In this document: positions 1-64,000 of the stretch, piece by piece
How positions within the stretch are numbered: position 1 is the stretch's first letter
Layout of the letters: each line of letters opens with the position of its first letter
Assembly: GCF_018326265.1 (NCBI RefSeq)
Contig: NZ_AP023360.1
Span: forward strand, 5,427,501-5,491,500
Origin: Catellatospora sp. IY07-71
Lineage (GTDB): Bacteria; Actinomycetota; Actinomycetes; Mycobacteriales; Micromonosporaceae
Reading direction: 5' to 3'
Length of the DNA: 64,000 bases
Position numbers and translations under genes: made by a program
The notes under the pieces: generated by a model
Seen by the model: the letters and a program-made list of their open reading frames with translations, nothing else
Database searches by the model: none
Told to the model about the DNA's origin: nothing

Positions 1-2
1 GG

Positions 3-3000
3 CTGTGGGACCCGGCCACCGGTGCGGCAGCCGGCGAGCCGCTCGCCGGCCACAGCGGATGGGTGCCGATCCTGACGACGTGCCCGCAGCCCGGCGGCGG
101 CACCGCGCTCATCTCCGCGGCGGCCGACGGCACCGTCCGCATCTGGGACGTGTCGGCGCCCGCACCCACCGGGCGGCTGATCGAGGGCACGGGCGGCGCG
201 CTGCCGTCCGCCGCCGTGTGGACCTCGACCGGCGGATCGCCACGGGTCGCCGTCGCCCAGCGCGCCGGGGTGTGCTCGTACGACCTCGCCACCGGCCAGG
301 CCGCAGGAAACCCGCTGGTCGGTCATGTCGCGGGCATGTGGGCGCTGACGAGCTGGCCGGAGCCGGACGGCACCCACCTCGCCCTCGGCGGCGACAGCGG
401 CACGGTCCAGGTGTGGAACGCCGACACCGGCCAGACCGTCGGCCGGCCGCTGACCGGGCACACCGCGGCGATCTGGCAGGTCGTCCACTACCGCGACGCG
501 GCCGGCCGGTCGATGCTCGCCTCCACCGGCGACGACGGCGCCGTGCGGCTGTGGGACCCGCAGGCCGGGACGCCGGTCGCCACCCTGCTCGGGCACCGGG
601 AGTGGGTTCCCGCGCTGATCGCCTGGACCACTCCGGCGGGCGCCCCGATGCTGATCTCCGCCGGGATCGACGGCACGATCCGGCGCTGGGACCCGCTGAC
701 CCGGTCCGCGATCGGCCCGCCGCTGACCGGCCACCGGGGGCGGGTGCTGTCACTGGCCGTGTGGGAGGGCCCGGCGGGACCGCGGCTCGCCTCCGGGGGT
801 GACGACGGCACGATCCGGATCTGGGACCCGGTCACCGGCGAACCCGCCGCCGAGCCGTGGACCGGACACGACGGGTGGGTGCGTTCGCTGTCGGTCTGCC
901 AGGGCGTCGGGCCCCACCTGCTGATCTCCGGCGGCTACGACGGGACCGTACGGCTGTGGGACCTGGACACCGGAGCGCCGGCCCACGAGCCGCTGCGGGC
1001 ACACCCCGACCGGGTGAGCGCGGTGTGGGCCTGGGCCGAACCCGACGGCGGGGCGCGGCTGGTCAGCGCCGGTGCGGACGGTGTGATCCGCCGCTGGGAC
1101 CTGGACCGGGCGCAGCTGCTGGAACCGGCGCTGCGCGGGCACGAGGCCGGCATCTGGGCCGTGACCGGCTGGACCGACGCGCAGGGCGAGGTCAGGCTCG
1201 CCACGTCGGGTCAGGACGGCACCGTGCGGCTGTGGGACCCGCGGCACGCTCGGGCCGTACGCACGCTCGAGATCGGCCCGGTCTCCATCTGGGGTGTGTC
1301 CGACGCCCCCACCAAACGCGACGTCATCGGCCGGCAGGCCCTCGCTGACGCCATCGCCCAGCAGATCCGGCACCCTGGCAGCGTGCCGGACGGCGACGGG
1401 CCCACGGTGGTCGGCATCGAAGGGCCGTGGGGATGCGGCAAGAGCACACTCATGAACCTGGTCCGCGAGCTGCTGCGTGGGCGCCACCCCGTTCCGGCGG
1501 TTCCGCAGGGGCGTGGCCTGAGCGTGCGCGCGGCGCTCCGGCACATCGCCGAGCCGGGCACCGGGCCGCGGCCGGTGGCGGCCGCGGGCAGCGCGGGCGT
1601 GGTCACCGCCTGGTTCAATCCGTGGGCCTACCAGTCCGGTGAGCAGATCTGGGCCGGGCTGGCCAGCGAGATCATCGACGCGGCGGACGGCGTCCTCTAC
1701 ACGACCACGGCGGACAAGCAGGCGTACTGGCTTCGCCGCAACCTCGGCCAGGTCGACCGCTTCGCGCTGCGGCGGGCGCTGCGGCGCCGGACCCGCTCGC
1801 CCGTCTTCGGCCTGTCCGCCGCGGCGTTTCTCGCCCCGGCGGTGGTGACGCTGCTCGGTGTCGAGGACCCGGTCTCCCTGGCCGGGGTGTCCGTGGGCGC
1901 GACGTGGCTCGCCGCCGGCGTGGCGGCGGCCACGATGCTGGCGGGCGTCGCGCACACCCTGTGGCGCCGCCGGTTCGGGCTGGCGTCGGCCTACCTTCCG
2001 CCGGAGCTGCTGGACGGCCCGGCCGTGGACGTGCCGCGCCTGGACGGGCCGGCCGGCGCCGAGCCGGAGCCCGATCCGCTGCGGCGGGCCCGGTCGGGCG
2101 CGCTCTACCTCTACCAGCACCACGTGGCCGATCTGATCGATGATCTCACCGCAGCCGGTCACCAGCTGGTCGTGTTCGTCGACGACATCGACCGGTGCCG
2201 TCCCGGCACGATCACCGAGGTGTTCGAGGCGATCAACGTGTTCCTGGCCGACGTGGTGTCGCGCAGCGGGCTGCGGGCGCAGTTCGTGGTGGGTCTGGAC
2301 TCCGGGGTGGTCGCCGGCCACCTGGACCAGCTGTACCGCGATCACGGCGACCCGGTGGCGGTGCACCACGGCGAGGACCCCTCGCCGGGCTGGGCCTTCC
2401 TGCGCAAGCTGATCCAGTTGCCGGTGCTGGTGCCGCAGGTGTCCGATCAGGGCCTGGCACGGCTCGTCGACTCGGTGACCGGGCAGGGGGCGCCACCGCC
2501 GCGTCCGGCCGTGCCGGTGCAGCGGGCGGCCGCGCAGCTGCCCGCTCCGCTGGTGACCACGGTCGCGGCGCACCGGCCCGCGAGCCGCCCGGTGCGCGCG
2601 GCGCACACCCGGGTGCAGACCCTCACCTGGCGCTCGGCGGAGCGGCATCCGCAGGTGCGCGCCCTGCTGCTCGATCGGCTGCGGGCACAGCCGGTCCGCT
2701 CGATCCGCGAGACGAAACGGCTCATCAACGTGTGGCAGCTGTACGCCCGCCTGATGGAAGGCCTGGACCCGCAGTCCCGGCCCGACGCACTGATCGCCAG
2801 GGCACGCCACCTGCTGATCCTGGCCGAGATCGTCACTCGCTGGCCCGCGTTCCAGCGTGGTCTGCACCGCCACGTCGGCGGGACGCGCGGCCTGCGGCTG
2901 CTGGCCGAGGCCGCTGCGGACGAACAGGCATGGCAGGAAGCGGTGCGCCGGCTCGGCCTCGACGGCTCAGCCGGGTTGACCGGCCTGCGGGAGCTGCTGA

Positions 3001-3050
3001 TCGGGCACGGCGGGGTCGCGGTCGCGGAGCTCGCCGATCAGGTGCTGTGA
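3..3050 (+). CDS. WD40 repeat-KAP family P-loop NTPase fusion (5' truncated by window edge)
   Basis: The reading frame is open from the first codon of the window and already encodes a WD40 blade (LWDPATG), so the true start lies to the left; 1015 residues are visible. About nine WD40 units, marked by G-T-[VI]-R-[IL]-W-D, fill roughly residues 1-430. A KAP-type NTPase follows, with Walker A GPWGCGKS near residue 474 and Walker B FVDDIDRC near 727. Two hydrophobic segments (about nt 1800-1950) are inserted between the Walker motifs, as is typical of membrane-attached KAP NTPases. The C-terminal 200 residues are helical. KAP NTPases with sensor repeats often sit in accessory or defence-like loci; the role here is unknown. 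The next gene converges on it from the minus strand. Confidence 0.85.
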   Translation: MWDPATGAAAGEPLAGHSGWVPILTTCPQPGGGTALISAAADGTVRIWDVSAPAPTGRLIEGTGGALPSAAVWTSTGGSPRVAVAQRAGVCSYDLATGQAAGNPLVGHVAGMWALTSWPEPDGTHLALGGDSGTVQVWNADTGQTVGRPLTGHTAAIWQVVHYRDAAGRSMLASTGDDGAVRLWDPQAGTPVATLLGHREWVPALIAWTTPAGAPMLISAGIDGTIRRWDPLTRSAIGPPLTGHRGRVLSLAVWEGPAGPRLASGGDDGTIRIWDPVTGEPAAEPWTGHDGWVRSLSVCQGVGPHLLISGGYDGTVRLWDLDTGAPAHEPLRAHPDRVSAVWAWAEPDGGARLVSAGADGVIRRWDLDRAQLLEPALRGHEAGIWAVTGWTDAQGEVRLATSGQDGTVRLWDPRHARAVRTLEIGPVSIWGVSDAPTKRDVIGRQALADAIAQQIRHPGSVPDGDGPTVVGIEGPWGCGKSTLMNLVRELLRGRHPVPAVPQGRGLSVRAALRHIAEPGTGPRPVAAAGSAGVVTAWFNPWAYQSGEQIWAGLASEIIDAADGVLYTTTADKQAYWLRRNLGQVDRFALRRALRRRTRSPVFGLSAAAFLAPAVVTLLGVEDPVSLAGVSVGATWLAAGVAAATMLAGVAHTLWRRRFGLASAYLPPELLDGPAVDVPRLDGPAGAEPEPDPLRRARSGALYLYQHHVADLIDDLTAAGHQLVVFVDDIDRCRPGTITEVFEAINVFLADVVSRSGLRAQFVVGLDSGVVAGHLDQLYRDHGDPVAVHHGEDPSPGWAFLRKLIQLPVLVPQVSDQGLARLVDSVTGQGAPPPRPAVPVQRAAAQLPAPLVTTVAAHRPASRPVRAAHTRVQTLTWRSAERHPQVRALLLDRLRAQPVRSIRETKRLINVWQLYARLMEGLDPQSRPDALIARARHLLILAEIVTRWPAFQRGLHRHVGGTRGLRLLAEAAADEQAWQEAVRRLGLDGSAGLTGLRELLIGHGGVAVAELADQVL

Positions 3051-3105
3051 CGGCGGCTATGCCGGTCGTGTCCCGGCGGCGCCGGATGCCACCACCGGCA
3101 ACGGC

Positions 3106-4092
3106 TCAATCCTGCCGGCCGGGTTCGTCGAGGGCGGCGCGGACCAGGGCGGCTGCTTCCAGGGCGCAGCCCCAGGAGACGGTCAGGCCGGAGCCGCCGT
3201 GGCCGTAGTTGTGCACGATCACCCGCCCGTCGGCGTCGGTGCGTTCGAGCCGGATCCGCGGTCGTTTGGGCCGGGTGCCGGTCCTGACCTCGACGATCTG
3301 GGCGGTGGCGAGCTGCGGCTCGATTTCGGCGCACCGGCTCTTGATCTCTTCGGCGACGGCGTCGTGGTCCAGCGCGGCGCCCTCGGCGACGGCGCAGCCG
3401 CCCAGGACGACGAGGTCGCCGTGGGGCAGGATGTAGGTCAGGTCGCCGTGTTCGGCGTCATCCTGGAAGAAGCGCACCACCGGCGGGTCGGGGTTCTTCA
3501 CGACCACCAGCTGTCCGAGCACGCCCTGCATGGTGGGGTCGGGCACGAGTTCGCGCGCGCCGATGCCGGCGCAGTTGACGATGACGCGGCCGAGGTCGGC
3601 GATCTGCGCGAACGAGTCGATGGTGCGTTCGGACAGGGTCGCCCCGGCGCTCAGCAGCCGGTCCTGCAGGTAGGCGAGGTAGGTGGGCATGTCCACCAGG
3701 GGCACCTCGTAGTGCCAGCCGCTGTGGAACCTGCCGCGCAGCTCGTGGGGTTCGCAGCGGCGGAAGCCGGGCATGGCCGCGGCCCAGGCGGGCGGTTCGG
3801 CGTCGGCGGCCTCGGCGGCGTCGATGCCGGCCACGATGCGCACGCCGCAGCCGTCGGCCGCGAGCTGTTGCAGGATCTCGCGCGTCTGGCGGCTCCATTC
3901 GAGCCCCCGCGCGTCGCCCTCGAGCATGTACGGCCCCCAGCTGGCGCCGGCCGCGTACGACGTCCGCTCCGACAGTGCCTGGTGGGACAGCACGTGAACG
4001 GACAGTCCGGCCTCCGCCAGGCACACTCCGGTGGTCAACCCGGACACCCCCGCGCCGACGATGATGACGTCGGCCTTCACTGGAATCACCAT
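3106..4092 (-). CDS. FAD-dependent D-amino-acid oxidase family protein
   Basis: A 328-aa flavoprotein expected to oxidatively deaminate D-amino acids to 2-oxo acids with release of ammonia and hydrogen peroxide. The N-terminus carries the Rossmann dinucleotide motif GAGVSG after a hydrophobic strand (ADVIIVGAG). Near the C-terminus are GTRPKRPRIRLE, which holds the substrate-carboxylate arginine of DAO enzymes, and the signature HNYGHGGSGLTVSWG. Length is typical for the family. The ATG at 4092 gives a short lead before the Rossmann strand. The gene is divergent from the SCO2521-type gene across 232 bp of intergenic DNA that probably holds both promoters. A related amine oxidase is possible but less likely given the DAO signature. 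Confidence 0.88.
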   Translation of the reverse strand: MVIPVKADVIIVGAGVSGLTTGVCLAEAGLSVHVLSHQALSERTSYAAGASWGPYMLEGDARGLEWSRQTREILQQLAADGCGVRIVAGIDAAEAADAEPPAWAAAMPGFRRCEPHELRGRFHSGWHYEVPLVDMPTYLAYLQDRLLSAGATLSERTIDSFAQIADLGRVIVNCAGIGARELVPDPTMQGVLGQLVVVKNPDPPVVRFFQDDAEHGDLTYILPHGDLVVLGGCAVAEGAALDHDAVAEEIKSRCAEIEPQLATAQIVEVRTGTRPKRPRIRLERTDADGRVIVHNYGHGGSGLTVSWGCALEAAALVRAALDEPGRQD

Positions 4093-4324
4093 TCGATTAC
4101 ATTAACGTGTATCTACGCACGAAGAGGAGTCGCTTCGTCGCCCTGGGCGACGGAATCCTTGCCGTACAACGCATCCGGGATTGCCGAGCAACATCACTGT
4201 CAATGCCTGAATGTGTCGTCCAGCCGATCGGATGACACGTGATCAGGGGAGCGTCGGCCCATTGCATCGATCGGTCACCATGGGGTGCAATGAAACGCAG
4301 CCGGCGGCATGCGGGGGGTGCGGG

Positions 4325-5242
4325 GTGGCCGAACATCTGGTGACGGTGGGCGAGGTGCACACCGGACTGCTGCGCAGCTCCACCGCACTGGCCGCCACCG
4401 ACACCGAGGCACTGCTCGACCTCGTGCAGGGCCGCCAGGTGCGCCGCTCGGAGCGGCCGATCGCCCACGCCCAGTCACCCGACCGCCACATAGGCGTCGA
4501 CTGCCCGCTCGCAAGCTCCGGCGCCCGGGTCCGCGGCGTCGGCACGGTCTGCACCCGCGCGACGATCACCGGCGGCCACGTCGCCCAGGCGTCGGCCTAC
4601 GCGCGGGTGGTCCGCGGCACCGCCGGCCGCCGCCTGCCCTGGTCGCACTACCTGGCCACACCCGGCACCATCGAGACGATCGGCAAGGTCGACGCGGGCC
4701 GGATCACCGACGCCGTCCTTACCGGCGAGCCCGGCGACGCGCTCAACCTCGACGCGATCGGCAACCGCACCCTCGACCAGGTGCAGCACGACCACCGCCT
4801 CGACCACCGGCCCGCCTTCCGCACGGCCCGCACCCGGCTGCGCTGGGCGGCCGGACCCCCGGGCACGCTCGCCACGCTCAGCCTCCGCGTCGACGACCCG
4901 ACCACCCGCACCCTGCGGCTGCGCCACACCGCCGCCGACGACCACGCCATCGTCGAGTTCTGCGAGGACCTCGCGTTGCACGACTGGCTGCTCACCACCC
5001 TGCTCGCGATGGTGGAGAGCCGCCCGGCCGGGTCCGCGCGCGCGGAGACCGTCGCGCGGGTGCGTCCCGCGATCGACTTCCTGCTGCACCTGTGGATGCC
5101 GGCCGCCCGCACCGACCCAGCCGTCGAGGAACTCTGGCGCGACCTCGAACACCGCCCCGGGTTCAGCCGCCAGTGGCGCGTCAACGTCGACCGCATCCGG
5201 GATCAGCTCGCACTGGACACCATCGAACGGCTGGGACGCTGA
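4325..5242 (+). CDS. SCO2521 family protein
   Basis: About 305 aa, recognised from the conserved actinobacterial SCO2521 family: GEVHTGLL at the N-terminus, then RPIAHAQSP, GVDCPL, VGTV, and WSHYLATPG in the middle. No biochemical function is known for the family. The GTG at 4325 is preferred because it follows a GGGGGG tract by about 8 bases and places the conserved GEV.TGLL near the N-terminus; an ATG at 4280 is the alternative. In other actinomycetes the family is neighbour to SCO2522-SCO2525 families, and here SCO2522, 2523 and 2524 types lie just downstream on the opposite strand. Twenty-four bases separate it from the following membrane protein, so the two are probably co-transcribed. 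Confidence 0.75.
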   Translation: MAEHLVTVGEVHTGLLRSSTALAATDTEALLDLVQGRQVRRSERPIAHAQSPDRHIGVDCPLASSGARVRGVGTVCTRATITGGHVAQASAYARVVRGTAGRRLPWSHYLATPGTIETIGKVDAGRITDAVLTGEPGDALNLDAIGNRTLDQVQHDHRLDHRPAFRTARTRLRWAAGPPGTLATLSLRVDDPTTRTLRLRHTAADDHAIVEFCEDLALHDWLLTTLLAMVESRPAGSARAETVARVRPAIDFLLHLWMPAARTDPAVEELWRDLEHRPGFSRQWRVNVDRIRDQLALDTIERLGR

Positions 5243-5266
5243 CCGCCTCGACCGATCGGAGAGCGT

Positions 5267-6295
5267 ATGGCCGCCCCGAAGTTACCGACGACCCCGACCG
5301 GCAGCTTCCGTTCCCGGATCCTCACCAAGGTGGGCGTCTCCGTGCTGTTCGGCCTGGTGGCGTTCGCGCTCGCGCAGGCCCTGGGCGGCGACCTGACGAC
5401 CGACGTGGTGCTGGGGCTGGGCCTGTCGGTGTTCATCTCCGGCGTCGCCTTCATGACCCAGTTCCTCATCGAGGTCGATCACCGGGTCGCCAGGGTCAGC
5501 GCCGGGCTGGCCGTGCTCGACCACAGTTTCGCCCAGCACGTCGCCGGCACCCGAGTCATGATCAAAGACGAGTTCGCGAAGGTGAACGAGGCCACCCAGC
5601 TGTTCGGCGCCGTCGAGGCGTCGGCGCTCAACACCGATGCCATGACCCAGCTCGTCAAGAACGCGACCACGATCGGGCGCACGCCGCGCTCCCTGCTCTT
5701 CGACTTCTCGCGGGCCGAGATCGCGCGCCTGTCCGGCTACCTCAAGGACCTCGGGCAGGCCGGTGACGTCACCTACGAGGGCGAGGACCGCGACTGGCTG
5801 CTCGGGCTCACCAAGGTCGCCGCCGAGTCGATCGACGCGACCAGCCTGACCACCGTAGACGCGGGCGGCCGCAACTCCGTCGACGGCGGCCTGTGGACCA
5901 GCGACCTCGGCCAGCTCTACATGGAGGCGCAGCGCGAAGCGGTCCGCCGCGGGGTGACCATCCGGCGGGTGTTCATCATGGACCGCCCGATCCAGATGGA
6001 CGGCGAGTTCACCAACATCCTCGACCAGCACGTCGCCATCGGGGTCCAGGTGCGCACGCTCAACCCGTCCGACATCAAGGGCACCCGGCGGGCCACCCTG
6101 TTCGACTTCATCGTCTTCGACGGCGTGCTGAGCTACCAGTCCACCACCGCCTCGCGCATCAACGAGACCAACCGGCCCATCATCATCACCACGACCCTGG
6201 TGACGAACCTGGACCGGGTCAGCGAGCGCAAAGACCGCTTCACCGACCTGTGGGCGTCCGGCAAGCCCTACCCCGGCCCGGCCGCCGGAACCTGA
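5267..6295 (+). CDS. Two-TM membrane protein with C-terminal PLD-like/DUF-type domain
   Basis: A 342-aa protein with two N-terminal transmembrane helices (about residues 20-40 and 46-66), a likely coiled linker (RVARVSAGLAVLDHSF), and a cytosolic C-terminal domain. That domain has the strand pattern RRGVTIRRVFIMD followed by VAIGVQVRTLNP, DFIVFD and FTDLWASG. This resembles catalytically degenerate phospholipase-D-like domains, but no HKD motif is visible, so I infer sensing or scaffolding rather than hydrolysis. It starts 24 bases after the SCO2521-type gene with GGAGAG upstream of the ATG. Its stop lies 4 bases from the convergent SCO2522-type stop. The same topology (two TM plus PLD-like region) recurs in the IS-split gene at 47-48.8 kb. 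Confidence 0.7.
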   Translation: MAAPKLPTTPTGSFRSRILTKVGVSVLFGLVAFALAQALGGDLTTDVVLGLGLSVFISGVAFMTQFLIEVDHRVARVSAGLAVLDHSFAQHVAGTRVMIKDEFAKVNEATQLFGAVEASALNTDAMTQLVKNATTIGRTPRSLLFDFSRAEIARLSGYLKDLGQAGDVTYEGEDRDWLLGLTKVAAESIDATSLTTVDAGGRNSVDGGLWTSDLGQLYMEAQREAVRRGVTIRRVFIMDRPIQMDGEFTNILDQHVAIGVQVRTLNPSDIKGTRRATLFDFIVFDGVLSYQSTTASRINETNRPIIITTTLVTNLDRVSERKDRFTDLWASGKPYPGPAAGT

Positions 6296-6299
6296 GCCT

Positions 6300-7361
6300 T
6301 CACCGCCAGCGGCTGCCGGTGAAGGCGTACTCGATCCGATCGATGACCTCCGCCGGCAGCGTCAGCTGCTCCCGCTTCGCCCGCGCCTGCACCTGGGCGG
6401 TCACCGCCCGCTCCACCGCCACCTGGCTCAGGATGGTGCGCACCGCCTGCTCCACCGGCATGAACCGGCCACCCAGTACCGAGAACGTCCGGTATGCCGA
6501 GAAGTGCGCCGCCTCGGGGCGCAGCCGGATCACCGGCGGCAGGTCCGCCCAGTCCTCGGGCAACTCGCCCTCCCACAGCTGCGGCTCCGCCACGATCGCA
6601 CCCCGGTCGCGCAGCATGCCCAGCCGCAGCAGATGCCACACCGCGGCCAGGAACGCGCACGACCACAGCCGCCCGTCCGCCTCGTCGCGCCACAGCTCCA
6701 CGTCGACGAAGACCGAGTGGTTGCCGGCACTGTTCTCGCTCGGCCCCCGCCAGCTCGCCCCGGACCGCATCGCCTCGGCCACGTCCACGGCGGGGCTGCT
6801 CGCTCCGTTGCTGCGCCAGCCCGACTCGGCGGTCGGCGGGCGCAGGTCCCGCCCCTGCTCACGGGTGCCGTTGGTGAGCCAGCCCGCCTCGTGCTCGGCC
6901 TCGCCGACGCCGCTGGCACCCGGCGCCGGATCGGGGACGAGCTGCGCCTGCACCAGGCTGGCCAGCGGGACTCCGGACGCGACGGCGCAGGCGGACTCCC
7001 GGGCCAGGTAGTCGATGGTCAGACCGGCCTGCTCGGCCGCCAGCCGCAGCTGCGGGATGACCGCCCGCGGCGACCAGGGCAGGTCGCTGCGGGCCAGCCG
7101 GCCCGCCACGTCCGGCCGGGTGAAGTAATCGTCGACGAGGAAGCAGGTGCTGATCCTGGGCGTACGCGGCGCCACCCCGGCCCGGCACACCGCCATGGCC
7201 GTCCGCACCCACGGTGCGACCTGCTCGAACGTCTCGCGCAGCCGGGCCGGTCCGGCGATGTAGTCCTCCATGTACAGGTGCCCGAGCTCGATCGACAGGT
7301 GCGCCAGCGGCAGCTCAGCGACCCGGTCCTGCGCGGCGGCCTCGACGTATACGGCGCTCAC
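6300..7361 (-). CDS. SCO2522 family protein
   Basis: A 353-aa soluble protein matching the actinobacterial SCO2522 family: AHLSIELGHLYMEDY near the N-terminus, STCFLVDDYF, LARESACA, and C-terminal SAYRTFSVLGGRF. Function is unknown. The GTG start at 7361 overlaps the stop codon of the upstream SCO2523-type gene in a GTGA arrangement, which implies translational coupling and fixes the start well; the next in-frame ATG (MEDY) would remove conserved residues. The middle (about residues 165-215) is poor in conserved motifs and looks like a variable linker. It is the last gene of a three-gene minus-strand operon and ends 4 bases from the convergent membrane-protein gene. Confidence 0.8.
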   Translation of the reverse strand: MSAVYVEAAAQDRVAELPLAHLSIELGHLYMEDYIAGPARLRETFEQVAPWVRTAMAVCRAGVAPRTPRISTCFLVDDYFTRPDVAGRLARSDLPWSPRAVIPQLRLAAEQAGLTIDYLARESACAVASGVPLASLVQAQLVPDPAPGASGVGEAEHEAGWLTNGTREQGRDLRPPTAESGWRSNGASSPAVDVAEAMRSGASWRGPSENSAGNHSVFVDVELWRDEADGRLWSCAFLAAVWHLLRLGMLRDRGAIVAEPQLWEGELPEDWADLPPVIRLRPEAAHFSAYRTFSVLGGRFMPVEQAVRTILSQVAVERAVTAQVQARAKREQLTLPAEVIDRIEYAFTGSRWR

Positions 7362-8287
7362 AGCATCGCCCACGCATTCTCGCTGTCGAGATTGCGGGCC
7401 AGCGCCACGAACGCCTCCACCGTCTCGGCATTGGCCACCTGCCGCGACACCGTGTCGGTGTCCGTGATCAGCTGCTCGCGCCACTGCAGCACCGGGTCCA
7501 GCGGGACCGAGCCGATGGTCGTCGTACGCCCGATCCGCAGTTTCGTGGCCAGCGCCTTGAGATCGGTGTCGCACTTGCGCAGCCAGGCCACCTGCTCCGG
7601 GCGCAGCCCGGCCAGCGAGTCGGACTCCGGATCGACCACGGCGGTGCGCACGAAACGCACCCGCTCCAGCAGCCACGCGGGGTCGAGTTGGGGCGTGCCG
7701 TTGTTCGCTCTGCCCAGCTCCAGCAGCCCGTGCTTGCCGAAGACCAGCCCGTGGGCGGCGATGATGTGCTGGCGGGTCCAGCGGTGGAACACCAGCCAGC
7801 GGCTGTCCACCCGCTGCAGCTCCGGCAGCGCCGTCGCGGCCAGCACGATCTCGGTGGCGTGCGAGCGCCCGGCGCTCAGGTCGATCAGGCAGACGTCGAA
7901 CTCGGCGTCCAGGCGGGCGAGCAGGCGCGCGCAGCGCTTGACGATCTCGCGGGTGCCGGGGAACTCGCCGCCGAACTCGTCGCCGGGAAACAGCACCAGC
8001 TTGCCCGCCCGGCTGGGCCGTCCGCGCAGGCTGGACCGGTCGGAGTGCGACCACACGTCCAGGCGCAGCGGCGGGTCGGCCCGGCCCTGCAGGAAGGAGT
8101 GGATCCCGCCAGTGGCCGCGCCGCGGCGCACCGAGTCGATGTCGAAGATCGTCCCGGCGGTCGGCGAGCCGAAGTCGAAGTCCAGGTAGGCGACGTTGCT
8201 GCCGGTCAGCGCCCTGCGATACGCGAGGTTGCTGCTGGTCACCGACCGGCCGGTGCCGCCCTTGTCCGAGGTGGCGAAGACCAGCAT
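7358..8287 (-). CDS. SCO2523 family variant P-loop NTPase (ParA/MinD-like)
   Basis: A 309-aa protein beginning MLVFATSDKGGTGRSVTSS. This is a deviant Walker A of the MinD/ParA type in which the usual K-T/S after the second glycine reads R-S, matching the name variant P-loop. A second acidic strand (VAYLDFDFG) and a Walker-B-like strand (DVCLIDLSAGRS) follow, as in SIMIBI-class ATPases. Such proteins usually bind ATP and position or switch partners; whether the R-for-K change abolishes hydrolysis is unknown. The ATG at 8287 lies 2 bases after the SCO2524-type stop, and its own stop overlaps the SCO2522-type start. It is therefore the central gene of a tightly coupled operon and the best mechanistic clue to the block. 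Confidence 0.8.
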   Translation of the reverse strand: MLVFATSDKGGTGRSVTSSNLAYRRALTGSNVAYLDFDFGSPTAGTIFDIDSVRRGAATGGIHSFLQGRADPPLRLDVWSHSDRSSLRGRPSRAGKLVLFPGDEFGGEFPGTREIVKRCARLLARLDAEFDVCLIDLSAGRSHATEIVLAATALPELQRVDSRWLVFHRWTRQHIIAAHGLVFGKHGLLELGRANNGTPQLDPAWLLERVRFVRTAVVDPESDSLAGLRPEQVAWLRKCDTDLKALATKLRIGRTTTIGSVPLDPVLQWREQLITDTDTVSRQVANAETVEAFVALARNLDSENAWAML

Positions 8288-8289
8288 GA

Positions 8290-10137
8290 TCAGAAGACCT
8301 CCGTCGTGTCCCGCGACGCGACGAGGGAGTCCAGGTCGGCCAGCGCCAGCAGCAGCAGCGACACCGCGGTGCCCGGCCGGGAGGGCATGATCTCGCGGGC
8401 TCTGCGGATCCGCTGGCGCACCGCCTCCAGCCGCTTGCGTTCCGGTGCGCCGCTCTCCGACGTGCCCGCCAGCAGCTCCTGGGAGTAGAGGTGGTCCGCC
8501 TCGGCCAGCAGGCTGTGCGCGTGGTCGAGCAGCGACTCGCTGCGCAGGGGCTGGTCGTAGGCCAGACGCGCGGCCAGGACCAGGCTCTCCACCACCCGGA
8601 CCGTGTGGTGCCAGGACGGGCTCGGGTCGCCGGGCTCCAGCGGGTAGACCCGGCTCGGGTCGTCCCACAGCCCCGGCTCCTCGTCCACGACGCTGCGCCG
8701 CAGCGCGACGTGGTCCCACAGGTCGTCGGCGAGGCTGACGGCCTCGCCCCGCAGGTCGATGCGGTCGACCAGCCCGGCGACCATGACGGCCCGCTTGAGC
8801 AGCAGGGGCGCGAAGTCGGCGGCCACCCAGCTGAGCCGCGGCGAGAACTCCGTGGCGCCCTCGACCTCGATCGCGACGCCGGGGGAGTGCAGCTTCAGCG
8901 CGGGGTCCTCACGCAGCGGCCGCCGGGTCATCCGGCTGCGGTTGGCGAGCTCGGCGAGGATCTCCCCGAGCCGCTGCAGGTCCAGATCGTTCGGGCGGAC
9001 GGACAGGTTGCGGGCCGCGATCGAGGTCACCAGGAGGCTGAAGTAGTCCGACTCGACGCCGTCCACGGTGCGCCACGGGATGTCCTGCAGCGGCCAGCGC
9101 TTGGTGCCGAACGAGGCGACGATGGACCAGTACCGCTGGGTGAGGTCCCAGCGCAGGCGCAGCGCGGTCGCGATCTTCAGCTGTTCGTCGTCGAGCAGGC
9201 GCAGCAGCCGGGTGCGGTCGTTGTTGAGGTCGGCGATGGCGTCGAGCGCCACCACGGTGAAGTACAGGTACGGCGCGTCGAGCGCCACACCGGGGACCTG
9301 CTGGCCGAGGTCGACGGGGAAGTCGACCGGCGTGGCGTTGTTGTGCACGCTCCAGGACCAGCCGCACTCGAAGAGCATGTCCTCGCGTTCGATCTGCTCG
9401 ACCTGGGTCAGGCCGACGGTGAGGTCGCGCAGGCCGGCCGCGACCTCCCGCAGCGACACCCGAAGGTCCTCGACCACCCGGCGGTGCGGCTCATTGCCCT
9501 GGTTCACCGTGCGCAGCAGCGTCGTCGCGAACTCGCCGTCGACGGGGAAGACACTGATCGAGAAGCTGCGCAGCAGGCCGATCATCGCGGCCGACAGCCG
9601 CCGGCTGGCCGCCTCCTCGACCTTCGCCAGCCGTGCCCGCAGCTCCGGACGGGTCACCGACCTGCTGAAGACCTTGATGAAACCGAGCGACGACAGCATG
9701 AGCGGGATCGAGGCCGCGAACGACTCGACCACCGGCAGCGCGCGCTGCTCGGCGGTGGGCTCCTCGCCGGGGAACAGGGGAGAGAAGTAACTGCCGCCCG
9801 AGAAGATCGGCGTGCCGTCGGGTGCGGTGTAGCGCTCCAGGTACTCCATCACCAGCCCGATGAGGAACTGCGGAATGTCGATCGCGCCGCCGAAAGGGCG
9901 CAGCACCGCCAGCAGGTCCTCGTCGGTGGAGTTGGGCTCGTCCAGCCGGAACTGCGGGATCTCGGTGGACGGCAGCATCAGGCAGAGGAGCTGCTCGGCA
10001 TCGGAGATCGAATTGGAGCCGTCCCGGCCGCCCCAGCGCCATTCCCGCTTTCCCCGCGAGCCCGGCACCGGGGCGAAGGCGACCCTGGCGGTCGCGCTCC
10101 AGATGTCCATGAGTTCTTGCCTCGGCTTGATTCTCAT
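8290..10137 (-). CDS. SCO2524 family protein
   Basis: A 615-aa soluble protein with the family hallmark near the N-terminus: MRIKPRQELMDIW, then WGGRDGSNSISDAEQLLCL. The rest is mostly helical, with no recognised catalytic motif, signal peptide or membrane helix; a membrane or filament partner is possible. The start at 10137 is chosen because the conserved M-x-I-x-PRQ sequence begins there; an in-frame ATG four codons upstream is an alternative. It leads the SCO2524-2523-2522 operon and is divergent from the aminotransferase gene across 217 bp. The SCO2525-type methyltransferase that commonly accompanies this family is not in the window. Confidence 0.8.
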   Translation of the reverse strand: MRIKPRQELMDIWSATARVAFAPVPGSRGKREWRWGGRDGSNSISDAEQLLCLMLPSTEIPQFRLDEPNSTDEDLLAVLRPFGGAIDIPQFLIGLVMEYLERYTAPDGTPIFSGGSYFSPLFPGEEPTAEQRALPVVESFAASIPLMLSSLGFIKVFSRSVTRPELRARLAKVEEAASRRLSAAMIGLLRSFSISVFPVDGEFATTLLRTVNQGNEPHRRVVEDLRVSLREVAAGLRDLTVGLTQVEQIEREDMLFECGWSWSVHNNATPVDFPVDLGQQVPGVALDAPYLYFTVVALDAIADLNNDRTRLLRLLDDEQLKIATALRLRWDLTQRYWSIVASFGTKRWPLQDIPWRTVDGVESDYFSLLVTSIAARNLSVRPNDLDLQRLGEILAELANRSRMTRRPLREDPALKLHSPGVAIEVEGATEFSPRLSWVAADFAPLLLKRAVMVAGLVDRIDLRGEAVSLADDLWDHVALRRSVVDEEPGLWDDPSRVYPLEPGDPSPSWHHTVRVVESLVLAARLAYDQPLRSESLLDHAHSLLAEADHLYSQELLAGTSESGAPERKRLEAVRQRIRRAREIMPSRPGTAVSLLLLALADLDSLVASRDTTEVF

Positions 10138-10354
10138 GCGCCAGGACACCATCCCCACGGTAACGGCCTGCCGCCGCCCTGGCCTGCTCAGGCGGCGGCT
10201 CAGCAGGCATCGCAGCGCGAGCGGGCGGCGGTCTAGATTAGATTGCTCGCCACATCGTATGTCACGGATGCCACGATGTCCTTTCCTGCACATGCGAGAA
10301 CACACCGACGATAGACGACTCCGCGGCCGAATGAAGCGACCGGGAGAAGGGCGC

Positions 10355-11581
10355 ATGAATCCGCCTTTCGAGATCCGTGCTTCCGCGATTCGCCGACGTC
10401 CCTATGGTGGGTCGGTGGACATCCATCAGGCGAAGATCCAGTACGTCAGCCGGCCGGGCATTCTCGACCTGGCATGGGGTCATCCGCGGCCCGGGCTGCT
10501 GCCCGTCGAGCAGTGGCTGGACGCGGCGGGCGGCGCGCTGCGCTCACACGGGTGGCAGGCCCTGACCTACGGCGCCGCGGCCGGGCCGCGGCCGCTCGTC
10601 GAGTGGCTGACCGGCCATCTGGCCGAGGCTGCCGACGGCGGCACGCGCACCTCGGAGATCTTCGTCAGCAACGGCGCCTCCCACGGTCTCGCGCTGGCCG
10701 CCGAGCTGCTCGTCAAGCCCGGCGACGTGGTGCTGGTCGACTCGCCGACCTACCACCTCGCCTTCGGGACCCTGCGCGATCGGGGCGCCGAGCTGGTCGG
10801 GGTGCCGGCCGACGCGGAAGGGATGGACGTCGCCGCCACTGCGGAGCTGATCGGGAGGCTGGCGCGCGGCGGGCGGCGCGTCCCGATGCTGTACCTCGTG
10901 CCCACGTTCGCCAACCCGACCGGCCGCTGCCTGCCCCGGCAGCGCCGGGTCGAGCTGGTCGAGCTGGCCGCCCGCACCGCACTGACGATCGTGGAGGACG
11001 ACACGTACCGCGAGCTGGCGTACGAGGGCGCGGCACCGCCTTCGCTGTGGAGCCTGGGGGAGCGCGGCACCGTCGTCCGGCTCGGCACGTTCGCCAAGAC
11101 CGTCGCACCCGGGCTGCGGCTGGGCTGGATCAACGCCGACGCCGCGTTCGTGCGGCGGCTGACCGGCCTCGGGTACATCACCAGCGGTGGGGGAGTCAAT
11201 CACACGACGGCGCTGAGCATGGCCGCCTTCGGTGCCTCCGGGGCCTACCTGAGCCATGTCGCCGACCTTCGCCGCCACTACGCCGCACAGCGTGACGCGC
11301 TCCTGGCGGGCCTGCGTGAATCAGCACCGGACCTGCGGGTGTCGACACCGGACGGCGGCTGGTTCCTGTGGGCCGAGCTGCCCCCGCCGCTGACGGCGGG
11401 CGAGCTGGCGCCGGCCGCCGAGGCGAACGGGGTCGCCTTCGTGCCGGGGTCCCGGTTCTTCGCCGACGGCACCGGCGGCCGGTCCCACCTCCGGTTATCG
11501 TTCTCGATGCTGGCAGCCGACGACCTGGCCGAGGCCGCGGCCAGGCTCGGCCGGGCAGTGGCGCAGTGCTCGCCGTCCTGA
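10355..11581 (+). CDS. PLP-dependent aminotransferase class I/II (MocR-like catalytic domain, no HTH)
   Basis: A 408-aa fold-type I PLP enzyme. Visible motifs are FVSNGASHGLAL (phosphate-binding region), PTYH, YLVPTFANPTGR (cofactor-contacting asparagine), IVEDDTYRELAY (the aspartate that holds the pyridine nitrogen), and GTFAKTVAPGLRLGW, where the lysine forms the Schiff base. The C-terminal GGWFLW and RLSFS motifs bind the substrate carboxylate. This resembles the aminotransferase half of MocR regulators and 2-aminoadipate-type transaminases, but no winged-helix domain is present. The ATG at 10355 follows GGGAGAAGG closely; a GTG at 10415 is an alternative. Substrate cannot be assigned from sequence. 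A terminator-like hairpin follows. Confidence 0.85.
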   Translation: MNPPFEIRASAIRRRPYGGSVDIHQAKIQYVSRPGILDLAWGHPRPGLLPVEQWLDAAGGALRSHGWQALTYGAAAGPRPLVEWLTGHLAEAADGGTRTSEIFVSNGASHGLALAAELLVKPGDVVLVDSPTYHLAFGTLRDRGAELVGVPADAEGMDVAATAELIGRLARGGRRVPMLYLVPTFANPTGRCLPRQRRVELVELAARTALTIVEDDTYRELAYEGAAPPSLWSLGERGTVVRLGTFAKTVAPGLRLGWINADAAFVRRLTGLGYITSGGGVNHTTALSMAAFGASGAYLSHVADLRRHYAAQRDALLAGLRESAPDLRVSTPDGGWFLWAELPPPLTAGELAPAAEANGVAFVPGSRFFADGTGGRSHLRLSFSMLAADDLAEAAARLGRAVAQCSPS

Positions 11582-11624
11582 GGCCCGCCCGGCCGCGGTC
11601 ATACCGGCCGCGGCTCGGCGGGCC
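11582..11624. terminator. Hairpin between convergent genes
   Basis: GGCCCGCC at 11582-11589 pairs with GGCGGGCC at 11617-11624, enclosing a GC-rich inner segment. It begins at the last base of the aminotransferase stop codon and lies upstream of the convergent stop at 11678, so it could end transcription from both sides. There is no U-tract, as is usual in actinomycetes. Confidence 0.5.
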
Positions 11625-11677
11625 GCCGGCACGGTGCCCGGTGATGGAGTTCCTGCAGGTCAGGTTGCGTTGGGCGG

Positions 11678-14600
11678 TCAGCCGGGCAGCAGCAGCGGAC
11701 CGCCGTGACCGGGCAGACCCCGGTCGACCGGGATCGGCTCCTCGACCGCCCCGTCGGCGATGACGCCCTGTGCCCGGGTCTGCCCGGCCAGGCGCTCGTA
11801 GTAGGCCGACACCGCCGTGAGCACGTCACGGACGGCGTTCAGCAGCGTGGCTCCCGCCTGCTCGACGACGTCGGCCTCGTGGACCTCGAAGGCCCGGATG
11901 CCCTGCAGCACGGCGGATTTGAGGTCGCTGAGCAGTTGGACGTCGGCGTGCGCGTACGTCCGGCACAGCGCGGTCACCCGGGGAACGTCCTCGCCGGTCA
12001 GCAGCAGCTCCTTGACGGCGCTCACGGAGTTGCGCACCAGCGCGACGTCCGGCCGGGCCGACAGGGCGGCGAGTTCGGCGTCGAGCTGCCGGACGTCCTG
12101 CTGCGGGTCGCAGAAGCCGACGGTGTGCTGCCACAGGGTGCGCAGGTCGTCGTGCAGGAGCCCGTCGAGGTAGCTGACCAGGAACCGGCGGTGCCCCTCG
12201 ACGACGTACTGCGCCTTGAAGGGCGTCAGTTCCCGGGGGTCTTCGCCCAGGGTGGTGACCGAGGTGGTGAAGCCGTAGTCGGCGCTGAGCGCGTTCCTCA
12301 TCGCGACCAGCATGTACAGGAACCGCACCCAGGTCCGGAACAGTTCCTCCAGCGGCAGCGAGCGCAGGCCTTCCTCGTCGAGCACCACGCCCCAGCGGGC
12401 GCCGAACTGCAACCGGCGCAGGTGGCCGATCTGGTACATCGAGAGCTGGGAGTCGATCTCGGCGTGCGCGTGGTGCAGCACCTTCCGGTACGCCGCGGTC
12501 GCGTCCATGCCGACGTAGTTGCGCACGATGTGCGGCCCGCCGATGTGCAGGTGGATGAACTCGCTGACGTCGATCACGGCGCCGCCGATCGCCATCCAGT
12601 AGCCCGCCTCGGGCGTGTCGTGCTGCGCGAGGTCGGATATCTCCACGCGCGGAGTCTGCTGCGCGTGGCCCAGGTACGTGGTGAAGACGTCCTGGGCGAG
12701 ACGCCCGTCGGCCACCAGCTGACGCAGGAACTCGCGGCCGTCGCCGGGCACGATGCCGGTCAGCGCCTGGAGCACGGCCACAGCGAAACGCGAGCTGCCG
12801 CAGACGTAGACGAACGCGCCACGGCCGCCGTCGGCGACCGGCCGCAGCAGCTCCCACAGGGCGTCGGCCTCGGCGCGGATCACGTCGTCGACCCGGCGCC
12901 GCTGCCCGGCCCCGACACCGTGGCGCCGGCCGTCGAACTGGATCGCGGCATCGGCACGGGAGAACGCGACGGACAGGTGCAGCCGGCCCGCGGCGACCGC
13001 CGTATCCAGCTCGGGGTGTTCGACGAACTCGTCCGGCGTCCGGATGCCCAGGTAGAGCCGGTTCTCGCCGGGCCCGGTGCGGGCGGCGACGAACCCCAGG
13101 AACGGGGCGATCCCGGAGCCGGCGGCGAACATGACCACCGGCCGGGCCGGGTCGGCGGGCAGCCGGAACCTGGGCGTGGCCACGATCTGCAGGGACAGCC
13201 GCTGCCTGCCGTCCTGGCCGGCCCGGCGCAGGAAGTGCGACGCCGCGCCCTGGCGCTTGCGCGGATACGACCACGGCGTGCGGGCGGAGGTGTAGTCGAG
13301 GCCGCCGACGACCAGTTTCAGGCTTGTCGCCGGTTCGCCGGGCGGCGGGGCCGAAGCGATCGAGTACAGCCGGAACGGCTCGGGCGCGACGACCGCGCAG
13401 AAGGCGTCGTGCTCGCCCGCGTCGGCCTTCCATAGCCGGGTGACGTCATATCCGCCCGCGTACAGCAGGTTCAGGACGTCCCACAGCTCCCACTGGTCCT
13501 CCATGCGGGCGTCGACGACCCGCTGCCACGCGCCGACGGCCGTGAGCTTCACCAGCCGTTTCGCCACCTCCCGGCCGATCGGCCGCAGCTGGGCGAAGCG
13601 CAGCAGCGTCCGCAGCGGCAGGACGTCGACCTCGCCGTAGCCCTCCCGGCAGGCCACCGCCGCCCGCCATCGCGGGGTGAGCGGCACCAGCTCGTCGCCG
13701 GTGGCCTGCAGCGCGGCGACCGTGCGGCGCACCAGGTCGTCGTCGTGCTCGGCCAGCACGCCGACCCGGTCGCCGGGCAGGTGGTGCACGCCCTGGCCGG
13801 TGACGTCGATGTCCAGGTAGCAGGTCCAGGCGCCGGACTCGCCGGTGACGACCCGGCCCCGGCGTGCGGTCCCGAACACCACGGGCGCGCCCACCGGAGG
13901 GCGGCGTTCCTCGCGGACGACGGCCAGCTCCCCGTCGACCTTGTCCCAGGTCCGGTCCTTGAACAGCCCGGTGAACCGGGCGCCGGTGGTCACCTGCCGG
14001 CCGACCTTGAACGCCACCTCCAGGAAGCCGTACGCCTTGATGCGGTGCAGGCCCATCCAGCCGCGGTCGCCGACGTAGGCGTTCAGCATGGCGTTGTAGA
14101 CCCCGCGCAGGGCGCTGCTGCGGCTGTCCTCCACGTACTGGCGCACCGACACCTCACGCAGCGCCGCCACCAGTTCCTGCCAGTGCCGCGGGAAGTAGCC
14201 GGCGAGGTAGGTGCTCTGCTGCCCGACCAGCGAGCCGTAGTCCCTGCGTTCGAGGAACGCGTCCAGCGCGTGGATCTGGGGCTGGGCGGTGCCGCTCGGG
14301 CTGGGCGCGCCGTCGAAGATCGGCACTCCGGCCGTGCCGACGGTCTTGGCCCACAGCACCTGGTCCAGCGGATGCCGGGCGCGGGGGTTCGGATCGATCT
14401 GGGGGTAGATCGCCTGGGTGACGTGCTGCAGCTGGTCGAGGATCACCAGCAGCGCGCCTTCCAGGGCGGCCGGGTCGTCGGCGACCACCGCCTCCTGGGC
14501 GTCGAGCATGGCCCCCAGCACGGGGGTGAGCCCCATCGCGAACTCGGTCGTGACCAGGTAGAACACCCGCTCGGCGGCGTTGTTCCAGGTCGGCACGAGC

Positions 14601-15385
14601 AGGTCCATGTTGTCCAGCGCCCGGGGCCCGGACGGGTCGCGCAGGCGCCAGTTGTAGAAGAACAGGTCGATGTACGACACGGCCGGGGTCTGCTTGCCCA
14701 GCCGCCGCGAGACGGTGGTCCACGGCCGCAGCAGCGAGTCGGGCAGCGCGGCCGGCGGGTCGATCGCCATGTACTGGTAGGCGTGGGCGAAGACGCCGAG
14801 CATGGTCGAGGCGCGCAGCAGGTAGCGGTCGGGCAGCGCCTCGGGTCTCGCGTCGAGGACCGGCATCGCGTCGAACGCCCGGCGCAGCGTGAGCCGGCGG
14901 AACAGGTCGGGCAGCCGGTCGGTCATGTCGTCCCAGGCGCGGTGCGAGTCCGGGAACGCCAGCAGCGGAGGCTGCGCGGGCAGGAACCCGTGCGCGAGCG
15001 ATAGGAATCCGTCGAGTTCGTGCCCGACCCGCTGGTTGTGTGCCTGCGCGGCCTCGACCACCCGCCGTGCGGCGACGTCGGGCGGGGCTTCGGGCCGGTG
15101 GATGGTCAGGTGGGCGTCGTCGACGGCCATCGTGGCGTTCGGGTCGACGTGCCGCCACGTCAGGTCGAACCGGCCGATCCGGATCCGGTCCCCGGGAGCG
15201 ACCGCCTGGCGGCGGGTCAGCCGCTGGTCGTTGACGTAGGTGCCGTTGGTGCTGCCGAGATCGGTCAGCACGAGATAGTCGTCGATCATCTCCAGGCGGG
15301 CGTGGCGCCGGGAGACGCTGCTGTCGTCGAGCGCCACCGCGGCCACGCCCGCGTCACGGCCGAACGTGATCGGCAGCGCGCACAC
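11678..15385 (-). CDS. FHA-IDO-like heme dioxygenase-FAD/NAD(P)H reductase-cytochrome b5 fusion protein
   Basis: 1235 aa (numbered from the GTG at 15385). Residues 1-90 are an FHA phosphothreonine-binding domain (GRD, SVSRRHARLE, DLGSTNGTYVN). Residues about 110-480 are an indoleamine-dioxygenase/PrnB-like helical domain; LHRIKAYG places a likely proximal heme His at 447. Residues about 500-900 resemble the FAD and NAD(P)H modules of sulfite or P450 reductases: RLYSIAS (Arg672), AAGSGIAPFLGF, and FVYVCGSSRF. Residues about 915-985 are a cytochrome-b5-like domain with HIGG at 947-950 in place of HPGG. The last 230 residues are helical and unassigned. I infer an electron path NAD(P)H-FAD-b5-dioxygenase heme. 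The FHA domain lacks its first strand unless translation begins further upstream, at CTG 15421 or ATT 15442; no ATG/GTG/TTG is available there. The CBS gene ends just before it. Confidence 0.8.
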   Translation of the reverse strand: MCALPITFGRDAGVAAVALDDSSVSRRHARLEMIDDYLVLTDLGSTNGTYVNDQRLTRRQAVAPGDRIRIGRFDLTWRHVDPNATMAVDDAHLTIHRPEAPPDVAARRVVEAAQAHNQRVGHELDGFLSLAHGFLPAQPPLLAFPDSHRAWDDMTDRLPDLFRRLTLRRAFDAMPVLDARPEALPDRYLLRASTMLGVFAHAYQYMAIDPPAALPDSLLRPWTTVSRRLGKQTPAVSYIDLFFYNWRLRDPSGPRALDNMDLLVPTWNNAAERVFYLVTTEFAMGLTPVLGAMLDAQEAVVADDPAALEGALLVILDQLQHVTQAIYPQIDPNPRARHPLDQVLWAKTVGTAGVPIFDGAPSPSGTAQPQIHALDAFLERRDYGSLVGQQSTYLAGYFPRHWQELVAALREVSVRQYVEDSRSSALRGVYNAMLNAYVGDRGWMGLHRIKAYGFLEVAFKVGRQVTTGARFTGLFKDRTWDKVDGELAVVREERRPPVGAPVVFGTARRGRVVTGESGAWTCYLDIDVTGQGVHHLPGDRVGVLAEHDDDLVRRTVAALQATGDELVPLTPRWRAAVACREGYGEVDVLPLRTLLRFAQLRPIGREVAKRLVKLTAVGAWQRVVDARMEDQWELWDVLNLLYAGGYDVTRLWKADAGEHDAFCAVVAPEPFRLYSIASAPPPGEPATSLKLVVGGLDYTSARTPWSYPRKRQGAASHFLRRAGQDGRQRLSLQIVATPRFRLPADPARPVVMFAAGSGIAPFLGFVAARTGPGENRLYLGIRTPDEFVEHPELDTAVAAGRLHLSVAFSRADAAIQFDGRRHGVGAGQRRRVDDVIRAEADALWELLRPVADGGRGAFVYVCGSSRFAVAVLQALTGIVPGDGREFLRQLVADGRLAQDVFTTYLGHAQQTPRVEISDLAQHDTPEAGYWMAIGGAVIDVSEFIHLHIGGPHIVRNYVGMDATAAYRKVLHHAHAEIDSQLSMYQIGHLRRLQFGARWGVVLDEEGLRSLPLEELFRTWVRFLYMLVAMRNALSADYGFTTSVTTLGEDPRELTPFKAQYVVEGHRRFLVSYLDGLLHDDLRTLWQHTVGFCDPQQDVRQLDAELAALSARPDVALVRNSVSAVKELLLTGEDVPRVTALCRTYAHADVQLLSDLKSAVLQGIRAFEVHEADVVEQAGATLLNAVRDVLTAVSAYYERLAGQTRAQGVIADGAVEEPIPVDRGLPGHGGPLLLPG

Positions 15386-15434
15386 CCGCTCGCTGGTCGC
15401 CTGGGTGTGCCGATCGGTCAGGATGAGCCGGAGT

Positions 15435-15878
15435 TCAGGAATGGTAGATCACCGCTCGGCACAGGTCGGCGCGGGACAGCGTGCCCACGAGCTTGCCGTC
15501 GTCGACGACGGGCAGCCGCCGGATCCCGCGGTCGATCATGACGATCGCCGCCCGGGCGAGTTCGTCGGTCGAGCGGACGCTCGCCGTATCGCGTACGACG
15601 AGCGGGTCGACGGGGCGGTCGGCCAGGGTGCGGCCCCGGTCCAGGAAGATCCGGAACGCGTCGGCGAGCGTGCCGCCGCCGGCGGTGACGTCGTCGAAGC
15701 CGGGCAGCATGGCCCGCACCAGGTCCTCTTCGGACAGCGAGCCGACAAACCGGCCGTCGTGGTCCAGCACCATCAGGTTGCCGACCTCCGACACGCTCAC
15801 CACCTCGGCCGCCCGCCGGATCGTGGCGCCGAGCCGTATGTACGCCGGGAACGCCGTCATCACGTCGCTGACCCGCAC
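15435..15878 (-). CDS. CBS-domain pair protein
   Basis: A 147-aa protein made almost entirely of two CBS motifs (about residues 5-60 and 85-145). Conserved features are VSDVMT at the N-terminus, GNLMVLDHDGRFVGSLSEEDL in the first CBS, and RRLPVVDDGKLVGTLSRADL in the second. Such modules bind adenine nucleotides and often act as energy sensors. The GTG at 15878 is chosen because GGGAGG lies just upstream and the sequence then starts with the usual V-x-D-V-M-T; a longer frame to 15953 adds a non-conserved lead. Its stop codon lies at or inside the beginning of the FHA-dioxygenase gene, so the two are probably translated together. I infer it could tune the redox protein. Confidence 0.8.
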   Translation of the reverse strand: MRVSDVMTAFPAYIRLGATIRRAAEVVSVSEVGNLMVLDHDGRFVGSLSEEDLVRAMLPGFDDVTAGGGTLADAFRIFLDRGRTLADRPVDPLVVRDTASVRSTDELARAAIVMIDRGIRRLPVVDDGKLVGTLSRADLCRAVIYHS

Positions 15879-16056
15879 GCCACCTCCCAAAAGGGCTCTG
15901 GACCGGCCTGCAGCCGGTCGGGCGTACGACCTGTTGGGCGAATCGGCCGCCACCGTCGAGTTTAGCCAGACGGGTGCCCGGCGATGATCCGATGATCGGC
16001 GAATGCCGGGATCCGTTAGGGCGACCTCGGCGTCAGCGGCGCGACGTGGGCACTGT

Positions 16057-17946
16057 TCACCACTGTGCTGATCGAGGCGTCAACAGGGGCCGCAGCGCCT
16101 CCAGCACCGCCGGATCCTCGATGGTGGACGGGGCCGACTCGTCCCGCCCGTCCGCCATCGCGCGCATCGTCTTACGCAGGATCTTGCCGGACCGCGTCTT
16201 GGGCAGCGCGGACACGACGTCGACGGCGGACGGCGCCGCGATCGGGCCGATCTGCTCGCGCACCAGCCGGATCAGCTCCTGGCGCAGCGCGTCCACCTCG
16301 ACCCGGGCGCCGGCCTTGAGCACGACCAACGCCCTCGGCACCTGCCCCTTGACCGAGTCGTGAACACCGATGACCGCGCATTCGGCCACGGCCGGGTGAC
16401 CGGCGAGCACCTGTTCCATCGCACCGGTCGACAGGCGGTGGCCGGCGACGTTGATGACGTCGTCGATACGGCCCATGACGTAGAGATAGCCGTCGGCGTC
16501 GACGTGCCCGCCGTCGCCGGTCAGGTAGAAGCCCGGGTGCGCGGACAGGTATGACTCCACGAACCGGGTGTCGTCGCGCCACAGCGTCGGCAGCGTCCCC
16601 GGCGGCAGCGGCAGCCGGATCACGATCTCCCCGTCCTCGCCGGCCGGCACGGGCCTGCCCAGCGAGTCGACCACGCGCACGTCATAACCCGGCACGGGCA
16701 CCGTCGCGGAACCGGGCCGCGGTTCACGCGGCTCCAGCCCCATCAGGTTCGCGGCGACCGGCCAGCCCGTCTCCGTCTGCCACCAGTGATCGACGACGGG
16801 CACGCCCAGCAGCCGCGCCGCCCAGCCGTACGTATCCGGGTCCAGGCGCTCGCCGGCGAGGAAGAGATACCGCAGGCCGGACAGGTCCGCGTCCTGAACC
16901 CGCAGCCCCTCGGGGTCGTCACGGCGGATCGCCCGGAACGCCGTCGGCGCGGTGAACAGTGCCTTGACCCCGTGCTCGGCGATGACCCGCCAGAACGCAC
17001 CGGAATCCGGCGTGCCCACCGGCTTGCCCTCGTAGAGCACCGTGGTGCAGCCGGTGATCAGCGGCCCGTACACGATGTAGGAGTGCCCCACCACCCAGCC
17101 GATGTCGGACGCGGCCCAGAACACCTCGCCGGGGTGGGTGTCATAGATGTACTTCATGCTCCAGCGCAGCGCCACGGCGTGCCCGCCGTTGTCCCGGACC
17201 ACCCCCTTCGGGCGGGCGGTCGTGCCGGAGGTGTAGAGGATGTAGAGCGGGTCGGTCGCCGCGACCGGTACGCAGCCGGCGGGTTCGGCCGCGGCCATGG
17301 CCTCGGACCAGTCGACGTCACGTCCCGCCGTCAGCGCCGCGGCGGCCTGCGGCCGTTGCAGGATCACACAGGCACGCGTCTCATGAGCCGCCGTCTCGAT
17401 CGCACTGTCGAGGATCGGCTTGTACTCGATGACCCGGTTGACCTCGATGCCGCACGACGCGGACACGATCACGGCAGGCTCGGCGTCCTCGATGCGCAGC
17501 GCCAGCTCGTGAGCGGCGAACCCGCCGAACACCACCGAGTGCACGGCTCCGATCCGCGCGCAGGCGAGCATCGCGACGACCGCCTCCGGCACCATCGGCA
17601 TGTAGATCAGCACCCGGTCGCCCTGCTCCACACCCAGGCCCCGCAGCACCCCGGCGAACCGCGCCACCTGGTCGAGCAGCTCGGCATAGGTCAGCGTCCG
17701 GTCGGCACCGGTGACCGGGGTGTCGTACACGAGCGCGGCCTGCTCGCCTCGGCCGTCGCGTACGTGCCGGTCGAGCGCGTTGAAGCACGTGTTGAGCACA
17801 CCGTCGGGAAACCAGCGGTAGAACGGTGGCCGCGTGTCGTCCAGCACGGTGGTGGGTGCGCGGAACCACTCGATGTCTGCGGCCGCCTCACCCCAGAAGC
17901 CGGTGGGGTCCTGGATACTGCGGCGGTACGCCTCCGTGTAGTCCAT
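16057..17946 (-). CDS. prpE: Propionyl-CoA/acetyl-CoA synthetase (PrpE type)
   Basis: A 629-aa member of the adenylate-forming superfamily that activates short-chain acids to acyl-CoA via an acyl-AMP. Motifs: YILYTSGTTARPKGVV (P-loop), WWQTETGWP (adenine-binding motif), YLTGDGG (ribose-binding Asp), MGRIDDVINVAGHRLSTG (hinge) and PKTRSGKILRK, whose final lysine catalyses adenylation. The N-terminal YTEAYRRSIQDPTGFWGE and VVRDNGGHAVAL favour the PrpE subgroup over Acs. The ATG at 17946 follows GGAGGG by 8 bases; a GTG at 17955 is in frame but worse placed. It is followed, after about 180 bp, by the CBS and FHA-dioxygenase genes on the same strand. Propionate and acetate are both plausible substrates. 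Confidence 0.85.
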   Translation of the reverse strand: MDYTEAYRRSIQDPTGFWGEAAADIEWFRAPTTVLDDTRPPFYRWFPDGVLNTCFNALDRHVRDGRGEQAALVYDTPVTGADRTLTYAELLDQVARFAGVLRGLGVEQGDRVLIYMPMVPEAVVAMLACARIGAVHSVVFGGFAAHELALRIEDAEPAVIVSASCGIEVNRVIEYKPILDSAIETAAHETRACVILQRPQAAAALTAGRDVDWSEAMAAAEPAGCVPVAATDPLYILYTSGTTARPKGVVRDNGGHAVALRWSMKYIYDTHPGEVFWAASDIGWVVGHSYIVYGPLITGCTTVLYEGKPVGTPDSGAFWRVIAEHGVKALFTAPTAFRAIRRDDPEGLRVQDADLSGLRYLFLAGERLDPDTYGWAARLLGVPVVDHWWQTETGWPVAANLMGLEPREPRPGSATVPVPGYDVRVVDSLGRPVPAGEDGEIVIRLPLPPGTLPTLWRDDTRFVESYLSAHPGFYLTGDGGHVDADGYLYVMGRIDDVINVAGHRLSTGAMEQVLAGHPAVAECAVIGVHDSVKGQVPRALVVLKAGARVEVDALRQELIRLVREQIGPIAAPSAVDVVSALPKTRSGKILRKTMRAMADGRDESAPSTIEDPAVLEALRPLLTPRSAQW

Positions 17947-18175
17947 GATCGGCACCCTCCGGCAATGCGTGGACCGGCGGCGGGCCGGATGCCCTTCCGG
18001 CTCGGGCCAGCCAGGTTCGGCGTTCGTCGACCTTCGTCACGGACGTGCCGTCCTGAGTACCCCGGATGGCGCCGGATGATGCATCCGGCACGCGCCTGAG
18101 TGTCGGCTCACCAGAGGGCAGCGTCACCATTGCGGCAAAGTCGATTGCCAGAAACGTGTCCCCTGCGCCGCGACA

Positions 18176-18204
18176 CGGCCGGGAGGGTGCCGCCCTCCCG
18201 GCCG
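18176..18204 (-). terminator. Perfect 12-bp stem hairpin
   Basis: CGGCCGGGAGGG (18176-18187) and CCCTCCCGGCCG (18193-18204) form a perfect 12-bp stem with a 5-base loop. It lies 6 bases beyond the stop of the M23 peptidase gene on the minus strand and probably ends its transcript. Confidence 0.75.
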
Positions 18205-18210
18205 CACTAG

Positions 18211-19413
18211 TCAGCACCAGCCGTTGACCGCTCCGTTCACGCCGGTCCACAGGAACGCGTCGGAGACCCAGCTGCCGTCGGTGAGGCGGTTCCACAGGGC
18301 GGTGGCGCCGTACCGGCCGGTGTGGGTCGTCCCGTTGGCCGAGCAGGAGATGCTCACGGTCGCGCCGTCGGCCAGCGAGCCGAGGGCGGCGTAGCCGGTG
18401 CCGGGACCGGCGCGCCGGGTGAGCGTCCCGCCGCCGTTGGCGTCGACGATGCCCTGGGTGAAGCCGAGGACCCCGTAGTTGTAGAGGCCGCTGCCGACAC
18501 CCGCCCAGGCTGATCCGTGGCGAGCCCCGCCCTGGTAGGCGGCGCCGCCGACGAACACCCACTTACCGATGGCGTGGTCGCTGATCGGCACGTAGGCGCT
18601 GTTCTGGCGCAGTGCGAAGTGGACGTGCCGCCCCGATGCCGCGCCGCCGCAGGTGACGTCGGTGCCGGTGTAGCCGAGGTACGCCCCCTGCGCGACGGCC
18701 GCCCCGTTGACGGAGATGCTGCTCCACAGGTGGTAGTAGTCGGTCGAGTAGCCGCGGTCGTGGATGACGCGGATCCAGCCCTGGCACATCGTGTACGCCG
18801 TGCCGCCGCGCGCCGCCCGCACCACCTGGTCGCCGCCGGCCAGGTCGATCGAGCTGAACGGGGTTTCGCCGCCGCCCCACCCGTGCGGTCCGCCCGACAG
18901 CGTCCAGGTCTGCCCGATCGTGAAGGGCAGCGCCATACCGGTGCGGAAGTCCCCGCCGGCGAACGCCGGGGCGGGGCTCGTGAACACCTCCCGCTCATGC
19001 TGCGTGACCACCGGCGACTCGGCGGCCAGGGCGGCGAACGCGGCCTCGCCGTCGAAGGCGACCCGCCATCGGCCGGCCTCGGCCCGCGCGACGAAGATCG
19101 AGCCGGTCGGGTGGGCGTCGTGGGTACGCGGCGCGATCAGGACGGCCGTGCCGAAGGCCCAACTCCCGCTCCGGCGGGTGATCGTCACGCGGGCGTCGTC
19201 ACCGGTCGCGGGTGCCGCTGCCGTGATCGCGGTCTGGGCGAGAAGCCTCGCGGTGACCGCTTTGGTGACGGCTGCGTCGGAGCGCGGTGCGGCCTGCGCG
19301 GCCACCGGTGCGGCGACGACGAGGCTTGCCGCCATCAGCAGTATCGCCAGGCGTCGAGCCTGCCTTCGAGGACAGGCAGCCCGGGACTTCCACGAATGTA
19401 AATATACCGTCAT
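18211..19413 (-). CDS. Secreted LasA-like M23 family metallopeptidase
   Basis: A 400-aa secreted protein with a long n-region, a hydrophobic core (LAILLMAASLVVAAP) and a cleavage-like AAQAAP site. The peptidase domain shows the M23 zinc ligands: PHGWGGGETPFSSIDLAGG (His and Asp), and the later GRHVHFAL H-x-H motif. The order and spacing resemble LasA/beta-lytic proteases, which cut glycine-containing peptide bridges in cell walls. The C-terminal 90 residues look like an SH3-type wall-binding domain (RRAGPGTGYAALGSLADGATV). The ATG at 19413 gives an unusually long n-region, and an AT-rich GTATATTTACATTC inside the first codons could be a promoter; the real start may be further in. A strong terminator follows. 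Confidence 0.8.
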   Translation of the reverse strand: MTVYLHSWKSRAACPRRQARRLAILLMAASLVVAAPVAAQAAPRSDAAVTKAVTARLLAQTAITAAAPATGDDARVTITRRSGSWAFGTAVLIAPRTHDAHPTGSIFVARAEAGRWRVAFDGEAAFAALAAESPVVTQHEREVFTSPAPAFAGGDFRTGMALPFTIGQTWTLSGGPHGWGGGETPFSSIDLAGGDQVVRAARGGTAYTMCQGWIRVIHDRGYSTDYYHLWSSISVNGAAVAQGAYLGYTGTDVTCGGAASGRHVHFALRQNSAYVPISDHAIGKWVFVGGAAYQGGARHGSAWAGVGSGLYNYGVLGFTQGIVDANGGGTLTRRAGPGTGYAALGSLADGATVSISCSANGTTHTGRYGATALWNRLTDGSWVSDAFLWTGVNGAVNGWC

Positions 19414-19538
19414 CGTTGTACGGTAAGGCCCACTCGTGAAGCTTGTCTACGTCGGACGGTCTGGTGATGAAGGAAAGATGCCGGCCGCCGTGCGGGCCCG
19501 GCGGCCCTGCCGCCAGGTGCCGGGCCCGTGCCGGGCGC

Positions 19539-19904
19539 TTACTGAGCCGAGTCCGCCACGGGACGGAATTCGTGGACGACCTCGATGAGCCCGACGATGT
19601 GCCGGTTGAACTCGTCCAGCTCGTCAGCGGGCACCCACAGCTCGAGAATGTCGCGCCCGCCGGCCTGCTGGACCGGGTAGCGGGCGGCGAACCTCCGGTC
19701 GACCTCGAAGCGGGTGACGTACCCGACGCCCGAGGCCGGCACGTTCCAGTCCCGCGCGATCATGATCGCGTACTGCTCGTTGAGGACGGGATAGAAGATC
19801 GGCTGGTCGGGCAGGCGGGGCGGCCACGCCTTCCAGCCGGAGGCGCGCACGAGTTCAAGCTCCTGGGGCCCGGTCGGTCGCCACAGGGTCATCGTCTCCG
19901 TCAT
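19539..19904 (-). CDS. Conserved small protein often labelled ADP-ribosylation/crystallin J1
   Basis: A 121-aa soluble protein beginning MTETMTLWRPTGPQELELV, with the conserved core WPPRLPDQPIFYPVLNEQYA, IARDWNVP.SGVGYVTRF and ELWVPADELDEFNRHI. I recognise this pattern from a widespread actinobacterial and proteobacterial family that databases label ADP-ribosylation/crystallin J1; it has no ADP-ribosylglycohydrolase catalytic residues and its function is unproven. The ATG at 19904 gives the usual family length; GGGGGT lies upstream as a weak ribosome site. It is separated by about 100 bp from the fragment upstream and by 125 bp from the M23 gene downstream on the same strand, with no clear operon link. 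Confidence 0.7.
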   Translation of the reverse strand: MTETMTLWRPTGPQELELVRASGWKAWPPRLPDQPIFYPVLNEQYAIMIARDWNVPASGVGYVTRFEVDRRFAARYPVQQAGGRDILELWVPADELDEFNRHIVGLIEVVHEFRPVADSAQ

Positions 19905-20002
19905 CGCGTACCCCCATCCTGGTCGAGGCAGGGTACCGGCTCGTCGAGGACGCAGACCACCGGTATTCGGGCGCACGGCATGGTCGCGGACCATCGCCGG
20001 CC

Positions 20003-20296
20003 TTATCGCCGCCAGCCCCAGATCTCCATCTCGGAGTCCGCGGCCGCGGCCAGCAGCCGCCGGGCCCACCCGTAGGTCATCGGCATCCAGTTGAAGTGGT
20101 AGTCGCGTCCGACGATGTCGGACAGCTCCACCAGCTTGAGCATCTCGACCACCGCTGCCAGGGGCTTGGCATGCCGCCACGCCTGCCACAAGACGTCCGG
20201 TGCCACCGAGGCGGCCCAGGTCTGCACGAACGCGGTGACGTGTGCCCGCGCCGCGGGCTCGGTCATGTCGAGCAGCCACGATGCCAGGTCGAACAT
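20003..20296 (-). pseudogene. C-terminal remnant resembling an aminoglycoside/APH-type phosphotransferase
   Basis: A 97-aa reading frame beginning MFDLASWLLDMTEPAARAH. The pattern (F-D-L-A-S, then helices ending in PLAAVVEMLKLVEL) is what follows the catalytic HGD and DW motifs in APH-fold phosphotransferases, yet those motifs are absent. An in-frame TAA lies six codons before the ATG, and upstream DNA belongs to a divergent lipoprotein gene, so the catalytic half is missing. No good ribosome site precedes the ATG. I infer a decayed gene; a genuine small protein of unknown function remains possible. Confidence 0.45.
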
Positions 20297-20351
20297 GTCC
20301 GGAAGTTGACTTTACGTTGCCGCGGTGAAGATCGTCTTCTGTCATGTACGG

Positions 20352-20891
20352 ATGACTCAGGTTCTGCGCCCGTCCCGCACGTTCGCCGTGCTCGCCCTGC
20401 TCGGCCCGCTCACCGTGGCGGCGTGTGGGTCGCCCGCAGCGGGGCCTGCGGCGAACCCGCCCGCACCGGCTGCCTCCGGCCCGTCCGGGTCGTCTCGTGC
20501 CGCCGCCGGGCTGCCGGACCTGTGCACGCTGCTGAGCCCTGCCGAGGTGGCGGACGCGGCCGGGACCGACATCCCGTTCCACCGTGCCGAGCCCGGCCAA
20601 GGCCTGATCATCTGCGCCTACCACCGGGGCACCGACGCCGCGTCGCCGGCGATCTACGTGCAGTACCAGCTCGGCGCGGCCGGCAGCGTCGACTCCGGCG
20701 TCGGCGCCGAGGAGCTGCGGATCTCGGGGATGCGCGCCAAGTGGTTCGAGCACGGCTCGCGGCTCCTGGTCGCCGTCGAGCAGGACCTGCTGATCGTCAA
20801 CCTCGGCATCGCCGGCAGGAACCTGCGCCGCGGCGACCTGCGTGCGCTGGCCGTCGAACTCGCCGGCCGTGCCCTGGCCGACCTGCGTTGA
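20352..20891 (+). CDS. DUF3558-like lipoprotein
   Basis: A 179-aa predicted lipoprotein. After a short basic start, the hydrophobic stretch TFAVLALLGPLTVAACGS ends in a lipobox (V-A-A-C), so signal peptidase II processing and diacylglyceryl anchoring on the outer face of the membrane are expected. A Pro/Ala/Ser-rich linker of about 30 residues leads into a domain starting DLCTLLSPAEVADAAG, typical of the actinobacterial DUF3558 family, with a paired cysteine later (IICAYH). Function is unknown. ATG 20352 gives a normal signal-peptide length; the GTG at 20325 would lengthen it. It is followed by the Ser/Thr kinase gene in the same direction after about 140 bp. Confidence 0.75.
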   Translation: MTQVLRPSRTFAVLALLGPLTVAACGSPAAGPAANPPAPAASGPSGSSRAAAGLPDLCTLLSPAEVADAAGTDIPFHRAEPGQGLIICAYHRGTDAASPAIYVQYQLGAAGSVDSGVGAEELRISGMRAKWFEHGSRLLVAVEQDLLIVNLGIAGRNLRRGDLRALAVELAGRALADLR

Positions 20892-21033
20892 CCGACCCTG
20901 CTGCCGTCTGCCTTCCTGCGGTCGGCCGCCTGAGCGTCTGGCCGTTCCCAGTATGCGATCACGGGGCCGGGGTGTCGGGGCACGACGCTATCGTCGGCGG
21001 GCCACCCGATCACAGCGAGGAGCGAGACAGCAC

Positions 21034-22464
21034 ATGCACAGCCCAGGAGCGCTGCTCGGCGGCCGTTACCGCATGGACGAGCGGATCGGCGCCGGTGGCA
21101 TGGGGGAGGTCTGGCGGGCGACCGACACGGTGCTCGGCCGCGTCGTCGCGGTGAAGACGGTGCTGCCCGCCCTGCTCGACGATCCGGCGTTCGTCCGCCG
21201 GTTTCTCGCCGAGGCGCGCGCGATGGCCGGGGTACGCCACCGCAACGTGGTCACCATCCACGACTACCACGGCGACGCCGGCAGCGCATACCTGGTGATG
21301 GAGCACGTCGAGGGCGAGTCGCTGTCGCAGACGCTCGCCCGCCACGGCCGGCTGACCGTCGAGTCCACCCTGGCCATGGTCGCGCAGACCGCCGAGGCGC
21401 TGCAGGCGGTGCACGACCGGGACATCGTGCATCGCGATGTCAAACCCGGCAACCTGCTGGTACGCCCCGACGGAACCATCGTGCTGACGGACTTCGGCAT
21501 CGCCCGAGCCCAGGAACACACCTCGCTGACCACGCCGGGCGGCATCCTGGGCACACCGTCCTACCTTGCTCCCGAACAGGTGCTCGGCCAGCCCGCCGGT
21601 CCGCGCAGCGACGTCTACGCGCTGGGCGTCGTGGCGTACGAGTGCCTGGCGGGACACCGCCCGTTCACCGGCGACAACCCCTTCGCGGTCGCCATGCAGC
21701 GGGTGAACCAGCCGCCGCCACCGCTGCGCGCCGACGTGCCCGCGCCCGTGGCCGCACTGGTCGAACGGGCGCTCGCGGCCGATCCCGAGCAGCGCTGGCC
21801 CTCGGCCGCCGCGCTCGCCGCGGCCGCCCTCGGTGTGCTTGGCGGCGCATCGCCCGAAGCGCAGGCCCCCTCCCCGGGCCCACACGCGAGTGACGCCACC
21901 GGTCCGGGCCGTGGAGTCGGCAGGACCGCCGCGCGCCGCCGGATCCCGGTGGTCGTCGCCGTGGCGGTCGCGCTCGTCATGCTGGCGGGCGGCGGTCTGG
22001 CCGGCTGGGCGGTGTGGCGCTGGAACTCGTCCCCTGGGTGGACGGCGCCGGGCGGGGCCACCACCGGTCAGCAGGTGCCCGCCGGCTTCGTGGCGTGCGG
22101 TGCGGCCGCCTGCCCGCCCACACCCGAGTGCTGGGCCGGCCTGTTCATGTCGAGCGGCACGGCGCAGCGGCCGAGGCGGCTCGCCTGCGATGAGCCGCAC
22201 AGCTGGGAGACATTCGTGGTGGGGGCGCTGCCGGCCGGGGCCGAGTTCACCGACCACAACAAGCTCATGGGCCGGGACGAGGTCGCCGCCCTCTGCTCCG
22301 AGCAGACCATGGCGCGGCGAACCCGGGCCGGTGCGACGACCGAAGGCTGGCGGCGCGAGGCCTGGCCGATCCAGATCGACCAGGACACCTGGCTGCTGTA
22401 CTGCCTGGCCGCCCGCAGCGAGGGCGGTCAGACCACCGGGTCGGTGTTCCAGACTGCCGGCTGA
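21034..22464 (+). CDS. Transmembrane serine/threonine protein kinase (Hanks type)
   Basis: A 476-aa PknB-like kinase. Residues about 10-270 are the catalytic domain: IGAGGMGEVW (glycine loop), VAVKTV (ATP lysine), HRDVKPGN (catalytic loop), DFGIA (metal aspartate), GTPSYLAPEQ (activation and P+1 region) and SDVYALGVV. After a Pro/Ala-rich juxtamembrane linker comes one transmembrane helix (PVVVAVAVALVMLAGGGLAG, about residues 308-328). The extracytoplasmic part of about 145 residues has six cysteines and no PASTA repeats, so its signal is unknown. ATG 21034 follows AGGAG and begins just before the kinase fold. In-window FHA protein and kinase could be functionally linked, but this is inference only. 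Confidence 0.9.
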   Translation: MHSPGALLGGRYRMDERIGAGGMGEVWRATDTVLGRVVAVKTVLPALLDDPAFVRRFLAEARAMAGVRHRNVVTIHDYHGDAGSAYLVMEHVEGESLSQTLARHGRLTVESTLAMVAQTAEALQAVHDRDIVHRDVKPGNLLVRPDGTIVLTDFGIARAQEHTSLTTPGGILGTPSYLAPEQVLGQPAGPRSDVYALGVVAYECLAGHRPFTGDNPFAVAMQRVNQPPPPLRADVPAPVAALVERALAADPEQRWPSAAALAAAALGVLGGASPEAQAPSPGPHASDATGPGRGVGRTAARRRIPVVVAVAVALVMLAGGGLAGWAVWRWNSSPGWTAPGGATTGQQVPAGFVACGAAACPPTPECWAGLFMSSGTAQRPRRLACDEPHSWETFVVGALPAGAEFTDHNKLMGRDEVAALCSEQTMARRTRAGATTEGWRREAWPIQIDQDTWLLYCLAARSEGGQTTGSVFQTAG

Positions 22465-22483
22465 CCGGCGCGGACCCGGCCCC

Positions 22484-22499
22484 GGCGGCGCGGGCCGCC
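22484..22499. terminator. Short GC hairpin between convergent genes
   Basis: GGCGGC (22484-22489) and GCCGCC (22494-22499) can pair around a 4-base loop, between the kinase stop and the convergent methyltransferase stop. It is only a 6-bp stem, so it is weak evidence. Confidence 0.3.
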
Positions 22500-22520
22500 A
22501 GGCTTGCCTGACGCGCGGTG

Positions 22521-23015
22521 TCAGCCGTGGCGCTCCGGTGGTGGCAGCAGGATCAGGGCGTGGTTCTTCGGGCCGCGGAACGCCAGCTCGACCTGCTCGG
22601 CCCGGCCGCCCAGGGCGCGGTGATGGGCGGTGATCGCGGTCAGCAGCTCATCGCGCCCGAGCTTGCGGTCCCTGTCCCAGAAGTTGCAGCAGGGCACGAC
22701 CAGCACGGGGCGCACCCGGGCCGAGTCCACCACCTCACGCAGCGCCTCGTCCGGATGCAGGCCGACGATCAGGTCGTAGTAGTCGGCCAGCGTCGCCAGG
22801 TACGGCTCCGCCCGGGCCGGCACGCCCTTGAGCGTCCAGCCGCGGGGGTCGACGACCTCGGCTTCCAGGCCGAACCGCTTACGCAGCAGCCGGGTCAGCA
22901 TGCCCTGCCCGCCGGCCACGTCGGCGACGTACCGGGCCTGCGGGAACCGTGCCGTGACGAACTCGGCGAGCACGTCGAAGCGGGTCTCGTCACCGTGGAA
23001 CCGGTGCCGGGTCAT
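22521..23015 (-). CDS. Small class I SAM-dependent methyltransferase-like protein
   Basis: A 164-aa protein. The N-terminal half has the Rossmann-type motif I VADVAGGQGMLTRLL followed by an acidic strand end (AEVVDPRGW). YYDLIVGLHPDEAL corresponds to motif IV in class I methyltransferases, and PVLVVPCCNFWDR resembles the later strand. The fold is shorter than usual, and substrate cannot be inferred; the NFW in place of the N-[PD]-P-[YF] signature gives no clue to nucleic-acid specificity. Start at 23015 (MTRHRFHGDETRFDVLAEF) fits the family N-terminus. It is convergent with the kinase gene. Confidence 0.7.
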   Translation of the reverse strand: MTRHRFHGDETRFDVLAEFVTARFPQARYVADVAGGQGMLTRLLRKRFGLEAEVVDPRGWTLKGVPARAEPYLATLADYYDLIVGLHPDEALREVVDSARVRPVLVVPCCNFWDRDRKLGRDELLTAITAHHRALGGRAEQVELAFRGPKNHALILLPPPERHG

Positions 23016-23904
23016 GGCGAGCGGCGTGAGCTGTCGATCATGTGAGAGTCCTCCTCCCGCCTTCGTAGACCATCAGATCACCCCTGCTCGAAGCCACCGG
23101 CACCGAGGTGGTGCCGTGCGGCCGGTCGGGCGGAGCGAGCGTCAATCGATCATCCACCGCAGCTTGCGCAGCTGCGCTCGGACCTGTTCGCGCCGCATCG
23201 GAGACACGCTGACGGTGTCACCATCCGCCGCAACCATCGACAGCGCCAGATGGCGTCACAGTGGTCCGATCCGCCGATGCCGACGCGTCAGGCGTCGCGC
23301 CAGTTCGAGGCGATACCAGTGCGGCATCGCACGACCTGACGCGCCAGCAGTGCGGCTGTCGGACCGACGGCGCCAGGCGGCCGGTCCGGCGCCTCGCATC
23401 GCATGGAGCCGCACCGTCATCCGCTCCACGACCGTCGGCCTCGCCGTGTCCGCACGGGCGGTGCAGAGCGCGAGAAGCCACGTGTCGCGGATTTCGTGGT
23501 CGATGTCGGCACGGAAGCTGACGCCGGCCAGCCTGCGCTCGGCTGCGCAGGGGCGGCGGCGAAGGACGAGCGGCAGGCAGACGGGCACGACTGCCCGGTT
23601 CTGGAGCATGGAGGTACACCCGTTCAGTGAGAAGTCCGCAGCAGGAAGGTGCGCGGCGCACAGGCGCGACGCGCGACAGGTTCAGCGCTCGGTGGTTCTC
23701 AAAGGGTGTACAACGGCCGGTCCTTGCCTTGACGACTTGGCTGGGCAGCAGGCTAGCGGCGCGCGGCAGCTCCGGTCCACCGATTTGCGGCCGGCATGTG
23801 GGCCCGGAAACCGGCCGCCCATGAGGCTTTCGCCTCAGGTCCGGCCCCGCCTCCGTAACTACGTTGAAACGACTCGTTCTTTCAGCGACGGCAGGAGGTC
23901 ATGC
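23016..23904. other. 889-bp stretch without a confidently identified gene
   Basis: Several frames are open by virtue of high GC, but none has a recognisable domain. The only frame with gene-like third-position GC is the 23256-23609 minus-strand frame listed separately. The last 60 bases hold the leader and GGAGG ribosome site of the DUF1996 gene. Confidence 0.5.
23256..23609 (-). CDS. Hypothetical basic protein (doubtful)
   Basis: A 117-aa frame, MLQNRAVVPVCLPLV at the start and RLTRRHRRIGPL at the end. Third codon positions are about 85-90% G/C through the first 75 codons, as in real genes here, then become less biased. There is no recognised domain and no good ribosome site (only GGGTG upstream). 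It may be a small unknown gene or chance. Confidence 0.25.
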   Translation of the reverse strand: MLQNRAVVPVCLPLVLRRRPCAAERRLAGVSFRADIDHEIRDTWLLALCTARADTARPTVVERMTVRLHAMRGAGPAAWRRRSDSRTAGASGRAMPHWYRLELARRLTRRHRRIGPL

Positions 23905-25296
23905 ATGACAAGGGGCTGGACAAGACGGCGGCGGGCGATCCCGCTGGGCGCCGGTGCCGCGGCGATGGTGCTCGCGGCGGCCGTGGCCGCGCTGACGCCG
24001 TCGGCGGGCGCCGCCGCCGAACTGGTGGTGCAGGCCGAGGCGTACGCGGCGCAGTCGGGTGCCGTCGTCGAGCCGACCGTCGACACCGGCGGCGGTTCCG
24101 CCGTGGGCTACCTGGCCCGCGGGGACTGGCTGCGCTACGACGGCGTGGACCTGGGCGCCTCGGGCACGATGGCCGTCTCCGTGCGGGTCGCCTCCGCCGT
24201 CGGCGGGCAGGGCACGATCGAGCTGCGTACGGCGTCGCCGACCGGGCCGGTGCTGGCCCGGTTCACCATCACCGCGACCGGCGGCTGGCAGGCGTGGGTC
24301 ACCCAGACGGTGAACCTCACCAGCCACCCGGCCGGCGTCCAGACGGTGTACGCGGTCATGGCCAACACCGGCAGCGGCGCCGACTTCGTCAACCTCAACT
24401 GGCTCTCGTTCGGCTCCGGCGGCACCGGGACTGGCCCCGGCTGGGTCGACGTCGACCCGGTGGCGTGGAACGCGCAGCTCGCCGCCTTCCGGGCGATGGC
24501 CATGGCACCGGCCCCGCCCAACGCCGTGCGGGTCCCGGAGTTCAATGCGACCTGCACCTACAGCCACTCCTTCCGGGACGACCCCATCGTGTTCCCGGGG
24601 CTGCCGGGCGCCTCCCACATGCACAGCTTCTTCGGCAACCGCAGCACCAACGCCGGCTCCACGCTGGACACCCTGCGCGCCAACGCCACCACGACGTGCA
24701 CCCCGGCCCCGGCCGACCTGTCGGCGTACTGGGTGCCGACCCTGTACGAGCGCGGCGCCGTGGTCGAGCCGAAGGGGGTCGTGGTGTATTACGGCTCGCG
24801 GCTGGCCGACCCGAGCCGGACCGTGCCGTTCCCGCTGGGCTTCAAGATGATCGCGGGCAGTGCCGGGCGCCAGGTTCCGACGCCTGCCGGCGCGGTCAAC
24901 CAGTTCTACTGCGTCGGCGGGACCACGGGCGGCGAGATCGGCCGCAGCGCCGACGGCAACTGGCCGGTCTGCTCGCCGGGCGGCACGCTGATGTTCCAGC
25001 TCGTGTTCCCCGACTGCTGGGACGGCGTGCACCTGGACAGCCCCGACCACAAGTCGCACGTGGCATACACCCCGAACGGAACGTGCCCGAGCGCGTTCCC
25101 GGTGGCCATCCCGTCGGTGTCGTTCGTCATCGCCTACCCGGCCGTGGGCAGTGCCGACGGGTTCACGCTGGCGTCGGGCATGGCGTCGTCCATGCACGGT
25201 GACTTCGTCAACGTCTGGGACAACGACGCGCAGGGACACCGGGTGAAGAACTGCATCGTCCAGTCCGCCAAGTGCAACAGCGCCGGGCAGTTCTGA
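23905..25296 (+). CDS. Secreted DUF1996 protein with N-terminal CBM6-like module
   Basis: A 463-aa secreted protein. An arginine-rich n-region (MTRGWTRRRR) and hydrophobic core end at a likely A-x-A cleavage (GAAAE). Residues about 37-175 form a carbohydrate-binding module of the CBM6/35 type (VQAEAYAAQSGAVVEP, GDWLRYDGVDLG, VNLNWLSF). After a Gly/Thr linker, residues about 190-463 are a DUF1996 domain: FNATCTYSHSF, MHSFFGN, YWVPTLYERG, SCSPGGTLMFQLVFPDCWDG and MHGDFVNVWD. Histidines and paired cysteines are conserved; the biochemical activity of DUF1996 is unknown. ATG 23905 follows AGGAGG by 6 bases. A long inverted-repeat terminator lies after the stop. I infer action on extracellular polysaccharide. 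Confidence 0.88.
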   Translation: MTRGWTRRRRAIPLGAGAAAMVLAAAVAALTPSAGAAAELVVQAEAYAAQSGAVVEPTVDTGGGSAVGYLARGDWLRYDGVDLGASGTMAVSVRVASAVGGQGTIELRTASPTGPVLARFTITATGGWQAWVTQTVNLTSHPAGVQTVYAVMANTGSGADFVNLNWLSFGSGGTGTGPGWVDVDPVAWNAQLAAFRAMAMAPAPPNAVRVPEFNATCTYSHSFRDDPIVFPGLPGASHMHSFFGNRSTNAGSTLDTLRANATTTCTPAPADLSAYWVPTLYERGAVVEPKGVVVYYGSRLADPSRTVPFPLGFKMIAGSAGRQVPTPAGAVNQFYCVGGTTGGEIGRSADGNWPVCSPGGTLMFQLVFPDCWDGVHLDSPDHKSHVAYTPNGTCPSAFPVAIPSVSFVIAYPAVGSADGFTLASGMASSMHGDFVNVWDNDAQGHRVKNCIVQSAKCNSAGQF

Positions 25297-25302
25297 ACGG
25301 CC

Positions 25303-25338
25303 ACCCGGGCGGGCGGCGTGCGAGGCGCCCGCCCGGGT
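25303..25338. terminator. Perfect 13-bp stem bidirectional terminator
   Basis: ACCCGGGCGGGCG (25303-25315) and CGCCCGCCCGGGT (25326-25338) pair perfectly around a 10-base loop between two convergent genes, the DUF1996 gene and the minus-strand CBM-like gene whose stop touches the stem. Confidence 0.75.
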
Positions 25339-25979
25339 CAGCCGACCGTGACGGTGTTGATGTCAGGGGCTGAGCCGGTGTCGTTGAAGAACCTGATCCA
25401 GCAGGCGCCCTTCGGCAGCCGCAGCCGCACCGACACCCGCACCGGGATCAGCCAGCTCCGGGCCCCCGCGAGGTGCAGCTCGCGGATCGGGCCGCCGTCG
25501 ACGGCGAGTTTGAGGGTACGCGGCTGCTCGGTCTCGTAGACGACGGTCAGCGTCCACTCACCGGCCCGCGGCACCCCGGCGATGCGTACCGCGAGGGTGT
25601 TCGGGCCGCCGATGTAGCCGACCCGGCTGCCGTCCACACAGGTGGGGCACTCGATGATGCGAGCACCCACCCGCAGGTTGGCCGGGTCGGCGGCATGCAC
25701 GGTGATCGGCCTGAACGCCGCGGGCGCGGTCGTCTTCGCCGGCGGGACGGCCGCATCCGGGCGGTCCGGCCGCGCCGACGCCGTCGAGATCCGCGACGGC
25801 GCGGGCGGAGACGGGGTGGGTGACGGCTGCGCGGTCGGCGGCCCGTGCGGACCTTCGGCCGACGGTGCGCGGTCCGGCCGGGGGCCGGGCATGATCAGCG
25901 GCGGTACGACGGCGATCGTCGCGGTGACGGCCAGCACCAGGGCCGCCCAGCCCAGCATTCGCGTGGACACGACAGGCAC
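25338..25979 (-). CDS. Membrane-anchored protein with C-terminal carbohydrate-binding-like beta domain
   Basis: A 213-aa protein with one N-terminal hydrophobic segment (about residues 9-30) and no clear cleavage site, so probably a signal anchor. A Pro/Ser/Ala-rich linker follows to about residue 88. The C-terminal 120 residues contain the pattern ARIIECPTCVDGSRVGYIGG, EWTLTVVYE and CWIRFFND, resembling CBM35/CBM6-like jelly rolls. Catalytic residues are not evident. The ATG at 25979 lies 4 bases after the response-regulator stop, so it is the third gene of a histidine kinase-response regulator operon. I infer that it is an output or co-sensor of that system. Confidence 0.65.
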   Translation of the reverse strand: MPVVSTRMLGWAALVLAVTATIAVVPPLIMPGPRPDRAPSAEGPHGPPTAQPSPTPSPPAPSRISTASARPDRPDAAVPPAKTTAPAAFRPITVHAADPANLRVGARIIECPTCVDGSRVGYIGGPNTLAVRIAGVPRAGEWTLTVVYETEQPRTLKLAVDGGPIRELHLAGARSWLIPVRVSVRLRLPKGACWIRFFNDTGSAPDINTVTVG

Positions 25980-25983
25980 GCCG

Positions 25984-26643
25984 CTACCGCTGCCCGGTCC
26001 ACACGACGACCGCCTCGGTGCGGCTGGCCACGCCCAGCTTGGCGAAGATGTGCTGCAGGTGGTTCTTGACGGTCTTCTCGGCCAGCATCAGCCGGTGGGC
26101 GATGGCCGCGTTCGACAGGCCCTGCGCGAGCTGCGACAGCACCTCCTGCTCGCGCCGGGTGAGCCCGTACCGGGACTTCGCGAGCCGCCGCCGCTCGGCG
26201 AGGTCGCGGCGGGCGCGCTCCTGATCGGCCTGGTCGCGCAGGGTCGCGGTGGCGACCGCGGCCGCCGCCGGGGACAGCCAGCCCTGCCCGGCCACGACGG
26301 CCAACACCGCGCGGTGCAGCTCCGCCGGATCGAACGCGCCGTGGACCAGGTAGCCGCGTGCGCCGCCACGCAGCATCTGCCCGATGAGCTGCGGGCTCGC
26401 GTCGCTGGTGAGCACCAGCACGCGGGTGTGGGCGACCAGCTGCCCGAGCACCGACAGCCCGTCGGCCACCGGCATGCGGTGGTCGAGCAGCGTGACCATG
26501 GGCCGGTCCCGCCGGGCCAGGCTGACGGCTTCGCGCCCGTCGGCGGCCTGGGCCGACACGCGCACCTGCGGGCAGAGCGCGAGACTGCCGGACAGGGCCG
26601 CGCGGACGATGGGATTGTCGTCCACGACCATCACCGAGATCAT
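25984..26643 (-). CDS. LuxR/NarL-type response regulator
   Basis: A 219-aa response regulator. The receiver domain (about residues 1-120) has the acidic pair VVDDNP, a phosphoacceptor aspartate in TLLDHRMP, and VLVLTSDAS carrying the switch threonine/serine. The usual lysine position after strand 5 is not obvious (GARGYLVHGAF), so canonical phosphorylation may be altered. The C-terminal LuxR helix-turn-helix is YGLTRREQEVLSQLAQGLSN, AEKTVKNHLQHIFAKLGV. Its ATG overlaps the stop of the histidine kinase gene in an ATGA, showing coupling. Targets are unknown; the downstream anchored CBM-like gene is in the same operon. Confidence 0.88.
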   Translation of the reverse strand: MISVMVVDDNPIVRAALSGSLALCPQVRVSAQAADGREAVSLARRDRPMVTLLDHRMPVADGLSVLGQLVAHTRVLVLTSDASPQLIGQMLRGGARGYLVHGAFDPAELHRAVLAVVAGQGWLSPAAAAVATATLRDQADQERARRDLAERRRLAKSRYGLTRREQEVLSQLAQGLSNAAIAHRLMLAEKTVKNHLQHIFAKLGVASRTEAVVVWTGQR

Positions 26644-27821
26644 GCCGGTGCTCCCGCGGGGAGGTGCAGCGCGATGTCCGCGACGACGGTCGTGCCCGCG
26701 CCCGGCGCGGACACCACGCGCAGCGTGCCGCGGATCGCGGCGGCCCGCTCCGCCATCCCGATCAGGCCGAAGCAGCCGCTCCACTCGTCCGGTACGCGGA
26801 ACCCGGCTCCGTCGTCGGTGACCCGCAGCCGGACCCCGCCGTCGGCGTACGCCAGCTCCACCGTCACGAAACCCGCCCCGGCATGCCGGGCGACGTTCTC
26901 CAGCGACTCGTGCAGGATCCGCGCCAGCTCGTAGCGCACGTCCACCGGCAGGTCCCCGGTGGTGACCGTGCTGCGGACCGGGACGCCGGCACGGTCGGAC
27001 CACCTGCGGCAGATCCTGTCCACCGTCACGCCGAGCTCGTGGTCCGGGTCGTCGAGGCGGAGCCCTTCCAGGACCTCCTGCGCCTGGCGTACCGCCGCGG
27101 TGGCCCCGGCCGACACCGTCGCCGCGAGCTGCTCGGCGAGCGCGGGCTGCCGCCGCAGCGACGTCGGCAGCGCCAGCGCGGCGAACGACACCCCGCGCAG
27201 CGTCTTGGTGACCGAGTCGTGCAGTTCGCGGGCGAGCCGGGACCGTTCCGCCGCCGCGGCCGTCCGCTGCGCCGACGCCACCAGCCTGACCGAAAGCTCG
27301 ACGTGGGCGGCCAGCGCGGCGGTGGCCACCGCGGCGCCGACGGCGGCCAGCACGTTGGCGATCGGGAAGGCCAGCACGAAACCGGCCAGATGCGCGGTGT
27401 CCCCGGCCGCGCCGAGCACGTGCCCGGCCACCAGGTAGCCGAGCCCGGTGTAGCAGGCGGCCGGCAGCAGCGCCCAGAACCCGGCGAGCACTCCGGCCAG
27501 CGCGCTCGCTCCGGCGGCACAGCAGAAGAAGGCGACGTCGGCGCCGCCGATGCCCAGCACGGCCGCGACGGTCGCGGCGTCAATCGTCAGCACCGGCACG
27601 GGGTGGGCGACGATGTGGGGGTCGCGGGCCAGCGCCACGAGCGCGACGGCCGCCGTCAGCACGACGAGCAGCAGCACGGTGACCAGCGGTGCGGGCCGTT
27701 CGCGCAGGCGCAGCACGCCGCCCGCGACGGCGAGGGTGGCCGCCGCCCGTCCGAGCAGGACCGCCCGCGCCACAGCGGCCCGCGCCACTACACGGTCGAG
27801 GTGTACAGCTGTCGTTGTCAT
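26640..27821 (-). CDS. NarL-family sensor histidine kinase
   Basis: A 393-aa kinase with about six N-terminal hydrophobic segments (residues about 15-190) and no large extracellular loop, suggesting intramembrane sensing. The dimerisation/phosphoacceptor region is ERSRLARELHDSVTKTLRGV, with the phospho-His followed by D, as in HisKA_3 kinases. The ATPase shows an N-box (LARILHESLENVARHAGA), DDGAGF and GLIGMAERAAAIRG. The start at ATG 27821 (MTTTAVHLDR) is preferred to the farther in-frame codon at 27908. The stop overlaps the response-regulator start. A 32-bp near-perfect palindrome lies 33 bases upstream and may be an operator for the operon. Confidence 0.88.
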   Translation of the reverse strand: MTTTAVHLDRVVARAAVARAVLLGRAAATLAVAGGVLRLRERPAPLVTVLLLVVLTAAVALVALARDPHIVAHPVPVLTIDAATVAAVLGIGGADVAFFCCAAGASALAGVLAGFWALLPAACYTGLGYLVAGHVLGAAGDTAHLAGFVLAFPIANVLAAVGAAVATAALAAHVELSVRLVASAQRTAAAAERSRLARELHDSVTKTLRGVSFAALALPTSLRRQPALAEQLAATVSAGATAAVRQAQEVLEGLRLDDPDHELGVTVDRICRRWSDRAGVPVRSTVTTGDLPVDVRYELARILHESLENVARHAGAGFVTVELAYADGGVRLRVTDDGAGFRVPDEWSGCFGLIGMAERAAAIRGTLRVVSAPGAGTTVVADIALHLPAGAPA

Positions 27822-28180
27822 CAGTCCTGCCGCGGGCGTGGGCCGTATTCCGACGATCTTCGAGGGAGCGCTCTCTCGAGGATCGGGGAACCCTTTCGCG
27901 ATTGTCAAGACACCCGTCGATCTCCGGCTGCGGGGCTCAGCTGTTCATGATCACCACCCCGCACCGGGTCAGGCTGATGCTCGACACCGGCTCGGCGACG
28001 GCGACGTGGAGCACGGTGCCCTTGACCGGTCCCAGCCTGGAGTTGCACCTGCGGTCGCCGCTGATGACCCGGCCCGGCGTCGCCTGAGCACCTTCGGCAG
28101 TCGGCGGTGGACGGTGTCGGTGGCTCTCGGGCTCGCGGCGGACCCTTGTCGACCAAACTCTTCATATATAGACTTTGGAC
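27822..28180. other. 359-bp intergenic region with a large palindrome and a possible decayed frame
   Basis: This region separates the divergent histidine kinase and PadR genes. It contains the palindrome at 27854-27885 and, further right, a short frame (about 27946-28087, plus strand, MITTPHRVRLMLDTG to MTRPGVA) that looks like a fragment rather than a gene. AT-rich CATATATAG at 28162-28172 is a candidate -10 region for padR. Confidence 0.4.
27854..27885. promoter_or_regulatory. 32-bp near-perfect palindrome, LacI/CebR-like core
   Basis: Centred at 27869/27870, 14 of 16 base pairs are symmetrical: CGATC at 27854 mirrors GATCG at 27881, and the core reads GGGAGCGCTCTC. The core resembles the TGGGAGCGCTCCCA operator bound by CebR-like LacI regulators in streptomycetes. 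No LacI gene is in the window. An alternative is a transcription hairpin. Confidence 0.4.
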
Positions 28181-28504
28181 ATGCCGCGAATACCTGACAG
28201 CTCACCGCAGACCCTGAAGGTCTTCGGCTCCCTGGTGGACGATCCATCGGCCTGGCACTACGGCTACGGCCTCAGCAAGCAGACGAGCCTCGCGCCCGGC
28301 ACCCTCTACCCGATCCTGGCCCGCCTGGTCGAGCGCGGCCTGCTGGAGACCCGCTGGGAACCCTCCGAGCAGCCCGGCCGCCCGCCGCGCCACCTCTACC
28401 GGCTCACCGGCGACGGGCTCGAACTCGCCCGCGCCCGGCTGGCGGCGGCGAAGCCGCGTGCCGCCGCCAACCCCATCACCGCGACACCGAGGACGGCATC
28501 ATGA
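28181..28504 (+). CDS. PadR-family transcriptional regulator
   Basis: A 107-aa winged-helix protein: LKVFGSLVDDPSAWHYGYGLSKQTSL, then GTLYPILARLVERGLLETRWE and PPRHLYRLTGDGLELARARL. These are the PadR helix-turn-helix and wing, but without the long C-terminal dimerisation domain. ATG 28181 begins about 10 bases after a CATATATAG sequence with no obvious ribosome site, so the transcript may be nearly leaderless. Its stop TGA overlaps the ATG of the signal peptidase gene (ATGA). PadR genes are often coupled to a membrane protein that they control; here the partner is a signal peptidase. Confidence 0.85.
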   Translation: MPRIPDSSPQTLKVFGSLVDDPSAWHYGYGLSKQTSLAPGTLYPILARLVERGLLETRWEPSEQPGRPPRHLYRLTGDGLELARARLAAAKPRAAANPITATPRTAS

Positions 28505-29196
28505 CCGAGCCATGGCTGCGGCGCGCCGCCCGGCGCACGCTCATCCTCGGGGTGCGCGGGCGCGGCGCACGCGGCAGCGAATGGGGCGAGGCGCTCATCG
28601 GCGAGTTCGAGCAGACCTCGGGCTCGTGGGAGGCGGTGCGGTGGACCCTGAGCGGCCTGCGGGCGACATGGCGGGCGGCGCAGGTCCCCCGATGGGTCCG
28701 GGTCCGGCGACGTACCGTCGTGGCCGTGATCGCCGCCGCGGCCATCGGTGTGCCGGTCAACGCCTATGCGGCGGGCGTCGCCTACATCCCGTCGGGCTCG
28801 ATGGAGCCCACCCTGCACATCGAGGACCGCGTTCTCATCGACAAGCTGAGCTTCCGCTGGAGCGGTCTCGACCACGGCGACATCGTGGTGATCCAGGACG
28901 CCGCCTGGGGGACCGGCAGCGAAACATGGATCAAGCGGGTCATCGGGCTGCCCGGTGACGTGATCGAGTGCCGGGACGGCGCCGTCTACCGCAACGCGGC
29001 CAGGATCGACGAGGACTACCTGGCGGCCGGGGCCGTCACGGAGTGCTCGGCCGTGACCGTCCCGACGGGGGAGATCTACGTGCTCGGCGACCACCGGGAG
29101 GCCTCACGTGACTCCCGGCAGCTCGGCACGCTTGCGGCCGCCGGAGTGACCGGGCGCGTCCTGACTCGCATGTGGCCCGTCCGGTCGGCGGGCTGA
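28501..29196 (+). CDS. Signal peptidase I (S26) with extended cytoplasmic N-terminus
   Basis: A 231-aa membrane peptidase. One transmembrane helix (VVAVIAAAAIGVPVNAYAAGV, about residues 76-96) is followed by the box PSGSMEPTL with the catalytic Ser, and TWIKRVIGLPGD with the catalytic Lys; YVLGDHREASRDSR is the conserved box E. It should cleave signal peptides on the outer face of the membrane. The first 70 residues are unusual for LepB and resemble the cytosolic part of membrane proteins that commonly follow padR (GSEWGEALIGEFEQTSGSWEAVRW). This looks like a fusion of that PadR-partner segment to a peptidase. Translation is coupled to padR. Confidence 0.85.
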   Translation: MTEPWLRRAARRTLILGVRGRGARGSEWGEALIGEFEQTSGSWEAVRWTLSGLRATWRAAQVPRWVRVRRRTVVAVIAAAAIGVPVNAYAAGVAYIPSGSMEPTLHIEDRVLIDKLSFRWSGLDHGDIVVIQDAAWGTGSETWIKRVIGLPGDVIECRDGAVYRNAARIDEDYLAAGAVTECSAVTVPTGEIYVLGDHREASRDSRQLGTLAAAGVTGRVLTRMWPVRSAG

Positions 29197-29297
29197 GCGC
29201 AGCCGAGGCAGCATCGAGGCCGGCGCGGAGCAGGCGGCTCTGCGCCAGCCTCGCCGTCCCCGGGATGCGGGCGGCATCGAAGCATTGACGCAAAGCA

Positions 29298-29333
29298 TTG
29301 ACGCTTCCGGGCATCGGGCTCTATAACGTTATA
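29298..29333 (+). promoter_or_regulatory. Sigma-70-like promoter with palindromic operator for the GH2 gene
   Basis: TTGACG (29298-29303) and TATAAC (29322-29327) are separated by 18 bases. TATAACGTTATA (29322-29333) is a perfect 12-bp palindrome with the AACGTT core common to LacI-family operators, overlapping the -10 box, as expected for repression. A direct repeat GCATTGACGC occurs twice just upstream (from 29282 and 29295). Confidence 0.55.
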
Positions 29334-29484
29334 CAGCGCGGCTCATAGTCGACATCCGTCTCTTTTCCGACGGAACGCTGCACGCTGCCCGCAGCTCGCG
29401 GGCGGCACCGCCGTGCTCGCCTCACCCGCGTCGTGCCCGGCGCCGCCCGTCCCCGATCGTCCCTTCCCGATCCCAAGGAGCACC

Positions 29485-32307
29485 ATGCGCCGCCTCACCG
29501 CCTCCGCAGCGGCCGTGCTGACGCTGGCCGGAGTGCTGGTCTTCAGCGCCGCCCCGGCCGCGGCAGTCACGCCCAAGACGCCACCGCTGACGACTCCGTG
29601 GACCAGCCAGGTGTCCACGACGAACCCCCTGCCGGAGTATCCGCGCCCGCAGATGACCCGGCCGGACTGGCAGTCGCTGAACGGCGAGTGGCAGTTCCTC
29701 AACCCCGCCACCGACGGGGCCGGCAACGTCAACCGCAACGCCGCGCCGCCGCTCGGCCAGACGCTGCCCGAGCGCATCCTGGTGCCGTACCCGGTGGAGT
29801 CGGCGCTGTCGGGCATCATGCGCAACGACAACCGCGACCTGATGTTCTACCGGCGCACCTTCACCGTCCCGGCGTCGTGGTCCGGCCGCCGCGTGCAGCT
29901 GCACTTCGGCGCGGTCGACTACGAGGCCACGGTATGGGTCAACGGGGTGCAGGTCACCAGCCACCGCGGCGGCTACGACCGGTTCGAGGTCGACATCACC
30001 CCGCAGCTCAACGGCGGCACCAACGAGATCGTGGTGCGCGTCTACGACCCGACCGACGGGCGCGGCGAGAAGCAGCCGGTGGGCAAGCAGGTCAACAGCC
30101 CCAGCGGCATCTTCTACACGCCCACCTCGGGCATCTGGCAGACCGTGTGGCTGGAGCCCACGCCGGTGTCGTCGATCTACTCCGTCGACGTCTACGCGAA
30201 CCTGGCGAACAACACCGCCCGGGTGCGCGTCTTCACCCGCGGCGACGTCAGCGGGCACACCGTGCTGGGCGAGGCGATGGCGGGCGCGACCGTGGTGGGC
30301 AGCGCCACCGGCGGCTTCACCGAGTTCACCGTGCCGGTGCCGAACGCGCGGCGCTGGTCGCCCGACGATCCGTACCTGTACCACCTGCGGGTCTCGCTGC
30401 GCAACGGCTCCGGTGCGGTCGTCGACCAGGTCGTCAACTACTTCGGCATGCGCGAGGTCGGCACCAGGCTCGTCAACGGGGTGCTGCGCCCGACCCTCAA
30501 CGGCGAGTTCGTGTTCCAGGTCGGCACCCTGGACCAGGGCTTCTGGCCCGACGGGCTGTACACCGCGCCGACCGACGCGGCGCTGGCCTTCGACCTGCAG
30601 AAGCACAAGGACCTCGGGTTCAACATGGTGCGCAAGCACATCAAGGTCGAGCCCGCCCGCTGGTACTACCACGCCGACCGCCTGGGCCTGCTGGTATGGC
30701 AGGACGTGCCGTCGACCCCGGCGTTCGACGCCAGCCGCACCCCGGCGCAGATCGCCCAGTTCGAGACCGAGGCCCGCGAGATCATCGACGAACACCGGTT
30801 CTCCCCGGCGGTGATCACGTACGTGCCGTTCAACGAGGGCTGGGGCGAGTGGAGCCTGGCCGACACGCAGCGGATCACCAACCAGCTCGAGAGCTATGAC
30901 CCGACCCGGCTGATGAACGCCCACAGCGGCTACAACTGCTGCGTGTCCAAGGGCGACCCGGGCACCGGCGACATCATGGACTGGCACGTCTACACCGGCC
31001 CGGACGCGCCGCGCCCGTCGGCGACCCGGGTCTCGGTGCTCGGCGAGTTCGGCGGGCTCGGGCTGCGCACGCCGGGCCACGAGTACAGCCCCAACGGGCA
31101 GTTCTTCGCCTACGAGCAGATGGGCAGCGCCGCGCAGCTCAACGACCGCTACACCGGCATGGTCCGCGACGTGCAGCAGCTCATGACCGTCAAGGGCGTG
31201 TCGGCGTACATCTACACGGAGATCACCGATGTCGAGGGTGAGTACAACGGGCTGTTCACCTATGACCGGCGGGTGCAGAAGGTCGACACGAACCTGGTCC
31301 GCGCGGCGCACGCCGGGCTGATCGCGGCCTCGCGCAACCTGAACGCGCCCGTGGTGCTGACCCTCGGCCACGTCAGGTCGCTGCGGGTGACCACCCCAGG
31401 GTTCACCGACCGGTATCTGCGCCACGCCGACTCGCTGGCCCGCACCGACGTGCTGACCACGGCGAGCGCGGACGGGGCGCGGCAGGACGCGTCCTTCCGC
31501 ACCGTGCCGGGCCGGGCCGACCCGCGCTGCTACTCGTTCGAGTCGGTCAACCTCCCCGGGCGATACCTGCGCCACGCCGCGTTCCGGGTCCGCCTGGACG
31601 CCGACACGGGCGGGACGTTCGCCGCGGACGCGACCTGGTGCAGCCGGACCGGCCTCGCCGCGGGCGGCACGTCGTTCGAGGCGCTGAACCTGCCGGGCCA
31701 CTACCTGCGCCACTACGCCGACAACGTCTACCTGGCCCGCAGCGGCGGCCCGAACGCGTGGGACAGCGCCACCGGGTTCGCCGCCGACAGCACCTGGGAC
31801 GTGAACGCTCCGGCGCTGTGGCGCAGCTCGGTGCTGCCGGCGACCAACGTCCGCCAGTCCCTGCGGGTGACCACCTGGGGGCACACCGACCGCTACCTGC
31901 GCCACGCCGACAGCCTGGCCTACACCGAGATCGTGAACTCCGGCAGCGGCGCGCTGCTGAAGGCGGACGCGACCTACACCGTTCGCCGGGGCCTGGCCGA
32001 CTCGTCGTGCTACTCGTTCGAGTCGGTGAACTTCCCGGGGCAGTTCCTGCGCCATGCCGCCGGCCGGGTGCGCAACTCGCCCGACGACGGCACGGCGCTG
32101 ATGCGCCAGGACGCCACGTTCTGCGCCCGGCCCGGCGTCGGCGGCACCGGGGTCACGTTCGAGTCGCTGAACTTCCCGGGCTCGTACCTGCGGCATTTCG
32201 AGTCGCAGGTGTACATCGCGTCCGGCGGCGGTGACGGGGGCTTCAACCGGCCCCAGACGCTGACCGCGGACAGCAGCTGGGCCCTCGCGGCGCCCTGGGC
32301 GCCGTGA
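29485..32307 (+). CDS. Secreted GH2 family glycoside hydrolase with two AbfB/CBM42-like modules
   Basis: A 940-aa secreted enzyme. A signal peptide (MRRLTASAAAVLTLAGVLV) is followed by a GH2 sugar-binding sandwich (about 45-200: SLNGEWQFLN, FYRRTFTVP, VWVNGVQVTSHRGGYDRFEVDIT), an Ig-like domain, and a TIM barrel with YVPFNEGWGEWS (acid/base Glu) and VLGEFGG (nucleophile Glu). The C-terminal 300 residues hold two tandem beta-trefoil modules, each with three SLRVTT...TDRYLRHADS or FESVN.PG.YLRH units, as in arabinofuranose-binding CBM42. An arabinose-containing polysaccharide is therefore a likely target. AAGGAG precedes the ATG by 4 bases. A 12-bp palindromic operator lies upstream and a strong terminator follows. 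Confidence 0.9.
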   Translation: MRRLTASAAAVLTLAGVLVFSAAPAAAVTPKTPPLTTPWTSQVSTTNPLPEYPRPQMTRPDWQSLNGEWQFLNPATDGAGNVNRNAAPPLGQTLPERILVPYPVESALSGIMRNDNRDLMFYRRTFTVPASWSGRRVQLHFGAVDYEATVWVNGVQVTSHRGGYDRFEVDITPQLNGGTNEIVVRVYDPTDGRGEKQPVGKQVNSPSGIFYTPTSGIWQTVWLEPTPVSSIYSVDVYANLANNTARVRVFTRGDVSGHTVLGEAMAGATVVGSATGGFTEFTVPVPNARRWSPDDPYLYHLRVSLRNGSGAVVDQVVNYFGMREVGTRLVNGVLRPTLNGEFVFQVGTLDQGFWPDGLYTAPTDAALAFDLQKHKDLGFNMVRKHIKVEPARWYYHADRLGLLVWQDVPSTPAFDASRTPAQIAQFETEAREIIDEHRFSPAVITYVPFNEGWGEWSLADTQRITNQLESYDPTRLMNAHSGYNCCVSKGDPGTGDIMDWHVYTGPDAPRPSATRVSVLGEFGGLGLRTPGHEYSPNGQFFAYEQMGSAAQLNDRYTGMVRDVQQLMTVKGVSAYIYTEITDVEGEYNGLFTYDRRVQKVDTNLVRAAHAGLIAASRNLNAPVVLTLGHVRSLRVTTPGFTDRYLRHADSLARTDVLTTASADGARQDASFRTVPGRADPRCYSFESVNLPGRYLRHAAFRVRLDADTGGTFAADATWCSRTGLAAGGTSFEALNLPGHYLRHYADNVYLARSGGPNAWDSATGFAADSTWDVNAPALWRSSVLPATNVRQSLRVTTWGHTDRYLRHADSLAYTEIVNSGSGALLKADATYTVRRGLADSSCYSFESVNFPGQFLRHAAGRVRNSPDDGTALMRQDATFCARPGVGGTGVTFESLNFPGSYLRHFESQVYIASGGGDGGFNRPQTLTADSSWALAAPWAP

Positions 32308-32312
32308 ACCGC

Positions 32313-32350
32313 GGCGCGGGCGGCGGTGGGTGATCCCCGCCGCCCGCGCC
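32313..32350 (+). terminator. Perfect 14-bp stem terminator
   Basis: GGCGCGGGCGGCGG (32313-32326) pairs perfectly with CCGCCGCCCGCGCC (32337-32350), 6 bases after the GH2 stop codon. Confidence 0.75.
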
Positions 32351-32544
32351 CGAACGACCGGGTGCCCGCGTGGTAGAGCCACGGCGGGCGGGCCACCGGG
32401 TGGCGGTGGCGCTGCCAGCCCGGATCAGGCAGCAGGTCGCGCGCGATGTCGCGCCAGTCTCCCGCCCAGAAGGTCTCCGCCTGCGGCTCCGCCCGCCGCA
32501 GGGCGCGGGCAGGAAGACGATCATCGAAGTGGCAGGATGGCCGG

Positions 32545-33123
32545 ATGACTTCTCCGAAAGCCGACCTCCAGCGCTACCTGCAGCAAGGCCGCGAGGCCCT
32601 GCTGTGGAAGCTCGACGGACTGTCCGAGTACGACGTGCGCCGCCCGCTGGTGCCGACCGGCACCAACCTCCTGGGCGTGGTCAAGCATGTGGCCAGCGTC
32701 GAGGCTGGATACTTCGGCGACACGTTCGGCCGTCCGTTTCCCGAGCCGCTGCCGTGGTTCGCACCGGACGCAGAGGACAACGCCGACATGTGGGCGACCG
32801 CCGAGCAGTCCCGGGAGGACGTCGTCGGCCTCTATCGCCGGGTGTGGGCGCACTCCGACGCCACCATCGACGCGCTGGAGCTGGACTCGCCCGGCCGGGT
32901 GCCGTGGTGGAACCCCGAAACCAACACCGTCACGCTGCACCGGATCCTGGTGCACATGATCGCCGAGACGCACCGGCACGCAGGGCACGCCGACCTCGTA
33001 CGCGAGCTGATCGACGGCGCCGTCGGGATGCGAGCGGACGCGACCAACATCCCCGGGGTCGATCCGGACTGGGCCGCCCTGCGCGACCGCATCGAGCAGG
33101 CCGCTCGCGACGCCGCCGGCTGA
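32545..33123 (+). CDS. DinB-family protein
   Basis: A 192-aa four-helix-bundle protein of the DinB/DUF664 type. The probable metal-binding histidines are in NLLGVVKHVASVEAGYF and in ILVHMIAETHRHAGHADLVREL, the standard positions for this superfamily. Relatives include thiol-dependent transferases such as mycothiol and bacillithiol S-transferases, so a mycothiol-dependent role is possible in an actinomycete, but the substrate cannot be read from sequence. ATG 32545 lies after a weak AGGATGG site. It stands alone between the GH2 terminator and a convergent membrane-protein gene. Confidence 0.8.
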   Translation: MTSPKADLQRYLQQGREALLWKLDGLSEYDVRRPLVPTGTNLLGVVKHVASVEAGYFGDTFGRPFPEPLPWFAPDAEDNADMWATAEQSREDVVGLYRRVWAHSDATIDALELDSPGRVPWWNPETNTVTLHRILVHMIAETHRHAGHADLVRELIDGAVGMRADATNIPGVDPDWAALRDRIEQAARDAAG

Positions 33124-33186
33124 GCCACGCGACCGGCTCGGCTGCGCCGATCGTGGGTGACGGTCCGGGCCGTCGGCTTGCGACCG

Positions 33187-33642
33187 TCAAACGGTCCGGG
33201 CGCGCAGGCTCCGCGCCAGGGTGGGGATCATCACCGCCGCCGGGACGAGGTGGAGCACGACGAGGGCGGCGGTGGTGGCGCCGTCCGCGCCGCAGAGCAG
33301 GGGTGGAACCAGCGAGGTCGCCGTCAGCGACGCCGTCGTCCAGACGAATCGCCTGGCGGGGTGAGCGCTCCAGCGAAGAAGCGCCACGGCGATGACGACT
33401 CCCACGATCGAGAAGAAGCCGGTCACCACGGCGAACCCGGGCAACGGGATGGACTCGCCACCGTCGGGGATCTCGAAGTCGACGCCGGCCGCCTGGGCGA
33501 GTGCGGCGGCGAGCGTGGTCGCGACCATCGCCGCGAGCGTGGCGAGCAGGCCGACGGCGGCGAGCCCGCGCAGCCGGTGGGCGCGGGTGGTCCCGCCCGC
33601 CGCCGGACCGGCGCCGGCCTCGATGTCATCGATGCTGTCCAT
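33187..33642 (-). CDS. DUF6069-family four-TM membrane protein
   Basis: A 151-aa protein with four hydrophobic helices at about residues 25-48, 70-92, 98-117 and 122-142. A short acidic N-terminus (MDSIDDIEAG) precedes them. The order and the extracytoplasmic VDFEIPDGGESIPLPGF loop match the actinobacterial DUF6069 family, which has no known function. It lies 66 bases downstream of an ECF-type sigma gene on the same strand and is probably co-transcribed with it, making it a possible modulator or target of that sigma factor. Confidence 0.75.
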   Translation of the reverse strand: MDSIDDIEAGAGPAAGGTTRAHRLRGLAAVGLLATLAAMVATTLAAALAQAAGVDFEIPDGGESIPLPGFAVVTGFFSIVGVVIAVALLRWSAHPARRFVWTTASLTATSLVPPLLCGADGATTAALVVLHLVPAAVMIPTLARSLRARTV

Positions 33643-33708
33643 GTAGTTCCTCCATGACCTGGTGACCGGCGGTTGACGTGCAGGTGGGCGAGAGCGGTGA
33701 CATCGGGC

Positions 33709-34707
33709 CTACTCCGTGCCGTCGGCAGGCAGGCGCTCCGGCAGCCCGAGCCGCGGGAACCGGTCGCTGTGGAAGGTGACGATCTCAGCGATCGCCCCGC
33801 CGGTGATGCGCAGGACGTCGATCGTCAGCGGCAGGTACGCACCCGCCTCCTCGCGCCAGTGGTAGAAGGCGACGGCGGGCTGGTGGTTCACCGAGGTGAG
33901 CACGGCTCGCAGGTTCTGCATGCCCTCGAAGCCGCTCTCGATCCAGTCCTTGACCACCGTGTCGCGGCCGATGTACAGGCCAGGCGTGGGCGGCATCGAG
34001 CAGCGGACGTCTTCGCGCAGCAGCGCGGCGATCGCGGCGACGTCCGTGGCCACGGCGGCGTCGGTATAGCGGCGCACCAGCTCGCGCGTCCCCGCGTCCG
34101 GTTCGCCACCGGTCCAGTCCTGCCGCTCGGCGGGAAGGTGCTCGCGCAGGCCGGCGCGGGCCCGCTGCAGCGCGCTGTTCACCGAGTTGACGGAGTCCCC
34201 GAGCAGCTCCGCGACATCTTTGGCCGGCCAGTCGAGCACGTCCCGCAGGAGCAGCACGGCCCGCGGGCGCGGCGCGAGGTGCTGGACCGCGACCACGTAC
34301 GCCAGCTCGATCGTCTCCCGCGCGACGGCGACCGACTCCGGTTCGTCCGCGCCACCCGCGGGCAGCTCGTCGAGCAGCCGGTCCGGGTAGGGCTGCAGCC
34401 ACCGGACCTCGCCGCCGGTCGCGGGCTCCGGACGGCTCTTGGCGAGCAGGTCCAGGCAGGCGTTGGTGGCGATCCGGTACAGCCAGGCCCGGAACGTCGA
34501 GCGCCCCTGGAAGGTCTCCCGGCGCCGCCAGGCACGCAGGAACGTCTCCTGCACGGCGTCCTCGGCGTCCTCGAACGAGCCGAGCATCCGGTAGCAGTGC
34601 ACGTGCAGCTCCCGCCGGTGCCGCTCCGCCAGCCCCGAGAACGCCCGCTCGCCGACCTCGCCCAGCCCGCTGCCACCCGGTTCCTCCGGCCGCGCGTCCG
34701 TACTCAT
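33709..34707 (-). CDS. ECF RNA polymerase sigma factor with C-terminal SnoaL-like domain (TIGR02960/SigX5-like)
   Basis: A 332-aa sigma factor. Region 2 is about residues 20-90 (LHVHCYRMLGSFEDAEDAVQ, FRAWLYRIATNACLDLL). Region 4 is about residues 140-200 (LAPRPRAVLLLRDVLDWPAKD, SVNSVNSALQRARAGLRE). The last 130 residues form a SnoaL/NTF2-like fold (LVRRYTDAAVATDVAAIAALL, YIGRDTVVKDWI, FHSDRFPRLGLPE), which in related ECF groups replaces a separate anti-sigma factor in controlling activity. ATG 34707 follows GGAAGG by 8 bases; a GTG one codon earlier is less likely. No anti-sigma gene is adjacent, but the DUF6069 membrane protein follows in the same direction. Confidence 0.88.
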   Translation of the reverse strand: MSTDARPEEPGGSGLGEVGERAFSGLAERHRRELHVHCYRMLGSFEDAEDAVQETFLRAWRRRETFQGRSTFRAWLYRIATNACLDLLAKSRPEPATGGEVRWLQPYPDRLLDELPAGGADEPESVAVARETIELAYVVAVQHLAPRPRAVLLLRDVLDWPAKDVAELLGDSVNSVNSALQRARAGLREHLPAERQDWTGGEPDAGTRELVRRYTDAAVATDVAAIAALLREDVRCSMPPTPGLYIGRDTVVKDWIESGFEGMQNLRAVLTSVNHQPAVAFYHWREEAGAYLPLTIDVLRITGGAIAEIVTFHSDRFPRLGLPERLPADGTE

Positions 34708-35046
34708 CACGTCATCCTTCCGCCTCGTCGTGTCCCGTCGTAGTTATGACGGGTACGGGCGCGACAACTCATCACCGGGCTGCTCGGACGGGGCCACCGG
34801 TGCGGTGACCGGCCAGGGCCGGGGGACCGTCCGACAGTGGTCCAGGGTCCTCGGACACCACTGGAGGCTGTGCCGTCCAGCTGACCGCTGTGCCGCGGCG
34901 TCGCCGGGGACCTGCGGCCGCCACCGGTTCGCGCGCATCTGCGTGAGCCGGCCGAAGCCCGGCGGTACGCGGAATGTACACGCTATATATGCGTACTCGT
35001 CTATGCTGCGGCCCACCCCGGCCACACTCCAGATGGGACACCACCC
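34708..35046. other. 339-bp divergent intergenic region
   Basis: No gene is visible. It should hold promoters for the sigma gene (minus) and the M23 gene (plus). CAGTGGT (34835) can pair with ACCACTG (34857). Near the M23 gene, GTACACGCTATATATGCGTAC (34976-34996) is an imperfect palindrome around an AT-rich TATATA, a likely -10 or operator. Confidence 0.4.
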
Positions 35047-36324
35047 TTGTCGACCAGAATCCTGCGCGCCGTCGCGGGCGCGTCAGCCATGCTGCTGGCG
35101 CTGCTCGCGGTCGGCGCCGGCCCGGCCCGCGCGGCCGGGCCGATGCCGTTCTTCCAGCTCCCGTTCCCGTGCGGGGAGACCTGGCGGATGGCCACCTACA
35201 GCGGCCACGGCGCCTACAGCATCGACATGACCTACACGGGCGGCGGCAGCAGTGGCCGCGCGATCGTGGCCGCGGCGGGCGGTGTCGTCGCCGAGACCGG
35301 CTACGGCAGCCGCAGCGGCAACTACGCGATCATCGACCACGGCGGCGGCTGGCGCACCAACTACTACCACATGATCGAGGCGCCCTCGGTCGGCCGCGGT
35401 CAAGGGGTGGCCCAGGGCCAGCAGATCGGCCGGGTGGGCAGCACCGGCAACTCCACCGGCCCGCACCTGCACTATGAGGTCTGGCGCGACGGCGGCACGA
35501 CCGAGGCCTATTTCAACGGCGTCCCGTCCGGCATGAACTGGGAAGGTGCGGCGGCCCGCAACATCACCAGCGCCAACTGCGGGCGCCCCCGGCGCGACCA
35601 CGTCTCGGACTTCAGCGGCGACGGCTACGCGGACGTGCTCGGCGTGAACTCCGCCGGGAGCCTGCTGTACTACCCGAACAACGGGCTGGCGCTGAGCGCG
35701 GCGGTGCAGATCGGCCATGGCTGGGGCACGTTCAGGCACGTCGTGGCCGCTGATTTCAGCGGTGACGGGGCAGCTGACGTGATCGGTGCCGATGCCGACG
35801 GGCTGCTGTGGTACTACCCGAACAACGGCCTGGCGCTGTCGGCGCGGGTGCAGATAGGCCACGGCTGGGGCACGTTCAGGCACATCATGGCCGCGGACTT
35901 CAGCGGCGACGGTTACGCGGACGTGCTCGGCGTGAACTCCGCCGGGAACCTGCTCTATTACCCGAACAACGGGCTGGCGCTGAGCGCGGCGGTGCAGATC
36001 GGCCATGGCTGGGGCACGTTCAGGCACGTCGTGGCCGCTGATTTCAGCGGTGACGGGGCAGCTGACGTGATCGGGGTCGATGCGGACGGGCTGCTGTGGT
36101 ACTACCCGAACAACGGGTTCGCGCTGTCGGCGCGGGTGCAGATCGGCCACGGCTGGGCGTCGTTCAGCCACGTCAACGCCGTCGACTTCAGTGGCGACGG
36201 GCACGCGGACATCCTCGGCGTCGATGCCGGCGGGCTGCTGTGGTACTACGCGAACAACGGGTTCGCGCTGTCGGCGCGGGTGCAGATCGGCCACGGCTGG
36301 GGCACGTTCAAGCACGTCATGTGA
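35047..36324 (+). CDS. Secreted M23 metallopeptidase with C-terminal FG-GAP-like repeats
   Basis: A 425-aa secreted protein with a signal peptide (about 1-30, ending GPARAAG). The M23 domain (about 45-170) shows GHGAYSIDM (zinc ligand His and Asp), NYYHM, and the terminal zinc motif GPHLHYEVW. The last 235 residues are five 48-residue repeats of the FG-GAP/VCBS type, each with DFSGDGxADVLGV (calcium-binding DxSxDGxxD), LLYYPNNG and VQIGHGWGTF. Wall-peptide cleavage is expected. The only start giving a full signal peptide is TTG 35047; no ATG or GTG is available in frame before it. The repeats are nearly identical at DNA level. A hairpin follows the stop. Confidence 0.85.
   Translation: MSTRILRAVAGASAMLLALLAVGAGPARAAGPMPFFQLPFPCGETWRMATYSGHGAYSIDMTYTGGGSSGRAIVAAAGGVVAETGYGSRSGNYAIIDHGGGWRTNYYHMIEAPSVGRGQGVAQGQQIGRVGSTGNSTGPHLHYEVWRDGGTTEAYFNGVPSGMNWEGAAARNITSANCGRPRRDHVSDFSGDGYADVLGVNSAGSLLYYPNNGLALSAAVQIGHGWGTFRHVVAADFSGDGAADVIGADADGLLWYYPNNGLALSARVQIGHGWGTFRHIMAADFSGDGYADVLGVNSAGNLLYYPNNGLALSAAVQIGHGWGTFRHVVAADFSGDGAADVIGVDADGLLWYYPNNGFALSARVQIGHGWASFSHVNAVDFSGDGHADILGVDAGGLLWYYANNGFALSARVQIGHGWGTFKHVM
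35608..36183 (+). repeat. Two 288-bp tandem higher-order repeats inside the M23 gene
   Basis: Copy one 35608-35895 and copy two 35896-36183 are almost identical; each encodes two 48-residue FG-GAP-like units (one ending GVNSAG, one with DADG). A third, more diverged unit starts at 36184. The similarity at silent sites suggests recent duplication or gene conversion. Confidence 0.8.
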
Positions 36325-36342
36325 GGTTCCACCGCGGCGGCG

Positions 36343-36372
36343 GGCTGGTGCGCCGGAAGCTGCGCACCAGCC
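36343..36372 (+). terminator. 11-bp stem hairpin after the M23 gene
   Basis: GGCTGGTGCGC (36343-36353) pairs with GCGCACCAGCC (36362-36372) around an 8-base loop, 19 bases past the stop and before a convergent gene. Confidence 0.65.
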
Positions 36373-36420
36373 GGGCCGGCATGCCGGGCAGGCGCAGGCG
36401 CCGGGATCGTCCTCGATGAT

Positions 36421-36927
36421 TCAGCGAAGAACCTCGGCGGGCGCGGTGCCGACGCGTGACAGATCCATGATCCAGTTGGTTCGCCAGGTCCGACCCTCGT
36501 CATACGAGAACGACTGCTGCCAGCGGGCAGCGTCCGCGCCGTCGGTGGTCCACTCGAAACGTACCTGCACCGGCAGGCCGCCGAGCACGTCGGCGCACTC
36601 GAACACGCCCCGCCCGTCGTGCCACGCACCCTCGACGGGCGGGTCGAGGTGTCCGGGCCGGCGGCTGGAAGCCCACCAGATCCGCCAGACCTGCCGCTGG
36701 GGATCGAACTGCCGCAGCGTGAATCCCTCGAAGGGCTCCTCGCCGGGCGGTGACTCGGTCCAGATCCGGTCGACATGGCCCAGACCTCCGAAGATCGGTT
36801 CCGCCTGCGCGTGGGCGTCGAACTCGACCCACTCGGTGCAGTTCGGGTCGGTGACCTCACGCAGCTTGCGGTTGCGTACGAGCCAGCGCCCGAAGATGAA
36901 GTCGAAGTCGGCACGGCCGTCGGTCAT
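36421..36927 (-). CDS. DUF1579-like uncharacterised protein
   Basis: A 168-aa soluble protein: DFDFIFGRWLVRNRKL, EWVEFDAHAQAEPIFGGLGHVD, RQFDPQRQVWRIWWASS and WQQSFSYDEGRTWRTNWIMDL. The W-x-V-x-N/F-W pattern resembles lipocalin-like DUF1579 domains that are often found beside stress or oxygenase genes. ATG 36927 follows GCGAGGG by about 9 bases. It is divergent from an Rrf2-type regulator, and an AACAG-AAA-CTGTT palindrome lies in the shared promoter region, so I infer it is a target of that regulator. Confidence 0.65.
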   Translation of the reverse strand: MTDGRADFDFIFGRWLVRNRKLREVTDPNCTEWVEFDAHAQAEPIFGGLGHVDRIWTESPPGEEPFEGFTLRQFDPQRQVWRIWWASSRRPGHLDPPVEGAWHDGRGVFECADVLGGLPVQVRFEWTTDGADAARWQQSFSYDEGRTWRTNWIMDLSRVGTAPAEVLR

Positions 36928-37016
36928 GGTGATCATCCCTCGCGTCGGTGGCTTGGCTGTCGCGATCATGCTGGCGACCACCGACAGAAACGGCGGCTTG
37001 ACGCCGACCTTGTTGT

Positions 37017-37029
37017 AACAGAAACTGTT
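37017..37029. promoter_or_regulatory. Palindromic operator AACAG-AAA-CTGTT
   Basis: Perfect 5+5 inverted repeat inside a TGTAACA...TGTTGCG context, in the divergent region between the DUF1579-like gene and the Rrf2-type gene. A sister site occurs at 37516-37528, suggesting one regulator acts on both. Confidence 0.5.
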
Positions 37030-37045
37030 GCGACAAGGAGGGGTG

Positions 37046-37477
37046 ATGGCGGCGAACAGCAGGCTGACGATCGCCGCGCACGCGCTGGCGTGGATGGCGC
37101 TGGCCCAGCGGCGCGGGCAGGCTCTGCTGACCTCGGACCAGGTCGCCGCCAGCGTGAACACCAACCCCGTGGTCATCCGGCGCAGCCTCGGTGACCTGCG
37201 CCGGGCGGGCCTGGTCGACGTGCGCCACGGCGCCGGGGCGGGCTGGAGCCTGGCGCGTCCGCCGCAGGACATCACCATGCTGGACGTCTACGACGCTGTC
37301 GAGCAGGATCCGCTGTTCGGCATGCACCGCACCGAACCCAATCTGGAGTGCCCGGTCGGCAGGGGCATCCGGCCCGCGCTGGGTCAGGTGTACGGGGAGA
37401 TCGAACAGGCCCTGCGGCGCGAGCTGCAGCGCACCACGATCGCCGACGTGCTCCGGGAGACCTTGCAGGTGCGCTAG
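37046..37477 (+). CDS. Rrf2-family transcriptional regulator (no Fe-S cysteine triad)
   Basis: A 143-aa winged-helix protein: SRLTIAAHALAWMALA, TSDQVAASVNTNPVVIRRSLGDLRRAGLVDVRHGAGAGWSL, and ITMLDVYDAVEQDPLFGMH. These are Rrf2 hallmarks. Only one cysteine is present (LECPVG), so the [Fe-S] binding of IscR/NsrR is unlikely; it resembles YwnA-type members. ATG 37046 follows GGAGGGG. Two related palindromes flank it, one before its own gene and one before the downstream NIPSNAP gene, which suggests autoregulation and control of neighbours. The ligand is unknown. Confidence 0.85.
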   Translation: MAANSRLTIAAHALAWMALAQRRGQALLTSDQVAASVNTNPVVIRRSLGDLRRAGLVDVRHGAGAGWSLARPPQDITMLDVYDAVEQDPLFGMHRTEPNLECPVGRGIRPALGQVYGEIEQALRRELQRTTIADVLRETLQVR

Positions 37478-37515
37478 GCGGGGCCCGACCGGTGCACGGG
37501 CGTGCCTTTTGATGT

Positions 37516-37528
37516 AACAAGAGTTGTT
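37516..37528 (+). promoter_or_regulatory. Palindromic operator AACAA-GAG-TTGTT
   Basis: Perfect 5+5 inverted repeat in a TGTAACAAGAGTTGTTCC context, 20 bases before the NIPSNAP gene start and matching the site at 37017. It is a probable second binding site for the adjacent Rrf2-type regulator. Confidence 0.5.
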
Positions 37529-37548
37529 CCAACAGGTGGAGGCTTCTC

Positions 37549-38283
37549 ATGCACGGCGTACGGAACTCGGTCGTGGAACTGCGGCAGTACACGCTGCATC
37601 CCGGCCGGCGCGATGTTCTGATCGATCTCTTCGATCGAGAGTTCGTCGAGACGCAGGAAGCCGACGGTATGGCGGTGCTGGGGCAGTTTCGCGACCTGGA
37701 TGATCCCGATCGGTTCGTCTGGCTGCGCGGGTTCGACGACATGCCGAGCCGCGCTCAGGCGCTGAGCCGCTTCTACGGTGGGCCGGTCTGGAAGGCGCAC
37801 CGGGACCAGGCCAACGCCACGATGATCGACTCGGACGACGTGCTGCTGCTGCGGCCGGTGACGGCCGCCGCCGGATTCCCGGCCGCCGCCACGCCGCGTT
37901 CCCCGGTCGGCCACCCGTCACCGCCGCCGTCGATCGTCCTGGCGACGCTGTACTACCGCGACCATCCGTTCGACGAGGCGTTCGTGGACTTCTTCGACCA
38001 CCGGATGCGCCCCTTGCTCGCCGAGACGGGAGCTGCGCCGCTGGCCTGCCTGCAGACCGAACACGCCGACAACGACTTCCCTGCCCTGCCCGTGCGCACA
38101 GGCGAGAACGCGTTCGTGTGGTTCACGCGCTTCGGCAGCACCGCCGCCCTCGACGACCACCAGGACCGGCTGCGAAGGTCGGACCGCTGGCGGGAACAGG
38201 TGCTACCCGACTTGTCGGCGATGCTCTCCGGTGCCCCGCAGCAGTTGCGGCTGACCCCGACCGCGAGGTCACTGCTGCGCTGA
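37549..38283 (+). CDS. NIPSNAP-family protein
   Basis: A 244-aa protein of two ferredoxin-like alpha-beta barrels. The first half contains VVELRQYTLHPGRRDVLIDLF and RFVWLRGFDDM, the classic NIPSNAP signature. The second half (ENAFVWFTRFGS) is a degenerate repeat of the same fold. Functions of bacterial NIPSNAP proteins are poorly known; some relatives are monooxygenase-like. GTGGAGG precedes the ATG and a palindromic operator shared with the Rrf2 gene lies just upstream. I infer that it is induced by the signal sensed by that regulator. Confidence 0.85.
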   Translation: MHGVRNSVVELRQYTLHPGRRDVLIDLFDREFVETQEADGMAVLGQFRDLDDPDRFVWLRGFDDMPSRAQALSRFYGGPVWKAHRDQANATMIDSDDVLLLRPVTAAAGFPAAATPRSPVGHPSPPPSIVLATLYYRDHPFDEAFVDFFDHRMRPLLAETGAAPLACLQTEHADNDFPALPVRTGENAFVWFTRFGSTAALDDHQDRLRRSDRWREQVLPDLSAMLSGAPQQLRLTPTARSLLR

Positions 38284-38311
38284 GCAGGCGGCGATCGAGC
38301 CGAGCCCCTGC

Positions 38312-38341
38312 GGTCCCGCCGTCGCGCGGGATCGCGGGACC
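38312..38341. terminator. 8-bp stem hairpin between convergent genes
   Basis: GGTCCCGC (38312-38319) pairs with GCGGGACC (38334-38341). It lies between the NIPSNAP stop and the convergent hypothetical gene stop at 38346. Confidence 0.45.
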
Positions 38342-38345
38342 TGGC

Positions 38346-38966
38346 TCACCTGCGGGCCCTGCCGGGGCCGCTGAGCATGTCATGCACATCGCCGAGGTCG
38401 GGGACGTCCGCGACCAGGGCGGCGACATGGGCGACGATCGACGCCCGGCCCGGATGCCGCGCCCACAGCTCGGGCGCCTCGCGCAGCAGCGTGGTCGCCG
38501 GCCTGGCCCAGTTCGTGACGCTGAACCAGCCCTCCGCGGCCCGGTATGCCGCCTCGCCGCCCATCAGCGGCGCCAGCCGCGCGACGGCACCCTGCAGGTG
38601 ATCGTCCGCAGCCTCCGGATCCGGGAGCTTCTGCCCGGCACCGGCCCAGTGCCAGGCGTCCCGGAACCGCCACGCCTGCTCAAGCGAGCGCAGCAGGCCG
38701 TCGGCGACCGGCACGGCCAGCGCATCAGGCTCTGCCCCCAGCTCGACCAGGGCCCCGCACAGGATCGAGAACCGGCCGCCTGAGCCCACGCTCAGCCCGC
38801 TCAGCAGCCACGCGCACCGTTCGAGCGCGGCGGTGGCATCGCGCGGCGAGGCCTTCTGTGCGGCAGCCCACAGGCCCAGCGCCGCCTGCTCGAAGGCGGC
38901 CGGGTCCGCGGCCGCCTCGAGTTGATCGCAGTACTTGTCGACCTTGTGCCGGGCGCCGAAAAACAT
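38346..38966 (-). CDS. Hypothetical helical protein
   Basis: A 206-aa soluble, alanine-rich all-helical protein: MFFGARHKVDKYCDQLEAA, then repeated helices such as ATAALERCAWLLSGLSVG and WHWAGAGQKLPD. The regular spacing suggests a TPR-like or HEAT-like scaffold, but no motif is conserved enough to name. There is no signal peptide or membrane helix. It is divergent from the M15 peptidase gene by about 110 bp and convergent with the NIPSNAP gene. I do not recognise a family. Confidence 0.6.
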   Translation of the reverse strand: MFFGARHKVDKYCDQLEAAADPAAFEQAALGLWAAAQKASPRDATAALERCAWLLSGLSVGSGGRFSILCGALVELGAEPDALAVPVADGLLRSLEQAWRFRDAWHWAGAGQKLPDPEAADDHLQGAVARLAPLMGGEAAYRAAEGWFSVTNWARPATTLLREAPELWARHPGRASIVAHVAALVADVPDLGDVHDMLSGPGRARR

Positions 38967-39075
38967 TCGCGGATGCTACCGCTCGGCGGCACCTGGCGCA
39001 CCTGGCCGGTTTGTCGCAGTGCCCCGCAGGTCCCGGTCCAGGTCGGCCCGGTCAGCTCGCGCTATTCTTGGCGAA

Positions 39076-40026
39076 ATGTGCGCCCCCGCAGGCTCCTCGC
39101 CGAACGCCCGTACCGCGATCCGTACGGCCGCCCGTTCCCGGCGTCGCGGCGGCGGACGGGTGGCGGGCTTGCTGGCCGTCGCCGTGCTTCTGGGGTCCGC
39201 CCTGTCCGGCTGCTCGAACGCCATGGCCGACCCGGAAGCGGACATACAGGCACGAACGTTGGCTCCTTCGCCCATAGCGCCCACCGAGTCGCGAAGCCCC
39301 GAGCCCGTCCGCATCGGCGACGCCACCGCCGCACCGGCCTGGCTGGGCACGCGAGTGCTGCCGGTGGGGCCGCAGGGGAGGGCGGCAGCCCAGCAGACCC
39401 CGCCCGAGCTGCGTCACCGGTCGATCATCACCGTCGACGACCTGCCGCCACCGGCGGACGGCCGCTTCCACGCCACCGTCCAGGCGGTGCCCGCCGACGT
39501 GCTCGCCCGATCCAGCTGGACGAAGGACTGCCCGATCGCCGCGGCCGACCTGCGCTACCTCACGGTCGTCTTCCGCGGGTTCGACGGGCGTGCCCACACC
39601 GGCGAGCTGCTGGCCAACGCCCGGGTGGCCGACGACCTGGTCACCGTGTTCGAGCGGCTCTTCGCCGCGGACTTCCCGATCGAGCGGATGCGGATCTCCA
39701 GCGCGGCTGAATTGAACGCGCCGTCGACCGGCGACGGCAACACCACCGAGGTGTTCGCCTGCCGTTCGGTGCGCGGCCGCAAGGCGTGGTCCCAGCACGC
39801 CTACGGCCTCGCCGTGGATCTCAACCCGTTTCAGAACCCGTACCAGAAGGGTGAGGTCGTCCTGCCGGAGCTGGCCACCTCCTACCTCGACCGGGCCGAC
39901 GCGCGGCCTGGGATGGCGCAGCCCCGCGAGCAGGCCGTCCAGGCCTTCGCGGCGATCGGATGGGGATGGGGCGGCGACTACCGGTCGCTGAAGGACTACA
40001 TGCACTTCTCCGCCAGCGGCGGCTGA
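39076..40026 (+). CDS. M15-family D,D-carboxypeptidase-like lipoprotein
   Basis: A 316-aa predicted lipoprotein. After a basic, low-complexity start, the segment VAGLLAVAVLLGSALSGCSN has a lipobox with Cys at the membrane surface. The C-terminal 190 residues are a VanY/M15 domain: CRSVRGRKAWSQHAYGLAVD carries the S-x-H-x-x-G-x-A-x-D zinc motif, LNPFQNPYQ follows, and DYMHF provides the last zinc ligand. It is expected to trim peptidoglycan stem peptides or related D-amino-acid-containing peptides outside the cell. ATG 39076 is used; no strong ribosome site is present. A long bidirectional hairpin follows. Confidence 0.85.
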   Translation: MCAPAGSSPNARTAIRTAARSRRRGGGRVAGLLAVAVLLGSALSGCSNAMADPEADIQARTLAPSPIAPTESRSPEPVRIGDATAAPAWLGTRVLPVGPQGRAAAQQTPPELRHRSIITVDDLPPPADGRFHATVQAVPADVLARSSWTKDCPIAAADLRYLTVVFRGFDGRAHTGELLANARVADDLVTVFERLFAADFPIERMRISSAAELNAPSTGDGNTTEVFACRSVRGRKAWSQHAYGLAVDLNPFQNPYQKGEVVLPELATSYLDRADARPGMAQPREQAVQAFAAIGWGWGGDYRSLKDYMHFSASGG

Positions 40027-40037
40027 GCCCTGCTGCG

Positions 40038-40077
40038 GACCCCGCGCCGACCGCTGTCGAACGGCCGGCGCGGGGTC
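40038..40077. terminator. 12-bp stem bidirectional terminator
   Basis: GACCCCGCGCCG (40038-40049) pairs with CGGCGCGGGGTC (40066-40077), between the convergent M15 and S15-like genes. Confidence 0.7.
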
Positions 40078-40092
40078 GCGCCGAGGAGGCGC

Positions 40093-42510
40093 CTACGGGC
40101 CGACGGTCAGGGTCCAGGTGTCGATCCGGCCGACGTCGGCGGCCGCCGCGTCCTGTACGCGCAGCCGCCACGTGCCGTTGGCGGTCTCGCCGGACAGGTT
40201 CACCGGGTAGGTCTGGTGGATGTCGTCGGCGCTGCCGCCGGAGCGGTTGCTGAGCGAGTAGCTCGTCCCGTCCGGTGCGACCAGGCTGACCACGAGATCA
40301 CCGCGGTACGGGTGGACGATGTGCACCTCCGCCGTCGACGACGCCGAGGCCGTGCCCGGGCAGCCGCTGATGGTGATGGTGCTCTCCACCGCGGCTCCGG
40401 CGTCCGGGATCGCCACGTCAGCCGGGTTGGTCGCCCGGCAGCCACCGGCCCCGTTGACGGTGAGCGTGTAGACCGCGGTGCGGGTGGCGCTGGTGCCCGT
40501 GCCGGTGACGGTGATCGGGTAGGTGCCCGGCGTGACCGAAGCGGTGGTGCTGAGGGTCAGCGCGGAGGTGCCGCCCGCCGCCACGGTCGACGGGTTGAAC
40601 GTCGCGGTCACCCCCGCCGGCAGCCCGGCCGCCGACAGCGCCACGTTCTGCCCGGAGCCGCTGGTCACGGCCGTGGTGACCGTCGCGCTCAGCGTGCCGC
40701 CCGGGTTGGTCGCGCCCGCCGTCGGGGACACCGAGATCGCATAGTCGTTGCCGGTGGCCAGGCCGGTCTGCGCGATCGTCAGGGTGCTGGCGGCCGGGTT
40801 GAGCCGCAGCACGGCACCGGCCGGCGGCCGCAGCGTGTAGTCGTAGTCGGTGGAGATCACCACGAGGCCGATGCGGTGCCCGGCGGCGAACACGTGGTCC
40901 TTGGGCTGCATGGCGAAGTTCAGCGTGTACTCCGTGCCCTGGACGACCTTCTCGCTGGTGGCGCGGCTGTTGCGGTTCTGCGGGTCGATCCAGCCGCGGG
41001 TGACGACGACGGGGGTGGTGCTGGTGCCCGTGCCGCCGTAGTCGACGAGCAGCGCGGTGACGTTGGCGTCGTTGCGGTTGGTGACGGCGAGCCGGAGCGA
41101 GACCCGGGGCGAGCCGGTCAGCGTGACCGCGTTGGCCAGGTTGCCGGTCCGGTAGACCAGCCGGTTGCCGTTGGCGCTGTCCGGGTTCGCGACCAGCGTC
41201 GTCGCCGTGCTGGTGCGTCCGTTGTCGGTGAACTGCTGTGCCGACGTGCCGGCGGGGGTGCCGAGGGTCAGGCCGCCGGGTGCGGTGCCGGAGGCCGCGT
41301 CGAGCTTGAACACGGCCTCGGCGGCGGCGGGGTTGGGCCAGTCGGTGTACTGGCGCCAGGTGCCGTCCCGGAACTGGACCTCGGCCCGGGGTGTGGTGAG
41401 GATGCCGTTGTCGATCCCTTTCAGGAAGTACTCGAACCAGCGCTCGACCGTCGCCCGGTAGTCCGTGCGGGAGGTCGTGCCGTGGCCGCCGTTGTGCAGC
41501 CAGATCTTGCGGGGCACGTCGGCGGCCCGCAGCGCGTCCCACCACTGCGCGTAGTGCCGGCCCTTGACGTTCCAGTCGGCCTGGCCGTGGATGACGAACA
41601 CGCCCGCGGTGACCTTGTCCGCCTTGCCGACGTAGTCACGGTCGGCCCAGAACTGCTTCCAGTCGCCGGTGATCCGGTCCTGGTCGGCCTCGATCTGGTT
41701 GATCCGGCTCGTGCAGTCGGTCCGGTCGAGCACGGCACGGGCCAGCACGTCGGCGTCCTCGCCCTGGTATCCGCCGGGGGCGACGACGAGCCCGTCGGCC
41801 CGGTAGTAGTCGTACCAGCTGGAGATCGCCGCGATCGGGACGATCGCCTTGAGGCCGGCGACGCCGGTGGTGGCGGCCATGTTCGGCAGCGTGCCGTTGT
41901 ACGAGATGCCGATCATGCCGACGTTGCCGGTGCTCCACGACGCCGTCACCGGGGCGCCCGATGCGCTGAAGCCGCGGGCGCGGCCGTTGAGCCAGTCCAC
42001 GACCGCGGTGGTGGCCCGCGTCTCCTGCATGTCTCCGCTGGTCGGGCAGCCTTCCGAGGCGCCGGTGCCGAGGCTGTGGCCGAGCACGACCGCGTACCCC
42101 TTGGGCACGAAGTAGTCGTCGTACCAGTCGGGCAGGTCCGGCACCGGCCTGGCGACGGCGACGCCCGCTCCGGCCGTGGGCGGCGCACCCGGGACGAGCG
42201 AGAACAGGTTCTCCTGCGGCAGGGCGCTGACGTTCACGCCGTGGTTGGCGGCGTTGGCCAGGCCGTTGCGGTACGGGCTCTGCTCGAACACGACGGGGAA
42301 CGGCCCGCCCGTCGACGGCCGGGCGATGTCGATGGCGATCCGGTCGAGCCGCCCGTCGCCGTTGGAGTCCACGCCGGACTCGACGTAGACCCGCTCCTCG
42401 ATCTGGGCGAGTGCGGCCTGAGACGGTGCGGCGCTCGCCGCGGCGGCCGGCACCGGGAGGGCTGCTGCGAGCAGCGCGACGGTGAGCGTGACGCGGTGGG
42501 GTAACCGCAT
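40093..42510 (-). CDS. Secreted Xaa-Pro dipeptidyl-peptidase/CocE-like hydrolase with P-domain
   Basis: An 805-aa secreted alpha/beta hydrolase. Signal peptide residues about 1-28. The S15/CocE catalytic domain contains GHSLGTGASEG and VGMIGISYNGTLP, whose Ser lies in G-x-S-Y-x-G, followed by VIHGQADWNVK (Asp) and HNGGHGTTS (His). A jelly-roll domain (residues about 400-570) is typical of the family. An Ig-like bacterial domain of about 90 residues follows (SPTAGATNPGGTLSATV), then a proprotein-convertase P-domain (IPDAGAAVESTITISGC to WRLRVQDAAAADVG). The last two are secretion or stability modules in actinobacterial exoenzymes. The ATG 42510 start is preceded by a GGAAG site. Confidence 0.88.
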   Translation of the reverse strand: MRLPHRVTLTVALLAAALPVPAAAASAAPSQAALAQIEERVYVESGVDSNGDGRLDRIAIDIARPSTGGPFPVVFEQSPYRNGLANAANHGVNVSALPQENLFSLVPGAPPTAGAGVAVARPVPDLPDWYDDYFVPKGYAVVLGHSLGTGASEGCPTSGDMQETRATTAVVDWLNGRARGFSASGAPVTASWSTGNVGMIGISYNGTLPNMAATTGVAGLKAIVPIAAISSWYDYYRADGLVVAPGGYQGEDADVLARAVLDRTDCTSRINQIEADQDRITGDWKQFWADRDYVGKADKVTAGVFVIHGQADWNVKGRHYAQWWDALRAADVPRKIWLHNGGHGTTSRTDYRATVERWFEYFLKGIDNGILTTPRAEVQFRDGTWRQYTDWPNPAAAEAVFKLDAASGTAPGGLTLGTPAGTSAQQFTDNGRTSTATTLVANPDSANGNRLVYRTGNLANAVTLTGSPRVSLRLAVTNRNDANVTALLVDYGGTGTSTTPVVVTRGWIDPQNRNSRATSEKVVQGTEYTLNFAMQPKDHVFAAGHRIGLVVISTDYDYTLRPPAGAVLRLNPAASTLTIAQTGLATGNDYAISVSPTAGATNPGGTLSATVTTAVTSGSGQNVALSAAGLPAGVTATFNPSTVAAGGTSALTLSTTASVTPGTYPITVTGTGTSATRTAVYTLTVNGAGGCRATNPADVAIPDAGAAVESTITISGCPGTASASSTAEVHIVHPYRGDLVVSLVAPDGTSYSLSNRSGGSADDIHQTYPVNLSGETANGTWRLRVQDAAAADVGRIDTWTLTVGP

Positions 42511-42728
42511 GTGGCTTCCTTCCAGGGGTGTCGGACAGTCGCCGGATGTCGGTACAGCACGATGGTTGTCGATGTTGTCAGATCGACGATCGTGATTCAA
42601 GAAGGTCGGCTGGCGCTGCTCGTGGCAACGGCTGCGCGCTCCGCCGAACGGGTACGGCGGAGCGGGTCCGGAGCAAGGTCAGGGGGCGCCCCGCCGATCT
42701 GCGGAGCGCCCCGGTGTCGTACGCGGAG

Positions 42729-43181
42729 CTACGCTCCCTCGCGCGTCTCCAGACCCACCGCGGCCTTCAGCTCCTCGACGTCGGCGTGCAGCCGGGGTCG
42801 GTCGTCGGCTTCGGCGATGTGGTCCATCAGGTCGGCCAGGCCGTCGGCGATCGCGTTGAGCTTGTGCTGCACTGCCTTGTCCGCCCGGGTCTGGGTGTTC
42901 TGCAGCAGGGCGACCATGAGAAAGGTGACGATCGTCGTCGCCGTGTTGATGATCAGCTGCCAGGTGTCCAGGTCGCCGATGAGGAAGTAGGACGGCGCCC
43001 AGATCAGCACCAGCAGCACGCACAGCGAGAAGAACCAGGCCTTGGAGAAGAAGTTCGACGCGTGCGTGGCGAACCGGTCGAACGGTCCGAGGCCGGGGGT
43101 GATGTCGGAGGGCATCCGAGGCGGCGGTCCATCACCGGGACGGGCGGGTGTGTCGTGCTGCTGCGCGGGAACATTCGCCAT
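42729..43181 (-). CDS. Low-affinity iron permease family membrane protein
   Basis: A 150-aa protein with a soluble N-terminus and two central transmembrane helices (AWFFSLCVLLVLIWAPSYF and LIINTATTIVTFLMVALLQNT, about residues 47-66 and 76-98). TFLMVALLQNTQTRADKAVQHKLNAIADGL is the hallmark of the iron-permease/DUF family PF04120. Despite the name, transport by bacterial members is not well proven. The C-terminal tail is acidic and helical. The start at 43181 (MANVPAQQ) is used. It is a stand-alone gene, with its neighbours spaced by over 100 bp. Confidence 0.8.
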   Translation of the reverse strand: MANVPAQQHDTPARPGDGPPPRMPSDITPGLGPFDRFATHASNFFSKAWFFSLCVLLVLIWAPSYFLIGDLDTWQLIINTATTIVTFLMVALLQNTQTRADKAVQHKLNAIADGLADLMDHIAEADDRPRLHADVEELKAAVGLETREGA

Positions 43182-43305
43182 GCCATGCCGATACCGGCTG
43201 GGGGACCTGCTCAAACCGTGAGGGTGCGCCGGTGGCGCGGGCAGGGCTACGCCACCGGCCGCCCGCGCTGTCCGAAGAGGGCTGTCCGTGCGGCAGGCGC
43301 GGGTG

Positions 43306-43677
43306 TCACCGGAGCTTTTCGGCGTGCTGCTGGCAGGTGACGCAGTGGGTGGCCCACGGCATGATCTCAAGCCGGGCGAGCGGGATCTGCTGTGCGCACC
43401 TGCCACAGGTCCCGAACGAGCCGTCCTGCAGCCGCTGCAGCGCGGAGGCCAGGCGCCCGGCCTGTTCGCTCAGGGCGGCTGTCACGATGTCGTGCTGGGC
43501 CGTGTCGCTGATCAGCGAACCGGCGTCGGCCATGTCGCCGGTGTCCTGGTGCGCGGCCTGGCGCAGATCACGGGTCTCGGCCGTCTGCGTCGCGATCTGT
43601 TCGAGGGTCTGCTGGTAGCGGTGCCGTAGCAGGTCGGCCACCTGCTCCAGGTCCAGGCCGTCGTCGACTGTCGTCAT
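43306..43677 (-). CDS. DksA/TraR-type C4 zinc-finger protein
   Basis: A 123-aa protein with a coiled-coil N-terminal two-thirds (YQQTLEQIATQTAETRDL) and a C-terminal zinc finger, GTCGRC-x15-HCVTC, the C4 signature of DksA/TraR proteins. The equivalent of the acidic tip D-x-x-D-A reads TGDMADAGS, so the polymerase secondary-channel role is plausible. ATG 43677 follows GAGGAG by 7 bases. Similar short proteins in actinomycetes include RbpA-unrelated TraR homologues; a function in transcription is inferred from fold only. Confidence 0.85.
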   Translation of the reverse strand: MTTVDDGLDLEQVADLLRHRYQQTLEQIATQTAETRDLRQAAHQDTGDMADAGSLISDTAQHDIVTAALSEQAGRLASALQRLQDGSFGTCGRCAQQIPLARLEIMPWATHCVTCQQHAEKLR

Positions 43678-43905
43678 GGAACGCTCCTCGTTTCGGGCAG
43701 CCGCCGGCTCCGGCATGGGCTCCGGCATCCGGGTGAGACGCCGCGGCGGCATGAGAGATGCGACCCTACCGGCAGGAGCGACGTAGTCGACGAAGAAACA
43801 CCGGACCTTTCGCGGGAGGTTCGCCGCCTGCCCGCGCGGCCCCCGGCGCTCGTCGGCCGGCTCCTGCCCGCGCCGCAGCGCGTCGAGGTGCTTCCGGGCG
43901 CGGTG

Positions 43906-44592
43906 TCAGCGGGCGGGACCGTACAACCGGGCGATGTCGGGCGAGTCGAGCCAGCCGCTGTAGGCGGGCCCCTGCGGCCAGCCCTCCGGGGAGTCCTGCC
44001 AGTCCTCCCGCCGCCCGTACGGCAGCACATCGATCAGGGAGAACGTGAACGTCAGCTGTTCCACCCCGCGACCGCTGGTGTGCCAGGTGCGGTACACGGT
44101 GTCGCCGTCGCGCAGGAACACGTTGAACGCGAAGCCGCCGCCGGGCGGTGCGTCGACGTCGGCCCCGAACGGGCTGTCGGCGGTCGAGTACCACGTCATC
44201 TTGTTGCCGACGCGCTCGGCGTAGGCGAGGGCCGCCTCGATCGGTCCCTGGGTGACGATCACGAACCGCGCGTCGTAGTTGTCGAGGAAGTCCAGCCGCG
44301 TGTACGACGACGTGAGGCTGGTGCAGCCGCCGCACTGCCACTGCGCGTCCGGGTCGGGGTCCCACATGTGGTTGTAGACGATCAGCTGCGATCTGCCGTC
44401 GAAGACGTCGGCGAACCGGACCGGTCCCTCGGCCCCGACCAGCGTGTAGTCGGGCATTCGCACCATGGGGAGCCTGCGCCGCTGGGCGGCGATCGCGTCG
44501 AGCTCCCTGGTGGCCGCCTTCTCGCGGGCGCGCAGCTCGTCCAGCTCCTTACGCCAGGTGGCGGAGTCGACGACGGGTGGCAGAGCAGTCAT
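43906..44592 (-). CDS. DUF899-family thioredoxin-like protein
   Basis: A 228-aa soluble protein: an N-terminal coiled helix (WRKELDELRAREKAATRELD), MPDYTLVGAEGPVRFADVF, QLIVYNHMWDP, WQCGGCTSLTSSY with a CGGC pair, and a C-terminal FSLIDVLPYGRREDW. This is the DUF899 family, a thioredoxin-like fold whose CxxC suggests disulphide or thiol chemistry, though activity is undetermined. ATG 44592 lies 9 bases after AAGGAG. It stands alone, divergent from the small DUF6458 gene across about 280 bp without other features. Confidence 0.85.
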   Translation of the reverse strand: MTALPPVVDSATWRKELDELRAREKAATRELDAIAAQRRRLPMVRMPDYTLVGAEGPVRFADVFDGRSQLIVYNHMWDPDPDAQWQCGGCTSLTSSYTRLDFLDNYDARFVIVTQGPIEAALAYAERVGNKMTWYSTADSPFGADVDAPPGGGFAFNVFLRDGDTVYRTWHTSGRGVEQLTFTFSLIDVLPYGRREDWQDSPEGWPQGPAYSGWLDSPDIARLYGPAR

Positions 44593-44873
44593 GACCAACA
44601 TCTCCTTCGTTCGTCTCATCGACCGTATCCCCATAACCCGGCCACCGTGGTCTGCCACTCGCCGACACGGCGATCCGGTCGAGAAAGTGCCAGAGCGCCG
44701 CTGCTGCGAAAGTTGTCACTGCGTTGTGAAATACCCAACCCGGGCTCGCTGTACGTCGACCGTTTACACAGGTCAGGGCCACCGCCGGTGATCCCGGCCG
44801 GTTTCTGCTCCCAGGCCGGGGGTATCGGCGCGCCGTGGCCGCGACCTCAGCGGCACTTCTGGAGGTGACCACC

Positions 44874-45101
44874 ATGGGTATCGGCGCAAGCATCTTCCTG
44901 ATCGTGCTCGGCGCGATCTTCACGTTCGCGCTCGACTTCGAAGTCGCCGGCGTCGACATCGACGTCATCGGCTGGATCTTCATGATCGGCGGTGCGCTCG
45001 GCCTGCTGTTCACCGCGTTCATCTGGGGCCCGCGCAACCGTGCGCGGATCGTCAGCGAGCCGGCCGAGTACCGCCGGGTCGAGGAGCGCACCGAGATCTG
45101 A
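44874..45101 (+). CDS. DUF6458-family small membrane protein
   Basis: A 75-aa protein with two transmembrane helices (ASIFLIVLGAIFTFALDF and VIGWIFMIGGALGLLFTAFIW) joined by EVAGVDIDV. This is the actinobacterial DUF6458 pattern; the function is unknown. GGAGGTGACCACC precedes the ATG, an excellent ribosome site. A strong hairpin follows, and then a small GTG-start gene in the same direction. Confidence 0.8.
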   Translation: MGIGASIFLIVLGAIFTFALDFEVAGVDIDVIGWIFMIGGALGLLFTAFIWGPRNRARIVSEPAEYRRVEERTEI

Positions 45102-45109
45102 CACGCCCG

Positions 45110-45142
45110 CGGCGCCCCGCCACCCGTGTGCGCGGGGCGCCG
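45110..45142 (+). terminator. 11-bp stem hairpin after the DUF6458 gene
   Basis: CGGCGCCCCGC (45110-45120) pairs with GCGGGGCGCCG (45132-45142). It lies between the DUF6458 stop and the following GTG start, so it may attenuate transcription into the next gene. Confidence 0.6.
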
Positions 45143-45163
45143 TCGGCAGGTGAGGAGGTTCGC

Positions 45164-45439
45164 GTGCGGCGTTTCGAGGTGGTCGCCAACCACGACGTGT
45201 GGGACGTGCTCGACGGCGACGACGTGGTCGGCATACACCCGCGCAAGCCGGATGCGCTCTGGCAGGCCATGACCGCGGCCCGCGCCAGCAGTCCCAGCCG
45301 CCTGTCCGTCATCGCCGCCGACGGCCAGGTCGAGAACACCACCGAGTTCCACCCCGGCGGCACCGCTGCGGCACAACCCGGACGGCGCTGGAGGTCGTCT
45401 CCGCCACAAGCGGATCCTGACAGCTCCTCAGCTGGGTAG
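45164..45439 (+). CDS. DUF2188-like small protein
   Basis: A 91-aa protein starting at GTG 45164, 7 bases after GAGGAGG. The first 65 residues show FEVVANHDVWDVLDGDDVVGIH, KPDALWQAMTAARASS and LSVIAADGQVENTTEFHPGG, matching the small alpha-beta DUF2188-type domain (W-x-V, alternating strands, DG-V). The tail is low complexity and overlaps the end of the convergent SGNH hydrolase gene by 12 bases. Function is unknown. Confidence 0.6.
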   Translation: MRRFEVVANHDVWDVLDGDDVVGIHPRKPDALWQAMTAARASSPSRLSVIAADGQVENTTEFHPGGTAAAQPGRRWRSSPPQADPDSSSAG

Positions 45440-46027
45440 CGATAGGTAGCGTCGGCACTGCCTGATGAGGATGTCGTAACCAGCCTGGCTTAGGTGCACC
45501 TCGTCATGGATGAACAGGTCCGCGGGCGGCGGTGCACCCAGTTTCAGCATTGGCCCCGCCGTGTCGATGAGACCAACCCTGGGGTGCTCCTCGGCTGTCT
45601 GGCGCATCCGTGCGTTGTACTCGGCGATTTGCTGCTCGACAGGCCAGAACCGGCGATGCGGGATGACTGTCATCAAACCGATCTGGATGTGCTCGTCCAT
45701 CCCGAGCACGGTGTCCACGAACAACCTGAGGTTGCTCTCCACCTGGTCGACGGGTCGCAGGCTCGACAGATCGTTGCCGCCGGCATACATGATCACTGTG
45801 CGGGGAGCGGGCGAGCCGATCGCCACCACGGCGTTCGCGGCGACGTCGCGGATCATCGCACCACCGAAACCGCGGTTGCTGACCTGGACTTCAGGAAAGT
45901 CGTAGGCGAGCGTCGTCCACAGGCGGATGGTCGAACTGCCGTAGAACACCACGCGTTCGGGAGACGGCGGCATCACTCGGTCGAGGCGGGCGAACGCGTT
46001 CATCTCAGGATCCCAACGATCGGCCAC
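45428..46027 (-). CDS. SGNH/GDSL-type esterase or hydrolase
   Basis: A 199-aa hydrolase. Block I is RVVFYGSSTIRLW with the catalytic Ser in GSS; GFGGAMIRDV provides the oxyanion Gly; AGGNDLSS is block III; and HDEVHLSQAGYDIL is block V with the Asp-x-x-His pair. The GTG at 46027 (VADRWDPEMNAFARLDR) is preferred over ATG 46003 because family members carry an R-W-x-x-E-x-x-x-F-x-x-x-D lead and AAAGGA lies upstream. It is the last gene of the five-gene operon at 45.4-50.6 kb, 22 bases after the PanB-like gene. Substrate may be an acylated or acetylated product of that operon. Confidence 0.82.
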   Translation of the reverse strand: MADRWDPEMNAFARLDRVMPPSPERVVFYGSSTIRLWTTLAYDFPEVQVSNRGFGGAMIRDVAANAVVAIGSPAPRTVIMYAGGNDLSSLRPVDQVESNLRLFVDTVLGMDEHIQIGLMTVIPHRRFWPVEQQIAEYNARMRQTAEEHPRVGLIDTAGPMLKLGAPPPADLFIHDEVHLSQAGYDILIRQCRRYLSLPS

Positions 46028-46049
46028 CTGATGTCCTTTCGGTCGACGC

Positions 46050-46994
46050 TCAGCACCACGGGTTCGACTGCATGAGTTCGGCGGCCTCGGAGCCCGACAT
46101 GTCCGCGCCGCGGAAGATCGGGTAGCTGGTGCCGAGCAGTTCCAACAAGAGCCGACAGTGCTCCACGATCGCCGCGTCAGTGTAACTGGCTGGAAAGGTG
46201 CTGACATCCAGGCTCGCGGTGGGCGGGAAGTAGCGGGCCGGGAACGGCGGACGGTAAAGGGCGTCCCAGACATTGACTGACTGGCCGGCGTACGGCGCGT
46301 GGCCGCTGAAGATGGCGTAAACCGGAAGGCCGCCGTCATTGTGGGCCGCCAGTGCGGCGAGCGCCGGTGTGGCGACGCCCTCGAGTACGAGCGCGTACGC
46401 CCCGGCGTTGCGGCATTGCTGCGCCAACCGGAACAGCTTCCGTGCTTCGTCGATGGTGCGGGCAACGAATTTCGCGCCACCGGCCTGTGGCGAGTAACCG
46501 AGATGTGCCAGCACCGGGACTCCGCCGCCGGACAACTCCTCGATCAGCGAAAGATGATCGAGCGTGGTCACCTCGATCTTGATCGCATCGGCTCCGTGGG
46601 CGAGCACGCGCTGGGCGTTCTGCAAGCCGAGGTCAACGTGCCGAGCGGATCCATGCGGCATATCGGCGATGAGGTACACCTCCTCGCTGAGCGCCGTGCG
46701 ATCGAGTTCGCGCCGGATCTCCACGAGCAGTGACAGTTGCACTCGTAGGAAGAACTCCTGCAGCTCCTCACCGTCCAGCACGGTCGACGGGTAGCCGAGA
46801 TGCGTAGTCAGGAACGAGTCGCCGAGCATCACCGCGTCGAGGCGCAGCCGCTGCTGCTGTTGCTGACGCCGCAACGCGGTGAGTAGCGGTCTGATCTCGT
46901 AACCGTGGAACAGGTTTGCCTTGATGTGAATGCGCTCTGGCGAACTGAACCTGGCCTGGGTCTGGCGGGCGATCAGCTCAGCCGTCCTCCTCAC
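46050..46994 (-). CDS. PanB-like (ketopantoate hydroxymethyltransferase-like) TIM-barrel enzyme
   Basis: A 314-aa protein of the PEP-mutase/PanB superfamily. LDAVMLGDSFLTTHLGYPSTV matches the first PanB motif, YLIADMPHGSA the second, and ADAIKIEVTTL the third, so the three acidic metal ligands (Asp in GDS, Asp in ADMP, Glu in KIE) are kept. VPVLAHLGYSPQ corresponds to the conserved H-x-G-x-x-P-Q loop. C-C bond formation at an oxo acid is plausible, but divergence from PanB and an extended C-terminus suggest a different substrate. GTG 46994 overlaps the end of the preceding PLD-like gene by 17 bases; GTG 47006 is an alternative. It is the fourth gene of the operon. Confidence 0.75.
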   Translation of the reverse strand: MRRTAELIARQTQARFSSPERIHIKANLFHGYEIRPLLTALRRQQQQQRLRLDAVMLGDSFLTTHLGYPSTVLDGEELQEFFLRVQLSLLVEIRRELDRTALSEEVYLIADMPHGSARHVDLGLQNAQRVLAHGADAIKIEVTTLDHLSLIEELSGGGVPVLAHLGYSPQAGGAKFVARTIDEARKLFRLAQQCRNAGAYALVLEGVATPALAALAAHNDGGLPVYAIFSGHAPYAGQSVNVWDALYRPPFPARYFPPTASLDVSTFPASYTDAAIVEHCRLLLELLGTSYPIFRGADMSGSEAAELMQSNPWC

Positions 46995-47637
46995 GGCCCA
47001 CCTCACCGCCGAGATCGTAGTGCCGCGCCGCGGCCCACAGGTCGCGAATGTGTAGCTCGATCGTGTCGGCAAGGACGCTGTTGCCCTTGCGGACCTCGAA
47101 TTGCGGTCCCTGGATCGCCGGGGTCTGGCGCCAGTAGAGACTCATGAAGATGGTGTCGTCATAGGCGTGTATGGCCGCGACCGGCAGCCCGTCGTAGAGC
47201 CGCACCTCCAGGTTGGCCGCGACACCGGCGAGCCTCGCGAATCGGCGTAGCTCAGCGAGGTTGGCTTCGACGTTCTGCCGCGTCGCGTCCAGTTCGGTGT
47301 AACCCAACTCTCTGGCGCGCAGCGGTGCCACTGGCGAGTTAGGGTCGAGCAGCAAAACTTGGATCTTGCAGCCCCGCTCGGCTGCAGCCCGCATCGCGCG
47401 CAGCATGGGGATCACGTCGGGAATCCAAGTCTGCACGATGCGGATCGAGCGGGCGTTGGCGAATCCGCGTACGACGTCACTCGTCGGAAATATCTCATGG
47501 ATGTCCCGTACGCCCGCCAGGGTCAGCCGCTCGTATGGGACGAAGTAGCGATTGAGCGACGCCGCCAATTCCTCTGACATGTGGCTGAGAAATGACCGGC
47601 GCAGGAAGAATTCGTAGAGGACGGCCAGTGAGGTCAT
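46978..47637 (-). pseudogene. 3' part of an IS-interrupted two-TM/PLD-like membrane protein gene
   Basis: This part encodes about 219 aa from a potential ATG at 47637 created at the IS edge. After the end of the second TM region (LAVLYEFFLRRSFLSHM), the domain contains VVRGFANARSIRIVQTW, RGCKIQVLLLDPNSPVA, LEVRLYDGLPVAAIHAYDDTIFMSLYW and a C-terminal LHIRDLWAAARHYD. This matches DUF5919-like PLD-fold domains without an HKD pair. The transposase stop TGA overlaps this ATG (ATGA), so this soluble half could still be translated by coupling. Joined to the 48554-48772 part, the original protein would be 288 aa. Confidence 0.75.
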
Positions 47638-47648
47638 TTCATCCTGAT
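47630..47648. repeat. Left terminal inverted repeat of the IS
   Basis: GAGGTCATTTCATCCTGAT, exact reverse complement of 48536-48554. The first base is shared with the CAGTG target copy. Confidence 0.9.
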
Positions 47649-48553
47649 TGGCGTCGATGTCGCGTGGTGTAGGGCCAGGATGGCCCGCGCGATGACGCCG
47701 ATCTTGCTGACGGTGCAGCGGACACGGGTGAGGATCTGCCAGCACTTGAGCGTGGCGAAGCCGCGCTCGCCGGGTGCCCGGACGGCGGCGTGGCGGCGGT
47801 TGTACGCCGTCGCGGCCGGGATCAGGGGCTTGTCCTTGCCGGCCCTGACCGGGGTGATCAGGGTGGGTGCCTCGCCCTGGTAGCCGCGGTCGGCCCAGAA
47901 CTGCAGGCCGTGCCGGACGGCGGCGTCGACCACGCCGTGTCGGCGCGCGGCGGTCAGGTCATGGGTCGAGCCGGGCAGCCCGTCGGAGATCCACAGCAGG
48001 TTCCCGGTTTCACCCGCGAGGGCCTGCAGGTTGACGCCGTAGGTGCGCTTGCGGTGCACCCACCACAGTTTGTGCGCGCTGGTCCAGCGCACCCGGAACG
48101 TCGTGATGATCGTGCCGTCCAGGATCGTCACCTTCCCGCGCCGTCCGGCCAAGGCCTCTTCCAGGGACGGTGCCCGAGCTGCCAGCAGTGCCACCGCCTC
48201 ACCGACGTACCGGTAGCAGGTGGCCGGCGAGACCTCGAACGAGACCGCAAGCTGGGCGAGGCTGTCCCCGCAGCGCAGGTGGACCAGGACCAGCAGCGCC
48301 TGCCGAGCGGGTGACAGCTTGCGCCACCGGCAGCCGCTCTGCCTGCGGTGCTCGGCCAGCAGGCCGGTGAGGAACTCCAGGTGGGGCGTCGACAGTCCCG
48401 GGACCGGGGCGCGGTAGGTTAGCAACTGAAGCTCCTGCTGGTACTGGTTGGTGTGGTAACCCCAGTCCTATCGGGAGCTTCACTTCATGGCCCACATCCC
48501 CACGCTCAGTTGATCAACCTGAGACATCCACATCCATCAGGATGAAATGACCT
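47631..48553 (-). mobile_element. IS5-family-type insertion sequence, 923 bp
   Basis: The element carries a single transposase gene. Its ends are inverted repeats, AGGTCATTTCATCCTGAT, perfect over 18-19 bp and continuing imperfectly for about 15 more. CAGTG occurs at both flanks (47626-47630 and 48554-48558), giving a 5-bp target duplication. Because the flanking bases overlap the repeats (GAGG/CCTC), a 3-bp AGT duplication with an element 2 bp longer is formally possible. Removing the element plus one CAGTG restores an open frame across the junction. Confidence 0.9.
47634..48425 (-). CDS. IS5-family-like transposase (DDE superfamily)
   Basis: A 263-aa single-frame transposase. The N-terminal helix-turn-helix region is ARQALLVLVHLRCGDSLAQLAVSFEVSPATCYRYV. 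The DDE catalytic core shows TILDGTII (first Asp), ISDGLPGSTHDL (second Asp with following H-D), and ERGFATLKCW (Glu). RGYQGEAPTLITP is the region between. The TTG start at 48425 follows AGGAG by 6 bases. The stop codon lies inside the terminal inverted repeat. The gene looks intact, so the element may still be active, and it lies in the same orientation as the interrupted operon. Confidence 0.88.
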   Translation of the reverse strand: MLTYRAPVPGLSTPHLEFLTGLLAEHRRQSGCRWRKLSPARQALLVLVHLRCGDSLAQLAVSFEVSPATCYRYVGEAVALLAARAPSLEEALAGRRGKVTILDGTIITTFRVRWTSAHKLWWVHRKRTYGVNLQALAGETGNLLWISDGLPGSTHDLTAARRHGVVDAAVRHGLQFWADRGYQGEAPTLITPVRAGKDKPLIPAATAYNRRHAAVRAPGERGFATLKCWQILTRVRCTVSKIGVIARAILALHHATSTPIRMK

Positions 48554-48554
48554 C
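48536..48554. repeat. Right terminal inverted repeat of the IS
   Basis: ATCAGGATGAAATGACCTC, exact reverse complement of 47630-47648, followed by the second copy of the target CAGTG (48554-48558). Confidence 0.9.
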
Positions 48555-48772
48555 AGTGTCCCGGCGGGGATCAGCGCAACGCCGAGGTTCTGTGTGAATG
48601 CATACCATCGCGAGTCGCCGTCAAAGCCGGTGGCGACGGGCAGGATGAGCAGTCCGATTCCGATCAGAACTGCGACGACGGAGATCGTCGTGGCCCGCGT
48701 CAGCTGCTCGAGCTTGGCCAGCTGGATGGCCGCTGGCTCCGCTGGGCGAGGATATTTGATCCGCTCAGCCAT
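48554..48772 (-). pseudogene. 5' part of the IS-interrupted two-TM/PLD-like membrane protein gene
   Basis: Starts MAERIKYPRPAEPAAIQLA at ATG 48772, which overlaps the end of the DUF6817-like gene by 8 bases. It includes the first TM helix (ISVVAVLIGIGLLILPVATGF) and the beginning of the second (FTQNLGVALIPAGTL), where the insertion lies. In the present sequence the frame runs into the IS and stops at 48506. The original frame continues as GTL-AVLYEFF in the 46978-47637 part. Topology mirrors the protein at 5267-6295. Confidence 0.8.
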
Positions 48773-49379
48773 ACCGTCCTCGGCTGTGGTCGTCGGCTTG
48801 GAACGCCGCCCAAGCCTTGGAGGTCAGGGTCCGCTGTGCCGTATGCCAGATCAGGGTGCCCGCACGTGTGAGGTGTATGCGTGGCTCGTCGTCGTCGGGC
48901 AGCTCTCCGCGTCTGGGTAGCTGCTCGAGGCGGTCGGCAAGCAACAGGTGGATCAGATACGCGAAGGTCTCTCGATCCAACGGAACCGAGGTGCCCGCGT
49001 GCCGGTCGAGGAGCATGGGCGCGTCGGGGTCGGGCAACTGCCTGAACAGCGCGGATCGGTCGGCCACGCAGTACAGGTAGACGAGCCGTTCGGCGGGTTC
49101 GCCGATGAGGGACACGAGCGCGGCGCGGTTGTCGAGGGTGGCGACTTCGGCACGGTAGGACTGCGTGCCATACGCACTGTGAAATAACCCAGCGGCAACG
49201 ACATGGCTCGGCATCCCCCAGGCGGACAACAGGTCACGGACGCCGATCAGGTGGTGTCGCAGAGTGCCATTGCTGTGCTGCTGATCGGTGCCGTCCAGCC
49301 CTTCGAACGCAGCGAGCAGGTCCCCGTCGGTAACCATGCGTGTAGACTGGCATCGCTGTTCGTAGATGTCAATCGACAT
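48765..49379 (-). CDS. DUF6817-like (HD-type helical) protein
   Basis: A 204-aa helical protein. TLRHHLIGVRDLLSAWGMP and VVAAGLFHSAYGTQSY give an H-x-x-G-V...F-H-S-x-Y-G-T pattern typical of the DUF6817 family, which resembles HD-type metal-binding helices; LVYLYCVADR follows. Activity is unknown. ATG 49379 lies one base after the MFS stop, and its own end overlaps the next gene start by 8 bases, so it is translationally linked on both sides as gene two of the operon. It may be a hydrolase acting with the PanB-like and SGNH enzymes, an inference from linkage only. Confidence 0.7.
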   Translation of the reverse strand: MSIDIYEQRCQSTRMVTDGDLLAAFEGLDGTDQQHSNGTLRHHLIGVRDLLSAWGMPSHVVAAGLFHSAYGTQSYRAEVATLDNRAALVSLIGEPAERLVYLYCVADRSALFRQLPDPDAPMLLDRHAGTSVPLDRETFAYLIHLLLADRLEQLPRRGELPDDDEPRIHLTRAGTLIWHTAQRTLTSKAWAAFQADDHSRGRYG

Positions 49380-49380
49380 C

Positions 49381-50619
49381 TCAATGCATGGTGACCAATG
49401 GCCTTCGTGTGTCGCCGACGGCTAAGCCGAGTAAGACACCGGCCCCGAGTGCCAACACGAGGCCTGCCATGGGTGCTTCCCACGAGTGTGTCAATTCATG
49501 GACAATGCCGAATGCAAATGGTCCCAGCGCGCCCAGCGGGTAACCGATCGATTGCGCCATGCCAGAAAGCCCCGTCGCCACCTCATGGTCGCTCGCACGG
49601 ATGCCGAAAAGCACGAAGCTCAGCGCGAATGCTCCGCCGACGGCGCCGAGTAACGCTACTCCGGCGGCCGCGGCCACCGGCCCGTTGCCGAGCAGCACTC
49701 CGAGCCCGCACAGCGCCTGCGTGGCCAGCAGCCCGCCACCGACCGCGCGCAGTGAAACCGCCCGTGCGGTGAGCAACGGCAAGGCGATCGACATCGCCGC
49801 GCCCGCCGCCAGCGCCATAGCCAGCGCCCAGCCCGCGGCCTGCGGCGAGAGGCCGCGGTCGATCAGGATGGCCGGCATCCACGCTGTGCAGACGTAGAAG
49901 GTGAGGATGGTGTACGCGAAATACCCGGTAATCAGCCACGCCTGCCCTGACCGCAGCAGGTTGTCTCGCCGAGCCCTCCGACGTGGCAGCAGCGTCGCGG
50001 GCTCAGACGACCCAGCCGGCAGTGACCGCCATTGCGTCAGCCAGACGAGTGCGGCGAAGAGGGCTGGTAGACCCCATACGCCGAGTGAACCCGCCCAGCC
50101 CAACCCCGAGTCGGCGAGCGGGATCGCGACTGCCGCCGCGAAGGCTCCAGCCATCGACATCGACCCGACGTACAGGCTCGTCATCTGACCAACTGATGCT
50201 GGGAAGCGCTCCTTGACCAGTCCTGGTAGAAGCACATTACCCACCACCATTCCAGCACCGAAGACGGCTGTTCCCAACATGAGCGCCGACACGGTGCCGG
50301 TCCAGCGTAGGAGGCTGCCAGCGCAGACCGCGACCAATGACAGCGTCAGCATCCGGGCAGTGCCCCAGCGCCGGGCCATGCGCGCCGACACCGGACCCAC
50401 GGCACCGAACATCAGCAAGGGGATCGTGGTCACCAAGGACAATTCGATGCTGCCGAGTCCTGTCATCAGTGGAACCAGCGTGCCCACCGCGGTCAGGCCG
50501 GGCCGCAGTTGGATTGCTGCCAGCACCACCGCGACTGCTAGCAACGGTCCTGTGCCGGGGACGGCCATTCGAGTGGGGCCGGCACTCCGTTTCGAGATCC
50601 TTACTTCCTTGGTTCGCAC
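49381..50619 (-). CDS. MFS transporter, CynX/NimT-like
   Basis: A 412-aa membrane protein with about 12 hydrophobic helices. LAAIQLRPGLTAVGTLVPLM is the family-typical first helix (R-P near its end), followed by RRWGTARMLTLSLV (loop 2-3 basic motif), and FVLFGIRASDHEVATGLSGMAQSIGYPLGALGP in helix 10-11, characteristic of CynX/NimT anion or drug permeases. It is first in the five-gene operon and ends one base before the DUF6817-like gene. GTG 50619 is used (ATG 50568 is possible). It may export the product of the operon or take up its substrate. The promoter lies in the region shared with rox. Confidence 0.85.
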   Translation of the reverse strand: MRTKEVRISKRSAGPTRMAVPGTGPLLAVAVVLAAIQLRPGLTAVGTLVPLMTGLGSIELSLVTTIPLLMFGAVGPVSARMARRWGTARMLTLSLVAVCAGSLLRWTGTVSALMLGTAVFGAGMVVGNVLLPGLVKERFPASVGQMTSLYVGSMSMAGAFAAAVAIPLADSGLGWAGSLGVWGLPALFAALVWLTQWRSLPAGSSEPATLLPRRRARRDNLLRSGQAWLITGYFAYTILTFYVCTAWMPAILIDRGLSPQAAGWALAMALAAGAAMSIALPLLTARAVSLRAVGGGLLATQALCGLGVLLGNGPVAAAAGVALLGAVGGAFALSFVLFGIRASDHEVATGLSGMAQSIGYPLGALGPFAFGIVHELTHSWEAPMAGLVLALGAGVLLGLAVGDTRRPLVTMH

Positions 50620-50806
50620 GTCATCACGGTAACGAGACGCGGTCCTTCGTTCCGCGAGACACGGTGTAGCAGTGATGATTCGACGATCACGGGCCGAGCA
50701 CGGCAGTCGCGAGCTTGTCGCGCGACATTCCGAGACCACTCGCCCAGATTCGGGGCGGCCCGCACGGCCAGAACCGGACTGGACGGGACGGTGCCCGGGC
50801 CGGTAG

Positions 50807-52438
<1,632 letters not shown>

Positions 52439-52628
52439 GAGTTCCCCGTGCGTGCAGGCGGCGAGCCGGGCTCACCGGTCTCCTGGCAGAGCCCGATCTC
52501 GTCGCTGCGCGATTCCGGCCGGCCGGCGATCGGCGGACAGCTCTCGCCGCGCCGTCGGCCCTGGTCGTGCCCGCATGTCGGTGAAGAACGCCGCACTGAC
52601 GACGCCTTCTCCTACATGCGGGCAAACG

Positions 52629-53291
52629 TTAGATCCGCGTTCTCGCGTGGTCGATGTGCCGGACGATGGCATGCGCACCGTGCTCGTGCGCGATGGCGTG
52701 CGCCTCGTCGAGGGTGGCGAGCGCGTCGGCGCGGCGGTCCTGGGCGGCGGCGATGTAGGCCAGCCCGATCATGTTGGAGGCCACGCCCGGCAGGACTCCG
52801 GCCTCCCGGCGCAGCCGGCACGACTCCTCCAGCCGCTCACGCGCCTCGTCCAGGCGGCCGGCCGCGTGCGCCGCGATGCCCAGGTGCCGCAGCGCCTCGG
52901 CCTGGGTCGGCTTGTCGCCGGCCTGCGCTGCCAGCCGGCGGGATCGTTCGAGGTACGGGACCGCGGTTTCGTCGTCACGGCGGATGAACTGGTGGACGCA
53001 GCCGATCCAGAACAGCGCCTCGCCCTCGCCGCGGATGTCGCCCAGCGCCCGGTACGACTCGAGCGCGCGCTCGAACAGGGCCAGCTCGGCGGGATCCTCG
53101 GCGGGCGGCGAACCGGGGGCGGCGGACGCGCTCTGGAACCGCGCGTGCAGCAGCAGCCCGCGCACCAGCGCCGCATCGGCCTCCAGCGCATCCAGGCCCC
53201 GTTCGGCGTCGGCCAGGGCGCTGGTGTCGCCGCCGTACACCGTCCGCGCGTAGGCCGCTCTGGCCCGTTCGATCCGGTCGTCAGTGCTCAT
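52629..53291 (-). CDS. Tetratricopeptide repeat protein
   Basis: A 220-aa soluble protein with about four helical-hairpin repeats between residues 60 and 220: ELALFERALESYRALGD, GEALFWIGCVHQFIRRDDETAVPYLERSRRLA, AEALRHLGIAAHAAGRLDEARERLEES and IGLAYIAAAQDRRADALATLDEAHA. These match the TPR consensus positions (A8, G/A, Y/F, A20, P/L). The N-terminal 60 residues are also helical. ATG 53291 follows GGGGGCGGCG. Its partner is unknown. It is convergent with rox and upstream of nothing else on its strand nearby. Confidence 0.8.
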   Translation of the reverse strand: MSTDDRIERARAAYARTVYGGDTSALADAERGLDALEADAALVRGLLLHARFQSASAAPGSPPAEDPAELALFERALESYRALGDIRGEGEALFWIGCVHQFIRRDDETAVPYLERSRRLAAQAGDKPTQAEALRHLGIAAHAAGRLDEARERLEESCRLRREAGVLPGVASNMIGLAYIAAAQDRRADALATLDEAHAIAHEHGAHAIVRHIDHARTRI

Positions 53292-53383
53292 CGCCGCCCC
53301 CGTTGACGTCTGCAATGCCTGGTCTGATCAGTCTAATCCGGATAGACGCCGGTCATCGGACCGGCTGCGCCGTGTGCCCTGCG

Positions 53384-54148
53384 CTACGCCGGATCCGGGG
53401 CGTCGGCGGTGGCGACCGGATCGGTCAGGAACGCCATCATGGTGTCCTCGATCCGCCCGCTGACCAGGGTCACGCCGTGACTCATGCTGGAGCTGACGAT
53501 CAGCTTCTTGTGCTTGGCGACCGACAGGCCGTACAGCTCCCTGGCGTGGTCGGCGAAGGTGCCGTCCAGATCGCCCGCGATGAGGATCGTCGGCACGTCC
53601 AGCTTCTTGACCGCCGTCAGCGCGTCGGCGTCGTACACGGTGGGCGCGGACAGGGCGATCACCCCGTCGACCGGCGGGGTGGTGGCCGCCGCGGCCGCCA
53701 GGGCGATGGTGCCGCCACGCGACGCCCCGATGACGAAGACGCGCTTGGCTCCCTCCTGCCGCAGATGCGCGATACCGGCCTGCGCGACCTCGACCGCGTC
53801 GCGGGAGGTGATGTCCGGCGCGAGCGCCCGGTAGCCGCGCTGCGCCAGGATCAGCGCGAACGGGTACCACTGGCAGGCGGTGCCGTCGAGCTGGTGCAGC
53901 AGGACGACCGCGGTGTCGCCCGTGCCGACCTGGATCGCGGCCGTCATGTCCTGCTCGGCGTCGGTGATCGCGACCAGCGGGCCGGGGTCGTCCAGGCAGT
54001 CGACGTTGGCGGTGTCGATCACACGCTGGCGGGCGGCCGCGGTCGGGTCGAGCTGCGCCGGTGATGCCGCGTCCGCGCCGCATCCGGCGACGGTGGCGAG
54101 CAGGGCGGCGGTGACGAAGCCGCCGACGGCCGTCGTGATGGTCCTCAT
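53384..54148 (-). CDS. Alpha/beta hydrolase lipoprotein
   Basis: A 254-aa predicted lipoprotein: MRTITTAVGGFVTAALLATVAGCGA ends at a lipobox (V-A-G-C). The hydrolase core begins after residue 70: VVLLHQLDGTACQWYPFA (oxyanion region), VFVIGASRGGTIAL with the nucleophile elbow G-x-S-R-G, ILIAGDLDGTFADHA (acid residue) and SHGVTLV (catalytic His). A dienelactone-hydrolase/esterase-like activity at the outer membrane face is plausible. ATG 54148 gives a normal signal peptide. It is divergent from cutC with 138 bp between. Confidence 0.8.
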   Translation of the reverse strand: MRTITTAVGGFVTAALLATVAGCGADAASPAQLDPTAAARQRVIDTANVDCLDDPGPLVAITDAEQDMTAAIQVGTGDTAVVLLHQLDGTACQWYPFALILAQRGYRALAPDITSRDAVEVAQAGIAHLRQEGAKRVFVIGASRGGTIALAAAAATTPPVDGVIALSAPTVYDADALTAVKKLDVPTILIAGDLDGTFADHARELYGLSVAKHKKLIVSSSMSHGVTLVSGRIEDTMMAFLTDPVATADAPDPA

Positions 54149-54286
54149 GCCGGTGGAGACCGGCTGGATGATCTGTTCGGTGGGGGCCGGTCGCGAGAAA
54201 TGCGTGCGGGTTCGCGGTCGCCGCCACGATGTGGTCCCGCGCGGGTGTCCCATCTTCGGCTCCGGAACCCGCTGTAGGTTCATCCC

Positions 54287-54988
54287 GTGATCACGGTGGA
54301 GATCTGCGTCAGTGACGTGCCGACCGCGCTGGTGGCGGAGGCGGCCGGAGCCGACCGGCTGGAACTGTGCGCCGATCTCGGCCAGGGCGGCACCACGCCG
54401 AGCCTGGGCACCGTCGAGGTGGCCCTGCGGACGCTGCGCACCGCCGCGCCACAGGTGATGGTCCGGCCTCGCGGTGGCGACTTCCGGGTCGGCGAACTCG
54501 AAGAACAGGTCATGCTCGCCGACATCGCGGCCGTCCGGGCCCTGCCCAACCCGCACGGTCTGCCGGTCGGCGTGGTCGTCGGCGCGCTCACCGACGACGG
54601 CCGCCTCGACCTGGCCGTCCTGCGCCGTCTCGTCGCGGCCGCCGGGCCGCTGCCGGTGACCGTGCATAAGGCCTTCGACGAGGTCGACGACCAGTTCCGG
54701 GCCCTTGAGGAGATCATCGACCTCGGCGCCGGCGCCGTCCTCACCTCCGGTGCGGCCCCCACCGCGCTCGACGGCGCCGCACGCCTCGCCGCGCTGCGCC
54801 GGCGGGTCGGCGACCGGCTGCGGATCATCGCCGCGGGCGGTATCCGGTCGCACAACGTCCGGCTGGTGCTCGACCGGACCGGAGCCCAGGAGATCCACCT
54901 GCGTGCGCCGGTGCGCCGGGACGGCCGCGAGGCCACCGACGCCGACGAGGTGCGCCGGGTCGTGGCCGCCACCCGTGCCCTGACCTGA
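54287..54988 (+). CDS. cutC: CutC-family copper homeostasis protein
   Basis: A 233-aa TIM-barrel protein: VEICVSDVPTALVAEAAGADRLELCADLGQGGTTPSLGT, MVRPRGGDFRV, VGVVVGALTDDGRLDLAVL, VTVHKAFDEV and ILAAGGIR-like IIAAGGIRSHNV. These are the CutC hallmarks throughout. The role in copper tolerance is disputed even in the best-studied species. The GTG start at 54287 follows TAGGTTCATCCC. It is convergent with the AlkZ-like gene, leaving only 21 bases between stops. Confidence 0.88.
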   Translation: MITVEICVSDVPTALVAEAAGADRLELCADLGQGGTTPSLGTVEVALRTLRTAAPQVMVRPRGGDFRVGELEEQVMLADIAAVRALPNPHGLPVGVVVGALTDDGRLDLAVLRRLVAAAGPLPVTVHKAFDEVDDQFRALEEIIDLGAGAVLTSGAAPTALDGAARLAALRRRVGDRLRIIAAGGIRSHNVRLVLDRTGAQEIHLRAPVRRDGREATDADEVRRVVAATRALT

Positions 54989-55009
54989 GGACGCGGGCCG
55001 CGGCGGCGG

Positions 55010-56104
55010 TCACCAGCGCGAGTTGAAGCGGACGTCGCGGCGGGTGGCGTCGGGGGCGGCGAACGCCAGCAGCCGCTCGCCCTCCTCGGTCAGCTCCTGC
55101 ACGTCGCGGGTCGGGATCTGGAACAGCGGCCGCACCACCAGCGTCGCGGCGCCCTTCCTGCGGTCGATCGACCAGATCGCCCGGACGGAGCCGTCGACGA
55201 GCACCGTGCCGGGCACGACCCCGGGCACGGCGAAGACGTCACGCCGGTCGCGGTCGTCCATGATCCGGGTGCTGTCGTCGTACGCCGACAACACGGCGTC
55301 GAAGTCGGCGAGATACCGCCCCGGCGCCGGGGTGTCCGGGTGCGGCAGCGGCGCGCCGGGTACGTCGAGCAGCTCGACGCCGTCCTCGCCCCGGTAGTCC
55401 ACGAGCCGGTCGCCGAGGCGCTCGACGACCTCCCGCAGCCCGCCGAGCCCCGACCAGGCCTGCACGTCGCGTACGGTCGCCGGGCCGAACGCGGCGAAGT
55501 ACCGCACGACCAGGTCGTCGAGCGTCATCCGGGGGCCTTCGGCCGCGCCGAGCCAGTGCTCGGCGGTGGTGTACGCGGGCTGCCCGACCGCACCCCACAG
55601 CCCGTGCGGCGGCACCTGCACCAGCGGCACCCCGGCCCGCACCGCCGCCCCGAGCGCGGCCGGCTCGGCCTCCGGCCACCGCGCCGCGAGCGCGGCGCCC
55701 AGCTCCTTGACGGTGTACGGCCGCTGCTCGACCAGCGCCCGCCCCGCCTCGGCGACCTGGCCCGGGTCGGCGCCACGCAGCCGCTCACGCAGCGCGGCCG
55801 ACAGGCTCCGTTCCTGCACGGCATGCAGGAACGGCCCGATGTCCATGGCGTCGCGGGCACTGACCAGGTGCGGCGTGGCCCGCATCAGCGGCGTGCGGAC
55901 GGCCGCCCGGGAGGTGAGCAGCTCCGACAGGTCCTCGACCGAGAACTCCCGCAGCCGCGTCCACAGCCCTACGTACGGGGGGTTCGGCGCCTGCGCGGGC
56001 AGGCCGACCAGGTGCTCGATCGCCTCCAGCGGCCCCAGCGGCGAGCGCTCCAGCAGCAGCTGCCGCGCGAGCACGGCACGGTTGAGATCGCGGCGGGTCA
56101 GCAT
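55010..56104 (-). CDS. Winged-helix AlkZ-like DNA glycosylase family protein
   Basis: A 364-aa protein of the HTH_42/DUF1006 family: MLTRRDLNRAVLARQLLLER, IEHLVGLPAQAPNPPYVGLWTRL, RTPLMRATPHLVSARDA, and a C-terminal IWSIDRRKGAATLVVRPL. Three winged-helix modules are expected. In AlkZ the motif Q-x-Q near this position unhooks alkylated or cross-linked bases; here the corresponding sequence reads LPAQAPNPPY, so only one glutamine of the pair is evident. Members often lie near natural-product genes as self-resistance, though no clear cytotoxin cluster is visible beside it. The stop lies 21 bases from the cutC stop. Confidence 0.82.
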   Translation of the reverse strand: MLTRRDLNRAVLARQLLLERSPLGPLEAIEHLVGLPAQAPNPPYVGLWTRLREFSVEDLSELLTSRAAVRTPLMRATPHLVSARDAMDIGPFLHAVQERSLSAALRERLRGADPGQVAEAGRALVEQRPYTVKELGAALAARWPEAEPAALGAAVRAGVPLVQVPPHGLWGAVGQPAYTTAEHWLGAAEGPRMTLDDLVVRYFAAFGPATVRDVQAWSGLGGLREVVERLGDRLVDYRGEDGVELLDVPGAPLPHPDTPAPGRYLADFDAVLSAYDDSTRIMDDRDRRDVFAVPGVVPGTVLVDGSVRAIWSIDRRKGAATLVVRPLFQIPTRDVQELTEEGERLLAFAAPDATRRDVRFNSRW

Positions 56105-56199
56105 GGGTGGATCATTTCACGGGGACGGTGGCGCGCAGCGCGGCGATCCGGGCCGGCAGCTCCTCGCGCCGGTCGAGCGGCATCATCCAATCCGGCGGG

Positions 56200-57414
56200 T
56201 CAGGACGGGAGGATGCTCTCGTAGGCGATCGGCAGATGGATCGGTCCGCGCAGCACCGGGCTCGGACGGTAGGGCGGCGGATCGGCGACCAGGCGCGGGT
56301 TGTGCAGCCGCTTGGCCAGCTGGGTCAGCGCGATCTGCGCCTCCAGGCGGGCCAGCGGCGCGCCGAAGCAGTAGTGGATGCCGCCGGCGAACGACAGGTG
56401 AACGTTGTCGGCCCGGTCGGGGTCGAAGCGGTCGGCGTGCGGGATGCACTCCGGGTCGCGGTTGCCCGATGCCAGCATGACGGCGATCGGGTGTCCCTTG
56501 CGGATGGTGGTGTCGCCGATCTCGATGTCCGCCACCGCGGTGCGGAACGGCAGGATGTGCACGGACGGTTCGTAGCGCAGCAGCTCCTCGACCAGGCGGA
56601 TCGCGAAGCGGGGTTCGGTGCGCAGCCGCTCCAGCACGTCGGGGTGGCGCTGCAGGGTCAGCCAGCCGTTGGTGATCAGGTTGACGGTGGTCTCGTGCCC
56701 GGCGATGAGCAGCAGCATCAGCGTCGCGAACAGGTCACCGCCCTCCAGCCGCCCGTCGGGGCCGTCGTCGGTGACGTAGCCGGAGATCATGTCGTCGCCG
56801 GGTTCGGTGCGGCGGCGCTGGGCGAGCTCGAACATGTAGTTGGACATGTGCTGCCGCGCGTCGTCGCGGGCCTGCGCCTGCTCGGGGGTGGGCCGGGCCA
56901 GCGCGTTGACGATCGGGTTCACCCAGGCGCTGAACTTCGGCTCGTCCTCGGGCGGCACCCCGAGCAGGTGGCAGATGACGGCCACCGGGAACGGGTAGGC
57001 CACCTCGTCGACGAGATCGACCTCCTGCTTTTCGGCGATCTTGTCGATCAGCCCGGCGACGATCGCCGAGAGCGCCGGGGTCAGCTTGTCGATGAGATCG
57101 GGCCGGTGCGGCGGACCGAACTGCCGCATCGCCAGGCGGCGCAGCACGTCGTGGCGGGGCGGGTCGGTGGTGATGAAGCTGTGCGGTCCCTCGGCCGGTG
57201 GCACCCTGTCCGCGAACTGGGGCAGCAGGTTGGTCATGTCGGAACTCAGCCGCGGGTCGTGCATGAGCGCGTAGATCTCACGGTACGTGCTGACGACGAA
57301 GGTGCCGTCGGACTCCTGCCACACCGGCTGGGAGCGCAGCTTCTCGTACAGCGGCCACGGGTTGGCGCGATTGGCGAAGTCGAGGATCTGGTCGTAGAGG
57401 CTGGCCTCGGTCAT
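56200..57414 (-). CDS. Cytochrome P450
   Basis: A 404-aa soluble P450 of bacterial class I. The I-helix motif is LLLIAGHETTVN; the K-helix E-x-x-R is in VEELLRYEP; and the heme loop is FAGGIHYCFGAPLARLE with the ligand Cys at residue 349. Typical substrates range from fatty acids and terpenes to peptides; none can be assigned from sequence. The start ATG lies 15 bases after the stop of the fused ferredoxin-reductase upstream, so both are one operon and probably form a complete electron-transfer system. The two genes sit just beyond the terminator of the peptide/hydroxylase operon on the same strand. Confidence 0.92.
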   Translation of the reverse strand: MTEASLYDQILDFANRANPWPLYEKLRSQPVWQESDGTFVVSTYREIYALMHDPRLSSDMTNLLPQFADRVPPAEGPHSFITTDPPRHDVLRRLAMRQFGPPHRPDLIDKLTPALSAIVAGLIDKIAEKQEVDLVDEVAYPFPVAVICHLLGVPPEDEPKFSAWVNPIVNALARPTPEQAQARDDARQHMSNYMFELAQRRRTEPGDDMISGYVTDDGPDGRLEGGDLFATLMLLLIAGHETTVNLITNGWLTLQRHPDVLERLRTEPRFAIRLVEELLRYEPSVHILPFRTAVADIEIGDTTIRKGHPIAVMLASGNRDPECIPHADRFDPDRADNVHLSFAGGIHYCFGAPLARLEAQIALTQLAKRLHNPRLVADPPPYRPSPVLRGPIHLPIAYESILPS

Positions 57415-57429
57415 GGCGTGGTCTCCTGC

Positions 57430-59043
57430 TCAGCGCCGGCCGCGTACGAGGGTCGCGCGGCGCTCGCTGGGGTCGTGGCCGGTGACCACGACGGTCGCGT
57501 CGCGGCCCGGGTAGGTCATGGCGGGGAACTCGGCCGGCACCGGCGTCGGGTCGGCCGGCGGGTTGGTCATGTCGTACGGCGGCGGGAACGGCGCGGCCTG
57601 CTCGATGAGCTTCTCGTAGAAGTCGAGCCACTTGCCCTGGTTCCAGGCGACCGCCCCGACGACCCGGCCCTTGTAGCCGTACGCGGCGACGAACTGGCGC
57701 TTGTCCACCGACCCCTGCGTGATCGCGATCTGGTCGGCGATCACCGGCACCCCGACCGACTTGATGTTGTTGCCGAACTGCAGCGACCAGAACGCCGACA
57801 CCTCCAGGTGCGGCCAGCGGTCGGTCTTGCCGCTGATCATGTTGTGCGCGGCGACCTGCGCCTGGGTCACCGAGTTGCCCCAGTGCTCCATGGCCAGGAA
57901 CTGGTAGCCGAACATCGGCTGCGGCTGGCGGGCGACGTCACCGGCCACGAACACGTCGTCGGTCACCAGGCCGTTGGCGTCGAACGCGCGGCAGCCCGCG
58001 TCGCACGCCACCCCCCACATGCCCACGGCCAGGTTCGAGCCCTGCAGCCACTCCACGTTGCGGATGCCGCCCAGCGCGACCACCGCCACGTCGACGTCGA
58101 GCGTGGTGCCGTCGGACAGCAGCGCCCGGCGCAGCCGGCCGTCCTCACCCTGCAGCGAGTCGACCCTCGTGTTGACCCGCAGGTCGACCCCGTGCTCGCG
58201 CATGATGTCGGCCGCGATCCGGCCGATCACCCCGCCCAAGGCCCCGGCCAGCGGGGCTGGTCCGGCCTCGGCCACGGTCACCGGGATGCCCAGCTCGACA
58301 CAGACCGACGCCATCTCCGACCCGGTGAACCCGGAGCCGATGACCAACACCCGCCGCGGCTTGGCCAGCAGCCGCTCGCGCAGCCCGGTCGCGTCGGCGC
58401 GGGTGCGGATGGTGAAGACGCCGTCGAGCCCGGCCTCCTCCGGTACGAACCACGGTCGCGCGCGGACACCGGTGGCGATCAGCAGCCGGTCGAACCCGAC
58501 GTGCTGACCGTCGGCCAGGGTGACGAAGTTGTGCTCCAGGTCGAGCCCGGTCGCGGCCACACCGAGCTTCCAGTCGGCGGCGATGTCGCGCCGCCGCGGC
58601 AGGGTCGTGTCGGCCGAAGCCGCCCAGCCGGTCTGCACCTGCTTGGACAGCGGTGGCCGGTCGTAGGGCTCCTCGGGCTCGTCACCGATCATGGTCAGCT
58701 TGCCGGTGAACCCCTCGGCACGCAGCTGCTCGGCCGCTTTCAGCCCGGCCAGCGACGCGCCCACGATCACGATGCGGCCCTCGTGGCGCAGGCGGTCGTC
58801 GCCGTCGGCCGACACGGTCGCGGTCGGCGGCGGGGTCGGCAGGTCGGCCATGTCCACCTGCAGTGCCTGCACCGGGCAGGCGGCGGCGGCGCGCAGCACC
58901 TTCTCCTGCAGCTCGTCCGGCGGCGCCGGGTCGAACATCAGCGCCTCGTCGCCGACCATGCGGAACGCCTCAGGCGCCAGGAATGCGCACTGCGCGTACC
59001 CCTCACATTTCGTCAGGTCCACCACCACACGCATGGAAGTCAT
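57430..59043 (-). CDS. [3Fe-4S]-type ferredoxin fused to FAD-dependent ferredoxin reductase
   Basis: A 537-aa fusion. Residues about 1-65 are a small P450-type ferredoxin with three cysteines: C13 and C19 in KCEGYAQC and one in ACPVQAL; the missing fourth Cys suggests a [3Fe-4S] cluster. Residues 85-440 form a rubredoxin/ferredoxin reductase: RIVIVGASLAGLKAAEQL (FAD), VLVIGSGFTGSEMA (NAD(P)H-binding), DDVFVAGDVA (FAD). The C-terminal domain (AFWSLQFGNNIKSVG) is reductase-typical. ATG 59043 follows GGTGGG; ATG 59034 is possible. It precedes the P450 by 15 bases, giving a two-component P450 system in which both redox partners are one chain. Confidence 0.9.
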   Translation of the reverse strand: MTSMRVVVDLTKCEGYAQCAFLAPEAFRMVGDEALMFDPAPPDELQEKVLRAAAACPVQALQVDMADLPTPPPTATVSADGDDRLRHEGRIVIVGASLAGLKAAEQLRAEGFTGKLTMIGDEPEEPYDRPPLSKQVQTGWAASADTTLPRRRDIAADWKLGVAATGLDLEHNFVTLADGQHVGFDRLLIATGVRARPWFVPEEAGLDGVFTIRTRADATGLRERLLAKPRRVLVIGSGFTGSEMASVCVELGIPVTVAEAGPAPLAGALGGVIGRIAADIMREHGVDLRVNTRVDSLQGEDGRLRRALLSDGTTLDVDVAVVALGGIRNVEWLQGSNLAVGMWGVACDAGCRAFDANGLVTDDVFVAGDVARQPQPMFGYQFLAMEHWGNSVTQAQVAAHNMISGKTDRWPHLEVSAFWSLQFGNNIKSVGVPVIADQIAITQGSVDKRQFVAAYGYKGRVVGAVAWNQGKWLDFYEKLIEQAAPFPPPYDMTNPPADPTPVPAEFPAMTYPGRDATVVVTGHDPSERRATLVRGRR

Positions 59044-59171
59044 CGTCCCACCGGGGCTGGGCACATCCACATGTTTACGACATTTTGCCGGGCTGGGTTC
59101 TTCCACGCCGACGGGCCGCTTCCCTGGTGACCGCGGCGCTCGCCAGGGGTGCGGCGAGCGCGGACCGCCGA

Positions 59172-59199
59172 CGCGACGGTCCGGGCGGGGACCGTCGCG
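59172..59199 (-). terminator. 11-bp stem terminator of the peptide/hydroxylase operon
   Basis: CGCGACGGTCC (59172-59182) pairs with GGACCGTCGCG (59189-59199) around a 6-base loop, 9 bases past the stop of the 49-aa peptide gene on the minus strand. Confidence 0.65.
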
Positions 59200-59208
59200 G
59201 CGGGAGGT

Positions 59209-59358
59209 TCAGCCCTTCGTGGTCTCCGGCGGCGGGTCCTTCGGGTTGATGGCCGAGACGGCGCCGCGCTCGGCGGCCGTCGCGGCCGTCAGCGCGGTGC
59301 CGCCCAGCACTGCGGCCAGCAGGGCCGCGACAGCGGCCACCCGGGTGGTCACGGACAT
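59209..59358 (-). CDS. Small secreted peptide B (49 aa), unknown
   Basis: A 49-aa product: a hydrophobic signal-like segment (TTRVAAVAALLAAVLGGTALTA, ending TAAA-like ATAAE) and a C-terminal tail ERGAVSAINPKDPPPETTKG. GAAGGAG precedes the ATG at 59358 by 6 bases, a near-ideal ribosome site; an in-frame ATG at 59376 overlaps the hydroxylase stop. It is the third gene of the peptide A-hydroxylase-peptide B operon and is followed by a strong hairpin. The tail ends in Pro/Lys/Gly, as does peptide C at 63.6 kb. I know no family; a secreted signal or toxin-like peptide is one reading. Confidence 0.6.
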   Translation of the reverse strand: MSVTTRVAAVAALLAAVLGGTALTAATAAERGAVSAINPKDPPPETTKG

Positions 59359-59375
59359 GCGGTGCTCCTTCGTCA

Positions 59376-60395
59376 TCAGGCCGCACCGGTGGCGTGCGGC
59401 TCGGACAGGTAGGTGTTGCCGCCGGGCACGGCGAACCGGTGGAAGCTCACGGTGACGGCCGGATCCAGCGCCCGTACCCAGTGCCACCAGCCGAGCGGGA
59501 TGAACAGCGCCTCGCCCGGCTCCAGGACGGTCTCCAGCACGGTCGCCGACGCGTAGTCGGGGAACCGCGACAGGTCGGGGGACTCCGCGTCGACGTGGCT
59601 GAACGTGCCGCCGCGCGGATACACCAGGTGCCGCTGGAACGACGGCACCAGCCGCACCCGTTTGCGGCCGAGCACCTGGCACAGCAGGATGTTCATGTTG
59701 TCGTGGTGCAGCGGCGTGACCGTGCCCGCCGGGCCCAGCAGCAGCGTCATCTCCTCCGGCAGCACGTCGTCCGGCACGATCCCGGCCGGTGGCACGATGT
59801 CCTCGCGCATGCCCGCCAGGCCGTCACGCCGCCAGTTCTCGTTGCGCGGCACCATGTAGTTGTCGTTGCTCGGGCCTGCCGCGACCAGGTCCAGGTAGCT
59901 GCCGAACGGCATCGGCGTGCGGTGGTCGTCGTAGCGCCAGGCGTGGTCCGGATCGGCCTCCCGGCCCGTCATCACCTCGACCGTCACGTCGCCGAACCGG
60001 CGGCGCAGCTCGTCGAACGTCCACTCGCGCGCCGGGCTGCCGTCGAGCAGCCCCTGCAGCACCACGGGCCGGTGGCCGTGGTAGTACCGGGCGAAGAACT
60101 CCGCGGGCGCGACGTCGCGGCGCCGTTCCAGCAGGCCGCCGCCGTCGGCCGCGCGCAGCTGCCCGTACGCGTCCAGCAGCGCCTCGGCCCGGCCGTACTC
60201 GGCGGCGATCCGCCGGGCGGCGGCCAGGTACGGGTGGGCCGAGGCCCGCTCGACCTCCGCCGCGGCGGCCACCGGGTCGTGCCCGGCGTTGCGCAGCGCC
60301 GCGACGATCTCGCCGTCCGGCACGCCGAGGGCGACGTTCTCGGCCACCCAGCTGCGCCAGCTCGCGTCCAGGGCGGTCACCGACGGTGCGGTCAC
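59376..60395 (-). CDS. Cupin_8/JmjC-type Fe(II)/2-oxoglutarate hydroxylase
   Basis: A 339-aa protein. The C-terminal 220 residues are a JmjC/cupin-like 2OG oxygenase of the FIH type: RPVVLQGLLDGSPAREWTFD, then TPLHHDNMNILLCQVLGRK with metal ligands His230 and Asp232, the 2OG-binding region after it, and PLGWWHWVRAL with the distal His305. Such enzymes hydroxylate protein or peptide side chains (Asn, Asp, His, Arg). The N-terminal 110 residues are helical and may bind substrate. The GTG start at 60395 overlaps the stop of the 52-aa peptide gene (GTGA), showing translational coupling, and suggests the peptide could be its substrate. Confidence 0.85.
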   Translation of the reverse strand: MTAPSVTALDASWRSWVAENVALGVPDGEIVAALRNAGHDPVAAAAEVERASAHPYLAAARRIAAEYGRAEALLDAYGQLRAADGGGLLERRRDVAPAEFFARYYHGHRPVVLQGLLDGSPAREWTFDELRRRFGDVTVEVMTGREADPDHAWRYDDHRTPMPFGSYLDLVAAGPSNDNYMVPRNENWRRDGLAGMREDIVPPAGIVPDDVLPEEMTLLLGPAGTVTPLHHDNMNILLCQVLGRKRVRLVPSFQRHLVYPRGGTFSHVDAESPDLSRFPDYASATVLETVLEPGEALFIPLGWWHWVRALDPAVTVSFHRFAVPGGNTYLSEPHATGAA

Positions 60396-60550
60396 GCCCC
60401 GGCCTCGCTGCCCGGCGCCGGTGGCGGGGTGGGCCGGCGCGGCGCCCGCGCAGGCAGGGTGATGCACTCGACGTAGTTGCTGCGCACGTGCGCCGGGATC
60501 GAGTCGGGCGCGCCGCCCGCACCCGCGACGGGACGAAGGGTCGGCTTCAT
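60392..60550 (-). CDS. Small peptide A (52 aa), possible substrate of the coupled hydroxylase
   Basis: A 52-aa product with no signal peptide: MKPTLRPVAGAGGAPD, then IPAHVRSNYVECITLPARAP and a Pro-rich tail ending PGSEAGA. AGGAG lies 5 bases before ATG 60550. The stop TGA overlaps the GTG of the hydroxylase gene, so the two are co-translated. Size, position ahead of a 2OG hydroxylase and a central N-Y-V-E-C segment make it a candidate precursor peptide, but no known RiPP leader is recognised. It could also be just a small regulatory protein. Confidence 0.6.
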   Translation of the reverse strand: MKPTLRPVAGAGGAPDSIPAHVRSNYVECITLPARAPRRPTPPPAPGSEAGA

Positions 60551-60620
60551 CGAGGCTCCTGTCGGCCGGGCGGCGGGCAGGTCCCGCCGCGCCCGGTCAA
60601 CCTGCCGCCGCCCGCTCGCA

Positions 60621-60643
60621 GCACGCGTGCAACGCGCTTGCAC
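60621..60643. promoter_or_regulatory. Overlapping palindromes in the divergent AfsR/peptide promoter region
   Basis: GCACGCGTGC (60621-60630) is a perfect palindrome, and GTGCAA-CGCGC-TTGCAC (60627-60643) is an inverted repeat with 6-bp arms. They lie between the peptide A start (60550, minus) and the AfsR-type start (60739, plus), where one regulator could control both. Confidence 0.5.
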
Positions 60644-60738
60644 CGCAGCTCAGCCCCTACCCGCCGCCGCTGTGGGCAGCCATGTGCACCGCGCCGGTAC
60701 CGTGTGTCACCGCTGTCGACACACCGCCGAGGAGTCAC

Positions 60739-63588
60739 GTGGAGTTCCGGATCCTGGGGCCGTTGGAGGTCCACTCCGGTGGCAGCGACCTCAACCTGGG
60801 CGGACCCAAGCCGCGCCTGATCCTCGCCTCGCTGCTGCTGGCGGGACGCGGGGTCGTCACCGTGGACCGGCTCATCGCCAACGCGTGGGGCGAGCAGCCG
60901 CCGCCGAGCGCGGTCAACGCGCTGCAGACCTACGTGTCCCGGCTGCGCGCGGCGCTCGGCGGCGACACCCTGTCCCGCCGACCGGCCGGCTACCTGCTCG
61001 ACATCGCGGCCGACCAGGTCGACGCGCACCGGTTCGAGCAGGCCCTGGCCGGCGGCCGCCGCCTCCTGGCCGCGGGGGACAGTGCGGCGGCGCTGGACGC
61101 GCTGGCCGCGGCGCAGGCCCTGTGGCGTGGTGGAGTGCTGTCCGACCTGTCCGAGGCACCCTTCGCCCAGGGCGAGATCCTGCGCCTGTCCGAACTGCGG
61201 CTGGTGGCGGCCGAGACGCACGCCGAGGCGCTGCTGGCCGCCGGGCGCACCGCCGAGGCCGTCGCCGCCGCCCACGCCCTGGTCGCCGAGCACCCGCTGC
61301 GCGAACGCGCCCGCGCCCACCTCATGCTGGCCCTGTACCGCGACGGCCGCACCACCGAGGCCCTCGACGCCTACCGGGAAGCCCGGCGGCTGCTCAACGA
61401 GGAGTTCGGCATCGACCCGGGCACGCAGCTGACCGCGCTGGAAGGCGCGATCCTGCGCCAGGACCCGGCCCTGACGCCGGCTCACCCGGTGCCCGCCGGC
61501 CCGGCACACCAGCCCTCGCCGTCGGCGGTCCAGGCCCCGGCCAGGCCCTTGGCCAAGACGCAGGCGAGCGGCCAGGCAGGACAGCTCGGCCGGGTGGATC
61601 TGCCTGCCGACAGGTTCATCGGCCGGCAGCGGGAGACGGCCTGGATCCACCACGCCCTGACCGAGCACCGCCTGGTCACCCTCACCGGACCCGGCGGCAG
61701 TGGTAAGACCCGCCTGGCCCGGCACGCCTGCCACGACCGCGGACTGCCCGTCCACCTGGCTGAACTCGCCGAGCTGACCGACGCCACGCTGCTGGAGGCC
61801 ACCCTGGCCCAGGCGTTCGGGCTCGCCGTGCTCGCCGACCTCACCACCGTGGCGGCGGCGCTCGGCGACGGCCCCGTCCTGCTGCTGCTGGACAACTGCG
61901 AGCACCTGACGCAGGAGCTGGCGCCGGTGGTGGCGCGCCTGCTGGCCGACGTGCCGGGGCTGCGGATCGTCGCCACCAGCCGCAGCCCGCTCGGCGTGGC
62001 GGGGGAGCGGTTGCTGCCGGTGGAGCCGCTCGGCCTGGCCGAGGCCGCCGAACTGTTCGGCGACCGGGCCGCCGCGCTGTCCCCGCACTGGCGGCCCACC
62101 GCCGAGGAGCTGACGACGGTCCGCGGCATCTGCGCGTCCGTCGACGGCCTGCCGTTGGCCGTGGAGCTGGCCGCCGGTCAGACGGTCGTCCTGTCCCCGG
62201 CCCAGATCCTCGCCGGGCTGGACCGGCTGGAGGCGGGCAGCCTGCGCCGGGACCTGCCCGACCGGCACCGCACCATGCGCAACACCATCGACGTCAGCCA
62301 CCGGCTGCTCGACGACGGCCAGCGCGACCTGTTCGGCCGGCTCAGCGTGTTCGCGGGGGCCTTCGACCTCGACGCCGCGGCAGCCGTGGCGGGCACCGCC
62401 GCCGGCGGGATCCTGCCCGCGCTGACCGGCCTCATCACCGGATCCATGCTGGCCACCGTGCCGGACACCAGCCCCCGCCGCTACCGGATGCTGCAGACCC
62501 TGCGCCAGTACGCCGACCGCGGCCTGAGCGAACCGGACCGCCTGGACCTGCGCCGGCGGCACCTGCGGTGGATCTCGCCGCTGGCCGCCGAGGCCGATCG
62601 CGGGCTGCGCGGGGCCGACGCCCCGCACTGGCTCGCGGTGCTGCGCTCGGCGCAGGCCGACGTGCGCGCCGCGCTCGGCCACGCCCTTTCCGGTGCGGAC
62701 CCGCACGCCGGGCTGCGCCTGGCCGCCGACGCGTCATGGTTCTGGTACCAGCGCGGACACATCGCGGAGGGGCACCGCTGGCTGCTCGGCGCGCTGGACG
62801 CCGCCCCGGAGGCGCCGGCCGAGGACCGGGCCCGCGCGCTGACCGGTTTGGCCTGCCTGCGCTACCTCATCGGGGACTTCGTCGGCGCGGGGCAGGCCAT
62901 CACCACCGCCGTCGAGCTGGCGACCGCGGGCGGCAGCGCGGCCACCCTCGCCCGCGCGCACGCTTACCACACCTACTACCTGGCGCTGGTCGGGCGCGGG
63001 GAGGACGCGGCGGCCGCCGCCCGGGGCGCGGTCGCACGGTCGCGGGACACCGGGCTGGACTGGCTGCTGGCCGAGGCGCTGATCATCGCGGGGTTCGTGG
63101 CGCGGCTGCGCGGCGACGCCGAGGCGGCGGCGTCCACCCTGGACGAGTCGGTCGAGGTCGGCGACCGGTGCGGCTTCGCGTGGGCGGCCGGCTCGGGCCT
63201 GTGGAACCGGGCCGGTCTGGCCGTCGACCTCGGCGACCTCGACACGGCGGAGCGGGCCGTCCGCCGGGCCGTACGCGAGCTGGACCGCCACGACGACCTC
63301 ACCGGCTGGCTGACCTGCCTGAACCTGCTTGCCGGGATCCTCAGCATGACCGGCCGCGGTTACGACGGGGCGGTGCTGCTCGGTGCGGTGCAGGCCCTGG
63401 GCGGCCGGGTCGGCTACGACCCGCTGCGGATGGACCCGCTCAACGGCGAGCGCACCGTCGCCGCGGTGGCCGCGTCGGTGACCGCCGCCGACCACGCCGC
63501 CGCGCTGCGGCAGGGTGCCGGCCTGAGCCGTGCGGAGGTCAGCGCGTTCGTGACCGCGACGGACGGCGCCGCGCCCCACCGGAGCTGA
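60739..63588 (+). CDS. AfsR/SARP-family transcriptional regulator with NTPase and TPR domains
   Basis: A 949-aa regulator. Residues about 1-90 are an OmpR-type winged helix (FRILGPLEV, GGPKPRLILASLLL, VNALQTYVSRLRAALG). Residues about 95-245 are the BTAD domain (DAHRFEQALAGG to DPGTQLTALE). An NB-ARC-like NTPase follows: Walker A GPGGSGKT near 317, Walker B VLLLLDNCEH near 385, IVATSRSPLG, and GLPLAVELAA. The last 300 residues are TPR-like helices. Such regulators activate secondary-metabolite or developmental genes after ligand or partner sensing. GTG 60739 follows GAGGAG. It is divergent from the peptide A-hydroxylase-peptide B operon and convergent with peptide C. Confidence 0.9.
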   Translation: MEFRILGPLEVHSGGSDLNLGGPKPRLILASLLLAGRGVVTVDRLIANAWGEQPPPSAVNALQTYVSRLRAALGGDTLSRRPAGYLLDIAADQVDAHRFEQALAGGRRLLAAGDSAAALDALAAAQALWRGGVLSDLSEAPFAQGEILRLSELRLVAAETHAEALLAAGRTAEAVAAAHALVAEHPLRERARAHLMLALYRDGRTTEALDAYREARRLLNEEFGIDPGTQLTALEGAILRQDPALTPAHPVPAGPAHQPSPSAVQAPARPLAKTQASGQAGQLGRVDLPADRFIGRQRETAWIHHALTEHRLVTLTGPGGSGKTRLARHACHDRGLPVHLAELAELTDATLLEATLAQAFGLAVLADLTTVAAALGDGPVLLLLDNCEHLTQELAPVVARLLADVPGLRIVATSRSPLGVAGERLLPVEPLGLAEAAELFGDRAAALSPHWRPTAEELTTVRGICASVDGLPLAVELAAGQTVVLSPAQILAGLDRLEAGSLRRDLPDRHRTMRNTIDVSHRLLDDGQRDLFGRLSVFAGAFDLDAAAAVAGTAAGGILPALTGLITGSMLATVPDTSPRRYRMLQTLRQYADRGLSEPDRLDLRRRHLRWISPLAAEADRGLRGADAPHWLAVLRSAQADVRAALGHALSGADPHAGLRLAADASWFWYQRGHIAEGHRWLLGALDAAPEAPAEDRARALTGLACLRYLIGDFVGAGQAITTAVELATAGGSAATLARAHAYHTYYLALVGRGEDAAAAARGAVARSRDTGLDWLLAEALIIAGFVARLRGDAEAAASTLDESVEVGDRCGFAWAAGSGLWNRAGLAVDLGDLDTAERAVRRAVRELDRHDDLTGWLTCLNLLAGILSMTGRGYDGAVLLGAVQALGGRVGYDPLRMDPLNGERTVAAVAASVTAADHAAALRQGAGLSRAEVSAFVTATDGAAPHRS

Positions 63589-63598
63589 TCGCGCCCGC

Positions 63599-63769
63599 TC
63601 AGCCGCGCGGGCCCTTCGGCGGGATGTCGTACACCTCGGCGACGGTGCGCGGCGGCACCGTCGCCACGGCCCGCAGCGCGGCGGCCACGGCCGGCGCCAG
63701 GGTCAGGGCCAGCGCCAGGGTCAGGGCCGGCAGGACCGGGGCGGCCCCGCGGATGGTGGTGGTCGGCAT
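63599..63769 (-). CDS. Small secreted peptide C (56 aa), unknown
   Basis: A 56-aa product: MPTTTIRGAAPVLPALTLAL begins a hydrophobic signal-like region, and the tail after about residue 32 reads RAVATVPPRTVAEVYDIPPKGPRG. AGGAGG precedes the ATG at 63769 by 5 bases, a strong ribosome site. It ends 10 bases from the convergent AfsR-type stop. The Pro/Lys/Gly-ended tail resembles that of peptide B. No family is known to me. A cleaved signal peptide would release about 20-25 residues. Confidence 0.55.
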   Translation of the reverse strand: MPTTTIRGAAPVLPALTLALALTLAPAVAAALRAVATVPPRTVAEVYDIPPKGPRG

Positions 63770-63941
63770 GTCCGCCTCCTCAGTGCTCGGCATCGGCGGT
63801 CCGGCCCGCCGCACGGCGGGTGCGGTGGGCCGGATCGCGCCGAGCATGCCGGTGGCGCCGTGCCACGGGCGTGCAGTCGGCGTGCAGCCGGCCCGCGGGC
63901 TGGGTGGCGCGGCGCCGGATCCGCCGGCCGGTGCGGTCCGC

Positions 63942-64000
63942 TCAGGCGCAGGCCGACAGGACGGTCTTCTCCGCGGTTCGCAGCGCGGGCGACTCGATCA
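63942..64000 (-). CDS. Possible 3' end of a gene truncated by the right window edge
   Basis: A minus-strand frame enters from the right edge and ends at TGA 63942-63944: ...IESPALRTAEKTVLSACA. It is 19 residues long in the window, with G/C third positions. No identity can be given; it may equally be chance. Confidence 0.3.
   Translation of the reverse strand, partial: IESPALRTAEKTVLSACA

Follow-up and report, generated by a model that had tools for sequence, protein, structure and literature searches.

What reaction is carried out by a bacterial protein that joins, in a single chain, a heme domain of the IDO type to what appears to be its own electron supply? The question is raised by a gene lying in a window of 64,000 nucleotides from Catellatospora sp. 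IY07-71. From N- to C-terminus, its product includes an FHA domain, an IDO-fold heme domain, an FAD/NADPH reductase, a cytochrome b5 and a C-terminal helical region. The original prediction took it for a self-sufficient dioxygenase of the IDO type.

P450BM3 and flavohemoglobin, too, have a heme oxygenase and an NAD(P)H chain fused into a single polypeptide, but the present fusion has an IDO fold rather than a P450 or globin one and a predicted additional b5 heme. NCB5OR-type fusions likewise link b5 covalently to an NAD(P)H reductase; by description they stand apart, having no oxygenase domain and a reductase whose type and order are unlike those found here. Compared with IDO1, IDO2 and stand-alone bacterial IDOs, the fusion adds the reductase, b5 and the C-terminal region. 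MarE and PrnB, His-ligated heme-dependent aromatic oxygenases compared here by description, are of the same fold class and share with the fusion the reductant-dependent monooxygenation proposed for it. Enzymes described of the MarE/PrnB type are single-domain proteins that receive reductants from outside. Among the matches listed for open-licence PubMed Central (titles and abstract openings; subscription papers fall mostly outside), no paper dealt with this architecture, which agrees with the earlier statement that no such enzyme is known to have been characterised.

His-ligated aromatic oxygenases, e.g. PrnB, have been hampered by the missing working electron donor. With an IDO-fold domain, a CPR-type FAD module and b5 fused together, reaction type and electron supply become testable in a single protein. 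Next to P450BM3 and flavohemoglobin, the fusions would add a new class of self-sufficient heme oxygenases. Its members occur in several phyla and are linked to a CBS partner, and certain lineages also show a link to the synthesis of low-molecular-weight thiols.

Gene organization and start codon

Read from the GTG at 15385 that was originally taken as its start, the open reading frame (11678-15385, minus strand) encodes 1235 amino acids and has no internal stop. Comparison of loci suggests that this start should be replaced: the true start is most likely an ATT at 15442, since ATT is found at this site in 27 of the 29 loci L032-L060, as it is in the window. At L058 and L008 the homologous site is occupied by ATG. 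The ATT start lengthens the protein by 19 residues, which complete the FHA domain. Residues are numbered from this ATT unless GTG numbering is indicated (Table 1).

Table 1. Coordinates of the fusion gene, its domains and its partner in the window
Feature	Position	Strand	Remarks
Whole gene	11678..15442	-	ATT start, 1254 aa
Putative ATT start codon	15440..15442	-	Overlaps end of upstream CBS gene, CATTCCTGA
FHA domain	15098..15442	-	Residues 1-115; Arg29, Ser44, His47, Asn66 present
IDO-fold heme domain	13898..15091	-	Residues 118-515
His466	14045..14047	-	Candidate axial heme ligand; kept 53/53 and 33/33 (two alignments)
Loop matching IDO/TDO GTGGS	13973..13996	-	Thr485 32/33, Gly487 30/33
CPR/CysJ-type FAD/NADPH-binding reductase, without FMN domain	12683..13864	-	Residues 527-920
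Cytochrome b5 domain	12419..12637	-	Residues 936-1008; PF00173, E 2.2e-12
His966	12545..12547	-	Predicted first b5 heme ligand; HxGG motif, 53/53
His990	12473..12475	-	Predicted second b5 heme ligand; motif, 53/53
C-terminal region, modelled	11681..12460	-	Residues 995-1254, long helices; fifth region (~1009-1254) after b5
CBS-pair protein gene	15435..15953	-	Directly upstream, overlaps fusion start; PF00571, E 6.6e-21

HMM searches return the FHA, IDO, reductase and b5 domains in the order originally given. The FHA match (PF00498, residues 6-71 in GTG numbering; E 2.9e-18, 66.5 bits, cut-off 20.7) includes four residues (Table 1) that are presumably those contacting a phosphopeptide. Neither Pfam nor PDB gave a confident match for the C-terminal region. 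This region, the ATT start, the CBS partner, the breadth of the family and the linkage to thiol genes were not part of the earlier account.

The heme domain and its substrate

PF01231 (IDO) matches residues 130-436 in GTG numbering (HMM search; E 7e-30, 104.5 bits, cut-off 26), and the AlphaFold model of the IDO region superposes on human IDO1 with 2.0 Å over 344 residues. An IDO or PrnB fold, whose absence from a predicted structure had been named in advance as grounds for giving up the prediction, is therefore present. Family members score 80-120 bits against PF01231, compared with 212-356 bits for stand-alone IDOs.

In the alignments the family also appears to differ from these proteins around the heme. 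The axial His of stand-alone IDOs aligns to residue 470, which is Ala in 21, Val in 8, Thr in 4 and His in none of the 33 sequences, and the invariant His466 lies four residues, or one helical turn, away. An insertion precedes the axial helix, and it is plausible that it causes a register shift bringing His466 to the axial place; we propose His466 as a candidate axial ligand of the IDO domain, which would then bind heme. His466, Trp364, Lys366 and Gly384 are all invariant (33/33). The full GTGGS motif is absent from the corresponding loop, in which Thr485 and Gly487 are largely retained.

In IDO1, Arg231 provides the carboxylate contact. It is retained in all four stand-alone IDOs compared. 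Three alignments place it at residue 358, 360 or 369 of the fusion, where Arg occurs in 0/33 cases each time, and within 340-380 the count of Arg at any one residue is at most 14 of the 33 rows. Invariant Lys366 could stand in for Arg231 and bind the carboxylate; since this Lys and the loop Thr are kept, an amino-acid substrate may still be considered.

The fusion might nevertheless be, in line with the original prediction, a canonical indole-amine dioxygenase opening tryptophan or another indole, in which the NADPH-FAD-b5 chain merely re-reduces ferric heme. We regard this as rather doubtful. It would account for the IDO fold, the retained Thr and the presence of Lys366 near the Arg231 segment, and human IDO1 is itself supported in vitro by CPR, with or without cytochrome b5, as reported in PMC13142367. 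It fits poorly with the missing Arg231, the low IDO-family scores and the annotated neighbours (part of all neighbours), which include no kynurenine-pathway gene. Moreover, the same genome already encodes two TDO homologues and a kynureninase, far from the window; a need for the fused gene in tryptophan catabolism was rejected, the pathway having these separate genes. The absence of Arg231, the scores and these genes together speak against a tryptophan dioxygenase, and free tryptophan is probably not the substrate.

The electron chain and proposed mechanism

The reductase is of the CPR/CysJ type. NAD_binding_1 matches residues 752-871 (GTG numbering; HMM search, E 1.1e-05, 26.4 bits, cut-off 22), FAD_binding_1 falls under its Pfam cut-off (13.7 bits against 32.3, E 0.049), and CysJ-type models cover residues 508-901 (GTG numbering) with scores far under their equivalog cut-offs. 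The region also matches solved SiR-FP, CPR and P450BM3-type reductases, with which it has the FAD and NADPH modules in common. In contrast to these, no FMN (flavodoxin) domain was matched in the domain-model search of the protein, and CysJ models align only from position 184/539 or 254/597 onward. Cytochrome b5 comes next instead (PF00173, residues 917-989 in GTG numbering; 47.3 bits, cut-off 23.7). The RxYS Arg, the GxGxAP glycines, the CG cysteine and both b5 His are conserved in 53/53 aligned proteins, so that, judged by motif, the electron chain attributed to the protein from the outset is intact.

Our preferred reading, whose chances we judge to be about even, is an NADPH-driven, self-sufficient His-heme oxygenase with probably monooxygenase-like chemistry and a substrate other than tryptophan, under CBS/FHA control. 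NADPH would reduce the FAD of the CPR-type domain. The bis-His cytochrome b5, standing in for the FMN domain that is absent here, would then take up electrons singly from the FAD and hand them to the His-ligated heme in the IDO domain, which would activate O2. A dioxygenase requires a priming electron only. Since no full-length member examined lacks the reductase or b5, we infer that electrons would be supplied on each turnover, as in monooxygenases, rather than as one priming electron alone, which the conserved reductase suits less well. For MarE and IDO, too, monooxygenase-type chemistry is possible when reductant is present. A result with PrnB, also an HDAO, counts against an oxygenase fed by b5 and a CPR-type module: in a passage of PMC11791213, it is reported to have given no product with any donor named, cytochrome b5 and CPR included. 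The alignment of the IDO axial His with residue 470, the retention of Lys366 and the lack of a substrate gene common to the loci also weigh against the preferred reading.

The joining of a heme domain to an FAD-NAD(P)H reductase also recalls flavohemoglobin, and the fusion could be an NO dioxygenase or an enzyme of NO/thiol stress that converts heme-bound O2 and NO to nitrate, NADPH re-reducing the heme. The NO dioxygenase activity of cytoglobin can be supported by cytochrome b5 (PMC3820574), and bacillithiol genes adjoin four members. We consider such a role very unlikely: no globin domain was found among the Pfam matches and no NO-related gene among the annotated neighbours, which are part of all neighbours.

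Family, partner gene and genomic neighbourhood

One genome scan gave 55 loci in five phyla. A search of 40 other relatives yielded full-length orthologues in seven, which keep the whole architecture at 60-97% identity. Together with the 55 loci, they rule out a lone oddity or a misassembly. At L082 (Acrocarpospora corrugata) the match is 292 residues only and there is no CBS match; the sequence contains no N.

A CBS-domain gene lies upstream of the fusion in 54 of 57 family rows. For the copy in the window, a start later than 15953 is possible, and the two genes may be co-expressed. FHA is present in 36/57 rows and has been gained or lost at least twice, and one member carries cyclic-nucleotide (cNMP) domains. 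Going by domain names, the fusion would act with its CBS-pair partner, and FHA or, in the one member, cNMP domains would tune part of the family. The control through FHA that was originally suggested thus stands as a possibility for some members and not as a general feature, the CBS partner being far more widespread.

This repeated attachment of FHA, CBS and cNMP signalling domains, together with the absence of His from the canonical axial place, would suit a protein that is no enzyme but senses redox state or a gas, with weak or no heme binding at the canonical site of the IDO domain, the chain informing CBS and FHA partners of the NADPH/O2 state. It appears quite improbable in view of the four invariant heme-domain residues and the intact electron-chain motifs, all of which look catalytic. 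A part in anti-phage defence was also rejected, neither the fusion nor the CBS protein having a PADLOC match at E <= 0.001.

No substrate gene is common to all loci. At four loci the fusion is surrounded by bacillithiol-type thiol-synthesis genes in rearranged orders. A neighbour of 386-405 aa at these loci, which from its motifs we take to be BshC-like, has no Pfam match (L062), no NCBIfam match (L061, L062, L065) and no PDB match (L062), and PF10079 does not exceed its cut-off in any of the four thiol-gene-linked genomes. A speculative and unlikely extension of the monooxygenase reading would make the fusion a bacterial counterpart of P450 phase I detoxification. The IDO-fold, NADPH-powered enzyme would generate reactive (e.g. 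epoxide-like) intermediates that, where the genes are joined, would be trapped by a bacillithiol-type thiol, the product of the adjacent BshA/BshB/BshC-like genes. An Mca-like (PIG-L) amidase that carries a cNMP domain and is likewise encoded nearby would trim the conjugates, and FHA/CBS/cNMP signalling would switch the whole. A RidA gene is found at nine loci.

Domain organisation and distribution of the fusion

The fusion is a real and widespread family, which we regard as a variant within the IDO/HDAO kind. Pfam places FHA, IDO, NAD_binding_1 and Cyt-b5 in the order that the original prediction had read from motifs; its anatomy stands. The FAD_binding_1 match is below its cut-off; CysJ-type models (NCBIfam) span residues 508–901 (GTG numbering), and the PDB matches obtained with phmmer are sulfite reductase flavoprotein, CPR, P450BM3-type reductases, IDO2 and IDO1. 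No flavodoxin (FMN) domain was found with Pfam or NCBIfam, and about 245 residues follow the b5 domain. Among the matches listed in the open-licence PubMed Central literature, there was no description of this architecture.

Among 40 further genomes examined as relatives, full-length orthologues occur in 7 (identity 61–97% in the search and 60–97% in the alignment), and the distribution is patchy since only 5 of 10 genomes of the genus carry the fusion. A single pattern-based scan covering 84,980 species found 55 loci in Actinomycetota (Catellatospora, Dactylosporangium, Streptosporangiaceae and Pseudonocardia), Chloroflexota, Armatimonadota, Pseudomonadota and Myxococcota, many of the distant ones being metagenome bins. 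Genes of the IDO type, whatever their form, are rare (4/396 actinomycetote genomes). The four include the own genome and two others (G179 and G201) that have long open frames with IDO, an NAD-domain match above cut-off and an FAD-domain match below it, their b5 lying beyond the stretch examined. In a Chloroflexota sample, IDO matches occur in 11 of 301 genomes: three fused genes (open frames of 1170–1195 aa) score 108–120 bits and ten stand-alone genes 212–352 bits.

Genomic neighbourhood and evolution

Neighbourhoods were compared in 57 rows (the 55 loci, the window and locus L008), which include near-copies and are not independent. In 54 of these the fusion is preceded, on the same strand, by a gene with a CBS domain; of the others, L077 and L085 begin within the gene at contig ends and L082 is a fragment. 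FHA, in contrast, is present in 36/57 rows, so that the original emphasis on control through FHA was only partly right. In a tree of 32 rows, two changes are required to explain the FHA label, and the starred branches force two, which indicates that FHA was gained or lost more than once while the CBS gene and the core persisted. The Ktedonobacter locus L052 branches as the sister of the actinomycetote clade, and the position of some of the long branches (L075, L076, L078, L083 and L086) has little certainty.

RidA genes are found in nine rows, eight Chloroflexota loci and L086. In the CBS protein of L074, the one RidA-type locus for which this protein was scanned, Pfam detects no domain other than CBS, and response-regulator models match its N-terminal extension at scores under their cut-offs. 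Two members have further domains fused at the C-terminus: a Chromatiaceae member (L075) has saccharopine-dehydrogenase-like NADP and C-terminal domains, and L076 has two cNMP-binding stretches. Homologues of the PLP enzyme and the CoA ligase of the window (Table) lie near the fusion in 2 and 1, respectively, of the other 31 loci clustered.

Coordinates of the fusion and of associated features
Feature	Location	Strand	Remarks
Fusion, frame from GTG	window 11678–15385	-	1235 codons without a stop
Probable ATT start and CBS-gene overlap	window 15435–15453		ATT kept at homologous places in 27 of the 29 loci L032–L060
SCO2522, SCO2523-variant and SCO2524 family genes	window 6300–10356	-	adjoin fusion
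PLP enzyme	window 9860–11581	+	nearest enduracididine MppQ and MocR-type models, below cut-offs
Acetate/propionate-CoA ligase	window 16057–17955	-
TDO adjoining kynureninase	G000:C1 142941–145089		own genome
Second TDO-like gene	G000:C1 463370–464125		own genome
Fusion of Chromatiaceae member	L075 1318–6045
Stand-alone actinomycetote IDO, then alpha/beta-hydrolase-like ORF	L087 1300–3494
~1015-aa protein	L062 13186–16230		homologues in L061, L065, L068; domains read on L062
386–405 aa protein	L061 11561–12733		beside BshA/BshB
386–405 aa protein	L062 11915–13129		beside BshA/BshB
386–405 aa protein	L065 16537–17694		beside BshA/BshB
386–405 aa protein	L068 14853–15980		beside BshA/BshB

A probable ATT start codon

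Use of the GTG start would shorten the FHA domain. Upstream of it the frame is open, with a stop 21 codons up, and a PELRL-type sequence ahead of it is conserved. At the expected position, within the last codons of the upstream CBS gene, stands an ATT (CATTCCTGA), kept in 27 of 29 loci (L032–L060), where the sequence is under constraint from the CBS reading frame as well. Of the two exceptions, L058 has ATG at exactly the same place and L052 an ATG further downstream; L008 also has ATG at the homologous position. ATT is thus probably the true start, one which would escape gene finders limited to ATG, GTG and TTG. Residues below are numbered from it (GTG numbering + 19).

Conserved sites and active site

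Over 53 proteins longer than 1000 aa, His466, Arg691, Gly775, Gly777, Pro780, Ser828, Cys881, Gly882, His966, Gly968, Gly969 and His990 are invariant, Tyr693, Ser694 and Ser735 are each present in 52, and Arg829 in 44. Judged by these motif residues, the sites for the b5 heme, for flavin and for NADPH appear functional; an SR motif is a mark of NADPH preference.

In the IDO domain, residue 294, at the position of IDO1 Phe163, is Phe in 30/33 proteins, and the GTGGS-loop Thr is retained in 32/33. The counterpart of IDO1 Arg231 is residue 358 (HMMER against IDO2), 360 (hhalign) or 369 (MAFFT), none of which is Arg in any of the 33; between residues 340 and 380, Arg occurs at any one position in at most 14. 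Lys366 is invariant (33/33) and could play the part of Arg231, which counts against a non-tryptophan reading.

The axial His of stand-alone IDOs aligns with residue 470 (Ala in 21, Val in 8 and Thr in 4 of 33), one helical turn past the invariant His466, and fused proteins carry a 7-residue insertion immediately ahead of this helix. Our proposal is that the register is shifted and His466 serves as heme ligand; this is the weakest link in the reading.

Mechanism and substrate

Human IDO is reported to form a monooxygenated product for which the iron must be re-reduced at turnover, NFK formation needing the first electron only (PMC12921851). Published work also describes a shift of MarE to monooxygenation by ascorbate (PMC12312684), in vitro support of IDO1 by NADPH-CPR with or without b5 (PMC13142367), and PrnB remaining inactive with b5 or CPR (PMC11791213). 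From these reports and the retained reductase we infer that electrons would pass from NADPH through FAD and b5 to the IDO heme, where O2 would be activated in each cycle.

Tryptophan, which the original prediction emphasised, is unlikely to be a substrate, given that Arg231 is not retained and that TDO and kynureninase are encoded elsewhere; that part of the prediction holds only partly. As leads only, the RidA neighbours hint at enamine or imine products and the thiol genes at electrophiles. In L087, the ORF following a stand-alone IDO is, judged by eye, possibly a kynurenine formamidase.

Linkage to thiol genes

In L061, L062, L065 and L068 the fusion lies, in differing gene orders, among genes for BshA, BshB1, a ~1015-aa protein and an unassigned 386–405 aa protein; L061 is on another tree branch than the other three. 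BshA of L062 scores 291.5 bits with TIGR03999 (cut-off 273.7) and its BshB1 280.7 with TIGR04001 (cut-off 182.5), with homologues of both in the other three loci. The linkage looks real but not general: BshA exceeds the cut-off in 3 of 10 fusion-bearing genomes checked (G435, G436 and G437; the genome of L061 is outside this set), by coordinates always as the copy beside the fusion, and in none of the other seven; several of the genomes are incomplete bins.

The ~1015-aa protein combines a PIG-L/Mca-like deacetylase (Mca similarity is weak), an NPCBM-associated region and a cyclic-nucleotide-binding domain. No PF10079 match above cut-off was found in the genomes of the four loci, and the 386–405 aa protein, with SGQQ, DTDR and CxCG residues invariant in its four rows, may be their missing BshC.
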